Assembly (NCBI GenBank): GCA_003644385.1
Contig: QNCD01000003.1
Location: 1-52,322, forward strand
Length of the DNA: 52,322 nt
Origin: Candidatus Omnitrophota bacterium
Lineage (GTDB): Bacteria; Omnitrophota; Gorgyraeia; Gygaellales; Profunditerraquicolaceae
Direction of reading: 5' to 3'
Shown: positions 1 through 52,322 of the stretch, piece by piece
How the letters are laid out: every line of letters starts with the position of its first letter
Position numbering within the stretch: position 1 is the stretch's first letter
Made by a program: the position numbers and the translations under genes
The notes under the pieces: model-generated
Databases searched by the model: none
The model's input: only the letters and a program-made list of their open reading frames with translations
Told to the model about the DNA's origin: nothing

Positions 1-1375
1 CATCACTATTGATACTGCTGCCCTCTTTTAAAACCACAAATGCCTTGGGGACCTCGCCTCTTAATTTATCGGCAACACCAATAACCGCGACTTCAGCAAT
101 ATCCGGATTCTTATGAATTGCCGATTCTACTTCCGGCTCAAATACGATCTCACCGCCTACTTTGATCATCTCTTTTTTTCTTCCTGCGATATAAATATCT
201 CCATCGGCATCGATCCTCCCCAGATCTCCGGTATGGAACCAGCCATTGCGAAAAGAGGCGGCGGTAGCCGCAGGATCCTTATAATATCCGTCGGTCACTA
301 CCCAACTGCGTACTACTATCTCCCCCACTTCACCAACACCCACCTCCTGATCATTTTCATCAAATATTTTCACCTCAACCCAGGGGGCAGGGCGGCCGAT
401 GCTCTCTATTTTTTTTGAGCCTTTTGCCGTGACAATCGTAGGCCCCTGAGTTTCAGTCATGCCCCAGCCGTGGTAAAGATAAGCCTGAGGACAGTACTTA
501 TTGAACCTGCGCAGCTGGTCCGCAGAGCTGGGCGCGCCAAAAGAATCTATCCATTTTAAAGACGATAAATCAAAGGTTTCAAATTCCTTTAATTGTAAAA
601 GCGCATAATACATTGAAGGAACTAGCCAGAAACAAGTAACTTTATGTCTCTGAATATTTTTTAAACACTCTAAGGGAATAAACCGCTCCATTAAAACAAT
701 GGTGCTACCTAAAAACACTATTGCCTGCAGATAGAGCAAGCCCCCTAAATGCGAAAGCGGAACCGCGCCAAGAGCAATATCTTTATCGCATAAATTCACA
801 AAGTATGACATGGCCTTAGCAGGTGCCTCTATCTGGCGGTAATTAATCAAAACCCCCTTGGGCTTTCCCGTAGTCCCGGAGGTATAAAAAATAACGGAGT
901 AATCCTTATCCTGGATATCAATATCAAAAGGCTTATTATCGGCCTTTTCTAATAACTCTTCAAAATACAAATAACCTCCGATTCTCTGCTGGCAGGTAAT
1001 TATGTTTTTTAAACTGGGGCAATTTTCTTTCAAAGCGGATAAGGATATGCTAGCTTTAGGCTTGGTAATTAGAATCGAGGCTTCGGCATGCGAAATACAG
1101 GAAATAAGCTCCTCTTGAGTAAGCATAAAATCAAAGGGAACTGCGCAGGCGCCCAAACACCAGATTGCTAAATAGCTATAAATATATTGCGGCCAGTTAG
1201 GCAGATAAATAGCAACCCGATCACCCTTTTTCACCCCTAGTTTTTTTAGGCTATTAGCTAGCTTAAATACTGTATCTTTTAAATCAGGGAAGGTAATTTG
1301 GTTATCTTTAAATATAATTGCCGGCCGGGAAGGATATTTTTTAGCCTGGGATTGTAAAAATTGATAAATCTTCAT
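1..1375 (-). CDS. Acyl-CoA synthetase / AMP-dependent ligase, 3' end beyond window
   Basis: ANL-superfamily enzyme that activates a carboxylic acid, probably a fatty acid, to acyl-AMP and then acyl-CoA in the cytoplasm. Reading the minus strand from ATG at 1375 gives 458 open codons to the window edge; about 50 residues are missing from a usual length near 500. Visible landmarks: the P-loop-like A3 motif YTSGTTGKPKG around residue 161, the A5 motif GWGMTE around residue 302, the TGDLG motif around residue 384, the GRKKEMIKVGGE hinge, and the C-terminal EVPKAF segment with the catalytic lysine. The promoter and a palindrome lie directly upstream, so it is probably the first gene of its unit. 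The exact substrate cannot be read; benzoate- or OSB-CoA ligases share these motifs. Confidence 0.93.
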   Translation of the reverse strand, partial: MKIYQFLQSQAKKYPSRPAIIFKDNQITFPDLKDTVFKLANSLKKLGVKKGDRVAIYLPNWPQYIYSYLAIWCLGACAVPFDFMLTQEELISCISHAEASILITKPKASISLSALKENCPSLKNIITCQQRIGGYLYFEELLEKADNKPFDIDIQDKDYSVIFYTSGTTGKPKGVLINYRQIEAPAKAMSYFVNLCDKDIALGAVPLSHLGGLLYLQAIVFLGSTIVLMERFIPLECLKNIQRHKVTCFWLVPSMYYALLQLKEFETFDLSSLKWIDSFGAPSSADQLRRFNKYCPQAYLYHGWGMTETQGPTIVTAKGSKKIESIGRPAPWVEVKIFDENDQEVGVGEVGEIVVRSWVVTDGYYKDPAATAASFRNGWFHTGDLGRIDADGDIYIAGRKKEMIKVGGEIVFEPEVESAIHKNPDIAEVAVIGVADKLRGEVPKAFVVLKEGSSINSD

Positions 1376-1404
1376 AACTGGATGAAAAAAAGAAAGGTTT
1401 TAAT

Positions 1405-1422
1405 ATAGTAAAATTTTACTAT
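1405..1422. promoter_or_regulatory. 18-bp perfect palindrome at the acyl-CoA synthetase start site (candidate operator)
   Basis: The sequence ATAGTAAAATTTTACTAT is a perfect palindrome lying 5 to 22 bases downstream of the -10 box of the synthetase promoter, so it covers the predicted transcription start. This is a typical repressor position. Its core AGTAAAATTTTACT recurs with one change (AGTGAAATTTTACT) at 6806-6819, next to the promoter of the marR-tolC-RND operon. The regulator is not identified. Confidence 0.6.
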
Positions 1423-1426
1423 TTAA

Positions 1427-1454
1427 ATTTTACCAAAACTTACAAAGTTGTCAA
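1427..1454 (-). promoter_or_regulatory. Promoter of the acyl-CoA synthetase gene
   Basis: On the minus strand, TTGACA (1449-1454) is followed by a 16-bp spacer and TAAAAT (1427-1432). The start codon lies about 50 bases downstream. Confidence 0.65.
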
Positions 1455-1512
1455 GTAAATTTTAAATTTTATCAGGAGTTAAACCTTTTGCGGTTATTAG
1501 AGATAAGCAGTT

Positions 1513-1587
1513 AGGGACGGTTCTCAGGCCAAAGCAAAAGTGTCCCCAAAAAGGGGACACTTTCAGATTGAGTTAAGAACCGTCCCT
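1513..1587. repeat. REP/MITE-like nested palindromic element
   Basis: Outer 12-bp perfect inverted repeats AGGGACGGTTCT (1513-1524) and AGAACCGTCCCT (1576-1587) enclose an 11-bp perfect hairpin, AAAGTGTCCCC (1537-1547) and GGGGACACTTT (1553-1563), with an A5 loop. The element sits between the convergently read RND 3' end and the synthetase upstream region. Nested palindromes containing GGGACGGTTCT resemble the REP elements mobilised by REP-associated tyrosine transposases; no such transposase is present here. The inner hairpin could also stop transcription. Confidence 0.7.
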
Positions 1588-1609
1588 GCTACGCTAAGAA
1601 ACGTTCCTA

Positions 1610-4600
1610 CTAATTATTGTTATTATTATCTATCTTGACTGTACCGTGGCCGGCAAACTTAAGCGCTATATCATCGATAATAGCATAAATACAGGGTATG
1701 GCGACTAAGGTTAAGGCGGTAGCGCAAATAATACCCCAGACAATGGTTAGCGCCATGGGACGTAAAAACGGATCTCCTCCCCAGAGTCCATAAGCAGTAG
1801 GAGCCAGGCCTAAAGCGGTGGTGACTGTGGTCAGGATAACCGGACGCAACCTTAACTGCCCTGCCTGAATAATAGAATCACGCCTGGCTACTTTTTTACG
1901 CCGCAGGTTATTAATAAAATCCACCAAAACAATAGAATCATTAACCACAACGCCGGTTAAGCCGACGACTCCCATTAGCATGAAGAAACTTAAATTCAGG
2001 CCGTGGAAGAAAAACGCCCAGACTACCCCGATTAAACCGAAAGGAATAGCTATCATCACTACAAGAGGTTGAATCAGGGAATTGAAATTAGCGGCTAAAA
2101 TTAAAAATATAAGAAAGAATGCCAATATAAAGGCCTTAATGAAATCCTTTATCGAGCGCACATTCTCCTCCTGTTCTCCGCCGTAGTCTATCTGGTAACC
2201 CGGATATTCCAAGGGTATATCCTTAAATTCTCTTTGCAAAAGCTGGTTTGCCTGCAGCGAGGTGACATTTTTATTGTCCACTTCCGCGCGTAGAGTAATT
2301 ACTCTTTTGCCGTCTAAGTGCCGGATGCGCTCAACTGAAATCCTCTCTTCCAGCCGCGCTATTTTATTTAAAGGAATAAGATTGCCGAAACGGTTAGGAA
2401 TAAGGATTTTTTCAAAAATTTCTTTTTCATCCCGATATTTTTCAGGAAAACGCACCAGGACATCAATCTCTTCTTCTGCTTTCACCGGCTTTATTGAAGT
2501 GGCTACTCCGCCTTTAAATGCATTGCGGATGGATGTAGCTATTTCGCCTACCGAAAGATATGCCCGCGCTGCCTCCTCCTCATCAATAATTACCCTTATC
2601 TCTCCCCTGCCAACCTCATAATCCGAGGTAATATCCGATACCCCATTGATATTAGCTAAAAATGAGCTTATTTTTTGTGAAATCTCCTCTAAAACAGAGA
2701 ATTCCTCGCCTCTAATCTGAACTGCTATGGGTTTGCCTACCGGCGGGCCCTCCTTTTCTTTTTCAAAATATACCTTCTCAAATCCCGGGGTGCCTTTCAC
2801 CTTTTCTCTTAAGGCTTCAATAATCTCATTAAGTGTTCTTTTGCGCTGGGTGTAAGGAGTGACATATACGGTAATTTGAGCTACATGGCTGCCTGACTTG
2901 CCGTAAGGGTCAAACATCCAGCTGCGGCCGATAGAGCCAACCTGTGTAGTATAGGCATCTAATTCATCCTGCGGCAGTTCTGCGATTTCATCTTCTATCT
3001 GGGCGATCAATTTATTGGTCTCATAAAGATTTGTGCCTATGGGCGCTTCGGCGCGGATGTAAAACTGCTCTATTCCTTCCTCGGAACTAAAAAGCACAAA
3101 GCGCATCCGGCTGGCCAGAAAAATCGTAGATAAAAATACACCCCCTAAAATTAAAATTACCAGATATCTTCGGTTTAGCGCCTTCTTAAGGATATTGGTA
3201 TAAAAATCAAGTAGTTTCTTAAACCAAGGTAACTCTTTTTTAAACTTGACGCTCTGATTTTTATGGGCAAAGTCGGCAAAGTGTGAGGGTAGTATTACTA
3301 AAGCCTCAAATAAAGAGGCACTTAAAGCAATAATCACCACCAGAGGAATCCCCCAGATAAATTTACCGAGCATTCCCGACATAAACATCAACGGGCAAAA
3401 TGCCGCGATTGTGGTAATGATTGTGGTGGTAACCGGCTGGGCTACCTCTTGTGCGCCGATAATCGCAGCCTCCCTCCTGTTTAAGCCGCTCTCTAAATAA
3501 CGCGAACAGTTTTCAGCCACAATGATTCCGTCGTCAACTAACATACCTAAGACCACAATTAAGCCGAACATCGTAACCAGATTTACGCTTATGCCCATGA
3601 AACCCATTATTGCTAATGTGGCGCCGAAGGCAATCGGCAGGCCTAAAGCAGTAAGAATAGCTACGCGTAAATGCAGAAATAAAACCAATACCACGCAAAC
3701 TAATAATAAACCTAAAATACCGTTGTTCTTTAAGACGCCAAGCCTGCGATTGATATAATAGGCCACATCATCAATATAGGAAACCTTTAATGCCGGATCT
3801 GCCTGTTTGAGAAAATCGCCAGTTTGTTTTCTGACTGCATCCACTACTTTTATAGAATCTCCGCTTGCGCGCTTAATCACCGTCAGATTGATCGAGCGTG
3901 TACCAGAACTCTTATTTATTATATCTTCGTCCTCAAATGAAAAGCGGACTGAAGCAACGTCTTTTATGCGCAGCCAGTTTCCGGTCTCATTAGCCCGGAT
4001 AACCACGTTTTCAATTTCTTCCTTGCTATAGAATTCCCCTGTTGTGCGAATACTGTATTCTTTCTCACCGCGCAGCTTTCCTGCAGGCACACTGATATTC
4101 CTCTTACGCAGGGCCTCCATAACTTCTTCTAAGCTCAAATAGGCTTCTTTGAGTTTAAAGGGATCGACCTCCACCCAAACTTCTTTATCTCTCCATCCCT
4201 TGCGGAAGATGCGGGATACCACGGGAATATCCTCTAGTATATCTTCAAGGCTTTCTGCGTATTCCTGGAGCTCGCTCTCCGTGAGCTGACCGCTTAAAGC
4301 AACCTCAATCACCGGAATCTCTCCGGAAGTAACCTCTGTAACATAGGGCTCCTCGGCTTCTTTGGGCAGGCCCTGCGCACGATCCACTGCCTGTTTTATA
4401 TCATCGACAACCTTATCCTTATCTTTGGCGTCCTGGCTAATATTGACTAAAATACTGGAATTATTTTCAATAGAAGCAGATTGTATCTCTTCTATCCCAT
4501 CAACGCCCTTAAGTTCTTTTTCTATTGGTACGGTAACCAGCTTCTCTACTTCTTCGGGAGCAGCGCCCGGATAAAAAGTAGTTATAACCACTCTATCAAA

Positions 4601-4729
4601 GGATACTTCTGGGAAAGCCTCTCTTTGAATCTGATATATATAAAGCGTATAGAATCCGGCTATCAGGATAAAAACAGAAATCAGGTTAACCAAAAGAGAA
4701 TGTTTTACTGAAAATTCGGAAATCTTCAT
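1610..4729 (-). CDS. RND-family efflux transporter (HAE1/AcrB-like)
   Basis: Inner-membrane proton-driven export permease of 1039 residues, the usual size of the family. It has the duplicated plan: TM1 near residues 13-33, a periplasmic porter domain, a TM2-TM6 bundle from about 330, a second porter domain and a second bundle ending near 1020. The proton-relay aspartate pair is visible as GMLVDDGIIVAEN around residue 400; the TM10 position that is lysine in AcrB reads VVNDSI. I chose ATG 4729 because GGTGG lies just upstream inside the tolC-like stop region; an alternative TTG at 4765 would add 12 residues inside the neighbouring gene. It follows the TolC-like gene by 7 bases. No membrane-fusion (HlyD/AcrA) gene accompanies it. 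The C-terminus ends in an Asn run. Confidence 0.96.
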   Translation of the reverse strand: MKISEFSVKHSLLVNLISVFILIAGFYTLYIYQIQREAFPEVSFDRVVITTFYPGAAPEEVEKLVTVPIEKELKGVDGIEEIQSASIENNSSILVNISQDAKDKDKVVDDIKQAVDRAQGLPKEAEEPYVTEVTSGEIPVIEVALSGQLTESELQEYAESLEDILEDIPVVSRIFRKGWRDKEVWVEVDPFKLKEAYLSLEEVMEALRKRNISVPAGKLRGEKEYSIRTTGEFYSKEEIENVVIRANETGNWLRIKDVASVRFSFEDEDIINKSSGTRSINLTVIKRASGDSIKVVDAVRKQTGDFLKQADPALKVSYIDDVAYYINRRLGVLKNNGILGLLLVCVVLVLFLHLRVAILTALGLPIAFGATLAIMGFMGISVNLVTMFGLIVVLGMLVDDGIIVAENCSRYLESGLNRREAAIIGAQEVAQPVTTTIITTIAAFCPLMFMSGMLGKFIWGIPLVVIIALSASLFEALVILPSHFADFAHKNQSVKFKKELPWFKKLLDFYTNILKKALNRRYLVILILGGVFLSTIFLASRMRFVLFSSEEGIEQFYIRAEAPIGTNLYETNKLIAQIEDEIAELPQDELDAYTTQVGSIGRSWMFDPYGKSGSHVAQITVYVTPYTQRKRTLNEIIEALREKVKGTPGFEKVYFEKEKEGPPVGKPIAVQIRGEEFSVLEEISQKISSFLANINGVSDITSDYEVGRGEIRVIIDEEEAARAYLSVGEIATSIRNAFKGGVATSIKPVKAEEEIDVLVRFPEKYRDEKEIFEKILIPNRFGNLIPLNKIARLEERISVERIRHLDGKRVITLRAEVDNKNVTSLQANQLLQREFKDIPLEYPGYQIDYGGEQEENVRSIKDFIKAFILAFFLIFLILAANFNSLIQPLVVMIAIPFGLIGVVWAFFFHGLNLSFFMLMGVVGLTGVVVNDSIVLVDFINNLRRKKVARRDSIIQAGQLRLRPVILTTVTTALGLAPTAYGLWGGDPFLRPMALTIVWGIICATALTLVAIPCIYAIIDDIALKFAGHGTVKIDNNNNN

Positions 4730-4736
4730 ATTCCAC

Positions 4737-6260
4737 CTATAAGGGCTCTTTCCAATACCTTTCAAACAGCGAATTCTTTGCTAACTCTAACTCTAACCGG
4801 CAGATCCGATATTGATACAGGTATTCTGATAATGCCAGTTGCGCCTGCAATAGATCTTCTTCATAACGGATCAAGGTGTCAGAATTGGAACGACCGTAAT
4901 TTAAACGTTTGATCTGTTCATCTAATTTCTTCCGGTGCATATCCAGTGTAGATTCAAGAATTCTCACTTGCTTCTGAACAGTATTTACCTGATTGACCTT
5001 ATCATTAAGTTCACGCAAAACAGAACGCTCAACTTGTTTGAGTTCTAAAAGAAGCTTTGCTTTTTCAAGTTGTGCACTCCTTAGCTCTGACTTTGCCTGG
5101 CGGTTTTCAAGAGGAAATTTAAATTTCAGAGTAACAGAAACATCATCATTGCTATTCTTACTAAGGTCTCCCCAGGCATCCTCGCGGCTGGAATCGATAT
5201 TATTGCGAGCGAAAGAGGCCCCCAGATCAATTTCCGGCCATAACGCGTTTTTCTTTATCACGATATCGATTTTATTCATTTCAAGCTCATTCTTTATGCG
5301 TTTATAATCGCGGCGGTTTTCTATAGCTTCTTTGAGTGCCTCGGGCAAATTAACGGCGCCTTCTTCGTGAGGCAACCTATCCAGGGCAATAAGATCCTGC
5401 TGGAAATCGCCCTGGTTAATCAAAAAAAGCAGATTATTTTTTGCAGCATCTTTATTCATTTTAGCTATAAAAACGTCGCTTTCCCGCGTTAATACCAAAG
5501 CCTCCATAGTCAAAAGCTCAACTTCTTCAATTAACCCCAGGGTGTATTTATCTTTATAAATACTCCAGAGCTTTTTTGCTCTCTCAAGCATATCCTCTGC
5601 GACAGAAAGGTGCCTGTCTTTTAACACAAAATTCCAGTAAGCTTTTTCAACTGAATAAAGCGATTCCTCAATATCATCCAGTGAAGTAAAATCTGAGTTC
5701 TCGATATCAATTTTGGTAATCTTGATATCCCCGCGGTCGGCGAGGCCAAAAAAGTTCTTTCCCAAGGCCTGCTTAATGCTGATTTTGGCCGTTGCTTCGT
5801 TATAGGGATTTAAAGTAGCGTAACTGCTGTCTGTGCGGGCCTTTTCGGCGGCTGTTTCGAGATTTATAGTCGTACCGCTGGGTATTTTCTTCTCCAGGCC
5901 TACGGAAAAATTATGCTTTTTCTCTTCGCTGCCGGCAAAGATAGTTGGTTGCATGCTCCTATCGCGGCTAAACCCTAACTCTGCCTCTAGAATCGTATCA
6001 AATATAGACTCCGCTTTCTTCAAAGAAGTCCTCTTTATGTAGGCGTCGTATTTGGCAATCTGGATATCCAAGGAATTCTCCAACGCTAAACTCATCACAT
6101 CATCAAGCGATATTTTTATAGCCCCTTTGCTTTCTTTTTTTGGGGAGACCTGGGCAGAAATCTGTGCTGCTGCCGGCAGAATAAGAAAATTAAGCAACAC
6201 CGCCATGCCGATCATTATAAAGCCATCTTTTATCTTAAAAAGCTTGTTTCCTTTTTTCAT
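4737..6260 (-). CDS. TolC-like outer-membrane efflux channel protein
   Basis: Outer-membrane channel partner of the adjacent RND pump. 507 residues with an N-terminal basic segment, a hydrophobic stretch near residues 14-28 and an AAA-type signal-peptidase site, then the two long alpha-helical hairpin repeats of the OEP family (for example helices around 215-270 and 380-440 rich in Leu, Glu and Lys). The start codon overlaps the marR stop codon in an ATGA junction, so the two are translationally coupled. The C-terminal end carries the ribosome-binding segment of the RND gene. Confidence 0.92.
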   Translation of the reverse strand: MKKGNKLFKIKDGFIMIGMAVLLNFLILPAAAQISAQVSPKKESKGAIKISLDDVMSLALENSLDIQIAKYDAYIKRTSLKKAESIFDTILEAELGFSRDRSMQPTIFAGSEEKKHNFSVGLEKKIPSGTTINLETAAEKARTDSSYATLNPYNEATAKISIKQALGKNFFGLADRGDIKITKIDIENSDFTSLDDIEESLYSVEKAYWNFVLKDRHLSVAEDMLERAKKLWSIYKDKYTLGLIEEVELLTMEALVLTRESDVFIAKMNKDAAKNNLLFLINQGDFQQDLIALDRLPHEEGAVNLPEALKEAIENRRDYKRIKNELEMNKIDIVIKKNALWPEIDLGASFARNNIDSSREDAWGDLSKNSNDDVSVTLKFKFPLENRQAKSELRSAQLEKAKLLLELKQVERSVLRELNDKVNQVNTVQKQVRILESTLDMHRKKLDEQIKRLNYGRSNSDTLIRYEEDLLQAQLALSEYLYQYRICRLELELAKNSLFERYWKEPL

Positions 6261-6718
6261 TTTGCACTATTTTTATCCGATTGAACTAATATATGCCGGA
6301 TGCGCATCAAAATTTTTAAATAATCTTCGCGCTCCTGCCGGCTAAGCTGGCTAAATATTTTGATGATCATCGTCTTTCTCTGTTGATTGATTTTATTGGT
6401 AAGATCTCGGCCTTTATTAGTTAAGCTAATCTTAATTACTCTTCTGTCTTTAGGGTCATAGACCCGCTTAACATAGCCGCTTTTGAATAGTTTATCCACG
6501 ATGCCGGTCATTGCCGCAGTGGTGACGTTTAGAAGAACAGCCAGATTCTTCATCTTAGATTCGCCTTTTTTGCTCAAGAAATTTAAAATGACGAATTGCG
6601 CAGGCGTAATCTTGCCCTTAAGCAATTCATCCTGCTGCTTAGTAATTAATTCCCTCATGATTACCGGCATAATCTCTAAAATTTGGCCGGAGAATTCTTC
6701 TAATGTTAGACTTGGCAT
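6257..6718 (-). CDS. MarR-family transcriptional regulator
   Basis: 153-residue winged-helix regulator: N-terminal dimerisation helices, the winged HTH around residues 45-100 (KMKNLAVLLNVTTAAMTGIVDKLFKSGYV followed by the wing KDRRVIKISLT, read in pieces), and a C-terminal helix. MarR proteins normally repress their own operon and dissociate on binding phenolic or lipophilic ligands. It is the first gene of marR-tolC-RND and has a perfect inverted repeat over its -10 box, so autorepression is likely. Some family members (FarR) respond to fatty acids; the shared half-palindrome with the acyl-CoA synthetase gene makes that idea worth testing. Confidence 0.93.
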   Translation of the reverse strand: MPSLTLEEFSGQILEIMPVIMRELITKQQDELLKGKITPAQFVILNFLSKKGESKMKNLAVLLNVTTAAMTGIVDKLFKSGYVKRVYDPKDRRVIKISLTNKGRDLTNKINQQRKTMIIKIFSQLSRQEREDYLKILMRIRHILVQSDKNSAK

Positions 6719-6754
6719 TCTAATTCACCTTTAGTTAATAATTTTAATAGTCAA

Positions 6755-6820
6755 TATACTTAACTATCAACAATCTTAAGTATAATACATAAAATCGAAA
6801 AATCAAGTGAAATTTTACTT
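6755..6820 (-). promoter_or_regulatory. Promoter and operator region of the marR-tolC-RND operon
   Basis: Minus-strand promoter: TTGATT (6801-6806), 16-bp spacer, TATACT (6779-6784). A perfect inverted repeat, TATACTTAA (6755-6763) and TTAAGTATA (6776-6784), overlaps the -10 box and start site. A second near-palindrome, AAGTGAAATTTTACTT (6805-6820), abuts the -35 box and matches the palindrome before the acyl-CoA synthetase gene in 13 of 14 core bases. Confidence 0.6.
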
Positions 6821-6839
6821 ATTTTTAAGGCGGGTTGGA

Positions 6840-7355
6840 CTATACCGCCTTTATGAAGTAATCGAGGAACCTGGTCTCGGCTTGCAGGAGCTCTAAATTA
6901 TGCTCTAATATAAGGCGGGAGGGTTTGGAAAGCTTGACTCTGTTATTATTCAATAGCTTTTTTAAGCCATTTGCTATTCGGTTTAAAATAAAAATGCGGC
7001 CGCGCAATCTGCGCTTGCCTTCACTTTGCTTTATATACTTTAAAAAGTACAGGCTTAAATCAAGGCTGAATTGCGGCCTTTTAAAATCCATGAAACTCTT
7101 AGTTAATAATTCCTTAAAGCGAGCCTGGCCTTTGCTGGTCAATTTGTAAACGTTGCGCTGGGGGCGCCTGCCTACTTTACTTGTGTGTTTATCAATAAGC
7201 CCTTTTTTTTCTAAAATTTTTAAAGGATAATAAATTGATTTTATTTCTATGCCGGCAAATAAAGATAAGATCTCTTTTATTTTTCTTTTTATCTCATATC
7301 CGTGCTTTGGGCTTTCTTTTAATAAGCCCAACAATACAAATTCCTGCTCAATCAT
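6840..7355 (-). CDS. PadR-family transcriptional regulator
   Basis: 171 residues with the PadR start: LLGLLKESPKHGYEIKRKI, a winged HTH to about residue 75 (IYYPLKILEKKGLI and wing RRPQRNVYKLTSKG), then a helical Vir-like C-terminal dimerisation part with several Leu-rich helices. Its ATG overlaps the accA stop codon (ATGA), so the two genes are cotranslated, an unusual pairing that could mean it senses envelope or fatty-acid state. Targets cannot be read. Confidence 0.88.
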   Translation of the reverse strand: MIEQEFVLLGLLKESPKHGYEIKRKIKEILSLFAGIEIKSIYYPLKILEKKGLIDKHTSKVGRRPQRNVYKLTSKGQARFKELLTKSFMDFKRPQFSLDLSLYFLKYIKQSEGKRRLRGRIFILNRIANGLKKLLNNNRVKLSKPSRLILEHNLELLQAETRFLDYFIKAV

Positions 7356-8299
7356 TCATAGACACCTATCTGGCGAAATTTTTTGTATCTTAATTCTAAG
7401 AGTTGAGCTTTATCCATAGCTATCAATTCGTTCAGATTCTTTACTATTATTTCTTTTAGAATTTCAGCCGTTTGCTCAGGCTGGCGGTGCGCTCCGCCTA
7501 GAGGCTCAGGGACCACCTCATCGATAATGCCCATTTTGAGTAACTCCCCGGCAGTTAATTTTAAAACCGAAGCCGCGTCAGAAGCACGAGAACCTTCTTT
7601 CCATAATATTGCCGCACAACCTTCCGGAGATATAACCGAATAATAGGCATTTTCTAAAACATAGATTTTATCTGCTATCCCGATACCTAAAGCCCCTCCT
7701 GAGCCGCCTTCTCCGATTACTACGGCCACGATAGGAACGCTAATGCTGGTCATTTCTCTTAAGTTAAGGGCAATCGCCTGAGCCTGTCCGCGTTCCTCTG
7801 CACCTACACCCGGATAAGCTCCCGGCGTATCAATAAAAATCACTATGGGTAAGTTAAATTTTTCTGCCAGCTGCATTACCCGTAATGCTTTACGGTAGCC
7901 CTCAGGATGAGCGCAGCCAAAGTTACGTTTTAGGTTATCTTTGGTATCCCTCCCCTTTTGCTGTCCGATAACTGCAATCTTTCTCTCTCCTAACCTTGCC
8001 AAACCAGTTACCATTGCCTTATCATCGCCGAAATGACGGTCTCCGTGAAGCTCAACAAAGTCAGACATCATCATATTTATATAATCCAAAGTGTAAGGCC
8101 TTTTAGGATGGCGGGCAATTTGCACTCTTTGCCAGGGAGTGAGATTTCCGTAGGTTTCTTTCTTTAAATGCTCAAGCTTCTCCTCCAGGCGTTTTACTTC
8201 TGAAGAAATATCCACCTTTTTATCTGAAACGAAATTCCTCAGTTCTTCTATTTTCTTCTCAAGTTCAATAATGGGTTTTTCAAACTCTAATCCGTTCAT
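7352..8299 (-). CDS. accA: Acetyl-CoA carboxylase carboxyltransferase subunit alpha
   Basis: Transfers the carboxyl group from carboxybiotin to acetyl-CoA with AccD, giving malonyl-CoA for fatty-acid synthesis. 315 residues, full length. The N-terminal coiled segment (LEKKIEELRNF) precedes the crotonase-like core with RHPKRPYTLDYI, GDRHFGDD, the QKGRDTKDNLKRNFG segment, IDTPGAYPGVGAEERGQ and the oxyanion-hole glycines in IGEGGSGGALGI. accD is not in the window. It overlaps the downstream padR gene by 4 bases. Confidence 0.97.
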   Translation of the reverse strand: MNGLEFEKPIIELEKKIEELRNFVSDKKVDISSEVKRLEEKLEHLKKETYGNLTPWQRVQIARHPKRPYTLDYINMMMSDFVELHGDRHFGDDKAMVTGLARLGERKIAVIGQQKGRDTKDNLKRNFGCAHPEGYRKALRVMQLAEKFNLPIVIFIDTPGAYPGVGAEERGQAQAIALNLREMTSISVPIVAVVIGEGGSGGALGIGIADKIYVLENAYYSVISPEGCAAILWKEGSRASDAASVLKLTAGELLKMGIIDEVVPEPLGGAHRQPEQTAEILKEIIVKNLNELIAMDKAQLLELRYKKFRQIGVYE

Positions 8300-8346
8300 C
8301 TTTTAGCTCTCAGTCATTAGCTTTTTATAATTAAACCGTTGAAAAT

Positions 8347-9153
8347 TTAATCAACTATGGTTACTTCGGTTCCTACGGGAACTATAGCATATAACTCTTC
8401 AACGTCTGCATTAGATAAACGCACACACCCCTCAGTAACCTGTTTACCTAAATTTTGCGGATCAGTAGTGCCGTGTATTCCGTAGCTGGTAAGGTCTATA
8501 CCCAACCAGCGCGTTCCCAGGATATTTGCCGGGTCCTCCGGCGGGATGACCTGATTATCTTTATACCAGGTGGGATTTGCGAGTTTATTGATTATTTTAA
8601 AATTTCCGACCGGGGTAGAATTATTTATCCCGGTAGAAACTGTATAAGTCTTAAAAATCTCTTCGTGGCTTTTTAAGAAAAGTGTATTTTGTGATTTATC
8701 CACAACTATGCTAAACGGTTGTGTCCAGACCTTAAGCTTCTCACCGGGAAAGATCTTATCATCTCTAAGGCCGTTACTTTTCATGATCAATTCCGCAGTG
8801 GTATTATATTTCTTTGCTATTGACTCCAAGGTATCACCTTTTTTGATTTCATAAATTACACTCTCCTCGGTTATGGCAGGCGAAAATAATAGTTGAATAT
8901 TGATTTCTTCTATTTTCTTCTGCCAATTTGCAATCTGGCTGGAATTTGGAAATTCACTGATCAACCGGCGATATAATGATTTTGCCTCCTTGAGATTTCC
9001 TTTTTGCTGGGCTGCTTGAGCCTGGGCTGCCAACCCTGGAAATTCCTGCCCTAAGGGGCATAGCTGTCCTCCTTTTTTAAGCGCAAAACTCAAGGCGAAT
9101 AAGGCAAATATTGATAATATAATAATAAATAAAAAAATTGTTTTCTTGTTCAC
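8347..9153 (-). CDS. LysM domain L,D-transpeptidase (YkuD family)
   Basis: Envelope enzyme that makes 3-3 peptidoglycan cross-links or attaches proteins to peptidoglycan. 268 residues from a GTG start: an N-terminal membrane anchor (residues 6-25), a TPR-like helical pair (about 45-85), one LysM repeat (about 100-143) and the YkuD catalytic domain to the end. The active-site signature is complete: His228 in GIHGTTDP, and EGCVRLSN with Cys243 and Arg245. The terminal Val-Thr-Ile-Val-Asp strand is typical. It heads toward accA on the same strand. Confidence 0.94.
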   Translation of the reverse strand: MNKKTIFLFIIILSIFALFALSFALKKGGQLCPLGQEFPGLAAQAQAAQQKGNLKEAKSLYRRLISEFPNSSQIANWQKKIEEINIQLLFSPAITEESVIYEIKKGDTLESIAKKYNTTAELIMKSNGLRDDKIFPGEKLKVWTQPFSIVVDKSQNTLFLKSHEEIFKTYTVSTGINNSTPVGNFKIINKLANPTWYKDNQVIPPEDPANILGTRWLGIDLTSYGIHGTTDPQNLGKQVTEGCVRLSNADVEELYAIVPVGTEVTIVD

Positions 9154-9170
9154 TTTAATGCCCGCTTCCT

Positions 9171-9617
9171 TTAATGAAAAAGAAATGCTATAGCTATCCC
9201 TAAAACCAGGCCTGCGAATACCTCCACCGGAGTGTGGCCTACTAATTCCCGAAGCCTGCCTTCGGAAATCTTCCCCTGCCAGTAGATATCTTCCAGTATT
9301 TTATTTAATATTCGCGCCTGTTTACCTGTAGAGCGCCTGACTCCCTGGGCATCAAACATCACTACCAGCGCAAACGAAGCAGCTAAAGCAAAATAAACAG
9401 TAGCAAAACCCTGCTCTAACCCTACTATTGCCGCCAGGCAGGATGCGCCCGCAGCGTGGCTTGAAGGCATACCTCCGGTACCCAATAACCAGCGAAAATC
9501 AAATTTCTTGGACTTAATCGTACCGATCATCACTTTAATCAGCTGCGCAATCACCCAGGCAAAAAGAGTAACCATAAGAATTTTATTCTTACCGATTTCA
9601 ATAAAAATTTCTTTCAT
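9171..9617 (-). CDS. Divergent PAP2 family protein (DUF212), membrane phosphatase-like
   Basis: 148 residues with four predicted membrane segments. It carries the divergent-PAP2 landmarks TGGMPSSHAA (residues 47-56, equivalent to the PAP2 S-x-S-H motif), VMFDAQGVRRSTGKQA and a late LVGHTPVEVFAGLVLG histidine motif. Such proteins are annotated as acid phosphatase/vanadium haloperoxidase-related; a lipid phosphatase role is plausible but unproven. The start overlaps the stop of the upstream coiled-coil gene (ATGA), so the two are cotranslated. Confidence 0.9.
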   Translation of the reverse strand: MKEIFIEIGKNKILMVTLFAWVIAQLIKVMIGTIKSKKFDFRWLLGTGGMPSSHAAGASCLAAIVGLEQGFATVYFALAASFALVVMFDAQGVRRSTGKQARILNKILEDIYWQGKISEGRLRELVGHTPVEVFAGLVLGIAIAFLFH

Positions 9618-10270
9618 TGCCTTCCCTTATATTCGCTGGCTGGAATTACCTCTATATTTACCTTTGTTGAAGTAGTATTTTTCCCTTGCCATGTCAAAAA
9701 ACCACGGTTGCCCGATATTTTCTGGTCTTTTTCTATTTTAACTTCTCTTGTTAATCTCTCTTTTCTTAATTCTTTTTTCGCCTGGCGTATTTTTTTCTCT
9801 AAATCTTTTATCACTCTTCTTAGTTCTTTAATTGAAACCAGGTAATTTGCAATCTCCTCTTCTTTCCCGGGCGCCTTAGATAAACCTAAAATTATTTTCC
9901 TCTTCTCCTCTCTTAGAGCTAAATTCTCCTCTTTTAAAAGAGCGATCCGGTAATTCAGCTCTTCAATGCTCTCTTTTGTCTGTAACGAAGCCGCTCTGAG
10001 CCTGGCAACTTCTTTTTCTTTCGTCTCTATCTGCCGGGCTAAGTCTGTATTTTCCCGCCTGAGCTTCTCCAGGCTTTTCTTCTCCTCAAATAAATCCTGG
10101 AGCAGAAGTTCGTTTCCTTTTGACAAATCCGATATCCGGGTTTGCGCCTGTTTTAACTTATTTAATAAAACATGTTTTTCTCTGGTTGAGTCTAAATACT
10201 TAAAAATAGTAAAAATTGCGACCCCAAGCAGAAAAAAAACAATAATTATAATCGGTTTTAAATCCTTCAT
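9614..10270 (-). CDS. Membrane-anchored coiled-coil protein
   Basis: 218 residues: one N-terminal transmembrane helix (about residues 6-24) followed by near-continuous heptad-like coiled coil from 30 to 185, rich in Glu, Lys, Arg and Leu, and a short non-coiled tail containing GFLTWQGKNTTSTKVNIEVIP. I do not recognise a family. It has its own promoter and is cotranslated with the PAP2 protein, so an envelope scaffold role is a reasonable inference. Confidence 0.8.
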   Translation of the reverse strand: MKDLKPIIIIVFFLLGVAIFTIFKYLDSTREKHVLLNKLKQAQTRISDLSKGNELLLQDLFEEKKSLEKLRRENTDLARQIETKEKEVARLRAASLQTKESIEELNYRIALLKEENLALREEKRKIILGLSKAPGKEEEIANYLVSIKELRRVIKDLEKKIRQAKKELRKERLTREVKIEKDQKISGNRGFLTWQGKNTTSTKVNIEVIPASEYKGRQ

Positions 10271-10293
10271 TAATCAGTTCTTTTAGGAAAAAT

Positions 10294-10322
10294 ATTATAT
10301 AATAAACCCCGAACCAAAGCAA
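10294..10322 (-). promoter_or_regulatory. Promoter of the coiled-coil/PAP2/transpeptidase unit
   Basis: Minus-strand TTGCTT (10317-10322), 17-bp spacer, TATAAT (10294-10299), 24 bases before the coiled-coil start codon. The rest of 10323-10509 shows no further clear signal. Confidence 0.55.
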
Positions 10323-10509
10323 ATCTTTTTTGACCCTGAATTCCCCTCGCTAACAATCCGGTTTATATTTTAATTAAAATATTTCGTAACCTCTTTATTT
10401 TTCGAAAGATATATCTCTGATAAAATTTTAAAGCGGACTTATAAAGGCAAGTACTAATAAGTAGATAAGAAATCAAGGTCTCCTAATATTAAATTGGCCT
10501 CTGATGCAG

Positions 10510-10971
10510 TTATCTTAAATCTCCGGGGGTAAGATCAACTACCTCTTCGATATTCGCCACAAACATGTATTCGGGCTTTGGCAGCCTTGCTTCAGGATGA
10601 TCAGGGTGTCCTTTTTCCTCGCGGATGTTTCTGACTAATCTATTAGCTGCCCTGGCGGCAATTTTCTCTTCCCATATTTTTTTTACCTCTTCATCCAGAT
10701 TTTTGGCACAAACTATATTAGCTGTCCCTTTCAAACAATAACCTCTGAATTTATGTTCGTCTACGGCAGTGATGCTTATTTTAGGATTACGTTTTAAATT
10801 TCTATAGGTTACTGCTTTATATAAATCAATGAGGTAAATTCTTCCGTTAACTTCTACCCTGGCGATTCCTTTACAGGAATTGTGAGGAAGGCCGTTTTTG
10901 CCTATGGTAGAAACAATAACAAAACCCTGGTTTTGAAAAAAATGAATTAACTCCGGAGTTAATCTTTTCAT
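10510..10971 (-). CDS. Pyridoxamine 5'-phosphate oxidase-like flavin-binding protein
   Basis: 153 residues with the split-barrel FMN-binding fold of the PNPOx superfamily: GFVIVSTIGKNGLPHNSCKGI at residues 16-36 and the strand pattern VNGRIYLIDLYKAVTYRNLKRNPKISITAVD that follows. Members reduce or bind FMN or F420 and are often general-stress proteins; true PdxH activity is unlikely because the protein is short and stands apart from vitamin B6 genes. It is the last gene of the oxygen-defence block, 3 bases after the superoxide reductase gene. Confidence 0.85.
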   Translation of the reverse strand: MKRLTPELIHFFQNQGFVIVSTIGKNGLPHNSCKGIARVEVNGRIYLIDLYKAVTYRNLKRNPKISITAVDEHKFRGYCLKGTANIVCAKNLDEEVKKIWEEKIAARAANRLVRNIREEKGHPDHPEARLPKPEYMFVANIEEVVDLTPGDLR

Positions 10972-10974
10972 TCT

Positions 10975-11415
10975 TTAGATATCCGCCTCTGCCATCCAGC
11001 GGCCGTGGAGGTTACAACTTTCTAAAGCTTTTAGTTTTCCTCCGGAAACTTTTAGGTGTATTCCTAAAATCGGATTAAGTCTCTCGGCAGTGAGATGATA
11101 ACGGGAAATGAAAACATTATCTATATATATATCAATGGAAGTTATGAAATGTTTTTCCTCCATCGGATGCAAGATTTCCCCTATCTTAATGTGGGCATCC
11201 GTACAACCGGCTCCTGCCAGGCCGCATTGTTTGCTGATTTTAATAACCGGGGTGTGTTTTTTTTCTAATTCATTAAGGTTCTTAGGGTCGGCCGGTTTCT
11301 TAATCGCATTGCTATCAGGCTGAAAAAAATTCTTCGGCGCATTACAGACCGGGCAGTTATCCGGGGCGCTGCCAAAAACAACATATCCACACTTTCCACA
11401 AACGAAATTATCCAT
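10975..11415 (-). CDS. Superoxide reductase (desulfoferrodoxin-like) with rubredoxin-type N-domain
   Basis: Reduces superoxide to hydrogen peroxide without making O2, in the cytoplasm of anaerobes. 146 residues from ATG 11415, chosen because GGGAGG lies 6-7 bases upstream; a longer reading frame to 11502 has no such site. The N-terminal metal site has Cys6, Cys9, Cys21 and Cys24, spaced like a rubrerythrin-type rubredoxin knuckle rather than classical desulforedoxin. The catalytic domain shows the Glu51-Lys-Lys-His54 motif, His83, His89, Cys134 and His137, which supply the expected four-His one-Cys iron site. Neighbours are rubredoxin, ferritin and flavodiiron genes, its likely electron and stress partners. 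Confidence 0.95.
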   Translation of the reverse strand: MDNFVCGKCGYVVFGSAPDNCPVCNAPKNFFQPDSNAIKKPADPKNLNELEKKHTPVIKISKQCGLAGAGCTDAHIKIGEILHPMEEKHFITSIDIYIDNVFISRYHLTAERLNPILGIHLKVSGGKLKALESCNLHGRWMAEADI

Positions 11416-11436
11416 TTTTTCCTCCCTAATAAGCAT

Positions 11437-11471
11437 ATAACTTATGGAGCACGAAATGCGGCATAAGTTAT
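11437..11471. promoter_or_regulatory. 10-bp inverted repeat upstream of the superoxide reductase gene
   Basis: ATAACTTATG (11437-11446) and CATAAGTTAT (11462-11471) are perfect inverted repeats 15 bases apart, 21 bases before the start codon. They may be an operator or an RNA hairpin in the intergenic region. No convincing -35/-10 pair was found here. Confidence 0.4.
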
Positions 11472-11529
11472 AGTGAAACGCCTGCGCATTGACTCCGGAC
11501 ATCCATAATATACTTGTGAATGCGAGGAG

Positions 11530-12357
11530 CTAGATTTTCTCAAACATATCTTTTCCTACCCCGCACTCCGGGCATATCCAATCGCCGGGCAGAGATTCAA
11601 AACTTGTCCCCGGCGGAAATCCACTCTTAGGATCGCCTTTCGCGGGATCGTAAATATAACTACAGGCCTGACATTTATATTTACTCATTTTAACCATCCT
11701 TCCTTCTTTAAGAATCCTTATTCTCTCAGGTTTCAATACCCTTACCTCAATTTTACCGTCAAGCAACATTTTAAACTTTTCAGCATCTAGAGAAGTACCG
11801 GCAACCTCTCCATAATGCATGGGTATAGCTACCTTTGGCTTAATCTCCAAAGCTGCTTCTGCGGCCTCTTCTGCGGTCATTACATAAATGCCGCTTACCG
11901 GTAAAAGCGCAATATCGCATTTGTAGTCCTTCATTTCAGGGATATGGTCGGTATCCCCGGCAAAATAAATTGTAGTGCCGTCCAAAGTAACCAGAAAGCC
12001 TAATTTCCTGCTTTCTTTGGTATGAAATTGTTTATTCGTATTATAGCTTGCCACTGCTTTTATCTTAATGCCGTCTATCTCTGTTACTTCCTGGGGAGAA
12101 AGAACCTTAATTTCTTTGTAAGCAAAATTCACGGATTCTAATTGTTGGCCTGCGGCCTTATCAGTAACAATTACGGCATCTTTTGTGCTGATTAGCTTTA
12201 GATCCTCTTTGGAGCAATGGTCAAAATGGTCATGTGAAATAAAAATAATGTCGGCCTTGGGCGAACTCTGCGGCAACTTCCAGGGATCGAAATATAAAAC
12301 TTTTGAACCGTCTATGCGGAAACTATCATGGCCAAACCAGTGTATATTTTCAACCAT
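11530..12357 (-). CDS. Metallo-beta-lactamase hydrolase (UlaG-like) fused to rubredoxin
   Basis: 275 residues. Residues 1-223 form a UlaG-type MBL-fold metal-dependent hydrolase with the metal motif His42-Asp-His44-Phe-Asp46-His47, a later FAGDTDHIP and IPMHYG metal ligand region. Residues 224-275 are a complete classical rubredoxin: Cys229, Cys232, Cys262, Cys265 with [10 protein letters not shown] and WICPECG landmarks. The rubredoxin begins with its own ATG (11686-11688) preceded by a purine-rich AAGGAAGG about 9 bases upstream, so the rubredoxin may also be made alone. Start 12357 has GGAGG 8 bases upstream. The fusion suggests the MBL domain works in or near the FprA electron chain, but its substrate is unknown. 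Confidence 0.92.
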
Positions 12358-12387
12358 CTATACATCCTCCTTGGGAAAGATAAAATT

Positions 12388-12864
12388 CTAGGCTACTTTT
12401 TTAGCCTCTATCAGTTTCAGATAATGGCGGCGTTCCTCCTCAATTATCTTATCTATTGTTTTTCTCTGGCTGTCAGGTATTAAACTCTTGGCTTCTGTAT
12501 AATAATGCACTGAGTCTAATTCCATTTCAATCGCAAAGCGAATCGCCTCAAGCGCCGAATTAATCTCTTCCATTTTAAGTTTCATTGTTTTTGCCTTAGT
12601 AAATATATGCTCATCAGCATAGGAGCGCAGATATTGGAAATATTCTCCGGGGAAACTTTCCGCGGGCCTATAATTTTCTACCCTGGAAATCATTTCCTTG
12701 AATATCTCCCGGTGCTTTACTTCTTCATCTGCCAGAAAGTTAAAAGTATTTTTTATAGAATCTTTATCTATCTTGACAGCCATATTACGGTAAAATTCTT
12801 CTCCGTTTTCTTCAATTTTAATCGCAAATTGAAGAACTTCACTGGCGTTAAACATTGTAGACAT
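12388..12864 (-). CDS. Ferritin-like diiron protein (rubrerythrin erythrin domain)
   Basis: 158 residues forming a four-helix bundle with the diiron motifs EENGEEFY (about 18-25), ADEEVKHREIF (about 45-55), EMELDSVHYY (about 112-121) and EEERRHYLKL (about 142-151). No C-terminal rubredoxin domain, so it is an erythrin-only rubrerythrin or ferritin family protein, which usually reduces peroxide or stores iron. GGAGG lies 6 bases before the ATG. It lies between flavodiiron and MBL-rubredoxin genes; the adjacent rubredoxin could supply its electrons in trans. Confidence 0.93.
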   Translation of the reverse strand: MSTMFNASEVLQFAIKIEENGEEFYRNMAVKIDKDSIKNTFNFLADEEVKHREIFKEMISRVENYRPAESFPGEYFQYLRSYADEHIFTKAKTMKLKMEEINSALEAIRFAIEMELDSVHYYTEAKSLIPDSQRKTIDKIIEEERRHYLKLIEAKKVA

Positions 12865-12886
12865 TGCCTGCCTCCTTCTTGAGTTA

Positions 12887-14098
12887 TTACTGCGTTAATT
12901 CGTTGCCATCACTCTTTAATTTTTTGGCAAAATCCTTACCAAATTCATAACAGCGCACGCTTTCCTGCTCATTGGGAATATATTGTACTGAAAGCGAAGG
13001 TAAGCTGATTTCTATACCCGCCTCCTTGATGACCTTTTCAATCTCCTGGATCGCTCCCCCTGCCCAGCCATAGGAACCGAAAACGCAAGCCAGCCTATTC
13101 TTAGGTTTTAAGCCCTTTAAGAATTGCAGGAATCCGGCAATCGTAGTCAGCATATCATTATCGTGGGTCGAAGAACCAATAACATAACCTTTGCTATCTA
13201 ACATTTCCCTAATCACCTCAGTACGGTCAGAAAAGGTTATATCAAATAATTTAATATTTAGTCCTGAATCTATTATGCCTTCAGCGATCATTCTGGCCAT
13301 CTTCCCTGTTGCGCCCCACATTGTCTCATAAACTATGGCTACTTTATTTTTTGTCTCGTTTTTTGCCCAGGACGAATAGGCCTCAATTATCTTAGTCGGG
13401 AAACTACGCCAGATAATACCGTGGCTGGGAGCAATCATTCTAAGCGCAATATTCATCTTCTGCACTTCTTCGATTTTCTTTAATACCATAGCACTTAAAG
13501 GCCAAAGGATATTTCCGTAATACTTCGCTGCTTCATCCATAAGCACAAACTGATCTACCTCATCGTCAAACCTCTCAGAAGTGGCATAATGTTGACCAAA
13601 GGCATCATTAGGGAAAAGCAGCTCTTCCTGGGGGCAATAAGTAAACATACTTTCCGGCCAATGCAGCATTGGCGCTTCTAAAAAAGTTAAGACCCTTTTG
13701 CCTAAATTTAACTCATCGCCGGTCTTAACAAACTGGAAATCCCAGTTGCCGTAATAATGTTTGTATAAGCCTTCTTTGCATTTCTTAGTACCCAGGACTT
13801 TTGCCATGGGGCAAAGTTTTAAAACTTCAGGCAAGGCTCCGGAATGGTCTACTTCTACGTGATTGGTAATGATATAATCAATATTTTCTAAGGGGGTAAG
13901 CTGTTTTATTTTTTCAATCAATTCCCCGGTAAATGCAGGGTGTACTGTATCTATTAAGGCAATCTTCTCATCCTTAACCAAATAAGCGTTGTAGGTGGTG
14001 CCTCTTTTTGTGGTATAGGTGTGGCCGTGGAAATTACGCACGTTCCAGTCAACTGCTCCTACCCAATAAATATCTTTTTTTATTTCTAATGCACACAT
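12887..14098 (-). CDS. fprA: A-type flavodiiron protein (oxygen/NO reductase)
   Basis: Reduces O2 to water, or NO to N2O, using electrons from rubredoxin. 403 residues, the usual size of class A. The N-terminal MBL-like diiron domain has the ligand motif His80-x-Glu82-x-Asp84-His85 and later His and Asp positions (MLHWPESMF, NDAFGQH). The C-terminal flavodoxin domain starts near residue 253 (VAIVYETMWGATGKMA, the FMN phosphate loop) and includes the GSSTHDND and GSYGWAGGA loops. The gene abuts the ferritin-CCC1 gene upstream (stop next to start) and is followed by the ferritin and MBL-rubredoxin genes. Confidence 0.97.
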   Translation of the reverse strand: MCALEIKKDIYWVGAVDWNVRNFHGHTYTTKRGTTYNAYLVKDEKIALIDTVHPAFTGELIEKIKQLTPLENIDYIITNHVEVDHSGALPEVLKLCPMAKVLGTKKCKEGLYKHYYGNWDFQFVKTGDELNLGKRVLTFLEAPMLHWPESMFTYCPQEELLFPNDAFGQHYATSERFDDEVDQFVLMDEAAKYYGNILWPLSAMVLKKIEEVQKMNIALRMIAPSHGIIWRSFPTKIIEAYSSWAKNETKNKVAIVYETMWGATGKMARMIAEGIIDSGLNIKLFDITFSDRTEVIREMLDSKGYVIGSSTHDNDMLTTIAGFLQFLKGLKPKNRLACVFGSYGWAGGAIQEIEKVIKEAGIEISLPSLSVQYIPNEQESVRCYEFGKDFAKKLKSDGNELTQ

Positions 14099-14961
14099 TT
14101 AAACGTCTATCCCGAATAACTTCCTGACCGCTAAACCAATAACAAAATTAATTGCCGCAACCGAAAGGCCGGTTCCGGCCATCTCCAGGAATCTCTTCTT
14201 AAAATTTAAATTTTTGGCTACGGAAATATAAAAAGTAAAAATAATTAAAAGGGCTGTAAAGATTACTAAGCTCAAACAAAAATAAATATTTTCTAAAACT
14301 AAATAAGGTAATATCAGCGGTACGACTGTTATTACGTAGGCAAAACCAGTATAAATACTTGCTTTAAGAGGGTTTTTTGCGTATCCTCATGTTTAGTAGA
14401 AAGATACTCTGATGCAGCCATAGATAAGGAAGCGGCGATTCCGGTAATTAGCCCGACAATACCTACTAATTTCGTATTTTGTAATGCCAGGCTTAATCCG
14501 ACTAAAGCTCCGGTTAATTCCACTAATGCGTCGTTTAACCCCAAAACCATAGAGCTGACATATTGCAGACGTTCTTCATTAATTGAATCTAATAACTCCA
14601 GCTCATGAGTATTCTCATCCTGAATTATTTTCTCAATTTCGGGCGTCCTTTCCTTTATCTTAGCATAAACATCCTGAGCAAGATCCTCCCCCTTTCCCAT
14701 TAACCTTAAACCGAAATTCAAACCGAAAACTTTAGTAATAAGAACATAAAGAAAAACCTTAAAATTATCCGGGCGAACCTCTTGTCCGGTTAAGGTTTTA
14801 AAAAAATCGTAGTGTCTCAATTCATCCGCAGAAATCTTCTCTAAAAGATCTTTTTGCTCTTTTAGCCTTGTGCTTAAAGCAAGCCTTTTATAAATAATGT
14901 GCTCGGTAATCTCATTGCGCTGTGCCTTTAAAACTTTTAATTTTAGCTCTTGGTTTAACAT
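14099..14961 (-). pseudogene. Ferritin-domain VIT1/CCC1-family iron transporter (MbfA-like), frameshifted
   Basis: The open frame from 14961 gives 209 residues and ends at 14332, but the next frame continues the protein to the TAA at 14099, next to fprA, with PLKASIYTGFAYVITVVPL and two more membrane segments. A single missing base in an A6 run (complement of 14373-14378) explains the break; restoring it gives 287 residues. N-terminal half: ferritin-like helices with ISADELRHYDFFK and DENTHELELLD. C-terminal half: CCC1-type membrane helices (SSMVLGLNDALVELTGALVG). MbfA-type proteins export iron under oxidative stress, which fits the neighbours. It may be a real pseudogene, a -1 slippage product or an assembly error; the intact downstream frame favours the last two. 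Confidence 0.88.
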
Positions 14962-14979
14962 AAGCTTTTCTTTTTAAAA

Positions 14980-15687
14980 TTAATAACCGATAAAGCTTTC
15001 TGTTCTTAGGTTTTCTTTTTTGCAACCCGCCTCCAGACACAAAGCATTCATTGCCTTAACCATACCGGGCGGGCCAAAGATATAAATTATTCGTTCGTGG
15101 ATATCTTTGATTTTTTCTACAACTAATTGTTTATTTATCCTCCCGGAAATGTAGTTTTGATCTTGTTTTGAAGAATCTGTCATGGTGTAAAAAACTTTTA
15201 TATTGGTATTATTCTGCCAACTATCTAGCTCCTTCTTAAAAGCGATTTCTTCTTGGTTGCGGTTAGAATAAAGTAAAAACGCACTAGTGGATAACTTACG
15301 GTCGACAATGTATTCCAAAATAGAAATTACCGGCGTAATCCCGATGCCGCCGATTAAAAAAGCGATTTTTCTGTATTCTTCTCTGAGCACATTAGTTCCG
15401 AAAGGCGCCTTTAAAGTTATCTCCTCTTCAAATTTTAAATTCCGCAGTTTAGAGGAAAAGTCACTTTCGCTTAGTCTTTTGGTAACTTCGATATAATCTT
15501 TTAAAGGAGAAGAAGAAAACGAAAGGTATTTATTTAAATCTTTGTTTTTAGGGTTAGAACTATCGAATACAAACTGTAAAAATTGGCCTGGTAAAAATTG
15601 GTTTTTATTTTCTGAATAAAACCTAAAGCTTTCTATCGTAGGTGTTCTTTTGATCTTTTCGACTAACTTAACTTTAAAAGCCTGCAT
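14980..15687 (-). CDS. FAD-dependent ferredoxin reductase-like oxidoreductase
   Basis: 235 residues of the FNR superfamily: FAD-binding barrel with GQFLQFVF and the flavin motif KYLSFSSSP, then the NAD(P)-binding domain with IGGIGITPVISIL and the cofactor loop IYIFGPPGMVKAM, ending in SFIGY. It probably passes electrons between NAD(P)H and a small iron protein such as rubredoxin. I chose ATG 15687 because the family begins there (MQAFKVKLVEKIKRTPTIESF); the frame stays open upstream to 15837 but that part overlaps the sufB gene and does not look like protein of this family. The Shine-Dalgarno sequence is weak. Confidence 0.9.
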   Translation of the reverse strand: MQAFKVKLVEKIKRTPTIESFRFYSENKNQFLPGQFLQFVFDSSNPKNKDLNKYLSFSSSPLKDYIEVTKRLSESDFSSKLRNLKFEEEITLKAPFGTNVLREEYRKIAFLIGGIGITPVISILEYIVDRKLSTSAFLLYSNRNQEEIAFKKELDSWQNNTNIKVFYTMTDSSKQDQNYISGRINKQLVVEKIKDIHERIIYIFGPPGMVKAMNALCLEAGCKKENLRTESFIGY

Positions 15688-15695
15688 AGCGTAAA

Positions 15696-16799
15696 TTAAA
15701 AGGCCTTGCTCAATATTTTTTCTTCCAGTCCGGCGATTTCTTTCTTTAAGAAATCCGGCAAAGCCAAAGTATCCACATCCATAAAACCGCGCACTATAAT
15801 GGCTTGCGCAGCTTCTTTGCTGAATCCGCGGGAACACAGATATTCAATCTCTTCTTTGTTGATTTTTCCTATTGCCGCTTCGTGCGACATATCTACATCG
15901 CGAAGGTCCGATTCCATTTCAGGGATAGCGTGAATTGTGCCCTTCTCTGAAAGAATTAAACCCCGGCATTCTAGATGCGCCCGGATATCTTTATTTTCTG
16001 CTTTCAGGTGGCCGCGGGCTACGACTTTACCTCCCAGACTTACTGCGCGAGCCATAATTTCTGCCTGGGTGCCCTTGGCCCTTAAAATGACTCTTGAGCC
16101 GATATCCTGTAACGAGCCGGGATGGGATAGTAAAAGTGAATTAAAACTGGCCCGCGATCCTTCTTCTTTAAGAACCGCAGTCGGATACATAGTGATATTT
16201 TTTACCGGACGCAGGCAGATATAATTAGAAATAAAAGTGGCACCCTCGCTAACCATAGCTATGCTGATCGGCCTGACAGTAACATCCTCTTTCCAAGAAT
16301 GCACCATAGTGAAATTGAGGTATCCCCCCTTGTGCACGAAAAATTCTGAAATCCCAAGGTGATAGCCTTCATTAGCTGCTTTTGCCGCAGAACAGCCGGT
16401 AATCAGATAAACCCGTGCACCTTCTTCTACAATAATAATGTTGTGTACTTTCTGTTTTAATCCTTGCGACTTAAGAAAAAGGCAGGCCTGGATGGGCAAT
16501 TTGATACTTTGATCTTTTTTGACCCTGATAAAATAGCCGCCCTTTGTATCGGCGGGATACTCTCTATTTAATTCCTTAAAGGACTTGCCGTAGTATTGCC
16601 CGGCTTCGGGAAACTTATCAAGCGCCTCTTCTATACCTAAAATATCTATGCCCTTTTGGAGGCTGCGATAAAAATTGACTTGATGGTCCGCTTGCAAGAA
16701 GCTCGCTGAGCGCGTCTTCTCTGAAAGGTCCATCCCCGAGGAACTGACTATATCTATGTCCTCGGGATCCAAAGTCTTATTCAATTCGCTTTTTGTCAT
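15696..16799 (-). CDS. SufB/SufD-family Fe-S assembly scaffold (SMS-like SufB)
   Basis: 367 residues of the SufBD beta-helix family, shorter than SufB of aerobes (about 470). Recognisable: the beta-helix strands VHNIIIVEEGARVYLITGCSA, EFFVHKGGYLNFTMVHSW, the late conserved PEMESDLRDVDMSHEAAIGKINKEEIEYLCSRG and SKEAAQAIIVRGF. With SufC next door and no SufD, SufS or SufU in the window, the pair matches the two-gene SUF-like minimal systems (SMS) known from archaea and anaerobes. The start overlaps the end of sufC by 23 bases, so translation is coupled. Confidence 0.94.
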   Translation of the reverse strand: MTKSELNKTLDPEDIDIVSSSGMDLSEKTRSASFLQADHQVNFYRSLQKGIDILGIEEALDKFPEAGQYYGKSFKELNREYPADTKGGYFIRVKKDQSIKLPIQACLFLKSQGLKQKVHNIIIVEEGARVYLITGCSAAKAANEGYHLGISEFFVHKGGYLNFTMVHSWKEDVTVRPISIAMVSEGATFISNYICLRPVKNITMYPTAVLKEEGSRASFNSLLLSHPGSLQDIGSRVILRAKGTQAEIMARAVSLGGKVVARGHLKAENKDIRAHLECRGLILSEKGTIHAIPEMESDLRDVDMSHEAAIGKINKEEIEYLCSRGFSKEAAQAIIVRGFMDVDTLALPDFLKKEIAGLEEKILSKAF

Positions 16800-17499
16800 G
16801 GCATTCTGTGCATTTTATGTAACCTTTTTCTTTAATCGTCTCAAACATCTCTTTTGGTCCGCCTGCGCACCAGAATCTCCCATCAATCATCACGCAACCC
16901 CTCTTTGCTTTTACATAATCCATAATATAGCCGGTATGGGTGATGATTAAAGCGGATTTCTCTCTTTGTTTAAGATAATCATTAAGCACCGAACCCATCA
17001 AAGAGATATTTTCTAGGTCTACCCCGGACTCAGGCTCATCCAGAAGTAAAAAATCAGGGTCCTGTAAAAGTACCTGGAATAATTCCGAACGCTTAATTTC
17101 TCCGCCTGAAAAATCTAAATTTACGTCGCGGTTTAAATGTTCTGTAAGGGAGAGCCTCTCTGCCAGTTCTTTATTTTTTGCTTTGTCTTTAGAAAGAAAC
17201 TCGGCTATCTGGGCGAGCCTAACCCCTCTAATTTTTGGCGGATGCTGATACATTATGCCGATACCTTGTTTAACCCTTTCTTCGGTTTCCAGGTCGTTGA
17301 TTCTGTCGCCCTTAAAAATTATCTCTCCGCTTCTTACGTTATAGCCTGAAAAACCCATAATCGTTTTAATCAGGGTGGTCTTACCGCTTCCGTTCGGGCC
17401 AAAAACTACCATTATTTCGTTTTTGCCTATACTTAAATTTATTTCTTTAAGTATAGTTTTACCTTGGACTTCGACTGAAAGGTTGTTTATTTCTAGCAT
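16777..17499 (-). CDS. sufC: SufC-type Fe-S assembly ATPase
   Basis: 240-residue cytoplasmic ABC ATPase that drives the SufB scaffold. Walker A GPNGSGKTT (34-42), Q-loop near YQHPP, signature SGGE (131-134), Walker B LLLDE (151-155) with the SufC-type ESGVD following, and the H-loop in IITHTG. The C-terminus carries an extra Cys230-x-x-Cys233 pair in GYIKCTECHDK, unlike enterobacterial SufC. Overlaps sufB by 23 bases. Confidence 0.96.
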   Translation of the reverse strand: MLEINNLSVEVQGKTILKEINLSIGKNEIMVVFGPNGSGKTTLIKTIMGFSGYNVRSGEIIFKGDRINDLETEERVKQGIGIMYQHPPKIRGVRLAQIAEFLSKDKAKNKELAERLSLTEHLNRDVNLDFSGGEIKRSELFQVLLQDPDFLLLDEPESGVDLENISLMGSVLNDYLKQREKSALIITHTGYIMDYVKAKRGCVMIDGRFWCAGGPKEMFETIKEKGYIKCTECHDKKRIE

Positions 17500-17547
17500 A
17501 TTATCCAGCTTCCCCAGACCTTCATTTTAACGCAACCGCGGCCTTTA

Positions 17548-17793
17548 TCAATCTCGCTTATTTGGCAAAGTCTTCTTTAGCCGCCTTAATTTCTCTTCGT
17601 CAATACACTCCCGCGCCGCCCTACACCAATCTATGCAAGAAGGCAATCTATCTCGGCAAACCAGGCTTTTACAGCGGGGGCAATGAATTTGTACCTCATC
17701 AGAAAAAATCTCCAGAAGATAACCGCAATCCTGACAAGGAATAGTCTCTATTTCAATGTTCCTCTTATCTTGGCCCGGGCATTTATAAGTCAT
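17548..17793 (-). CDS. Small cysteine-rich zinc-ribbon-like protein
   Basis: 81 residues with nine cysteines: an early single Cys5, CxxC at 20-23 (CQDC), CxxC at 38-41 (CPRC), then Cys46, Cys53, Cys57 and Cys63, and a basic C-terminal tail. I know no named function. Its start overlaps the Rrf2 stop by 4 bases and it precedes sufC, so it could be a metal- or cluster-handling accessory of the Suf pair; a role as metal-binding cofactor of Rrf2 is equally open. Confidence 0.8.
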   Translation of the reverse strand: MTYKCPGQDKRNIEIETIPCQDCGYLLEIFSDEVQIHCPRCKSLVCRDRLPSCIDWCRAARECIDEEKLRRLKKTLPNKRD

Positions 17794-18197
17794 TTAATTT
17801 CTCCTGCTAAAGAGGCAATACTGATAACCTCTAATTGCGAAATTACTTTACCTTCAATTTCTTTTAACTTCCGGCTTAGGAGACAAGTCCTAATATTAGG
17901 ACAGGGCTTTTTTTTAAAAATGCATTCCCTTAATTTAACTCCTCCCTGAAAAATCCTGACTAAATCCATTACAAATATTTTCTTCGGCGGCTGAACTAAA
18001 ACGAAGCCTCCGCTTTTACCCTTATAAGATCTAAGCACTCTTCTTTTGTTCAAAGTCTGCAGTATTTTTCTTAAAAAGGGTCGCGGTATTTTTAAATCCC
18101 TGACTAATTCCTTTGCAGAGATAAACTTTTTTTTGTTTTTTGCCATAAAACAAAGCGCGCGAATAGCATAATCAGTATCTCTGTTAATCAGGCTCAT
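17790..18197 (-). CDS. Rrf2-family (IscR/NsrR-like) Fe-S regulator
   Basis: 135-residue winged-helix regulator: DTDYAIRALCFMA opening, HTH near residues 25-55 (SAKELVRDLKIPRPFLRKILQTLNK), wing SYKGKSGGFVL, and the cluster-binding loop with Cys92, Cys99 and Cys105 (spacing C-x6-C-x5-C). Such proteins sense Fe-S cluster status, NO or oxygen. It is the first annotated gene of the Suf and oxygen-defence block and follows a promoter covered by a perfect 11-bp inverted repeat, so it very probably controls this block and itself. Confidence 0.94.
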   Translation of the reverse strand: MSLINRDTDYAIRALCFMAKNKKKFISAKELVRDLKIPRPFLRKILQTLNKRRVLRSYKGKSGGFVLVQPPKKIFVMDLVRIFQGGVKLRECIFKKKPCPNIRTCLLSRKLKEIEGKVISQLEVISIASLAGEIK

Positions 18198-18239
18198 TTA
18201 TTCTCCCGTATTAAACGAATTTTTTATTCAGGGGGCAGT

Positions 18240-18329
18240 TTAGCATCGTGCCCAGGACAATCTACTGCAACCTTCCTTACAATGTGCTACAGGCCGAAGC
18301 ATATATTTAATAGTAACTTGCATGCTCAT
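18240..18329 (-). CDS. Possible 29-codon leader peptide with C-terminal cysteines
   Basis: Between the Rrf2 promoter and the Rrf2 start lies an ATG-initiated 29-codon frame with AGGTG directly upstream of the ATG. The peptide is basic and has three cysteines in its second half (VAHCKEGCSRLSWARC). It could be a leader peptide that senses cysteine or iron-sulfur supply, a remnant, or chance. No homologue is known to me. Confidence 0.35.
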   Translation of the reverse strand: MSMQVTIKYMLRPVAHCKEGCSRLSWARC

Positions 18330-18338
18330 CACCTGCAA

Positions 18339-18370
18339 ACAAATGATACCATATTAGTATCATTTGTCAA
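18339..18370 (-). promoter_or_regulatory. Promoter and operator of the Rrf2-Suf-oxygen defence block
   Basis: Minus-strand TTGACA (18365-18370), 16-bp spacer, TATCAT (18343-18348). The perfect inverted repeat ACAAATGATAC (18339-18349) and GTATCATTTGT (18357-18367), 7 bases apart, covers both boxes: the classic position for Rrf2-type repression. Confidence 0.75.
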
Positions 18371-18379
18371 GCATTTTTT

Positions 18380-19138
18380 CTAATCTTGTCTTGTCATCGG
18401 TACAAATCTGACCGGAATAATGTCTTTTTGCTCTAATCTGCCGTTAATTTTCTTAAGCAAGCGCAGCTCCTGGTATTTATCTCCCACTGGAATAACCATG
18501 CTGCCCCCTTCGGCTAATTGTTCAATCAAAAGTCCGGGAACTTCTTCAGATGCACAGGTAACGATTATCCGCTCAAATGGAGCAAATTCCGGCCAACCCA
18601 AATAGCCGTCTGCGCGCTTGACTTTAATATTTTTATAGCCCAAACCATCTAATAACTCCTCTGCCCGAGAGGCAAGTTCTGGTAGGATTTCAATGCTGTA
18701 AACCTCCCTAACCAACTCTGCCAATATGGCTGCCTGATAACCTGAACCGGTTCCTATTTCTAAAACTCTCTCATTACCTTTCAGCTCTAAAACCTCGGTC
18801 ATCAACGCCACTATATAGGGTTGAGATATGGTCTGCCCGAATCCAATGGGTAAAGGGTTATCCTCGTAAGCTAAATAGCGTAGGTTCCTGGGTACGAATT
18901 TATGCCTTTCTACTTTCAGCATTGCCGCCAGAACAGAATCATCTTTGATCCCGCGTGCCTTGATCTGTTCATCAACCATCTTCTCTCTAAGCCTGGTAAA
19001 CTTTTGCTGCCAGGTTGCGCTGGTCACCCCATCCTGCGCAAACACTAATCTTGCGCCAAACGGGATTGAAATAATTAAAACCGATAAAAATAAACTCCAA
19101 ATCCTCTTTTCCATCTTGGGGACGTTTCTACTTATCAT
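18380..19138 (-). CDS. pcm: Protein-L-isoaspartate O-methyltransferase, exported form
   Basis: Repairs isoaspartyl residues using S-adenosylmethionine. 252 residues; the core shows the PCMT landmarks MVDEQIKARGIKDDSVLAAMLKVERHKFVP, GQTISQPYIVALMTE, the SAM motif VLEIGTGSGYQAAILAEL and the post motif RIIVTCASEEVPGLL. Before the core sits a signal peptide-like segment (WSLFLSVLIISIPFGARLVFA, residues 14-34), so the enzyme probably acts in the periplasm, where ageing proteins cannot be resynthesised. Start at 19138 is uncertain; ATG 19114 (MEKRIWS) is an alternative. A 10-bp hairpin ends right at the start codon. Confidence 0.93.
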   Translation of the reverse strand: MISRNVPKMEKRIWSLFLSVLIISIPFGARLVFAQDGVTSATWQQKFTRLREKMVDEQIKARGIKDDSVLAAMLKVERHKFVPRNLRYLAYEDNPLPIGFGQTISQPYIVALMTEVLELKGNERVLEIGTGSGYQAAILAELVREVYSIEILPELASRAEELLDGLGYKNIKVKRADGYLGWPEFAPFERIIVTCASEEVPGLLIEQLAEGGSMVIPVGDKYQELRLLKKINGRLEQKDIIPVRFVPMTRQD

Positions 19139-19161
19139 AACTCTTTATAAAATAAAGAGTT
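19139..19161. repeat. Hairpin directly before the pcm start codon
   Basis: AACTCTTTAT (19139-19148) and ATAAAGAGTT (19152-19161) pair perfectly with a 3-base loop. In the pcm mRNA the hairpin's 3' arm holds the only purine-rich candidate ribosome-binding stretch (AAAGAG), so it could block translation until melted. Confidence 0.5.
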
Positions 19162-19308
19162 ACATCTTAAATGGAATTGAAATAAAAACAAGCGATAATA
19201 TATAAATAGTATTATTTCGATGCTGCTGTAACTTATTGTGGCTCAAGGATTAAATCTATTGAGAAACGTCCTTTTTTATAAGGGAAAGGGATGGGTCATA
19301 AAGAAAGA

Positions 19309-19635
19309 TTATTCTTTTAATGCCTGGATTACTTCGGATAGATCCGTGCCGCCTAAATTTACGCCTGTGCGGTATTTATCAGGCTCTACCATTTTAGACC
19401 AGGCTACATTTCCCCAGGCATAAAGCGTCTCGCCTTTATCCGGAATTGGCAACCAGATTTCTAAAGAAGTATCCGGCGCTAACTGCTCATCGGTGAACAA
19501 ACCGACGCCCCTTAAACTAACATCATGAGTTTTAACCAGCCGCCAGCGGTTTGAATACATATTTAAGAATCTCGCCGAAAGTTTTACCGGAAATCTTGCA
19601 AAATGCCTTTTATCGCTACTAGATTCTTCCTGCAT
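19309..19635 (-). CDS. PilZ domain protein
   Basis: 108 residues consisting of a single PilZ domain: the RHFARFPVKLSARF start with basic residues in the c-di-GMP-binding switch, then DVSLRGVGLF matching the D-x-S-x-x-G motif, WLPIPDKGETLYAWGNVAWS and YRTGVNLGG. It probably binds cyclic di-GMP and acts on a partner. AGGAGG lies 9-10 bases before the ATG, with an extended -10 promoter upstream. Confidence 0.92.
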   Translation of the reverse strand: MQEESSSDKRHFARFPVKLSARFLNMYSNRWRLVKTHDVSLRGVGLFTDEQLAPDTSLEIWLPIPDKGETLYAWGNVAWSKMVEPDKYRTGVNLGGTDLSEVIQALKE

Positions 19636-19685
19636 TTTAAGAATACCTCCTCTTTTCTAAATTTAATTAAAAAACATTCATTTTT

Positions 19686-19694
19686 ATTATACCA
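19686..19694 (-). promoter_or_regulatory. Extended -10 promoter of the PilZ gene
   Basis: Minus strand TGGTATAAT: a perfect TATAAT (19686-19691) preceded by TG-N, with no good -35 box, just after the terminator of the small basic protein gene. Confidence 0.6.
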
Positions 19695-19711
19695 TAAAAA
19701 ATCTGCCTGCA

Positions 19712-19747
19712 TAAAAATAAAAAAGCCATGCCCCCCTAAGCACGGCT
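19712..19747 (-). terminator. Rho-independent terminator
   Basis: In minus-strand RNA, AGCCGUGC pairs with GCAUGGCU (8 bp, one G-U) around an 8-base loop, followed by UUUUUUAUUUUU. It ends the transcript carrying the small basic protein gene at 19768-19917. Confidence 0.8.
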
Positions 19748-19767
19748 GTCTATATTATATTTGATGA

Positions 19768-19917
19768 TTATCTTATTATGTCTTTCTGTTTGCCGGAATT
19801 AAGTGAAAGTTTAGTTTTTCTTTTGCGCCTCTTGTTTTCTTTAATTAAGGCATCAAAATAACCTTTAAGTAAAGTTTTAGCTTTAGTGTGCTGGGTGGGT
19901 TTTTTTGGATTTTTCAT
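19768..19917 (-). CDS. Small basic protein, 49 residues
   Basis: An ATG-initiated 49-codon frame on the minus strand ends 21 bases before a strong rho-independent terminator. The protein is very basic (a KENKRRKRKTK stretch in the middle) and has one hydrophobic-aromatic segment (LLKGYFDALI). No ribosome-binding site is obvious. It may be a nucleic-acid-binding or ribosome-associated small protein; I do not recognise a family. The remaining 19918-20103 is AT-rich with no clear feature. Confidence 0.5.
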   Translation of the reverse strand: MKNPKKPTQHTKAKTLLKGYFDALIKENKRRKRKTKLSLNSGKQKDIIR

Positions 19918-20103
19918 TTTATTTGAGAAACTCGCTGGAATGTATTTTTAATACACAATAATTATACTATTCTAAAAATTTCTCTTTGTCAAGTAAAGAT
20001 AGCTTATTTTTAATAACCGCTTCTTTAGAATAAGGTTTTAATCTTAAAAAATAAGGTTTATCTATTTATAACAGACTATTGTTTTAAAAAACAGGATAGT
20101 TTT

Positions 20104-21375
20104 TTAATTACTCCAGACAAACCAGACAAAAACATAGGCTGCGCTTACTGCTGCCAAAGTAAAGGGAAGACCGATTTTAATAAAATCCCTAAACCGCACC
20201 AGATAACCTTCCTTTTTCAGCAGGCCGCAGGCAACGATATTAGCCGAGGCGCCTATAGGGGTAATATTTCCCCCTAAGCTTGCCCCGATTAATAAGCCAA
20301 AAAGAAATAGCGAAGGGTTGATATCCAGGTTATTGGACATAGAAATCGCTACCGGAAGCATTGCCACTAAAAACGGGACATTATCCACAAAAGCGGAAAA
20401 TAGCATTGCCACGAATACCAGCAGCGTATAACCTAAAAATATATTAGTTCCTATTAAGCTGCCGAGAAAACCGGAAAAGGCCTCAATCCAGCCGGTTAAA
20501 GTAATACTACCCACAAGGATAAACACGCCGATTAAGAAAAAGGTGGTTTCCCAGTCCAAGGTTTTCAAGGTGTTCCTCAGAGAATCTTTGAAAAAAATCT
20601 TTTCCCAGAATAAAGAAAATGTGCCGAATAGCATACAGATTATTCCCGCCATATAAGAAAAGCCAACATCAATAAAAGAGGAAACCGCCAAACATAAAAT
20701 CAGGCCAACCAGAATAACCGTGGGTGCCCAGGTTACTACTTTTTCTACGGGCATAATCTGGGGTTTTTCTTTATGTTTTTTAAATACAAAATAAAGGACT
20801 ATAAATGATGCCAACGCCCCTAATTCTACAGCCCAGAATATGCTCGGCCTTCCTTTGTAAAAGAAAAAGTCCATAAAATTCATTTTGGCGAAACCGCCCA
20901 AAAGCATACTCGGAGGGTCTCCGATTAAAGTAGCAACCCCCTGTAAATTACTGGATATGGCTATGGCAATCAACATCTTCATCGGATTCATATTTAATTT
21001 TTTTGCCAAAGAAAGGGCGATCGGCGCAACAATCAAAACCGTAGCTACGTTTTCTACAAAAGCCGAGATTAACCCGGTTAGCATACAGATAAATAATATC
21101 GCCCAACCCGTACTTTTTGATCTATCTACTATAACTTCAGCCAGAAAAGCCGGAACTTTGCTTTTCATGAAAATATCCGCTACCAAGAGGGTCCCGACAA
21201 AAATACCCATTACATTCCAATTAATTGCTAAAAATGCCTCTTTAAAGGAGACCGCTTTTGTTAAAATCAACAATAAAGCGGCGATAACCGCGACATGAGT
21301 TCTTTTGCGAGGCAAAATTATAAAAAAGAGGTAAGAAATTATAAAAAGGAATAGAGAAATAATCTTAGCACCCAT
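20104..21375 (-). CDS. ArsB/NhaD-type ion transporter superfamily permease
   Basis: 423-residue inner-membrane protein with about 11 hydrophobic segments and the inverted-repeat plan of the IT/SLC13 superfamily: ENVATVLIVAPIALSLAKKLN, a LIGDPPSMLLGG reentrant loop, then DNVPFLVAMLPVAISM and NITPIGASANIVA in the second half. Substrate (Na+, arsenite, citrate, other anions) cannot be told from this. One base separates it from thi4 upstream, so they are cotranscribed. A relative of similar size is encoded at 26915. Confidence 0.9.
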   Translation of the reverse strand: MGAKIISLFLFIISYLFFIILPRKRTHVAVIAALLLILTKAVSFKEAFLAINWNVMGIFVGTLLVADIFMKSKVPAFLAEVIVDRSKSTGWAILFICMLTGLISAFVENVATVLIVAPIALSLAKKLNMNPMKMLIAIAISSNLQGVATLIGDPPSMLLGGFAKMNFMDFFFYKGRPSIFWAVELGALASFIVLYFVFKKHKEKPQIMPVEKVVTWAPTVILVGLILCLAVSSFIDVGFSYMAGIICMLFGTFSLFWEKIFFKDSLRNTLKTLDWETTFFLIGVFILVGSITLTGWIEAFSGFLGSLIGTNIFLGYTLLVFVAMLFSAFVDNVPFLVAMLPVAISMSNNLDINPSLFLFGLLIGASLGGNITPIGASANIVACGLLKKEGYLVRFRDFIKIGLPFTLAAVSAAYVFVWFVWSN

Positions 21376-21376
21376 A

Positions 21377-22153
21377 TTATTTAAGTTTTTTCAGTAAATC
21401 TTTGGCGACTTTTTCGCCTGATAATAACATCCCGCCGAAAATCGGCCCCATGCGCGGGGCGCCGAATGCGGCGTTTGCGCTCATGCCGCAGACATATAAA
21501 CCAGGGCAGACCTCTTTTGAATTTTTTACAATCGTATCCTCGGCAACCTCTGCCCACATAGACTTCTCACCCATCACCCTGGAGCTTTTAGTCTTCAATC
21601 TAATCCCAGATTTTCTTTCGGCAATCCTGGCTACTTCTGCGGCATGCCCAGTAGCATCCACTACAAAGCGCGCCTTCATAGTTATAGGGTCTACGTGTAA
21701 ACCGGCCATTTCTACCGCTGTCCAGTTTAAAACTAAACCGCAAATACGGCTTTTCCTGATCATCACATCTTCAGCACTTAGCAAATTAAAGATTTTTAAT
21801 CCCCTTTTTACTGCTTTAGAGCAAATAGTGGAAACAGATTCAATAGAATCAGCCAAATAATAATTTCTTTCATATAATCTTGTTTTAATGCCAAATTCAT
21901 CGAGAATCCTCCTGGCCTTATCCTGCACTACTATTTCATTAAACATAATTCCGCCGCCCCACATCCCGCCGCCAATTGAAAGCTTTCTTTCAAAAATAAC
22001 TACTTTTTTCTTCTCCTTTGCCAGATAATACCCGCAACACATACCCGCAGGCCCTGCGCCAACAATAGCCACATCCACTTCCAGAGAATCCACCAGCTTA
22101 TCCTTATAACCTTCGATTATGGCACGGGAAATTTTAATCTCGTCTAAATGCAT
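21377..22153 (-). CDS. thi4: Thiamine thiazole synthase, sulfide-dependent type
   Basis: Makes the adenylated thiazole precursor of thiamine from NAD+ and glycine, taking sulfur from sulfide. 258 residues: dinucleotide-binding start [20 protein letters not shown], the [19 protein letters not shown] segment, [15 protein letters not shown], and the C-terminal [30 protein letters not shown]. The position of the sulfur-donating cysteine of yeast Thi4 is replaced here within the ATGHAAE segment, as in archaeal enzymes that are catalytic with free sulfide, which fits an anoxic sulfidic habitat. It lies 3 bases after pncA, which would recycle the nicotinamide released by this reaction. Confidence 0.94.
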
Positions 22154-22156
22154 ATT

Positions 22157-22741
22157 TCACCTCATATTCTTTAAAGTAATTTTTTTTGCTCCTTTACGCA
22201 CCAATTCATTTATTGCTTTTTCAGAATCATCGGGCTTTAGATTTACGCCCTGTATAGCATCTAATAATATCTTTACTTTAAATCCTTGCTTTATGGCTTC
22301 CAGACCAGAAAATTTCACGCAGTAATCTGTAGCCAGGCCGCAGATAAACAATTCCTTGATACCCAATAATCCCAATATTCTCGGGAAAGCCATTCCGCTG
22401 GAATCTTGGGCTTCAAAAGCAGAATAGCCGTCTTTTTTTGCATCAATTCCTTTATAGAGAAGAATCGCGTTTTTAGGTAACTTCAATTTGGGGTGAAATA
22501 AAGCGCCCCTGGTATTGCGGATACAGTGCACCGGCCAGGCACCGCCAAAATCTTTGAAATGCTTAGTCCTGGGAGGATGCCAATCACGGGTGGCAAAAAT
22601 CGGCAGTTTACGCTTAGAAAAAAATTTAATATAACGGTTTATTTTCGGTATAATCTTATCACCTTGCGGCACACCAAGTGCCCCGCCCGGACAAAAATCA
22701 TTCTGCATATCTACTACTAAAAGTGCTTTTTTCGCTTTCAT
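22157..22741 (-). CDS. pncA: Nicotinamidase / isochorismatase-family hydrolase
   Basis: Converts nicotinamide to nicotinate for NAD salvage. 194 residues with the catalytic Asp11 in VVDMQNDF, the metal-site segment TRDWHPPRTKHF, and the nucleophile region FICGLATDYCVKFS near residue 140. DFCPGGALGVPQGD is typical of PncA rather than isochorismatases. Located 3 bases before thi4. Confidence 0.92.
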   Translation of the reverse strand: MKAKKALLVVDMQNDFCPGGALGVPQGDKIIPKINRYIKFFSKRKLPIFATRDWHPPRTKHFKDFGGAWPVHCIRNTRGALFHPKLKLPKNAILLYKGIDAKKDGYSAFEAQDSSGMAFPRILGLLGIKELFICGLATDYCVKFSGLEAIKQGFKVKILLDAIQGVNLKPDDSEKAINELVRKGAKKITLKNMR

Positions 22742-22754
22742 CCTGCGTCCCCCG

Positions 22755-23768
22755 TTATGAAAAAACCCCAGGAATAACCGTATTACAAAAAGGGCATCTG
22801 TTTTCTTTGATATTGTTTTCTAAAATAACGAATCCCTCTCTTTTGATTAATAACTTATTGCAATTATGGCAATGGGTATCATTACCCCAACCCAAGACAT
22901 TGCCTACGTATATATAATTTAGTCCTGCCTCTTTTCCTATCTCTACTGCCTTTTTTAAAGTTGCTTCGGGTGTAAGTCGGCAATCCGTAAATTTATAGTC
23001 CGGGTGAAAGCGCGAGATATGCCAGGGGATATTCTTGTCTATTCCAGAAATAAATCCGGCAATATTACTAAGCTCCTCTTTGTAATCATTCTCTCCGGGG
23101 ACAACTAAAGTGGTAACCTCTAACCAGATATTTAACTGACGCATTAATCTTATCGATTCCAGGACAGGCACAAGAGAGGCGCTGCATATTTTACGGTAAG
23201 AATCTTCCTTAAAAAATTTAAGATCAACGTTTGCCGCATCTAAATAGGGCTCAATCATCTCCAACGCCTCTTTGCTCATGTAGCCGTTGGTAACAAAATT
23301 ACTGTAAAGCCCCTTTTCTTTAGCTAATCTTGCCGTATCTAAGGCGTACTCAAAAAATACAGTCGGCTCGGTATAAGTATAAGAAATACTTTTACAGTTA
23401 TTCTTTACTGCTGCTTTTGTTACATCCTCAGCCGAAAAAAAACTGCTCTTGTTATGTCCTTCTTTTTCTAAGCGCACCTGAGAAATCTGCCAATTCTGAC
23501 AAAAGCCACAGCGAAAATTGCAGCCGATAGTAGCTAAAGATAAACTAAAAGTTCCCGGCAGAAAATGATAAAGTGGTTTTTTCTCTATGGGGTCGGCATT
23601 CAAAGCAATCAGCTCACCATAAACGTGGGTATATAATGTCCCCTTTAAGTTCTGCCGGACGCCGCATATTCCGAATTTTTGATTCTGGATTTTGCAATGA
23701 TGCCCGCAAAGATAACACTCAACGGCATCATCCGGAAGTTTACGATAGAGCAAAGCCTCTCTTTTCAC
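22755..23768 (-). CDS. amrS: AmmeMemoRadiSam-system radical SAM protein
   Basis: 337 residues from GTG with AAGGAAGAG upstream. N-terminal cysteine-rich motif (Cys18, Cys21, Cys25, Cys35), then the radical SAM cluster motif Cys83-x3-Cys87-x2-Cys90 (CNFRCGFC followed by QNWQISQ), and the family segments SISYTYTEPTVFFEYALD, ANVDLKFF and PWHISRFHPDY. The C-terminal part has two CxxC pairs (CHNC, CPFC). The family occurs with MEMO and AMMECR1 proteins, which are not in the window; the reaction is unknown. Confidence 0.95.
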   Translation of the reverse strand: MKREALLYRKLPDDAVECYLCGHHCKIQNQKFGICGVRQNLKGTLYTHVYGELIALNADPIEKKPLYHFLPGTFSLSLATIGCNFRCGFCQNWQISQVRLEKEGHNKSSFFSAEDVTKAAVKNNCKSISYTYTEPTVFFEYALDTARLAKEKGLYSNFVTNGYMSKEALEMIEPYLDAANVDLKFFKEDSYRKICSASLVPVLESIRLMRQLNIWLEVTTLVVPGENDYKEELSNIAGFISGIDKNIPWHISRFHPDYKFTDCRLTPEATLKKAVEIGKEAGLNYIYVGNVLGWGNDTHCHNCNKLLIKREGFVILENNIKENRCPFCNTVIPGVFS

Positions 23769-23852
23769 CCCACTCTTCCTTTCTGTCTATTCCAGCACGG
23801 GATAAATCTCACTTTTACTTATTTACTAATTTATAAATAGGAAAGGCAGGAT

Positions 23853-24854
23853 TCATACCCTAAAGATAGACATCTTATTTTCTTCTATGGGTGAAGTTTC
23901 TTGCGATTTTCTTTTCTTTTCTTTTACCTTTTTATAAATTATTCTTATCGCGCTCTTTCCATTACGGTCGCAATAACGGCAGACTATGCTATTTGCCAAA
24001 TCAATCAATTCCTCCTTGAGATTTCCTCTTAGCAGGGCAGTGGGACCCGAGATATTAAAATAGGGCGTAAATAGATAATCATTAGCAAATGCTAGTTTTA
24101 ATAATTTTTTATTCTCCTCTTCATTTCTTCCTACGATAAGTTTTGTTTTAGGAGCTAGCCTGAAATGCCGGCCTATCTTAAGCAAGGCGATATTATGTAA
24201 ATTGAATTCTCCGTGCTGCAGGAGATCATTAAGCCTCTGTGTAAAGGTGCGATCAGTTAGTAAACATCCTCCCGCCGGGGTAAAGAAATATTTAATATTA
24301 AATTTTTCTGCTAAAGCTATCTGAGTCCTGCGGCTTCTGCCTTGGATGGCGAACAAATTATTCCTCTTTACCCATCCCTCTCTTTCTGGCAGGCTTTCAG
24401 GCATTGCCCTGGCCGATAAAGGCCGGAGGATTAATCCAGAGAGCCTTGCCTCTTTTTCGATAAGCTCTAATGCCTGCTTATGCTGAGACATGGGCCGCTG
24501 CCCGAGAACTTCTCCAGTAATAATAAATTTTGCCCCCAACCGATGCATCATCAGCCGGGCTTTATTTAACATAAGAATTCTACAGTCGATACAAGGATTT
24601 AAGTTAGCCCCATAACCATATCTGGGTTTACTGATTATCTTAAGATATTCCTTTCCTAATACTACGGAATTTATTTTTATGCCTGCTTTTAACAATGCGA
24701 GTTTTTGCTTTAAAAAAATTTTTTCTAAATTCTCCCGCTGGCTGGCAAAAGGGGTTTTGAAATACAAGCCAATTACTTTTATGCCCTGAGACCGGATTAA
24801 AATTGCCGATAAGATACTATCTAATCCGCCAGAAATTAATGCGACTGCTTTCAT
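23853..24854 (-). CDS. PP-loop (ThiI/TrmU-like) sulfurtransferase with C-terminal DUF814/NFACT-R-like domain
   Basis: 333 residues. The N-terminal ATP pyrophosphatase loop ALISGGLDSILSAILI (residues 5-20) and the NPCIDCRILMLNKARLMM and ITGEVLGQRPMSQH segments match the tRNA 4-thiouridylase/2-thiouridylase PP-loop group. The C-terminal part (LIVGRNEEENKKLLKLAFANDYLF and GPTALLRG) looks like the NFACT-R (DUF814) RNA-binding domain. Likely role: sulfur insertion into tRNA, with a cysteine pair (Cys87 and Cys90 region, CIDC) for persulfide transfer. Exact target base unknown. Confidence 0.85.
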   Translation of the reverse strand: MKAVALISGGLDSILSAILIRSQGIKVIGLYFKTPFASQRENLEKIFLKQKLALLKAGIKINSVVLGKEYLKIISKPRYGYGANLNPCIDCRILMLNKARLMMHRLGAKFIITGEVLGQRPMSQHKQALELIEKEARLSGLILRPLSARAMPESLPEREGWVKRNNLFAIQGRSRRTQIALAEKFNIKYFFTPAGGCLLTDRTFTQRLNDLLQHGEFNLHNIALLKIGRHFRLAPKTKLIVGRNEEENKKLLKLAFANDYLFTPYFNISGPTALLRGNLKEELIDLANSIVCRYCDRNGKSAIRIIYKKVKEKKRKSQETSPIEENKMSIFRV

Positions 24855-24966
24855 TATTAAAGATTTTGGTTATTTTATTTATCATTTTATCTTATGCAAA
24901 GAGAGAAATCAAGGAGAGAAAAATTCAGGGAGAGGCAAATTAATATCAAGCAAAATATGCCTGTGC

Positions 24967-25221
24967 TTAAGGAACTACCTTAAAGACCTTGTCGTTAGGA
25001 TGGACTTTCTGGGCAACCTTCATGCCGATTACATCTTTGGCCTTGGCCTCGGTGATATTTGCGTGCTCAATCTGCATAGATTCCACTGTCTGGGTAAAAT
25101 CTTCGGAATGCCCTTTGATATGTATTGTATCGCCTACTTTTAAAGTATCGGAAAGCTCAATAATGCCTACGTTAAGGTGGCCGTAATAATGCGAAACTTT
25201 GCCGATTTCTTTCTCTTCCAT
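24967..25221 (-). CDS. Translation elongation factor-like beta-barrel protein
   Basis: 84 residues corresponding to a single EF-Tu domain-2 type barrel: IGKVSHYYGHLNVGIIELSDTLKVGDTIHIKG, then TVESMQIEHANITEAKAKDVIGMKV. No GTPase domain. Proteins of this kind are widely annotated as translation elongation factor-like; function unknown. GGAGG lies 4-5 bases before the ATG. Confidence 0.88.
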   Translation of the reverse strand: MEEKEIGKVSHYYGHLNVGIIELSDTLKVGDTIHIKGHSEDFTQTVESMQIEHANITEAKAKDVIGMKVAQKVHPNDKVFKVVP

Positions 25222-25306
25222 GCTTACCTCCTTTTGTTTTGAAGGTTAACACAACTGGCGTAAGGCTGCTAATAAGAAAGGCCCGGTTCGTTAAGCTGTG
25301 CAGGAT

Positions 25307-25387
25307 TTAACCCATGCAGGGCTTGCGGCCCTTATTCGCCCGTTTTGAGCGCCAGTTTAATTTTCCTCTACGTTTTCTTTTTCCCAT
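25307..25387 (-). CDS. 26-residue basic peptide resembling ribosomal protein bTHX
   Basis: A 26-codon ATG frame begins one base after the CsgG-like stop codon. Eleven of the first 22 residues are Lys or Arg. The opening MGKRKRRGKLNWR resembles bTHX of Thermus, which begins MGKGDRRTRRGKIWR, in length, charge and the RRGK-x-W-R pattern. If real it is a ribosomal small-subunit peptide; translation would be coupled to the upstream lipoprotein gene since no own ribosome-binding site is seen. Confidence 0.55.
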   Translation of the reverse strand: MGKRKRRGKLNWRSKRANKGRKPCMG

Positions 25388-25388
25388 G

Positions 25389-26132
25389 TTAATATTTATA
25401 GTACTCAGGTGATATTGCCTGCGAGACATAACGCACTGCTTCAATAATACATATACGTATTGCTTTTTCCATAGGGCTATCACTATAAGCGGACAAACCA
25501 CCGGCTAAACTGTATTCTCCAAATAAATCCGGCATTTCTCCAATCGTAATATCCGAAGCCTCTCCTTTTACTTGCGTGGCTGCCAAAACTTGTGAGGTAG
25601 CAGAATTAACTATGCGTACATCAAAAATCATACACGCCTTATTAGATGCACTGCCTGATAAACCTCCTAAAATACCGCTGCCTACTCCTCCCCCGCCACC
25701 TAAGCCACCTTTCCCTCCGGATACTTGAGGCTCAAATTCGTTGACCGTAAGAGCGATAATTAAATCTGCTTTCTTTTCCTCTTCTTTCGGGCTTATCTGT
25801 ATCCCAGTCTTCTCAGCAGGAGCCGCTCGTTTCTCTTGAAAAGATACTACCTGGGCCTGAGGCTCTAATATTTCAAAACGGTTGCTATTTACAAGCGCGG
25901 TAATAAATATTTCCCGCAAGCCTAAGCCGATATCATTGGTTGCCTTGGCTACCTTCACTTCAAAATCTGCGACAATCACCCTTGCCTTAGGCCCTGAATA
26001 AACAGGTAAAGCTAAAGCTGCCGCGGCTTCATCGGCTTTACTAAAAGGCCGGGTAAACTTCTCTAGACGTGCGCATCCGTTTAAGGTAATAAACAAAACA
26101 ACGCAGCATATAAATAATAAAAATTTCTGCAC
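25389..26132 (-). CDS. CsgG-family lipoprotein
   Basis: 247 residues with a lipoprotein signal peptide ending in LNGC (Cys20 acylated). The CsgG-like core includes ARVIVADFEVKVAKATNDIGLGLREIFITALVNSNRFEILEPQ, ADLIIALTVNEFEP, and IFDVRIVNSATSQVLAATQVKG. A glycine-rich loop (GGKGGLGGGGGVGSG) interrupts the middle. CsgG homologues form outer-membrane secretion pores, but shorter ones like this have unknown roles and no curli genes are nearby. Confidence 0.9.
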   Translation of the reverse strand: MQKFLLFICCVVLFITLNGCARLEKFTRPFSKADEAAAALALPVYSGPKARVIVADFEVKVAKATNDIGLGLREIFITALVNSNRFEILEPQAQVVSFQEKRAAPAEKTGIQISPKEEEKKADLIIALTVNEFEPQVSGGKGGLGGGGGVGSGILGGLSGSASNKACMIFDVRIVNSATSQVLAATQVKGEASDITIGEMPDLFGEYSLAGGLSAYSDSPMEKAIRICIIEAVRYVSQAISPEYYKY

Positions 26133-26179
26133 TTTAAAATATTTTCTGACAGGGAACTTTCTGAATTAGCTCTGGTTTT

Positions 26180-26208
26180 ACTATATACAAAATCGACCTC
26201 TCTGTCAA
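26180..26208 (-). promoter_or_regulatory. Promoter of the CsgG-like gene
   Basis: Minus-strand TTGACA (26203-26208), 17-bp spacer, TATAGT (26180-26185), 48 bases before the start codon. Confidence 0.7.
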
Positions 26209-26287
26209 GCCAAAATAGGCTGCTAACATTAGCAGTAGCAACCTCTTGATCTTATTTTTCATGGATAAAATCTTTAAATAAATAACA

Positions 26288-26311
26288 AGGCAGGGCCTTT
26301 AAACCCTGCCT
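26288..26311 (-). terminator. Terminator-like hairpin after the secreted acidic protein gene
   Basis: AGGCAGGG (26288-26295) and CCCTGCCT (26304-26311) form an 8-bp perfect stem with an 8-base loop, 28 bases after the stop codon; the U-tract that follows on the minus strand is interrupted (UUGUUAUUUAUUU). Confidence 0.6.
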
Positions 26312-26339
26312 AAGTAATCAGTTCTTTTAAGTAACGAAC

Positions 26340-26834
26340 TTACTCAGATACTTGCGTTTCTAACTCTATATCTTTAGCTATTTCTTCCGGATTGGTTTCG
26401 GTAACTTCTTGCATATACTCCTGCTCTTCTTCGCCCCCAATAGCCCCTAGTCTTTCTACACTTATATTCTTGGCTATATTCACGCCGGAAGAATCAGTTA
26501 TATAATCGAGGCTAATAGTGTCTTGCGGCTTGATTTCATCAAAAGAATTAACGTTTTCATAAGTTGTGTCCTCATTTATGATCACGAGAGTCTCCTTCTC
26601 ATTGTAACTATCATAGTCAAGATATTTAATCTTTAATTCTTTCTTTTCTGGATTAACAGCGAGTATCTCACCCCATAACCATAGGGTATCCGAGTCAGGC
26701 TCTGCTTCAATACCCGTATCTTCTTCTACGGACTCAATGCCTGATTCCAAACTCTGGCTGAAACTTAAGACTGGAAGCATCATTAATAAAGAAATAACCG
26801 TGCCTGCGACTACCCATAATTTATGTTTTAACAT
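26340..26834 (-). CDS. Secreted acidic protein of unknown function
   Basis: 164 residues from ATG 26834, chosen because GGAGGGGGG lies right before it; the frame is open 8 codons further. Signal peptide with cleavage after LSFSQ. The mature protein is strongly acidic, with a beta-rich core (LWLWGEILAVNPEKKELKIKY, TISLDYI) like the small beta-barrel DUF5666-type repeats, and Glu-rich ends. No catalytic motif is seen. Monocistronic between its own promoter and a terminator. Confidence 0.75.
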   Translation of the reverse strand: MLKHKLWVVAGTVISLLMMLPVLSFSQSLESGIESVEEDTGIEAEPDSDTLWLWGEILAVNPEKKELKIKYLDYDSYNEKETLVIINEDTTYENVNSFDEIKPQDTISLDYITDSSGVNIAKNISVERLGAIGGEEEQEYMQEVTETNPEEIAKDIELETQVSE

Positions 26835-26858
26835 TCCCCCCTCCTTGAAATTAAACAA

Positions 26859-26887
26859 AATCTACCATAAACAATTTAACTTGTCAA
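26859..26887 (-). promoter_or_regulatory. Promoter of the secreted acidic protein gene
   Basis: Minus-strand TTGACA (26882-26887), 17-bp spacer, TAGATT (26859-26864). Confidence 0.65.
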
Positions 26888-26914
26888 GCGAAGAATCACA
26901 GGAAAAATTATAAT

Positions 26915-28297
26915 TTATCTGTAATAAGGCAAAAACAACAATGCCAGCCAGGCAATAGAGGTGGTAACCAAACCTATAATAATACCGATCCCCATCCAGC
27001 GCAGAAAAGTCAATTTAATATTTCTTTCTTTTTCCAAAATTCCTAATGCTACTATATTCGCGGTAGAGCCGATTAAGGTAATATTGCCCCCAAAACAGCC
27101 GCCGAAAAGCAACGCCCACCAGAGAACTTCTAAATAGCCGTTGAGCATCTGGAAGCCGTGTATCACAGGAATAAATGCAGCTACCAAGACAACGTTATCT
27201 AACATGCTTGAGCCAATCGCGCTTAGCCAGAGTATAAAGGAAGTCAGAAAATAAGGATTGTTACCGGTGAAATTGACGATTTTTCTGGCCAGGACATCAG
27301 TTGCTCCCGTATACTTTAATGTTGCTGCCTGGGCAAAAAGAAAAAGGAAAAAAAGCAATGTCCACCATTCCACATCTTTCTCAATAAATTTACGCGCTTT
27401 ATCGTGCTTCCAGATCATAACCAAGGCTGCGCTGACTAATGGAATGATCAACAGGATTGTGTTAGCTTTTAAACCCCAGAACACATCCAGACGATGCGAA
27501 AAAGCTAAGCCCAAAAGGGTTAAGATAAAAATTGAAAGGGCGATTTCTGTCTGTCTGTCAGGAGGAACAGATACCAATTTGATCAGCATTTCATTTGCGC
27601 CGAATTCTTTCATTTTCTGGTCTAATTTTTGTAATGAACGCCTGTACCAAAATAAAACAATAAAAATCATGCTAAAAAGAGAAAGCACGGCTAAGGGGAA
27701 AGCCTTGATAATAAAATCCTCAAAAGTCAAACCGGATTTAGTAGCAATCAGAATACCGATAGGGTTACCTAATACCGTGCCCGCAGAGCCGATATTTGTA
27801 GCTAAAATTGAAATTATGATATAAGGGGTGGGTTCGACTTCAAAATAATCGCAAATTTCTAATACTGCTGCAACTATAAAAATAATTGAAGTGACTTCAT
27901 CAACCGCACAGGCCAACAAAGCCGAAATTAAAGAAATAACCAGTACAAATCTTTTAGCAGTGAGATTTTTAATGCGAATGATCAGGCTGACAATCCAGGC
28001 AAAGAAACCCGCATCCTTGAGCAACCCGATCAGCACCATCATTCCTACCAGAAACAAGATGACTTCTAAAGAGGAGGCTCTGACCAGATTATCCAAATCA
28101 ATTGTACCGGTAGCCAACAAAATAGAAGCGCCTAAAAAAGCAAAGCTTAAGCGCAAATTCCAAAAAAATAAAGTTCCCAGGACAGAGGCGCTAAATATCG
28201 AGATAGATAAAGCCTGTTGAAAATTTAAGCCGATTCGCCGAACTAAAAAAGCTAAGCCTATCGGAATAAAAATAATAAATATGAATTTTTTAATCAT
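26915..28297 (-). CDS. ArsB/NhaD-type ion transporter superfamily permease (second copy)
   Basis: 460 residues with about 12 membrane segments. IT-superfamily marks in both halves: DEVTSIIFIVAAVLEICDYF, NIGSAGTVLGNPIGILIA, then DNVVLVAAFIPVIHGF and CFGGNITLIGSTANIVA. It is a distant paralogue of the permease at 20104. Five bases separate it from the upstream CBS-domain gene, which may gate it by nucleotide binding. Substrate unknown. Confidence 0.9.
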   Translation of the reverse strand: MIKKFIFIIFIPIGLAFLVRRIGLNFQQALSISIFSASVLGTLFFWNLRLSFAFLGASILLATGTIDLDNLVRASSLEVILFLVGMMVLIGLLKDAGFFAWIVSLIIRIKNLTAKRFVLVISLISALLACAVDEVTSIIFIVAAVLEICDYFEVEPTPYIIISILATNIGSAGTVLGNPIGILIATKSGLTFEDFIIKAFPLAVLSLFSMIFIVLFWYRRSLQKLDQKMKEFGANEMLIKLVSVPPDRQTEIALSIFILTLLGLAFSHRLDVFWGLKANTILLIIPLVSAALVMIWKHDKARKFIEKDVEWWTLLFFLFLFAQAATLKYTGATDVLARKIVNFTGNNPYFLTSFILWLSAIGSSMLDNVVLVAAFIPVIHGFQMLNGYLEVLWWALLFGGCFGGNITLIGSTANIVALGILEKERNIKLTFLRWMGIGIIIGLVTTSIAWLALLFLPYYR

Positions 28298-28302
28298 CTA
28301 AA

Positions 28303-28764
28303 CTAACTAGTGGAGGACATTTCTGCTTCTTTGGGTATCGCTTTCAATATGTCGCAGCGGGCCACGATTCCTAATACTTTTTTCTCCTTATCAACTACCA
28401 AGAGTCTACGCACTTTCTGCGTCAGCATCAATCTTGCCGCTTCTGTTAAAGAAGCTTCCTCGGAAGTAGTTATGACTTCCCTGCGCATAAGCTGACTTAC
28501 TTTGACCACCTTTAGCTCAGTGAGTTTGCGCGATATTGCCTTAGGATTATCCTGATAAATAAACCTTCCTACTTTTTCCACGTAACTGGGTAAAATATAA
28601 GAAAGTACGCTTTTCTCGGTAAACATACCGAGAAGTTTTCCGCCTTCATCAATTACCGGTAAACCGCTTATTTTGCTTTTAAATAAAAGGTCCAGGGCCT
28701 CTTGCCCTCTATCGTCGGGCTTTAAGCTGATTACATCCCTTATCATAATCTCTTTTATCTTCAT
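28303..28764 (-). CDS. CBS domain pair protein
   Basis: 153 residues made of two CBS motifs: MIRDVISLKPDDRGQEALDLLFKSKISGLPVIDEGGKLLGMFTE at residues 8-52, and MRREVITTSEEASLTEAARLMLTQKVRRLLVVDKEKKVLGIVARCDIL near 93-141. Bateman modules bind adenosine nucleotides and regulate partners. The partner is most likely the permease gene 5 bases downstream. Confidence 0.92.
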   Translation of the reverse strand: MKIKEIMIRDVISLKPDDRGQEALDLLFKSKISGLPVIDEGGKLLGMFTEKSVLSYILPSYVEKVGRFIYQDNPKAISRKLTELKVVKVSQLMRREVITTSEEASLTEAARLMLTQKVRRLLVVDKEKKVLGIVARCDILKAIPKEAEMSSTS

Positions 28765-28802
28765 TTTTATCTCCGGTTAAGTCCAGCTGATTGTTGAGAA
28801 AT

Positions 28803-29369
28803 TTAAAAAATCTCTCTTATCCTGGGCTGTAATTTTATATAAACAACGCTGGCGATTATGGATTTTAATAAATCTCCAAAAATAAAAGGAAAAAAGCCTA
28901 TAAGGAAGGCGCCGAATAAGGAGCAGCTTAGGGTGAGTTTAAGCCAGATAACGCCAGAGCACAAAAGTATCAAATCAGCAATTAAAAATACTGCCAGCAC
29001 GTAAGTGAATTTATTTGTGATTTTTTCTATAAATGTCCCCACAAATATACTGGCTAGAATAAAACCAAATAAGTAGCCTCCGGTAGGTCCTAAAAGGTAT
29101 AATATGCCGCTGCCGGCGCTTGAAAATACAGGCAGGCCGCATAAACCTAAAGAAATATAACCTAATTGGCTGATTGTGCCGTCGCGCCGGCCTAAAAGTG
29201 CTGCGCTGAGTAAAACAAAAAAAGTCTGCAGGGTTAAAGGCACAGGCGTAAAAGGTAAAGGAATACGCACAAATGCCCCAAAACCAGTCAATAAAACAAA
29301 GGTAAAAATTCCGATTAGACGGCAAGCTGGCTTATTTATAACTATTTCCTTATTAAAAATCGCCTGCAT
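28803..29369 (-). CDS. bioY: Biotin transporter BioY
   Basis: 188 residues; substrate-binding S component of an ECF biotin transporter with about six membrane segments. Landmarks: FGAFVRIPLPFTPVPLTLQTFFVLLSAALLGRRDG, GLCGLPVFSSAGSGILYLLGPTGGYLFGF, and the end FPFIFGDLLKSIIASVVY. It may work alone or with a shared EcfAAT module elsewhere. Biotin is needed by the acetyl-CoA carboxylase whose alpha subunit is in this window. Confidence 0.95.
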   Translation of the reverse strand: MQAIFNKEIVINKPACRLIGIFTFVLLTGFGAFVRIPLPFTPVPLTLQTFFVLLSAALLGRRDGTISQLGYISLGLCGLPVFSSAGSGILYLLGPTGGYLFGFILASIFVGTFIEKITNKFTYVLAVFLIADLILLCSGVIWLKLTLSCSLFGAFLIGFFPFIFGDLLKSIIASVVYIKLQPRIREIF

Positions 29370-29373
29370 TTTA

Positions 29374-30306
29374 TCATCCTCCTACAATAGGTCCTTGGCT
29401 AGGCCTGCTCTTCCAGCGACGATGAATCCAGCCCCACTGCGCCGGGTATTTGCGGATATAGGCCTCGATTATATCAGTAATCTTCTGGATATTAAAAACC
29501 AGTTTTTCTTGATTGTTATCTTTCTGCACTAAATTAAATTCAGTTTCAAAGATAATTTTGTGCGCATCGTCGCTTTGTCTGACAATAAAGCATGGCAGGA
29601 TCGCTGCCTTTGTCCGCTCAGCCAGGATAATAGGGCCGGTAGCGGTAGCCGCCTTTCTTCCGAAAAAATCTACAAAGACACCTGCGGTGCCGAAATTTTG
29701 ATCCATTGGGATAAAAACCAGCTCATTGTTACGTAAATACCTAATTGTCTTCTCAACGCATTGCTTGCGCGGCTGGCTATAAATTGTTTTTATATTAAAA
29801 TGTTCGCGTTTCTCTAAGAACATCTTTTCTACGCGCTTATCGCGCATATGCCGCATTATCCCCGATACTTGATAGCCTTCTAATCCAATCCTGGCAAGCA
29901 TTAAAGGAAAATTTCCGAAATGTCCGCTGACAAGTATAACCCCTTTGCCTTTGGACAATGCTGCCTCCAGGTTTTCTTTGCCGACAATTTTCACGCGCTG
30001 CCGTAATAATTGGGGTTTATCTAATAAAAATAAAAGCTCGACCCCGGACTTAGCCATATTGTCAAAGCATTCTCTGGCAATTTGTTCGATCTGTTCGCCA
30101 GTCAGACTCACGCCAAAAGCAAGCTTCAGACTCTCCAGGGCAATCTTTCTCTGTTTAGCGGCGATAATATAGCCTAAAGTAGAAATTTTTCTGGCGTAAG
30201 CATAGATGCGTTTGCTATCAAGAAATCTAATTACCGAAGAGCAGGTAATTAAGCCTATCCAACCAAAAAAACGGCCGATACTTTTGCGTATTTTCTTACT
30301 ATTCAT
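29374..30306 (-). CDS. Lipid A biosynthesis acyltransferase (LpxL/HtrB family)
   Basis: Adds a secondary acyl chain to lipid A precursors on the cytoplasmic face. 310 residues; N-terminal membrane segment, the H-x4-D/E-like catalytic motif in VILVSGHFGNFPLM (His-Phe-Gly-Asn variant), IPMDQNFGTAGVFVDFFGRKAATATGP, and AAILPCFIVRQ. Located 38 bases downstream of msbA, which moves its product across the membrane. Confidence 0.93.
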   Translation of the reverse strand: MNSKKIRKSIGRFFGWIGLITCSSVIRFLDSKRIYAYARKISTLGYIIAAKQRKIALESLKLAFGVSLTGEQIEQIARECFDNMAKSGVELLFLLDKPQLLRQRVKIVGKENLEAALSKGKGVILVSGHFGNFPLMLARIGLEGYQVSGIMRHMRDKRVEKMFLEKREHFNIKTIYSQPRKQCVEKTIRYLRNNELVFIPMDQNFGTAGVFVDFFGRKAATATGPIILAERTKAAILPCFIVRQSDDAHKIIFETEFNLVQKDNNQEKLVFNIQKITDIIEAYIRKYPAQWGWIHRRWKSRPSQGPIVGG

Positions 30307-30343
30307 TCTCTCGTAGTTAAAAATTTAAAAACACAACTATGCC

Positions 30344-32137
30344 TCATTTGCGTAATTCTTGCATTTCATAAAGCCTCTTATAGAATCCGCCCTTCTTAAT
30401 CAGATCGCGATGAGCACCTTTTTCTACAATTCTGCCTTTGTCTAAAACCACAATCTGGTCAGCATTCTGAACTGTAGAGAGCCGATGAGCAATCACAAAT
30501 ACCGTACGACCCTTTATTAACCTATTCAGGGCTTCCTGGACAATGCGCTCTGATTCGGAATCAAGCTGCGAGGTTGCCTCATCTAAAATTAAAATCGGAG
30601 CATTCTTAAGCAACGCCCTGGCAATGGCCAGCCTCTGGCGCTCTCCGCCGGAAAGTTTAATTCCTCTATCGCCGATAACCGTATCGTAACCTAAAGGCAG
30701 GCGTGCGATAAATTCATGCGCATATGCTTGTTTTGCCGCTTCGCTTACCCGGGGCATCGGGGAATCGGGATTGCCGTAAGTAATATTTGCCTTTATAGTA
30801 TCATTAAAAAGTATGGTCTCCTGAGTAACTATTCCGATTTGTTTGCGAAGTGATTTTAAGCTTACCTCTCTTATATCCAAACCGTCGATAAGCACTCTTC
30901 CTTTTCTTGGATCATAAAAACGCGGAATCAAATCTAAGAGGGTTGACTTGCCTACTCCACTGGGGCCAACTATCGCCAACATCTGCCCCCTGCCTACTTC
31001 TAAATTGATATCCTTAAGCACATCCTCGTCTTCGTATTTAAAAGATACGTTTTCAAAACAAATATTATTTTTAAAAGCTGGCAGTTCTTGCGCCTGTTCT
31101 TTTTCCCGCACACTTATAGGTGCGCCCAATATTTCATAAACCCGGTTACTGGCGGCTACCGCCTGCTGGACGATAGCATTAACCTGGCTTAATTTTTTAA
31201 AAGGTTTGATTAAAGAAAGTAGCGCCGCCATGAATAAGGCAAATGTGCCGAAAGAAAACAATCCAGAAATAACCTGCCTGCCCCCATAAAAAATGATAAA
31301 AAGTGCTACTGCCACTCCGATTAACTCAGTAAGAATGCCCAGTAAAAGCATTCTTTTTATCGACTTCATGGCAATCTTATAGTAACCCTGATTCTGTTTT
31401 TCAAACCTGCTGATTTCTTTATCTTCTGCGCAAAAAGCCCGTACTATCCTGACGCCGCCAAAGGTTTCTACTAATAGTGTGTTGATATCCGCCATCTTCT
31501 CCTGGGATCTTTTGCTTAATTTGCGCAGCGCCCTACCGACCATAACCATAGGCACGGCTACCATAGGCAATACTACTATAGAAATTATCGCCAGCCGCCA
31601 GTTAATCAAAAAGGTCAGAAGGGCAAAAGAAATCACCTGAAATGACTGGTAAACCAGATCGGTTAACGCATAGGAAACCGCGTTTTCAATAAGTTTGACA
31701 TCATTAGTAAGCCGAGAGACAAGCTCCCCGCTTCTCTTCCGGGTAAAATAATCAAGGGATAAAATCTGCAGTTTATTATAAACCAGGTTTCTTACGTCTC
31801 TGATTACTTTCTGACCTACATCCGACATGATATATGAATGTAAAAATTCAAAAAGCGCCCTGATTGCTAAGGCGATGGGAACAATGATGAGCAAAAGGGA
31901 CAATACTTTAAGGGGGGGCAGACTATTAAGCTTATTTATGATATTCTCAATTATTACAGGCGCCTGGCCATAAGAAAATATTATGGGCTTATCGGTAAAA
32001 ACCCGGTCAATAATGGGTACGATTGCGCTTAAACGGAAGATATCCAGAAGCGTAACAATGCCCATAAATAAGCCGGAGAGTATAAGCAAGCCGTAGTAGG
32101 GCCGGGCAAACTTAAAGAGATTTCGGTAATCTTTCAT
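30344..32137 (-). CDS. msbA: MsbA-type lipid A flippase ABC transporter
   Basis: 597-residue half-transporter: six-helix membrane domain (to about residue 320) followed by the ATPase. Walker A GPSGVGKSTLLDLIP, Q-loop TQETILFND, signature LSGGERQRLAIARALL, Walker B ILILDEATSQLDSESE, and the H-loop IAHRLST. Neighbouring lipid A genes support the lipid-A core flippase role over other multidrug exporters. It is transcribed divergently from the oxidoreductase/lpxB pair. Confidence 0.93.
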   Translation of the reverse strand: MKDYRNLFKFARPYYGLLILSGLFMGIVTLLDIFRLSAIVPIIDRVFTDKPIIFSYGQAPVIIENIINKLNSLPPLKVLSLLLIIVPIALAIRALFEFLHSYIMSDVGQKVIRDVRNLVYNKLQILSLDYFTRKRSGELVSRLTNDVKLIENAVSYALTDLVYQSFQVISFALLTFLINWRLAIISIVVLPMVAVPMVMVGRALRKLSKRSQEKMADINTLLVETFGGVRIVRAFCAEDKEISRFEKQNQGYYKIAMKSIKRMLLLGILTELIGVAVALFIIFYGGRQVISGLFSFGTFALFMAALLSLIKPFKKLSQVNAIVQQAVAASNRVYEILGAPISVREKEQAQELPAFKNNICFENVSFKYEDEDVLKDINLEVGRGQMLAIVGPSGVGKSTLLDLIPRFYDPRKGRVLIDGLDIREVSLKSLRKQIGIVTQETILFNDTIKANITYGNPDSPMPRVSEAAKQAYAHEFIARLPLGYDTVIGDRGIKLSGGERQRLAIARALLKNAPILILDEATSQLDSESERIVQEALNRLIKGRTVFVIAHRLSTVQNADQIVVLDKGRIVEKGAHRDLIKKGGFYKRLYEMQELRK

Positions 32138-32170
32138 TTTTAGCCTCGTTTATTCGACAACTTGAAAAAT

Positions 32171-32214
32171 ATTTTATCATAGCAATTGACTTTTGTCTAT
32201 CGGTTTGCTATTAT
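32171..32214. promoter_or_regulatory. Overlapping divergent promoters for msbA (-) and the Gfo/Idh-lpxB pair (+)
   Basis: Minus strand: TAGACA (32194-32199), 17 bp, TAAAAT (32171-32176). Plus strand: TTGACT (32186-32191), 17 bp, TATTAT (32209-32214). The two overlap, so only one RNA polymerase could bind at a time. The plus-strand -10 ends 6 bases before the ATG at 32221, predicting a leaderless mRNA. Confidence 0.65.
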
Positions 32215-32220
32215 TCTTAT

Positions 32221-33147
32221 ATGAGTAAAATGCGGGTCGGTGTGGTAGGGCTCGGGCGGCTGGGAAGCCTGCACGCAAAAGTCTACCAGGAAAGTGAAAA
32301 TTGCCAGCTTCACGCTGTCTGCGATATAGACGAAACACGGCTAGAGCAGGGCCTAAAAGAATTAAACGTCTTCGGCGACAGCGATTATAAAAATATTTTC
32401 TCTAAGGTCGACGCGGTAAGCATTACAGTCCCCACAAAATTACATTTCCCGATTGCCTATGATTTCTTAAAGCATAATATCCACGTCCTTGTTGAAAAGC
32501 CGATCACTAAAAATATCCGGGAAGCCGAAGCATTAATAAAAATCGCCCGTAAGCGCAACCGCGTTCTTCAGGTTGGCCATATAGAAAGATTTAATTCCGC
32601 GTTTTCGTCTACAAAAAAAATAGTTTCCAATCCAAAATTTATCGAGTGCCACAGGCTCAGCCCCTTCCCTAACCGCTCCTTAGATATAGGCGTGGTACTG
32701 GACTTAATGATACACGATATAGATATTATTTTAGGCTTGATCAATTCGAAAATAAAAAAAATCGAGGCAGCAGGAGTAAGCGTGTTGACTGAATATGAAG
32801 ACATTGCCAATGCCCGCATAACTTTTAAAAACGGATGTGTTTCTAACCTCACCGCCAGCCGCGTTTCCGATGAATGGTTGCGTAAAATAAGGATTTTTCA
32901 AAAAGATACCTATATTTCTCTTGACTATAGGCAGGCACAGGCTTCAATATACAAAAAAAACGGCTCAGAGATTACTAAGAATGATTTGCCGATTGAAAAG
33001 GAAGAGCCCTTAAAAAAAGAGCTGGAATCATTTCTGGACTGTATTATTAATAACAAGAGGCCGGTGGTCTCTGGCGAAGTAGCAAGAGAAGCACTCAAGG
33101 TTGCTTTAAAAATTAAAAACCAGATATGGCGCAAAAGCATATTTTAA
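32221..33147 (+). CDS. Gfo/Idh/MocA-family NAD(P)-dependent oxidoreductase
   Basis: 308 residues: Rossmann start VGVVGLGRLGSLHAKVY (GxGxxG at residues 10-15), the conserved EKPI motif near residue 93 (VLVEKPITKNIREAE), and the substrate domain with DLMIHDIDIILGL (catalytic His-x3-Asp type motif) . Between lipid A genes, a GnnA-like UDP-GlcNAc 3-dehydrogenase making amide-linked lipid A is possible; the GnnB aminotransferase partner is not in the window. No ribosome-binding site; the promoter suggests a leaderless transcript. Overlaps lpxB by 22 bases. Confidence 0.92.
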   Translation: MSKMRVGVVGLGRLGSLHAKVYQESENCQLHAVCDIDETRLEQGLKELNVFGDSDYKNIFSKVDAVSITVPTKLHFPIAYDFLKHNIHVLVEKPITKNIREAEALIKIARKRNRVLQVGHIERFNSAFSSTKKIVSNPKFIECHRLSPFPNRSLDIGVVLDLMIHDIDIILGLINSKIKKIEAAGVSVLTEYEDIANARITFKNGCVSNLTASRVSDEWLRKIRIFQKDTYISLDYRQAQASIYKKNGSEITKNDLPIEKEEPLKKELESFLDCIINNKRPVVSGEVAREALKVALKIKNQIWRKSIF

Positions 33148-34265
33148 TAATTTGCGGAGAGGCATCCGGAGACCTTAATGCCTCCTACCTTATTCAGGCA
33201 ATAAAAAGTTTAATGCCTGAAGTAAAATTCTCCGGCATCGGCGGGATATACATGCAGCAGCAGGGAGTAAAACTTTACGACCATATACAGAAACTCTCTG
33301 TCCTGGGGTTCTTTGATGCATTAAAAAAGCTGACCAGGTTTATCCATTTAAAAAAACTAATACTTAAAAAAATAAGAGAAGAAAAGCCAGATGCGATAAT
33401 CTTGGTCGACTTTTCCGGTTTTAATTTAAGGTTGGCAAAAGAAATAAAAAAATCAATACCTGTTATATACTACATCAGCCCCCAAGTCTGGGCCTCGCGC
33501 CCGGGGAGAATCAAGACTATAAAAAAATACGTAAATGAAATGATAGTTCTTTTTGGCTTTGAAGAAGAATTTTATAAAAAACACGGCGTCAACGCCAACT
33601 GCGTCGGGCACCCCTTGCTGGACACGGTAAGAATCTCGATGGATGAAAAAGAGTTTTTGACTAAATTGCATCTTTCTGAATCTAAAATAATTATCGCCCT
33701 TTTGCCTGGATCACGCACACAGGAAGTAAAATATATCCTGCCGGTGATGTTAAAAGCCGCCAAACATATTCAAAGAAAAATCAAAGATGTGCAATTTGTA
33801 GTCGCAAAGTCACCCAATGTAGGCATAAATATATACAAAAAAAATATTCTGGGTTCGGGCATTGATGTGAAATTTATCGATAATAAAACTTATGAGTGCC
33901 TCAATATCGCTAAATTCTGCCTGGTAGCTTCCGGTACGGCCACGATAGAAACAGCCATAGCAGGAAAACCTTTTCTCATAATCTATAAAATGGGCTGGTT
34001 AAATTATCTCCTTTATCGCCCACAGATAAAGCTCCCCTTTATCGGTATGGTAAACTTAATAGCCCGGAAAAAAATTATCCCCGAATTTATCCAATCTAAA
34101 GCCAAACCCAAAAAGATAGCTCAAGAAACAATAAGGATTTTAGGAGATTCTTCTGAAATTAAACGCATCCAGAGTGACCTAGCCGAGGTAAAATCTTTAC
34201 TTGGCGATGAAGGGGCAAATGCCCGCGCCGCTAGCCTGATAATAGATTTTCTGAGCAAAAAATAA
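33126..34265 (+). CDS. lpxB: Lipid-A-disaccharide synthase
   Basis: Joins UDP-2,3-diacylglucosamine and lipid X. 379 residues, normal length: ILIICGEASGDLNASYLIQAIK start, FSGIGGIYMQQQGVKL, IYYISPQVWASRPGRIKTIKKYVNEMIVLFGFEEEFYKK, VGHPLLDT, LLPGSRTQEVKYILPVM, and the VASGTATIETAIAGKPFLIIYKMGWL segment near the end. Coupled to the upstream oxidoreductase gene by a 22-base overlap. Confidence 0.97.
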   Translation: MAQKHILIICGEASGDLNASYLIQAIKSLMPEVKFSGIGGIYMQQQGVKLYDHIQKLSVLGFFDALKKLTRFIHLKKLILKKIREEKPDAIILVDFSGFNLRLAKEIKKSIPVIYYISPQVWASRPGRIKTIKKYVNEMIVLFGFEEEFYKKHGVNANCVGHPLLDTVRISMDEKEFLTKLHLSESKIIIALLPGSRTQEVKYILPVMLKAAKHIQRKIKDVQFVVAKSPNVGINIYKKNILGSGIDVKFIDNKTYECLNIAKFCLVASGTATIETAIAGKPFLIIYKMGWLNYLLYRPQIKLPFIGMVNLIARKKIIPEFIQSKAKPKKIAQETIRILGDSSEIKRIQSDLAEVKSLLGDEGANARAASLIIDFLSKK

Positions 34266-34365
34266 CCCATTAAATCAAAAAAATATCCTAATACATATTT
34301 ATAAATTGAATTTCAATTTACGGTGCGGATTGTTTAAGATAGGGCTTTTTAGGATGGTTTTAACC

Positions 34366-35475
34366 TTAGTAGGAAGTTTCTATTTTTAAATAATGCTCCA
34401 GGATCCTTAATCTTTCCTTTATCGAACAAGCTTCATTTGTTCTCTGGTGGGATAGCCTTTCGAATTCGGTAAGGTCAAAATCAGCCTTGTTAATGTCTGA
34501 CTGGGCAAGCTCCCAATTATCGTTAACTAATTTTTTAAAAGCCAAAAGCTTTTGGCGGGTAACAAAACTTAATTTGCCCTGCGATATCGCCGACCTGAAT
34601 ATCAGGTAATATATTATAATCATTGCCGGTTCTGACAAAAGGCTATCCTGCTCGGTAAAGACTTGACACATATTATCAAGAATAACCCCCGCCCTATTTC
34701 CGTGAGTATTTGCGCTTATGTCCGGTAATTCTAAGAATCTATAAAACCGTTTATATATGATTCGCTTAAATTAATTATCTTATTGAATTTTGAAATACAA
34801 TGTTCCAAAAAAAGGAGCTTGGCCGCAACCGCCTTATGTTGATTTTTATTATCACTAAAGAGGACGTAATTCTTAAAAAAAGGATGTGAAGCGACTTGCC
34901 GAATTATTTTGATTACCGGGCTGTCCAGATTATAAATTCTGGCGGCATTTTCTAAAGAACCTGCTTCATATAATCTTAAAAACATTTCGTCAATCAGATA
35001 AATATCGTCCGTTTCTATGCACATTATCGGCAAGACATACGCATCAAAAGCGGATTTTAAATCCGGATAGTGCTTTTCTAAATTGAAATAATTCATGCCT
35101 CCTGCCGCAACTTGCGGATTTTTAAAATAGACAAAATTTTCATTTAGAGAAAACTTGCAGTCGATAAAAGACCAAATGCTCTGTAATCTTTGCTGGCCGT
35201 CAATAACAGAATAGGCAACTTCTTTATCCATCGGGGATTTTATTGTCTCAGACAGCTCGTGTAAGTATATTTTAGGGATATCGTAACCGTTTAAGATCGA
35301 ATCTATTAAAAGCTGCTTTTTCTCCTAAATTCCACACCCCTCCCTTTTTATGATAAAGCACATTGCTATCGATTAAATTTCTTTCTGCGCTGATACGCAA
35401 AACAGTGCTGTCATGCATAGGATAAATATTTATATTCGGCACGCCGTCTCCCTTCTTGTCCGATTTAGTTTTCAT
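34366..35475 (-). pseudogene. DUF262 (GmrSD/ParB-like) gene broken by frameshifts
   Basis: Three frames, 35475-35272, 35231-34731 and 34671-34366, together read as one DUF262 protein of about 365 residues. Fragment one ends in GGVWNLGEK; the next frame continues LLIDSILNGYDIPKIYLHELSE and runs into the DUF262 catalytic-type signature VIDGQQRLQSIW. One surplus base in the A5 run near 35323 explains the first break; a second shift lies near 34740, where the third frame is open upstream of its ATG. DUF262 proteins are DGQQR nucleotide-dependent endonucleases of defence systems; this copy looks inactive unless the indels are assembly errors. No partner defence gene adjoins it. Confidence 0.85.
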
Positions 35476-35578
35476 TCTACAACTAGAGGCAGCATTGTCA
35501 ATAGCTAATTACCTGCTTATTTTAAGTTTATGCGACCTGATTGAAATCATAAACAACCTGTAATATAATCAATAAATG

Positions 35579-36685
35579 TTAATTGTTTTGACCAATAAGA
35601 GAATTCGCGAATTTAATACGCTCGCTTATCGGGGGATGGTCAAAGAAAAAAAACTTAATCAGCGGGTGGGGAGTTCTATCGGCCAGATTTTGTAAGGCGA
35701 GTTTATCCATCATGGAAATAAAAGCTTCTTTTTTCCCGGTTACTTTAAGAGCTAGATAATCTGCGCTTCTTTCCAGGTAACGACTGATATAATTTTCAAA
35801 AGGCTGTATAATTATCGCAAAAAGTGTAAAATAAATCAAAATAACCGGCAAAGCGGCAATATCAGAAAGAGAAGACAAATCAAATAATTTTAAAACAAAC
35901 GGGCTGGTTTTAAATATAAGATAAAAAATTATAAGCGTTGCTTGAGAATCTATAAAAGTAAGTTTAAAGAGATGTTTTAATTTATGGTGGGCAAACTCAT
36001 GGGCAACGATTACCTCAATTTCATCGTTTGTATATTTATCCTTTAAAGTATCTGCTAAAATTACGCGCTTGCTACTGCCCATTCCGACATAAGCAGCATT
36101 GGCTTTTACGGTTTTTTTACTAAAATCTATTTCAAAACAATCCAAAAGCTTGATGCCCATTTTTTGGGCTAAAGTCAATAGACGGCTTCTTAAATTCTCA
36201 TCTTGAAGTTTGCGGTATTTAAAAAATATAGGTATGATAACCGTCGGCAGGAGCTTGCCCAATATTAAACTTAAAATTATCCAGAATAAAGAGGCAATTA
36301 ACCACCAAATGCTGGAGTAATATTTTAGAATTTGATAAAACGCGCTTACCAGCATTAGCGCAATCAAATAAGAAATAATTGCTGCTTCCAATTGCTCAAA
36401 AAGCCAATTTTTGAAATTTTGATTGGATAGGCGGAATTTATGTTCAAGAATAAAAGAATGATAAAAATTCAAAGGAAAGTTCAAGAAATAAAAACCCAAA
36501 GATACTGCCAGAATATAGGCAGGAAGCAAAAAGTACTCTCTTTTTAAGAACATCGAGAGCTGTTCTGCGAGTGTTTTCGATAAACCAGAAACCAAAAATA
36601 CGAGAAGGATGAGAAGCAGGTAAACGGTTTCTAAAATTGCCAAAAGATATTTCCTATAAGAGTAGCGCTTAGTGTCTTCCGACAT
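35579..36685 (-). CDS. M48-family membrane metallopeptidase (Ste24-like)
   Basis: 368 residues with about 6-7 membrane segments. Zinc motif HEFAHHKLKH (HExxH) near residue 228, and the third ligand in the conserved ERSADYLALKVTGKKEAF region; the C-terminal HPLIKFFFFDHPPISERI is the Ste24/HtpX hallmark. Likely a CAAX-protease-type intramembrane peptidase for membrane protein quality control. It stands alone, 21 bases upstream of nothing cotranslated. Confidence 0.94.
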   Translation of the reverse strand: MSEDTKRYSYRKYLLAILETVYLLLILLVFLVSGLSKTLAEQLSMFLKREYFLLPAYILAVSLGFYFLNFPLNFYHSFILEHKFRLSNQNFKNWLFEQLEAAIISYLIALMLVSAFYQILKYYSSIWWLIASLFWIILSLILGKLLPTVIIPIFFKYRKLQDENLRSRLLTLAQKMGIKLLDCFEIDFSKKTVKANAAYVGMGSSKRVILADTLKDKYTNDEIEVIVAHEFAHHKLKHLFKLTFIDSQATLIIFYLIFKTSPFVLKLFDLSSLSDIAALPVILIYFTLFAIIIQPFENYISRYLERSADYLALKVTGKKEAFISMMDKLALQNLADRTPHPLIKFFFFDHPPISERIKFANSLIGQNN

Positions 36686-36706
36686 ATCTTTTAAAGATAC
36701 CTCTAT

Positions 36707-38101
36707 TTAGTCCAATAGAACTTCCTCATTTTTATTCGGAATATAAACATTAATTCCCTGTAACGAAAGGTTGTCAAATAAAGACTGTGTTTGTTCTTCG
36801 TCTCCATGCACGAGAAATACCCGTTTTAAAGGAAGGCATTCTGAAACAAATTCAAGAAGCACCTGCTTATCCGCATGTCCGGAAAAAAAGTTTATTACAG
36901 CCACCTCGGCATTAAGCTCGTATTCTACCCCGAATATGCGCACAACCGGCTCTTTATCCACTATTTTTTTACCCAAAGTATCACACGCCATATAACCCAC
37001 CACCAAAACCGTATTCCTTGAATCTTCTATATTATTCTTGAGATGATGAAGAATTCTTCCAGACTCGCACATGCCTGATCCGGCAATAATAATCATCGGC
37101 CTCTTATCGTTATTCAAGGCTTTGGATTCCTGCTGCTGGCGGATAAACCTGAGGTTCAGGAAACCGAAAGGATCATTACCAGACTGTATTGCACTGCGGG
37201 TTTCTTCATCCAGATATTTATAATGAAATTTAAAGAGTTCGGTGATATCAGTTGCAAGAGGACTATCAACATATATGGGAATAGGGGGGATAGCTTTATC
37301 TTTTAAAAGTTCATTCAAAAAATAGATTACTTCCTGGCTACGCTCCAGCGTAAAAGAGGGTATAATTACTTTACCTTTGCGCTGAATAGTACGATTAATC
37401 ATATCTTTCAATTTATTCTTTGCTTCCTCTATCGGAGTGTGCATTCTCGCTCCGTAAGTGCTCTCTAAAATAAGATAATCCAAGCCTGAGGGTGGATGAG
37501 GATTATCTAATAAAGGCGGGTTTTTACGCCCTAAATCAACTGCATAACCTATTCGCCTTGCGCCTGTTTTATCCTTTATCTCCAATACGATAATCGCCGA
37601 GCCTAATATGTGACCGGCATTATAGAGGGTGAGAAAAATATCCCTGGCTACACAGAATCTCTGCCCGTAGGAAATACTGCGGAATCTTTTTGTGCTGCGG
37701 GAGGCTTCTTTCTTTGTGTAAAGAGGCCTTCTTAAGGGCAGCTGCATTCTCCTATTAATCTTATTAAGATACCTTATATCTTCTTCCTGGATCTTGCCTG
37801 AGTCCTCTAACATAAGCCTGGCTATATCTTTGGTAGCAGGGGTGGTATAAATTTTACAACGCAAGCCCTTTTTTATCAGCGAAGGAATATTGCCGCAGTG
37901 GTCAATATGGGCATGCGAGAGGACAAGGGCACTTATTTTATGCGGGTTATAGTTTAAAGTAGTGTTTACTCGGTAGAATTCATCGCGCCGTCCATAAAAC
38001 AGGCCGGCGTCAAGGAGCACCTGTGATTTGTCGGTTGAGACCAGGTGGCTGGAGCCGGTGACTGTCCTTACGCCGCCTAAAAATTTTAATTTTATTGGCA
38101 T
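36707..38101 (-). CDS. Beta-CASP metallo-beta-lactamase RNA nuclease
   Basis: 464 residues from ATG 38101, where the family homology begins (MPIKLKFLGGVRTVTGSSHL). The MBL motif LSHAHIDHCGNIPSL, the NAGHILGSA segment, beta-CASP motifs LDYLILESTYGAR, IIAGSGMCESGRILHHL, and the final FSGHADKQVLLEF and VHGDEEQTQSL are all present, giving a complete YSH1/CPSF-like nuclease of the RNA-maturation group. The frame stays open 42 codons upstream, but that overlaps the DUF1846 gene and is arginine-rich without family similarity. Confidence 0.94.
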   Translation of the reverse strand: MPIKLKFLGGVRTVTGSSHLVSTDKSQVLLDAGLFYGRRDEFYRVNTTLNYNPHKISALVLSHAHIDHCGNIPSLIKKGLRCKIYTTPATKDIARLMLEDSGKIQEEDIRYLNKINRRMQLPLRRPLYTKKEASRSTKRFRSISYGQRFCVARDIFLTLYNAGHILGSAIIVLEIKDKTGARRIGYAVDLGRKNPPLLDNPHPPSGLDYLILESTYGARMHTPIEEAKNKLKDMINRTIQRKGKVIIPSFTLERSQEVIYFLNELLKDKAIPPIPIYVDSPLATDITELFKFHYKYLDEETRSAIQSGNDPFGFLNLRFIRQQQESKALNNDKRPMIIIAGSGMCESGRILHHLKNNIEDSRNTVLVVGYMACDTLGKKIVDKEPVVRIFGVEYELNAEVAVINFFSGHADKQVLLEFVSECLPLKRVFLVHGDEEQTQSLFDNLSLQGINVYIPNKNEEVLLD

Positions 38102-38109
38102 ATGATTAT

Positions 38110-39639
38110 TTAAGTTACGAAAAGGTTTGGAGAAGAAAATTTTCCGTCGCTGGTTAAATTTACGCCTAATCTTTTGAGTCCAACTTCGTCTCCTGGGGTG
38201 GGGATGTGGGTTATATGGACTTCGCAACCGTTGAGTTCCACAAGTTTATTCATTGCCAGTTCTGCAGTATGGTTGGTGGTTGCGCTTATGGAAAGCGCTA
38301 TTAACGCCTCTTCTAAATCCAGGCTTTCTGATTCGGCGTTTAAAATACCCTCTTTGAGCCTAGCTATCTGGTTTATTACGTGAGGCGAAAGCAAAAGAAT
38401 GCCGTCCGGAATATTAGCCAGTACCTTTATAGCATTTAGGACAAGGCTGGAAGCAGCATGCATTAATTTTGAATTCTTTCCGGCGATAATCTGCCCGCTT
38501 CCTAACTGGATAGCCGCGCCGCAATATATTCCCATATTTCCCTTTCCTTTTGCCTCTGCCTCTTCAGCAGCCTTTCTAGCCGGACCTACTACTACTCTGT
38601 CTGTAACCTTAACGCCTAATTCCCCCATTAAAAGTGCTACCCTCTCCACAGTCTCTTTTTTCTCTATTCCCGAGACGTATTCGGCGTTATATCTGAAATA
38701 CCTCCTGATTAATTCCTGTTTCGCCGCTTCCTGCACCATTTTATCGTCTATAATACCGAACCCGGCGCGGTTGACCCCCATATCTGTAGGTGAATTATAA
38801 GTTGGTAAATTATTGGTTTGTTTGTTAAAAATCCTGCTTAAAATTAATTTTAATATCGGAAAGCTTTCTACATCTCGGTTATAATTTATTGCTGTTTTAC
38901 TATACTTATTAAGGTGAAACGGGTCCACCAGATTAAAATCCTGGATATCAGCGGTGGCGGCTTCGTAAGCTACGTTTACCGGATGTTTCAAAGGTATATT
39001 CCAGATGGGAAAAGTTTCAAATTTGGCATAACCTGCGTTTATTCCCTTTTTATGCTCGTGGTAAAGTTGCGAAAAGCAGGTAGCCAGTTTTCCACTTCCG
39101 GGGCCGGGGCCGGTAACTATAACTATAGGCTTCTTAGTTTCTATATATTCGTTTTTACCAAAGCCTTTTTCGCTGACAATCAAATCTACATTAGCGGGGT
39201 ATCCTTCTATCGGATAATGCAAATGCACCTTTACTCCGCGGCGCTCTAATTTATTTTTAAAAATTATTGCCGAGGATTGACCTGCGAAACGCGTAATCAC
39301 TACTGCTAATATATCCAGGCCCCACTTCCTTAAATCATCGATTAACTTAAGGGTCGCAGCGTCATAGGTAATCCCAAAATCGCCCCTCACCCTTCCTTTC
39401 TCGATATCCCCGGAATAAATACACAATACAATATCGATCTTGTCTTTTAACAGCTGTAGCAGCCTTATTTTAACGTTGGGATCGTATCCGGGAAGGACTC
39501 TTGCGGCGTGGAAATCGAAACAAAGCTTTCCCCCGAATTCTAGATAAAGCTTGTTGCCGAATTTTTTAACCCTGTCCAGAATTGCAGCGGTCTGCTCTTT
39601 TAGGTATTTTTCATTATCAAATCCGCTCTTTTTATTCAT
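38110..39639 (-). CDS. DUF1846 family protein
   Basis: 509 residues, full length for the family. The N-terminal half has a P-loop-like VIVTGPGPGSGKLATCFSQ and HHLHYPIEGYPANVDLIVSEKGFGKNEYIET; the C-terminal half has a long helical region ending ITHIPTPGDEVGLKRLGVNLT. Conserved proteins of unknown function, possibly ATP-binding. Ends 8 bases before the beta-CASP nuclease start. Confidence 0.93.
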   Translation of the reverse strand: MNKKSGFDNEKYLKEQTAAILDRVKKFGNKLYLEFGGKLCFDFHAARVLPGYDPNVKIRLLQLLKDKIDIVLCIYSGDIEKGRVRGDFGITYDAATLKLIDDLRKWGLDILAVVITRFAGQSSAIIFKNKLERRGVKVHLHYPIEGYPANVDLIVSEKGFGKNEYIETKKPIVIVTGPGPGSGKLATCFSQLYHEHKKGINAGYAKFETFPIWNIPLKHPVNVAYEAATADIQDFNLVDPFHLNKYSKTAINYNRDVESFPILKLILSRIFNKQTNNLPTYNSPTDMGVNRAGFGIIDDKMVQEAAKQELIRRYFRYNAEYVSGIEKKETVERVALLMGELGVKVTDRVVVGPARKAAEEAEAKGKGNMGIYCGAAIQLGSGQIIAGKNSKLMHAASSLVLNAIKVLANIPDGILLLSPHVINQIARLKEGILNAESESLDLEEALIALSISATTNHTAELAMNKLVELNGCEVHITHIPTPGDEVGLKRLGVNLTSDGKFSSPNLFVT

Positions 39640-39772
39640 CGTGAAATTAAAATTTTATGGAAGTTATTATAGTATATAGCAGGTGATTTGTAAATTAAAT
39701 TCGCTTTCAACCCAATTAATGGAAAAAACGAAATTAGGCAGCTAAACTTTTGAAAAATTATAAAATAAAACA

Positions 39773-39795
39773 GGCGTCTTTTTAAAAAGGACGCC
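39773..39795 (-). terminator. Terminator downstream of gdhA
   Basis: GGCGTC (39773-39778) and GACGCC (39790-39795) flank an A/T-paired core with one bulged base; the minus strand continues into TGTTTTATTTTATAATTTTT. It lies 37 bases after the gdhA stop. Confidence 0.75.
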
Positions 39796-39831
39796 AGTTT
39801 TATACAGATTTAGTTATAATTTTATTAAATA

Positions 39832-41184
<1,353 letters not shown>

Positions 41185-41229
41185 TTATTATTTAAGCAAA
41201 CATTGGATGTTTTATAGGCAATATACCAT

Positions 41230-41270
41230 AAAAAAAGACGGCCGCCAATATGAAATTAGCAGACGTCTTT
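41230..41270 (-). promoter_or_regulatory. Terminator-like hairpin in the gdhA leader (candidate attenuator)
   Basis: Within the mRNA leader between the promoter and the gdhA start, AAAGACG pairs with CGUCUUU (complements 41264-41270 and 41234-41240) and is followed by a U7 tract (41230-41236). A terminator placed inside a leader suggests transcription attenuation; the sensor, ligand or protein, is not apparent. Confidence 0.6.
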
Positions 41271-41293
41271 GTCTTATTAAATCTATCAAAGAA

Positions 41294-41321
41294 AGTATAA
41301 CATAGAATACTGCCTTGTCAA
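41294..41321 (-). promoter_or_regulatory. gdhA promoter
   Basis: Minus-strand TTGACA (41316-41321), 16-bp spacer, TATACT (41294-41299). The leader is about 120 bases long. Confidence 0.75.
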
Positions 41322-41414
41322 GCAAAAAGGTAACCCTTTCTGAAAATAAAGAATATATGCTTTAGTTAAAAATTCCTGTTAGATTTTAGCTGATTTTACG
41401 TCTATTATAAGTAA

Positions 41415-41617
41415 GGGCGCAAATTACGTACGAAACGTTAGCAATCGTAAATTGCGCGCCCGAACTTATCCCGGGCTTCAATCTATTGATAGAAAGAAGC
41501 GAGGGATCTCCTTCGCCATTTATAAATAAAATAGAGCGGCTCGGGAGTAATTCCAAAACGCCGATAAACAGCTAAATGCCGTACGCTGTAACTTACGTAG
41601 TGCCCAGCACAACGTAA
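41415..41617 (+). promoter_or_regulatory. Structured 5' region of the comM-like gene
   Basis: Two stem-loops precede the gene. The first (41415-41461) pairs GGGCGC with GCGCCC and TTACG with CGTAA around a 17-base loop. The second (41593-41617) pairs TTACGT with ACGTAA and GTGC with GCAC around a CCA loop with one A-A mismatch, 15 bases before AAGGAGG. Between them is sequence with CCCGGG-type partial palindromes. They could be regulatory RNA folds or an old inserted palindromic element; no clear promoter was found. Confidence 0.45.
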
Positions 41618-41642
41618 ATTATCTGCTCATTTAAGGAGGTGC

Positions 41643-43208
41643 GTGATGTTAGCCAAAGTACTCAGTTTCGGTTTATGCGGAATAGAGGCGTATCCTATTG
41701 AAATAGAAGTAGATGTTTCAAACGGCCTACCCACATTATCATTAGTGGGACTTGCTGATACCACTATAAAAGAAAGTAAGCAGCGGGTTAAATCAGCAGT
41801 AAAAAATTCAGGTTTTAAATGGCCGGAAGGAAGAATTACCATAAACCTCGCCCCTTCGGACTTGAAAAAAGAGGGAGCCTGTTACGACCTACCCATTGCC
41901 CTGGGTATATTGGCGGGGAGCGGACAACTAAACAGTGAAAACTTAAATATTTATTATATTTTTGGTCAATTATCTCTAGATGGCTCACTGCAACCAATAA
42001 GAGGGATATTACCTATCAGCATGGAAATCGCAAAATCCCTACATATTCACGAAACTCCTTTATCATTAAAAAAGGAAAACCTTATTGTCCCCCTGCAAAA
42101 TGCTAAAGAGGCAGGGTTAGTGCCAGGGGTCAAAGTTTGGCCGCTAAAAACATTAAGGGAAACAGTAGAGTTTCTCAATAATCGAAGTATGGCTATGCCA
42201 TTAAAATTAAATTTTAAAAATTTGTTTGAGCAGAATTCGCGGTATAGAATAGATTTCTCTGAAGTTAAGGCTCAATTTTTAGCCAAAAGGGCAATTGAGG
42301 TTGCCGTGGCTGGAGGCCACAACATCTTGATGATCGGCCCACCCGGAAGCGGCAAGACTATGCTCGCCAAAAGGATCCCTACAATTATGCCTGATTTAAC
42401 ATTAAATGAAGCGTTAGAATTAACTAAAATACATTCTATTGCGGGGACGCTGCCCAAAAATGAAGGCATAATGGCCACCCGGCCTTTTAGAAGCCCGCAC
42501 CATAGTGCATCTGATGTAGCGTTAGTAGGCGACGGGTCAATCCCTCAGCCAGGAGAAATAAGCCTGGCACACCAGGGTGTTCTATTCTTAGATGAATTGC
42601 CGGAATTCCAGCGCAGTTCTTTAGAAGCTTTAAGGCAACCCCTTGAGGAAGGATTAATACGCGTTTGCCGTATCAAAAAATCATTTGTATTTCCTGCCTC
42701 TTTTATGTTAGCAGCAGCTATGAACCCCTGCAAGTGTGGCCATTTTAACGACCTTAAATCTTCCTGCAGGTGCACGCCAAATGAAATTTACAAATATCGC
42801 GCTAAAATATCCGGTCCTTTATTGGATAGAATAGACATACATCTTGAAGTACCTGCTGTGCGTTATCAAGAACTAACATCCAGAGTGCCTACTGAAAGCT
42901 CTGCTCAAATAAAAGAAAGGGTAAATAAGGCGCGTGAGATTCAAAGAAAAAGGTTAAAAAATGAAGGAATTTTATGCAATGCTCAAATGTCTCATAAGCA
43001 GGTACGCAAATTCTGCGAATTAGGCAAAGAGGAAAATGAGCTTTTGAAGATGGCGATGACAGAACTTAATTTTAGCGCCAGGGCATACGACAAAATACTG
43101 AAAACCTCAAGGACTATCGCTGATTTAGGCGATTCTGAAAATATCTCAACAGAGCATTTGTCAGAGGCGATTCAGTACCGCTCTTTAGATAGAGATTTCT
43201 TCCTTTAA
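41643..43208 (+). CDS. comM: ComM/YifB Mg-chelatase-like AAA+ ATPase
   Basis: 521 residues, full length. The N-terminal ChlI-like domain (SFGLCGIEAYPIEIEVDVSNGLPTLSLVGLAD, VKESKQRVKSA pattern) precedes the AAA+ domain with Walker A GPPGSGKTMLAKRI near 230 and Walker B GVLFLDELPEF near 310, the NPCKCGHF cysteine motif and the C-terminal domain ending RTIADLGDSENISTEHLSEAIQYRSLDRDFFL. Known members are branch-migration helicases that extend integration of incoming DNA during transformation. Strong AAGGAGG 4 bases before the ATG. A decayed second copy lies at 48078. Confidence 0.96.
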   Translation: MMLAKVLSFGLCGIEAYPIEIEVDVSNGLPTLSLVGLADTTIKESKQRVKSAVKNSGFKWPEGRITINLAPSDLKKEGACYDLPIALGILAGSGQLNSENLNIYYIFGQLSLDGSLQPIRGILPISMEIAKSLHIHETPLSLKKENLIVPLQNAKEAGLVPGVKVWPLKTLRETVEFLNNRSMAMPLKLNFKNLFEQNSRYRIDFSEVKAQFLAKRAIEVAVAGGHNILMIGPPGSGKTMLAKRIPTIMPDLTLNEALELTKIHSIAGTLPKNEGIMATRPFRSPHHSASDVALVGDGSIPQPGEISLAHQGVLFLDELPEFQRSSLEALRQPLEEGLIRVCRIKKSFVFPASFMLAAAMNPCKCGHFNDLKSSCRCTPNEIYKYRAKISGPLLDRIDIHLEVPAVRYQELTSRVPTESSAQIKERVNKAREIQRKRLKNEGILCNAQMSHKQVRKFCELGKEENELLKMAMTELNFSARAYDKILKTSRTIADLGDSENISTEHLSEAIQYRSLDRDFFL

Positions 43209-43466
43209 ACCAAGAATGGCTTTGAGTTTTTCTTGGGTTCTTCTATAGGGGTTTTATATTTCTTGCCTCCCAATTATATACTGTGGTTTCAGTAACCCCT
43301 ACTCGCCTGGCAAGCTTTTTCATCGTAATACCTAAATCCATACGTCTTTTCTGATTCTCTCGCCAATCTTATGATGCTTCGGATATCGAGGATTAAACTC
43401 AAAGCGATTAACTTCGATTTCAAGAGTATAAAATAATCTGCCTTTAGAATCATCTCTAAAACTCAT
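43185..43466 (-). pseudogene. XRE-family HTH regulator gene, two frameshifts
   Basis: From ATG 43466 (with GGAAGAG before it) the frame gives an N-terminal part with FNPRYPKHHKIGERIRK, then stops. One base missing in an A4 run restores MDLGITMKKLARRVGVTETTVYNWEARNIKP, a clear HTH, and one surplus C near 43250 restores RTQEKLKAILGLKEE, ending at 43185 inside the 3' end of comM. The gene is thus convergent with comM and overlaps it by 24 bases. A related remnant stands beside the second comM fragment. Confidence 0.8.
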
Positions 43467-43563
43467 TAGACTCTTCCTTTCTAAAAAGAAAGTCCGCATT
43501 TTAAAAATGCGGTCTCTTGCCAAATCTATTTAATATGTTAATCGGCTATTTTTAATTACCTTA

Positions 43564-43872
43564 TTAAAATAACTGAAATAGCTGCTGATAATAGCTAAAT
43601 ACACTCTTCAAAGAATTAACAAAGATCACACCTAATAGATAGCTCAGGATAATAACGACAGAACTTATAATGGCTTTTTGTTTTTTATCAAAACGGGGAT
43701 TGAATCACACTAAGGGTAACATAAACGTGCCGATACACAAAAATGCTATTATCAAGATATGGGTTTTGAAATACCATTTTTCAATTGGCCTTTTATTTAA
43801 GAATTCTCCACAGTGCTTACATTTTATAGCGCCATTTTGTATCTCTTCAGCACAGTAAGGACATTTTTTCAT
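43564..43872 (-). pseudogene. Zinc-ribbon membrane protein gene with a Trp-position TGA
   Basis: 102 codons from ATG 43872. The start is a zinc ribbon, CPYCAEEI and CKHCGEFL, followed by membrane segments [17 protein letters not shown] and IISSVVIILSYLLGV. An in-frame TGA (43705-43707) falls between LPLV and FNPRF, where relatives have tryptophan (LPLVWFNPRF), so TGG to TGA is the simplest change. Other genes here end with TGA, so recoding is unlikely. Function unknown. Confidence 0.7.
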
Positions 43873-43895
43873 ATTGTATACCTATTAAAAACTTT

Positions 43896-44105
43896 CTATA
43901 AATCGAAATCCCTTCTATCACTTATGCGTTTAAGGCAAATGTTTTGCGCTATTTCTCTTCTTAATCTTTTAATGTCTTCATCATTTATATGTTGATCTTT
44001 AATATTGATGTCTGTTAGCTTTGCCTTATATGCAAGCTTACCAATCATATAAAACTTATCGGTAAAATCTTTTTTAAGTCCGCCTCCGCACTTTCTTATT
44101 TCCAT
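43896..44105 (-). CDS. Small protein of unknown function
   Basis: 69 residues, mixed charge, with YMIGKLAYKAK and a C-terminal helix DEDIKRLRREIAQNICLKRISDR. I recognise no family. It lies between the antiporter operon and the zinc-ribbon remnant on the same strand and may itself be a fragment. The 136 bases up to 44241 show no clear signal. Confidence 0.4.
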   Translation of the reverse strand: MEIRKCGGGLKKDFTDKFYMIGKLAYKAKLTDINIKDQHINDEDIKRLRREIAQNICLKRISDRRDFDL

Positions 44106-44241
44106 CTCTATATAATATAATACTAACGTTAAAACCCTGCAGATATGCCGGAAGGGATATTCTCACGATTTTTGTTTATTCTTTGTTTAATCCGTTCTAT
44201 ATCTTTTTTAAATTCCATACCATATGAAAGATAACTGTTTT

Positions 44242-44574
44242 CTATTCTTTTGATTTAATGACCTTGTTTACTGCAACAATAGCAATGCTTCCGACCCCTT
44301 CCTGTGTAAAATCAATCTTTTCCTCTGTAAGTAATTTATTAAATTGCGCCAAGAAATCCTTTTGGTCAATTAAGGCTAATATGGTCTTACAGGCAGCTCT
44401 TTTCTCTCCAATCATCTGCCGTAATCCGGCAAATATAGGCACTTCATGCGCTAAATAGTCTCCGAGTCTCTCGCCATCTTGGATAATTGCATCGGAAATT
44501 TCTAATTCTGCTAAAATAGATAATATCGGCTCAAGGTATTCTTCTTTATTAAGCACAATCACCATAAGTTCCAT
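44242..44574 (-). CDS. PII-like signalling protein
   Basis: 110 residues with the ferredoxin-like beta-alpha-beta plan of the PII superfamily: strand MELMVIVLN, helix EEYLEPILSILAEL, strand DAIIQDGERLGDYL, then helix KTILALIDQKDFLAQFNKLLTEEKID and strand VGSIAIVAVNKV. Residues 1-40 match the opening of the PII-like domain in the protein at 45805 closely (LMVI...YL..I.....E..I.DA/VTI....G.G..L). Such proteins (SbtB type) bind nucleotides and gate a transporter encoded next to them; here the antiporter is 17 bases upstream. Confidence 0.7.
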   Translation of the reverse strand: MELMVIVLNKEEYLEPILSILAELEISDAIIQDGERLGDYLAHEVPIFAGLRQMIGEKRAACKTILALIDQKDFLAQFNKLLTEEKIDFTQEGVGSIAIVAVNKVIKSKE

Positions 44575-44591
44575 TGTATCCCTCCAATATT

Positions 44592-45788
44592 TTATTTGGC
44601 TTTACCAATTTCTCCGGCCTTTGAGATAGCAAATTTCGTCGCTATAGGCCCTATTATTTCAAAAATTATTGTAGTTGCCGCAATAGTATTTATTACAGCT
44701 ACAGCTAAATCTTTCCCCGTAGCCCCGAGAGAACCAAATTCTCTTGTTGCCAGTATAGCAAATCCTATTGCAACACCGGCCTGCGAAAGAATGCCGAGCC
44801 CTAAATATTTTCTAATAACAGGGGCGGATTTGGATATAGTGGCTCCGAAATAGGCACCGCCCATAAGCCCTAATATCCTGCATACGATATAGATTAGACC
44901 CAATAGCCCAATTGCTGGAAGAAGACCAATCTGTAAATGCGCACCGGCTATAACAAAGAATACAATATAAATGGGAAGGGTGATTAACTGTGTCGCCTGA
45001 TATGTTCTTCGATTCGCCAGTAAGAATGTGTTAGCGAATATCATCCCTAAGCTCAAATTTGCCAAAATTAACGAGAAATTAAAACATTTAGACAGACCCG
45101 TGCAAAGTATTATGCAACCCAAGGCTATGACTAATATTTCGCTTTTATTATAAACCTTGCGTATAGAATATCCAAGTAAAAGTCCCATAAGTCCACCCAA
45201 AAGAATAGCTCCACCTATTTCAATAACTGGTTTCCCAATAGTATTAATTAGAGACATATTATCGCCTGTTATAAAAACTTTCGCTAAACCTGATGCAAAT
45301 GCATAAATTATAATAGCTAACCCGTCATCGAGTCCGACAACAGCATAAAGTGAATTCGTTAGAGGACCTTTTGCCTTATATTCTTGTAAAACCACGGCCG
45401 TTCCCGCTGGCGCTGATGCAGGCGCCATAGCTCCGAAAATAAGCGCTAAATATATCTTATGGGTTAATAGGTAAACACCCAGCGCGACAAGCAGAAATGC
45501 TCCAAAAGATTCTGAAAATATAATGGTAATTATACCTTTTCCCATTTTCCGGAGCGTGCTAATACGCATTTCACAACCAATGACAAAAGCAACCAATCCC
45601 AAAGCCAAATCATTAAAGACTCCCATTTTCCCCAAGATGCCGATATTTAGAATATTGGTAAAGGAAGGCCCCAGTAGAAGGCCTGCAATAAGATATCCGA
45701 CAACAGACGGCAACCTAAATTTGTTGCTAAATTTGCCTCCGAGGAATCCTGCGATGATAGAAGTGCCTACAAATACCAATATATCCAT
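44592..45788 (-). CDS. CPA2-type Na+ or K+/H+ antiporter (Kef/NapA family)
   Basis: 398-residue inner-membrane protein with about 12 membrane segments: FLGGKFSNKFRLPSVVGYLIAGLLLGPS start, GVFNDLALGLVAFVIGCEMR, the ion-binding region APASAPAGTAVVLQEYKAKGPLTNSLYAVVGLDDGLAIIIYAFA with the Asp-Asp pair, and RTYQATQLITLPIYIVFFVIAGAHL in the second half. No TrkA-N or RCK domain follows, unlike Kef channels; regulation may instead come from the flanking PII-like and EIIA domains. Ion selectivity unknown. Confidence 0.92.
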   Translation of the reverse strand: MDILVFVGTSIIAGFLGGKFSNKFRLPSVVGYLIAGLLLGPSFTNILNIGILGKMGVFNDLALGLVAFVIGCEMRISTLRKMGKGIITIIFSESFGAFLLVALGVYLLTHKIYLALIFGAMAPASAPAGTAVVLQEYKAKGPLTNSLYAVVGLDDGLAIIIYAFASGLAKVFITGDNMSLINTIGKPVIEIGGAILLGGLMGLLLGYSIRKVYNKSEILVIALGCIILCTGLSKCFNFSLILANLSLGMIFANTFLLANRRTYQATQLITLPIYIVFFVIAGAHLQIGLLPAIGLLGLIYIVCRILGLMGGAYFGATISKSAPVIRKYLGLGILSQAGVAIGFAILATREFGSLGATGKDLAVAVINTIAATTIIFEIIGPIATKFAISKAGEIGKAK

Positions 45789-45804
45789 AATCTTCTAACT
45801 CTTC

Positions 45805-46635
45805 CTATGATTCAACTTTTCTAAATTCATCCAGGATTTCTTTGGGATTCGAAGCTGCCAGAAGTCTTTTTCTGAAATCCTCTTTTTGCAAAAGTCTGCT
45901 TAAGTGAGCAAGAAGCTTCAGATACGCACTTAATTTTTTCTTTGCAGGTGTGCCGATTAAAAATACAAGCTTAACCGGTCTTTTATCTATAGCATCAAAG
46001 TCAAATCCTTCTTTAGACCTCCCAAAAGCGATAACAACGTCTTCCACGGTATCGGTACGGGCATGTGGGACAGCGACTTCATATCCAATACCTGTTGAAA
46101 CCATCTTCTCTCGAGTGAATACCGCAGAAACAAATCCTTCAAAATCAACGATATCTTTTTCTTTTTTAAGAATCTCTGCCAGTTCTTTAATTACATCTTC
46201 TTTTGTCCGTCCTTTTAAATCAAGCAAAATGTTTTCTTCTTTGAGATATTCGCAAAGTTTCATTTTGACATTCTCCTCTCTTTTCTGTGTGTAAAATGAA
46301 CCCTTCTCCAAATGTTTTACTTTTACATAAGGTAGTGTGCAAACAAAAGCCTTTTCGTTAAAATTCCTCCATCTTGAGGAAGATGTGTCATCTTCAAGAT
46401 GATTCATAATCCGTTCTATTTTTTTCTCATCGTCTACAAGGGCTATAAGGGCCTTGTCGTATTCCTTTGAAAGACCTCCTTTCCGAAATCCAAGGGTGCC
46501 CGCCGAATCACCCTCTAATAGAGAGCCGATTCCATTCCGCCTAATAATAGTTACGTCTGGAATTTTTTCCTTCTGTATAAGTGGCATAATCGATTGAAGA
46601 TAATTCTCATTTTTATGCATTATAACCAATAACAT
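45805..46635 (-). CDS. PII-like domain fused to PTS EIIA domain
   Basis: 276 residues from ATG 46635, chosen for GGGAGG 6 bases upstream. Residues 1-124 are a PII-like domain (MLLVIMHKNENYLQSIMPLIQ...IPDVTIIRRNGIGSLL) paralogous to the 110-residue protein at 44242. Residues 125-276 are a fructose-type EIIA domain with the phospho-histidine motif VAVPHART and helix SAYLKLLAHLSRLLQKEDFRKRLL. The EIIA part begins with its own ATG (46261-46263) and a GAGGAG 10 bases upstream, so it may also be produced separately. Predicted role: links a phosphorelay and a metabolite signal to the antiporter 16 bases downstream. Confidence 0.85.
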   Translation of the reverse strand: MLLVIMHKNENYLQSIMPLIQKEKIPDVTIIRRNGIGSLLEGDSAGTLGFRKGGLSKEYDKALIALVDDEKKIERIMNHLEDDTSSSRWRNFNEKAFVCTLPYVKVKHLEKGSFYTQKREENVKMKLCEYLKEENILLDLKGRTKEDVIKELAEILKKEKDIVDFEGFVSAVFTREKMVSTGIGYEVAVPHARTDTVEDVVIAFGRSKEGFDFDAIDKRPVKLVFLIGTPAKKKLSAYLKLLAHLSRLLQKEDFRKRLLAASNPKEILDEFRKVES

Positions 46636-46690
46636 GGCATCCTCCCGCGTTAAAAATGACTTTCCGTCAAATTTATAGTTCTCTACAGAA

Positions 46691-47002
46691 TCAAAGGATG
46701 GGAGGAGAGTGATTAAATAAGTCGGAATAAAAGAATAAGTAAGTACTAGAATGGTTGTGTCCAAATAAAGTAACGAAAGAATTGAGGGGATGTATTGAAT
46801 GGGTTAAAATAGGAACATCTGTGTCTGGAAAAAAGTCAACAGGATGATAATCCTTTTTGTTAGATTTGATTTCTTTGATTTCGCAAATCTCTTCTCTGCT
46901 TTCGGCCTCTTGACATATAGGAGTAACCATATGCAAACTGAATTCCGGAAGCATGACGATTAATAATACAAAATTTACTAACAAAGTCTTGTGTTTGTTC
47001 AT
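46691..47002 (-). CDS. Small secreted protein, unknown
   Basis: 103 residues with a hydrophobic N-terminus LLVNFVLLIVMLPEFSL as a probable signal peptide or anchor, then a polar segment with Glu-rich stretch and a His- and Pro-rich C-terminus (THSIHPLNSFVTLFGHNHSSTYLFFYSDLFNHS). The histidines might bind metal. It lies between the HTH-EIIA and PII-EIIA genes of the operon. I recognise no family and the ribosome-binding site is weak. Confidence 0.5.
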   Translation of the reverse strand: MNKHKTLLVNFVLLIVMLPEFSLHMVTPICQEAESREEICEIKEIKSNKKDYHPVDFFPDTDVPILTHSIHPLNSFVTLFGHNHSSTYLFFYSDLFNHSPPIL

Positions 47003-47020
47003 CGTAATCTTCTGGGTTAT

Positions 47021-47728
47021 CTAAATCTGATTGCCGGCATACATATGTTCTCTGTCGAATAGCAATAATATTTGGGTTATTTCGTCCTTAGTTTCTGCCT
47101 GTAATAATTTTTTTATAACGCCGGGCATGTGAAAAAATTTAGCAATTTTTGCCAATAATCTAATATGAGTATATTCATTAGAAGTGCATGGCATAAAGAA
47201 AATATGAACGGGCTTCTTATCAGCTGAATCGCAATCAATCCCATTTTTAGAAAGCAAAATAACTATCTTAGATTCTACAAACAAATCTGGAGAAGGATGC
47301 CGAGGATGAGGAATAGCTATACCATTACCTATAGCTGTACTCAAAAATTTCTCTCTTTTTTTAAGTTCACTAAGAAGTTTCTCTTGCGAAGGAGTCAAGC
47401 CTTCTGTATGGGCAATTTTCGCTAATTTCTCAAGAACCGCGTCTATATCTTTTGCTTTTGAATCTAACTCAATCAGATTATGATTTGTCATTCTCGATAA
47501 GGGAATGATATCAACCTCGGTTTTGATTACCGAATCCAATTCCTCATCAGGTGCTTCTGATAGATCCTTTAATAAAAAATTATCGATGGCTTTCAAATGA
47601 AATCGCCATTGGTTGCCAATTTTTACTCCAGGCAGATGGCCGCTCTGAGCCATCTTTATTATGGTTTTTTCATTCAACTTCAGATATTCCGCCAACTCCT
47701 GCGTGGTAAAAACCTTATTTTGCTCCAT
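47021..47728 (-). CDS. Helix-turn-helix regulator with EIIA domain
   Basis: 235 residues. Residues 5-52 are an excisionase/MerR-type DNA-binding domain (FTTQELAEYLKLNEKTIIKMAQSGHLPGVKIGNQWRF); residues from about 85 form an EIIA domain with the histidine motif IGNGIAIPHPRH and IFFMPCTSNEYTHIRLLAKIAKFF. It heads the antiporter operon behind a strong promoter and probably regulates the operon through phosphorylation of the EIIA histidine. PTS proteins EI and HPr are not in the window. Confidence 0.9.
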   Translation of the reverse strand: MEQNKVFTTQELAEYLKLNEKTIIKMAQSGHLPGVKIGNQWRFHLKAIDNFLLKDLSEAPDEELDSVIKTEVDIIPLSRMTNHNLIELDSKAKDIDAVLEKLAKIAHTEGLTPSQEKLLSELKKREKFLSTAIGNGIAIPHPRHPSPDLFVESKIVILLSKNGIDCDSADKKPVHIFFMPCTSNEYTHIRLLAKIAKFFHMPGVIKKLLQAETKDEITQILLLFDREHMYAGNQI

Positions 47729-47775
47729 ATCCGTATATTAACCTATTTTAACTTAAACTGACTTACTTTAACCCA

Positions 47776-47804
47776 AGTATGCCATATCTCTCATTTTCTG
47801 TCAA
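47776..47804 (-). promoter_or_regulatory. Promoter of the EIIA/antiporter operon
   Basis: Minus-strand TTGACA (47799-47804), 17-bp spacer, CATACT (47776-47781). Between it and the ATG the leader contains three TTAA-rich direct repeats (GGTTAAAGTAAG, GTTTAAGTTAAA and GGTTAATATA), possible sites for the HTH-EIIA protein. Confidence 0.7.
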
Positions 47805-47816
47805 GAGTAAAAACGA

Positions 47817-48030
47817 TTATCCCTCAATAAAATTAAACGCACGAGAAAAATGCCTTTTGGCTGGTTGCAAGCCTCTTAATTCACAATTAATAACCGTCCT
47901 CAGGGGTCACGCCTATGATCTCTGCAATCTCTTTTATATACAGGCCCTTATCCATACGGGCTTTTCTGAGCTTCTCGCCTAGATTTTGGGAGTTCTTAGG
48001 GTAATCAGGGTTGAATTCGTTCAAATTCAG
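47817..48030 (-). pseudogene. XRE-family HTH gene remnant
   Basis: The minus strand reads EFNPDYPKNSQNLGEKLRKARMDKGLYIKEIAEIIGVTPED in one frame and continues TVINCELRGLQPAKRHFSRAFNFIEG in the next, so an XRE-type HTH gene was frameshifted near 47905. It lacks a start codon. It resembles the degraded XRE gene at 43185 (FNPRYP...GERIRKRRMD) and lies just before the second comM fragment. Confidence 0.75.
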
Positions 48031-48054
48031 GCTTAATTCAAGCTTAATTCAAGC
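48031..48054. repeat. Short tandem repeat, 11-bp unit
   Basis: GCTTAATTCAA occurs twice in a row (48031-48041, 48042-48052), followed by a partial third copy GC. It separates the XRE remnant from the comM fragment. Confidence 0.7.
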
Positions 48055-48077
48055 TCATAAACAAAAGGAGTGTTGCT

Positions 48078-48560
48078 ATTATGTGCATCAGGGTTGCCCG
48101 TGCGGTTATTATACCGATTCCAGGAAAGCCTGTAAATGCAGCCCGGGTAAAATCCAAAATTATATGAATAAAATATCCGGCCCCCTTTTAGACAGGATAG
48201 ATATCCATATAGAACTACCTGCCTTAAAATATAAAGAGTTAAGCCAGAGAGAAGAAAATGAATCATCCGACATAATTAAAGCCCGGGTGGAAAAAGCACG
48301 AGTTATCCAAAGGCAGAGGTTAAATCCGAAGGTATCCCTTACAATGCCCAGATGAATACTAAATTAATAAAAAACATTGTCTCTTGGAAAATGAGACCCA
48401 AAGACTGCTAGGGATGGCAATGACAGAATTAGGATTTTCGGCAAGGGCTTATAACAAAATTTTAAAGGTTTCCCGCACCATTGCTGACTTGGCAGGTAAT
48501 AATAGCATCTATCCGCAACACATCTCTGAAGTAATACAATATAGGAGTTTGGATAAATAA
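48078..48560 (+). pseudogene. C-terminal fragment of a second comM gene
   Basis: The plus strand encodes NPCPCGYYTD-like sequence after a broken start, then CKCSPGKIQNYMNKISGPLLDRIDIHIELPALKYKEL, shifts frame near 48325 (SEGIPYNAQMNTKL) and again near 48375 (KHCLLENETQRLLGMAMTELGFSARAYNKILKVSRTIADLAGN), ending SEVIQYRSLDK at 48560. It aligns with the last third of the intact ComM at 41643 but differs at many residues, so it is an old paralogue. The N-terminal two thirds are missing. It ends 5 bases from the convergent TPR gene. Confidence 0.88.
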
Positions 48561-48565
48561 ATAGT

Positions 48566-50032
48566 TCACCTGAGCATGCGCATGAGGTTAACTTGGGCTG
48601 GCAGGTTATCCGGATCAATCCCAAGCACCCTTTCATATTCTGCACGCGCCTTTGTAAATTCGCCCTTAAGAACAAAGGCACGCGCCCGGTTTAAATATGC
48701 GGTAATATACTTAGGCGTAATCATAATTGCCTGATTAAAATCTGTGATTGCCTGTTCGTACGCCCCTGCGTCCAAATAGGCGCAACCGCGATTATTATAA
48801 GCGATAGGGTATTCAGGATACTGGCGTATGACGTCGCCCCATAAACTAAAGCTGTCTTTCCATACGCTGCATCGCTGCCAGCTTAAAACCGACAGGAAAA
48901 TTATTCCTATGCCTATGCTAAGATTAAACAGGAATCGCCTAAAATGCCTTTGCCTTTGCAGGCGAAAGTTAACCCAACGGCAACATTCGCCTACAAGGTA
49001 AAATAATCCGAGCCCGCTCATATAGGAGTAACGGTCTGCGGCTATAAAATTACCAAAAGGTATGATTTTTATTACCGGCAATAGGCAAATCAAGAAAAAA
49101 AATCCTGCAAAAAATATTTTACGCGTATAACGCAACGAAACTATTAAAAAAATGACCAATATTAAAACCAGCGGCGGTGAAAGATTAAATAGAGGCGATT
49201 GTAACTCTGCAGCCTTAGGAAAAGGGTATTGAGAGGAGAGATGGAAAGGCCAAAAAATTTTTTTTAGCTGAAATAACAGCGCATAACTGACAAGGCTAAT
49301 ACGGCGCCAAAAAGTAAAAAGCGAAGAAGAAATAATTGCGCCTCCGTCGTGCTGAGCCAAAAAACCAATTATTGCACCAATTAAGGCAAGTTGTATAAAT
49401 GGCAATTTTTCAAAAAAAATTTTCTTATTAGGCCGGCGCTTAAAGTGAAAATCTATTAAAAATAGTATAACCGGCAACGTAATCGCCATGACTTTCGACA
49501 AAAGAGAGAAAAAAAATGAAATAAGACCAGAATAATAGAAAACTTTGCGATTATTTTTTAAGTAATAAATATAGCAGATTAACGCCAATAAAAAAAACAA
49601 GCTATAAATAAGGCCTTTTTGCCCTGAAATCCATGCTACCGATTCAACATGAGCGGGATGTATGGCAAATAATATAGCCGCAACCCAGGCGGCAATAAGA
49701 GAATTGCTTATTAAAAGAATAAACCAAAAGGCTAGAAGACAATTTATAATATGCAGGATAATACTAATTGCATGATAACCTGTGGGATTAAGAGTAAAAA
49801 AACGGTATTGCAACCAATAAGAGAGCATGGTTATAGGGTGATAATTAGCATTATAAAATGAGGTGGCTATCCGCCACAGGCCCTTTACCGAACCGTCTTC
49901 TAAATCGCTATTCCGGGTAACGTATTCCGGATCATCCCAATTCGTAAATTTATTCTGTAAGCTTTGCGAAAAAATAATTACGCTAACAATTAATAAAGAC
50001 AGCAGAGCAATAATAATTTTTTTATTTTTCAT
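48566..50032 (-). CDS. TMTC-like membrane glycosyltransferase-type protein with TPR repeats
   Basis: 488 residues: about ten membrane segments, with the GT-C style opening FTNWDDPEYVTRNSDLEDGSVKGLWRI and HPITMLSYWLQYRFF and IHPAHVESVAWISGQKGLIYSLFF as in TMTC/DUF1736 proteins; from about residue 405 a stretch of tetratricopeptide repeats (YPIAYNNRGCAYLDAGAYEQAITDFNQAIMITPK, then FTKARAEYERVLGIDPDN). Eukaryotic homologues are O-mannosyltransferases; the bacterial substrate is unknown. Confidence 0.92.
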   Translation of the reverse strand: MKNKKIIIALLSLLIVSVIIFSQSLQNKFTNWDDPEYVTRNSDLEDGSVKGLWRIATSFYNANYHPITMLSYWLQYRFFTLNPTGYHAISIILHIINCLLAFWFILLISNSLIAAWVAAILFAIHPAHVESVAWISGQKGLIYSLFFLLALICYIYYLKNNRKVFYYSGLISFFFSLLSKVMAITLPVILFLIDFHFKRRPNKKIFFEKLPFIQLALIGAIIGFLAQHDGGAIISSSLFTFWRRISLVSYALLFQLKKIFWPFHLSSQYPFPKAAELQSPLFNLSPPLVLILVIFLIVSLRYTRKIFFAGFFFLICLLPVIKIIPFGNFIAADRYSYMSGLGLFYLVGECCRWVNFRLQRQRHFRRFLFNLSIGIGIIFLSVLSWQRCSVWKDSFSLWGDVIRQYPEYPIAYNNRGCAYLDAGAYEQAITDFNQAIMITPKYITAYLNRARAFVLKGEFTKARAEYERVLGIDPDNLPAQVNLMRMLR

Positions 50033-50161
50033 GGAAGAATGACTGGTAACCCTGAATGCATAACTCTAATCCCGGGAATGTAAGACAAAGTATTCTAAAG
50101 TGTTATTTATAATTCGGGATATAAAGATGGGGGTTTACTTCTTAATTCCAATTAAAATAAA

Positions 50162-50530
50162 TTAAAATCTTTTTCTTTTTTTAAATCTATCGCAAATTTC
50201 GCTCTGGATGTGGTTTAAAATATGCTGGATCGCTTCTTTATTGATATTGGTAAACTCAATACCAACCCTAAAAATAGGCTTATCGAACCTTTTTGCCTGC
50301 TGTACATGCACAACCTTTCCTTCGCCGACTATTGCCGTTTCCCACAACCTAGTAATTAATTCAAACTTGACTAGCCTATTATGTTCTATTTTTTCTTACA
50401 TATATACGCCTATCCCGGAAAAACTGATATCGACCAAATCCGCCTTTATTGCCTTGGTAGAACTTCCTTCGCGCTTAAGGATAACGCACTCTTCGACATT
50501 AAGCCTGATGAATCTTCTTCTTTCTTGCAT
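50162..50530 (-). pseudogene. PilZ domain gene with an in-frame stop
   Basis: From ATG 50530 the frame reads QERRRFIRLNVEECVILKR, KADLVDISFSGIGVYM, then TAA (50396-50398), and continues in the same frame with EKIEHNRLVKFELITR, GKVVHVQQAKRF and RVGIEFTNINKEAIQHIL to 50162. RRRFIRL and DISFSGIGV are the PilZ c-di-GMP motifs. A single base change explains the stop. A restart at 50347 would give only the C-terminal half. Confidence 0.85.
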
Positions 50531-50564
50531 TTTTAATCCCTTGTTTGAAAATAAATTTTATTGT

Positions 50565-50839
50565 CTAATCCGAGATCCAAACCCGCCTGCCATCAATATT
50601 TATCCATTTTCCAACACAAATAACTCTAGCCTTTCTACAAATTGATCATTTAAAAAAGGGTACTTTTATAATAACCCCTAACTCTTGTTTTACTTCTAAA
50701 GGCGAATCTTTGATTATGCCTATACCCCTTGCTGATAAATTTTTGAGCAGTGCCCGTTTGACAAAACCCTACTCATCTACCAGAGAAACTGAATTATTGA
50801 GTATAAATCTTTGATAGTCTCTGCGTTATTGTAAGACAT
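50565..50839 (-). pseudogene. Second degraded PilZ-like gene
   Basis: After ATG 50839 and a frameshift near 50790, the minus strand reads NNSVSLVDE, stop, GFVKRALLKNLSARGIGIIKDSPLEVKQELGVIIKVPFFK, stop, SICRKARVICVGKWI to TAG at 50565. NLSARGIGI matches the PilZ N-x-S-x-x-G motif. Two stops and one frameshift make it a pseudogene. The rest of 50840-50935 shows no signal. Confidence 0.75.
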
Positions 50840-50935
50840 TCCTATTCTCCGTTGCTGTCTTGATAAAATTATAGACTCATAAAAATTAAAGTCAATCAAA
50901 TTAAAGAGCCTTCTTTTTCAGCTGAATACAAAAAC

Positions 50936-52322
50936 CTATTCCCTTTTTTTGGTAGAAGCAAAATCGATAATTGTATTGAGTTCTTGTTTAGATATCTTAA
51001 TTATCTTAACGCCCACACCGTACTTATCATCTTTGAGCCGGACTATTCTGGTTACCTGTGCTACTACTGCTATGGGCAAAGAACTGTATTCTTTTGGCAT
51101 TTCCATCTGAACGGTAATAAGAGAACCTATAACTAAAGGCCTATCCGATTCAAATAAAAAGCCGCTGCGGCTGACACTTGTTGTCTTAGAGCGTATGTAA
51201 TCTCCCTCTAAGGGAAAAGAAATATCGATTTCTGCTTTATATCTCACTGCTTCTCTGCGCTCAGGGCCTTTGTATGTCTCGGTATCTACAAAAAACGGGG
51301 CTGCTTTTGCTTTCTGGGGAAGCAATTCTTTTTCTTTGATTTTTGCTGGGATTTTTTTATAATAAGCCTCAAAGGCATCTATTATTTCCGATAAAATACC
51401 TAAAAAAGGCTGAGCCGTACAACCGGTAATTTCTTCTACCTCCTTAATTGCCTTGCTATCAAGGGGGTCGGCCATAACAATAGTAAGTAAGTTGCCAACT
51501 TTGTCTACAGGAATCAACCAATATTTTTCCGCGATATCTACCGGAACCAGCTTTATCACTTCTGCGGGTATCTTGTAAGAACTTAAGGGTAGGTAGGGCA
51601 CGGCGAATTGTGTACACAGGCACTGGGCGAGCTGATATTCGTCTATATAGCCGTAAGCAAGTAAAAATTGGGTGAGATTACCTCCGTATTCCTTTTGGTA
51701 TCTCCTAGCTTTATCCAAAATATCCTGCGTAATATAATTATTTGCTAATAAAATTTCTCCGATTTTTTCCTTTTTTTGTTTTCTGATTACTTCCAGACGC
51801 CTGCGCGTTTCTTCGCTTTCTTCCCCTGCGGTATCAGCGGAGGGTGCTTTCATTTTGCTTTTGTATGAAGCAATAAGGTTTGTCCGGGCTTCTATTTCTT
51901 CATTCAACTCGTCGATTTTATTCTCTAATTTTTCGACTTTAGAAGATAGGTTCTTATTTTCTTTTCCTAAATCAAGAATGGTTTGATTCTTCTTTTTAAG
52001 CTCTATTTCTATTTTTTTGTTTTCGGTTTGCAGTTTATTGATTTCCTGCCTAGCCGACTCTTCTTCCTTAGCCGAACGCTTAGGCTCTGACTTGCGCAAC
52101 TCTAATAGGTTTTTTAATTCCGCAGTTAACTCCTTGTTTTCTTTTTCCAGTGATAAAAGGCTATCGCCCTTTCTCCCAAGCTCACTTTCTAATATTTCAA
52201 CCTCCTGGCGCAGTTTCTCTAATTCCTGGTCTTTGCTTTGTAGTTGTTCTCTAAGGACGTTGATCTCTTTTTCTATTTCTGCCGCCCCTAGCTTTTTGGC
52301 ATGCGCATCTTTAAGTTGAGCG
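50936..52322 (-). CDS. Coiled-coil / MshEN / PilZ protein, 5' end beyond window
   Basis: 461 codons are visible and the frame is open to the right edge, so the start is not in the window; the TTG at 52099 is not needed. Order: long coiled coil (first about 170 visible residues), an MshEN (GspE N-terminal) domain with KIGEILLANNYITQDILDKARRYQ, LTQFLLAYGYIDEYQLAQCLCTQFAVPYLPL and PADPLDSKAIKEVEEIT-like segments, then a C-terminal PilZ domain with GPERREAVRYKAEIDISFP and TTSVSRSGFLFESD. Both MshEN and PilZ domains are known c-di-GMP receptors, so this looks like a dual-input scaffold, but no ATPase follows. Confidence 0.9.
   Translation of the reverse strand, partial: AQLKDAHAKKLGAAEIEKEINVLREQLQSKDQELEKLRQEVEILESELGRKGDSLLSLEKENKELTAELKNLLELRKSEPKRSAKEEESARQEINKLQTENKKIEIELKKKNQTILDLGKENKNLSSKVEKLENKIDELNEEIEARTNLIASYKSKMKAPSADTAGEESEETRRRLEVIRKQKKEKIGEILLANNYITQDILDKARRYQKEYGGNLTQFLLAYGYIDEYQLAQCLCTQFAVPYLPLSSYKIPAEVIKLVPVDIAEKYWLIPVDKVGNLLTIVMADPLDSKAIKEVEEITGCTAQPFLGILSEIIDAFEAYYKKIPAKIKEKELLPQKAKAAPFFVDTETYKGPERREAVRYKAEIDISFPLEGDYIRSKTTSVSRSGFLFESDRPLVIGSLITVQMEMPKEYSSLPIAVVAQVTRIVRLKDDKYGVGVKIIKISKQELNTIIDFASTKKRE

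Follow-up and report, generated by a model that had tools for sequence, protein, structure and literature searches.

A conserved operon that groups PII-like and PTS EIIA genes with a CPA2 cation/proton antiporter in an Omnitrophota genome

The window, meaning the whole 52,322-nucleotide stretch of contig QNCD01000003.1 (Candidatus Omnitrophota bacterium, assembly GCA_003644385.1) that was analysed, contains five genes between positions 44,242 and 47,728, all on the minus strand and at the place where the initial annotation had put them. That annotation described five same-strand genes with short spacing behind one strong promoter, and the coordinates bear this out: the intergenic gaps are 18, 55, 16 and 17 nt in operon order, and a good TTGACA-17-CATACT promoter with a TG precedes the first gene. 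A TTGACA-like box is also seen by eye ahead of the HTH-EIIA gene in most of the relatives. The features are as follows:

47776..47804, minus strand: promoter, TTGACA - 17 nt - CATACT, with TG ahead of the -10 hexamer
47733..47772, minus strand: four 10-bp direct repeats, GTTAAAGTAA GTCAGTTTAA GTTAAAATAG GTTAATATAC, putative operator of the HTH-EIIA protein
47021..47728, minus strand: HTH_17-EIIA_2 gene; HTH_17 is an excisionase/BldC-type DNA-binding domain, and EIIA_2 has a PH motif
46691..47002, minus strand: small ORF with a putative signal peptide, ending LFNHSPPIL; candidate translation-arrest leader peptide
46700..46706, minus strand: TCCTCCC, within the final leader-ORF codons; complement of the Shine-Dalgarno sequence of the PII-EIIA gene
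46640..46646, minus strand: GGGAGGA, Shine-Dalgarno sequence of the PII-EIIA gene, predicted to be sequestered by 46700-46706 with a z-score of only -0.8
45805..46635, minus strand: PII-like-EIIA_2 fusion gene; PII-like part 46635-46264, EIIA_2 from 46263
44592..45788, minus strand: CPA2 cation/proton antiporter gene, 398 aa, assigned by Pfam; nearest solved structure Thermus NapA
44242..44574, minus strand: stand-alone PII-like gene with the T-loop signature EVPIFAGLR

Pfam matches to HTH_17 and PTS_EIIA_2 in the first protein, PTS_EIIA_2 in the fusion and Na_H_Exchanger in the antiporter have E-values from 1e-13 to 1e-37. The start codon of the fusion is very probably ATG 46635, which has the Shine-Dalgarno sequence GGGAGGA (46646-46640) and aligns with the start of the fusion at locus L022 and with that of the second PII gene of L056; TTG 46764 was considered as a start and ruled out, since ATG 46635 has the Shine-Dalgarno sequence. 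An internal GAGGAG followed by ATG could also start the EIIA domain alone.

The antiporter matches PF00999 (3.9e-26), and its nearest PDB entry is NapA. Its D155, the conserved TM5 aspartate, is invariant and lies inside a DD pair (in the stretch VVGLDDGLAI); such a pair fits the electrogenic clades of PMC6181914, yet is not sufficient for electrogenicity. The ion exchanged for protons would be Na+ or K+. The protein consists of the membrane domain only, with no RCK/TrkA-N domain found in it.

Neither PII-like protein of the window has a Pfam match, and their description as PII-like in the initial annotation, which had proposed structure prediction as the check, is upheld by AlphaFold models that match PII and SbtB structures. 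The stand-alone model has GlnK, GlnZ, TT1020 and PotN as its top Foldseek matches (prob 1.00, TM ~0.6); the model of the fusion domain, of lower confidence, matches SbtB and GlnK (prob 1.00, TM ~0.42), with SbtB as its best PDB match and the solved SbtA-SbtB complex among the fold matches. As modelled, both domains have the PII fold. The P-II profile (PF00543) matches six of ten relatives, at best with 1e-6, and L091, at 22.2 bits, falls short of the cut-off of 25. In a register that rests on alignment to 2eg1, the position of Tyr51, the T-loop uridylylation site of classical PII, is Phe in 53 of 53 PII-like sequences, and that of Lys90, the B-loop lysine of GDGKI, is Ile, Met, Val or Ser in most. 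Because these classical positions are replaced, nucleotide sensing cannot be assumed, and with no Pfam match either, the stand-alone protein was rejected as a canonical GlnB. A canonical GlnB was also not found in the window's assembly, so that a nitrogen-state input, which had been suggested earlier, finds no support here. Small PII-fold proteins encoded beside a membrane transporter are familiar from SbtB-SbtA (the bicarbonate transporter) and GlnK-AmtB; the window's system differs from these in its transporter families, its PTS partner and its PIFAGLR T-loop, and its stand-alone protein ends in NKVIKSKE without Cys and thus lacks the R-loop Cys pair at the C-terminus of SbtB.

Both EIIA_2 domains match PF00359 (E = 1.6e-31 and 5e-37) with a PH motif, and inspection of 57 EIIA domains, nine by eye, showed the phospho-acceptor histidine in every one. 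The window's genome encodes EI and HPr, whereas searches of the assembly (90.7% complete) with two profiles, PF02378 for EIIC and PF02302 for EIIB, found neither, and for these reasons its PTS looks regulatory. The proposed link to phosphoenolpyruvate fits such a relay: phosphorylation of the EIIA histidines, linked to HPr, would report phosphoenolpyruvate supply.

The PII-like and EIIA genes had been expected to have homologues beside antiporters in relatives, and such homologues are conserved there. Across Omnitrophota and Spirochaetota, 55 PII-like loci were examined, and 51 of them adjoin a cation/proton antiporter, 38 being beside CPA2 and 13 inside Mrp (Mnh) operons; a weak PII match in G297 (E = 1.5e-5, 42 aa) was left out of the counts. 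EIIA is not obligatory, since seven PII and CPA2 loci (L020, L021, L025, L028, L029, L036 and L106) have none nearby, and EIIA and PII occur without an adjacent antiporter at four (L103, L104, L119 and L124). In most spirochaete loci EIIA and PII are not accompanied by an HTH-EIIA gene, and L132 has the second PII domain and no stand-alone PII.

Gene fusions are informative about these partners. The PII-EIIA fusion recurs in L022, with separate PII and EIIA genes in L056 and L132, and a fusion of the opposite order, EIIA-PII, is found in 12 spirochaete loci; being fused in both orders, EIIA and the PII-like protein are probably one working unit. The bacterial family of the window also has CPA2-EIIA fusions (L137 and L140), from which we take it that EIIA acts in cis on the CPA2 type there, and a further transporter-EIIA fusion lies in the window's own genome (L019). 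In these CPA2-EIIA and amino-acid permease-EIIA transporters, known from the family and the genome, EIIA is attached directly to the transporter, whereas in the window the two are encoded apart and EIIA is joined to a PII-like domain.

The four 10-bp repeats lie just 3' of the -10 box, ahead of the HTH-EIIA gene. Period-10 repeats are present in all seven loci compared, with at most 5 of 1000 shuffles equally good at each locus, and a GTTA-type repeat sequence is common to six Omnitrophota loci. They look like an operator for the BldC-type HTH. BldC-family MerR-like regulators (PMC5859096) share the HTH_17/excisionase-type domain and the predicted binding to direct repeats in tandem, each roughly a helical turn long, and here such repeats do stand at the promoter of an HTH_17-protein gene, binding itself being predicted; the window repeats differ in being 10-bp rather than 9-bp and in sequence, and the EIIA domain is the likely effector module. 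The HTH-EIIA protein would bind these repeats, tuning transcription to the phosphorylation state of EIIA, and operon expression would thereby be autoregulated.

The small ORF had been called a His-rich secreted protein; it is His-rich in the window copy (8 of 103 residues), but its relatives are not. Conservation is limited to the C-terminus, where LFNHSPP adjoins the stop codon, with a signal peptide (read by eye) at the N-terminus. A search for the LFNHSPP pattern in the genomes gave five matches, of which three were kept as loci and two, in G172 and G145, were set aside as chance, in frames without a fitting ORF. The counterparts, in L056 and L132, have the same operon position, and three proteins that are otherwise unlike one another, two belonging to a single genus, share the identical motif, their codons for it differing only synonymously. 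A leader peptide is a better reading of the ORF than a functional partner. No Pfam or NCBIfam match and no sequence homology to the SecM, CutF or CruR leaders was detected; like these it appears to have a signal peptide, together with a conserved Pro-Pro motif near the stop, a short gap and a Shine-Dalgarno complement in the last codons, and it differs in its motif, NHSPP, and in the downstream gene, which encodes a PII-EIIA regulator.

The anatomy of the ORF resembles that of a SecM- or CutF-like translation-arrest leader, and translation of PII-EIIA may further depend on the nascent exported peptide. We give an equal chance to its being no arrest peptide but either a small secreted protein without a regulatory role or a leader that simply couples translation. 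For this speak the restriction of the LFNHSPP ORF to three loci and the hairpin energies, which improve only slightly on those of shuffled sequences (z -0.8 and -1.2); given these z-scores, and since the CCT-CCN codon pair of Pro-Pro complements a Shine-Dalgarno sequence almost automatically, we do not count the hairpin as strong evidence. Arrest is favoured by the retention of the motif described above, by the likeness of HSPP to the HAPP/RAPP arrest class (PMC10987492), and by the gap of 55 nt, which fits the distances, mostly <100 nt, of CutF-type leaders (PMC9973294).

Taken together, the operon probably serves a CPA2 antiporter that has its activity set by the PII-like/EIIA pair and its expression autoregulated, and a PII-like/EIIA regulatory module shared among antiporters is the best explanation of the loci. 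The PII-like proteins, probably trimers as other PII proteins are, would sit on the cytoplasmic face of the antiporter and replace the missing RCK-type domain of this tail-less protein, gating it through the hydrophobic T-loop; binding of a ligand to them would form part of this reading. EIIA would change the PII gate by its phosphorylation state, and most likely the unphosphorylated form inhibits, as E. coli PtsN does with YcgO. The full scheme, of an as yet undescribed regulatory complex in which PII-like and EIIA jointly gate both CPA2 and Mrp, and the window's operon adds an HTH-EIIA repressor on the 10-bp repeats and an exported leader whose NHSPP arrest opens the PII-EIIA ribosome-binding site, is put forward tentatively.

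The nearest known system is PTS-Ntr. In E. coli, unphosphorylated PtsN (EIIANtr) binds and inhibits the K+/H+ antiporter YcgO (PMC11808508), and PtsN also controls TrkA and KdpD (PMC13104625). Common to both systems are EIIA domains of the same Pfam family, EI and HPr-type carriers, and control of monovalent cation transport (PMC11808508). YcgO is a CPA1 protein with a cytoplasmic RCK/CorC tail bound by EIIA, and no PII partner is mentioned in the abstract of PMC11808508; the loci described here have Mrp or tail-less CPA2 antiporters, with a PII-like protein as partner, which is fused to EIIA, and with another EIIA joined to a DNA-binding domain.

Work on bacterial metabolic signalling usually treats PII proteins and the PTS, both among its main systems, separately. 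No description of the PII-EIIA-antiporter combination was found in the open-access papers searched. The fusions in both orders beside two unrelated antiporter families suggest a direct influence of carbon/energy state on the ion and pH balance of the cytoplasm, and recurrence beside two antiporter kinds in two phyla points to an undescribed link between that balance and metabolic state. The pairing also gives a partner-based clue to the regulation of tail-less CPA2 antiporters and Mrp, and the repeats and candidate arrest leader make control directly testable.

Regulation could instead be confined to expression, with HTH-EIIA setting transcription by PTS state, the second EIIA feeding it phosphate or acting elsewhere, and the PII-like protein alone gating the antiporter in the manner of SbtB. 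The operator-like repeats right at the promoter and the several PII and CPA2 loci without EIIA are as expected from this, but we consider it unlikely: the EIIA/PII and CPA2-EIIA fusions place EIIA at the protein level, and HTH-EIIA is missing from most spirochaete EIIA and PII loci. It is more improbable still that the pair acts on metabolic enzymes of carbon/nitrogen balance, the antiporter being an effector or passenger that supplies a suitable K+ or pH. Classical PII and PTS proteins do act on metabolism, and the four EIIA-PII loci without an adjacent antiporter would fit; the pair nevertheless tracks two unrelated antiporter families, in varied gene orders and in two phyla, and inspection of the neighbourhoods showed no recurring metabolic gene family beside it. 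Chance clustering or an assembly artefact might be suspected in a fragmented MAG whose sampled family members are without the PII-like gene, but is refuted by the same gene set in many independent assemblies of two phyla, and we give it practically no weight.

The PII-like gene is absent from all other sampled genomes of the window's family, and the best non-self match to HTH-EIIA among 79 family genomes has 29% identity and covers mainly the EIIA domain. On both grounds, vertical inheritance within the family looks unlikely and horizontal gain is likelier.

The five same-strand, closely spaced genes proposed in the initial annotation are present on the minus strand (47728-44242), with gaps of 18, 55, 16 and 17 nt. 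The features are:

Before the HTH-EIIA gene, minus strand: promoter TTGACA-17-CATACT
47772-47733, minus strand: four 10-bp units, GTTAAAGTAA GTCAGTTTAA GTTAAAATAG GTTAATATAC, beginning 3 nt past the promoter
Gene 1, minus strand: HTH_17-EIIA (Pfam)
Gene 2, minus strand: small signal-peptide ORF
Gene 3, minus strand, start ATG 46635: PII-like-EIIA fusion
Gene 4, minus strand: CPA2 antiporter, 398 aa (Pfam Na_H_Exchanger)
Gene 5, minus strand: stand-alone PII-like protein

HTH_17, both EIIA domains and Na_H_Exchanger score well over the Pfam cut-offs in the window proteins. The expected start of the fusion is ATG 46635, preceded by the Shine-Dalgarno (SD) sequence GGGAGGA; a start at TTG 46764 was rejected. 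An in-frame GAGGAG and ATG at its EIIA boundary could allow EIIA to be made alone as well, and the two halves are encoded separately in loci L056 and L132.

The stand-alone PII-like protein has no family match in the window; P-II (PF00543) matches six of ten relatives (best 1e-6), and a PF00543 search of the window's own assembly (90.7% complete) gave no match at E <= 0.001. The PII-like assignment is nevertheless borne out by structure prediction: the AlphaFold model of the stand-alone protein (pLDDT 85) matches GlnK, GlnZ, TT1020 and PotN (probability 1.00), and that of the more divergent fusion domain (pLDDT 72, T-loop uncertain) matches SbtB and GlnK. The T-loop signature is (E)VPIFAGLR, with an invariant Phe (53/53 sequences) at the Tyr51 position of classical PII, and the GDGK-loop lysine is substituted in most sequences; these replacements make both uridylylation and canonical ATP contacts improbable.

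In a search with a PII-like profile, 16 Omnitrophota genomes out of the 384 sampled had a match, as did 41 of the 345 in the phylum of a spirochaete locus. Neighbourhoods were inspected at 55 loci, 37 from spirochaetes and 18 from Omnitrophota (the window among them), and the proposed association was borne out: an antiporter adjoins the PII-like gene in 51 of the 55, by our estimate far above chance given a few antiporter genes among approximately two thousand. CPA2 is the neighbor in all 18 Omnitrophota loci and in 20 spirochaete loci; 13 others head Mrp operons (PII-EIIA-MnhE-MrpF-MnhG; subunits confirmed by Pfam in L091 and L093), and four have no adjacent antiporter. EIIA is adjacent in 36/37 spirochaete and 10/18 Omnitrophota loci. 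The genes come in several arrangements (EIIA-CPA2-PII, EIIA-PII-CPA2-CPA2, PII-CPA2-CPA2, PII-EIIA-Mrp), a variability that points to a functional link and not to inertia. Fusions run PII-EIIA in the window and L022 and EIIA-PII in 12 spirochaete loci; L121 has the same kinds of parts as the window (HTH-EIIA, an EIIA-PII fusion and CPA2), except for a stand-alone PII gene. EIIA control of cation transport, PII-like transporter control and EIIA-transporter fusions are each already known singly; the open-access literature searched yielded no joint PII-EIIA module that spans CPA2 and Mrp and has fusions of both orders.

Several neighborhoods have further features. EIIA-PII pairs lie near ribosomal S6/ssb-like genes, without an adjacent antiporter, at L104:6360-7222 and L124:5550-6410. 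A SulP transporter carrying a STAS domain lies upstream of PII-EIIA-Mrp at two spirochaete loci (L041:5134-6921, L098:4117-5883), which suggests a link to sodium-driven anion uptake, perhaps of bicarbonate. At L023:10453-11777, disrupted Na_H_Exchanger and EIIA fragments immediately precede an intact operon and resemble a decayed CPA2-EIIA fusion gene.

In E. coli, unphosphorylated PtsN binds and inhibits YcgO via an RCK-type tail (PMC11808508); the window antiporter lacks such a tail. In the most economical model, the PII-like protein would stand in for it as a removable lid, which EIIA would tune according to phosphorylation state. The antiporter carries a DD pair, compatible with electrogenic CPA2 types but no proof of electrogenicity (PMC6181914); statements on ion, stoichiometry and direction are inferences. 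Contig C21 of the same genome encodes EI together with HPr, and a search of the genome for two families, PF02378 (EIIC) and PF02302 (EIIB), found neither; the PTS therefore looks regulatory. A third regulatory EIIA of this genome is fused to the C-terminus of an amino-acid permease (L019:7617-9461, contig C1). Elsewhere in the window (26915-28764), a gene for a two-CBS-domain protein directly precedes that of a CitMHS/ArsB-type permease, possibly another transporter regulated by a small protein.

Period-10 triplets precede the HTH-EIIA gene in 7/7 loci tested, 0 to 5 of 1000 dinucleotide shuffles per locus being equally good; six share GTTA-type units, and spirochaete L121 has other letters with equal period. 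BldC, an HTH relative, binds head-to-tail to 9-bp direct repeats (PMC5859096), whereas the putative operator here has 10-bp units. We infer that HTH-EIIA autoregulates its operon, with repression likeliest since the repeats overlie the start region.

The small ORF, a candidate leader peptide, is conserved at its C-terminal end only, the final residues being LFNHSPPIL (window), LFNHSPPKILT (L056) and LFNHSPPKTIR (L132); the latter two, from one genus, are alike over full length. All codon changes within LFNHSPP are synonymous. A pattern search of 384 genomes gave five matches, these three and two judged chance, against three for the reversed control. In both folded loci, pairing is possible between the ORF's final codons and the next gene's SD (TCCTCCC with GGGAGGA in the window, TCACCTC with GAGGTGA in L056), with weak hairpin z-scores; CCT-CCN codons are anti-SD-like by nature. 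In its anatomy the ORF resembles nascent exported leaders, among them SecM and CutF, the latter a sensor of extracytoplasmic copper (PMC10987492, PMC9973294), and a true translation-arrest leader is a tentative reading to which we give slightly less than even chances.

Within the window's own family, no other sampled genome has the PII-like gene, and the best non-self HTH-EIIA match among 79 genomes has 29% identity, mainly over EIIA; the operon looks acquired. The family does encode CPA2-EIIA single proteins (PF00999 plus PF00359; L137:1483-3213, L140:220-1941), and in genome G225 an HTH-EIIA gene lies directly upstream of an Mrp/complex I-type antiporter subunit (Proton_antipo_M; L143:1495-3634), with no PII-like gene in view at that locus. 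Upstream of the operon lies a Mg-chelatase/ComM-like gene fragment (48011-48355, plus strand), a possible insertion scar; an intact but clearly different copy lies on the operon's other side (41643-43208).
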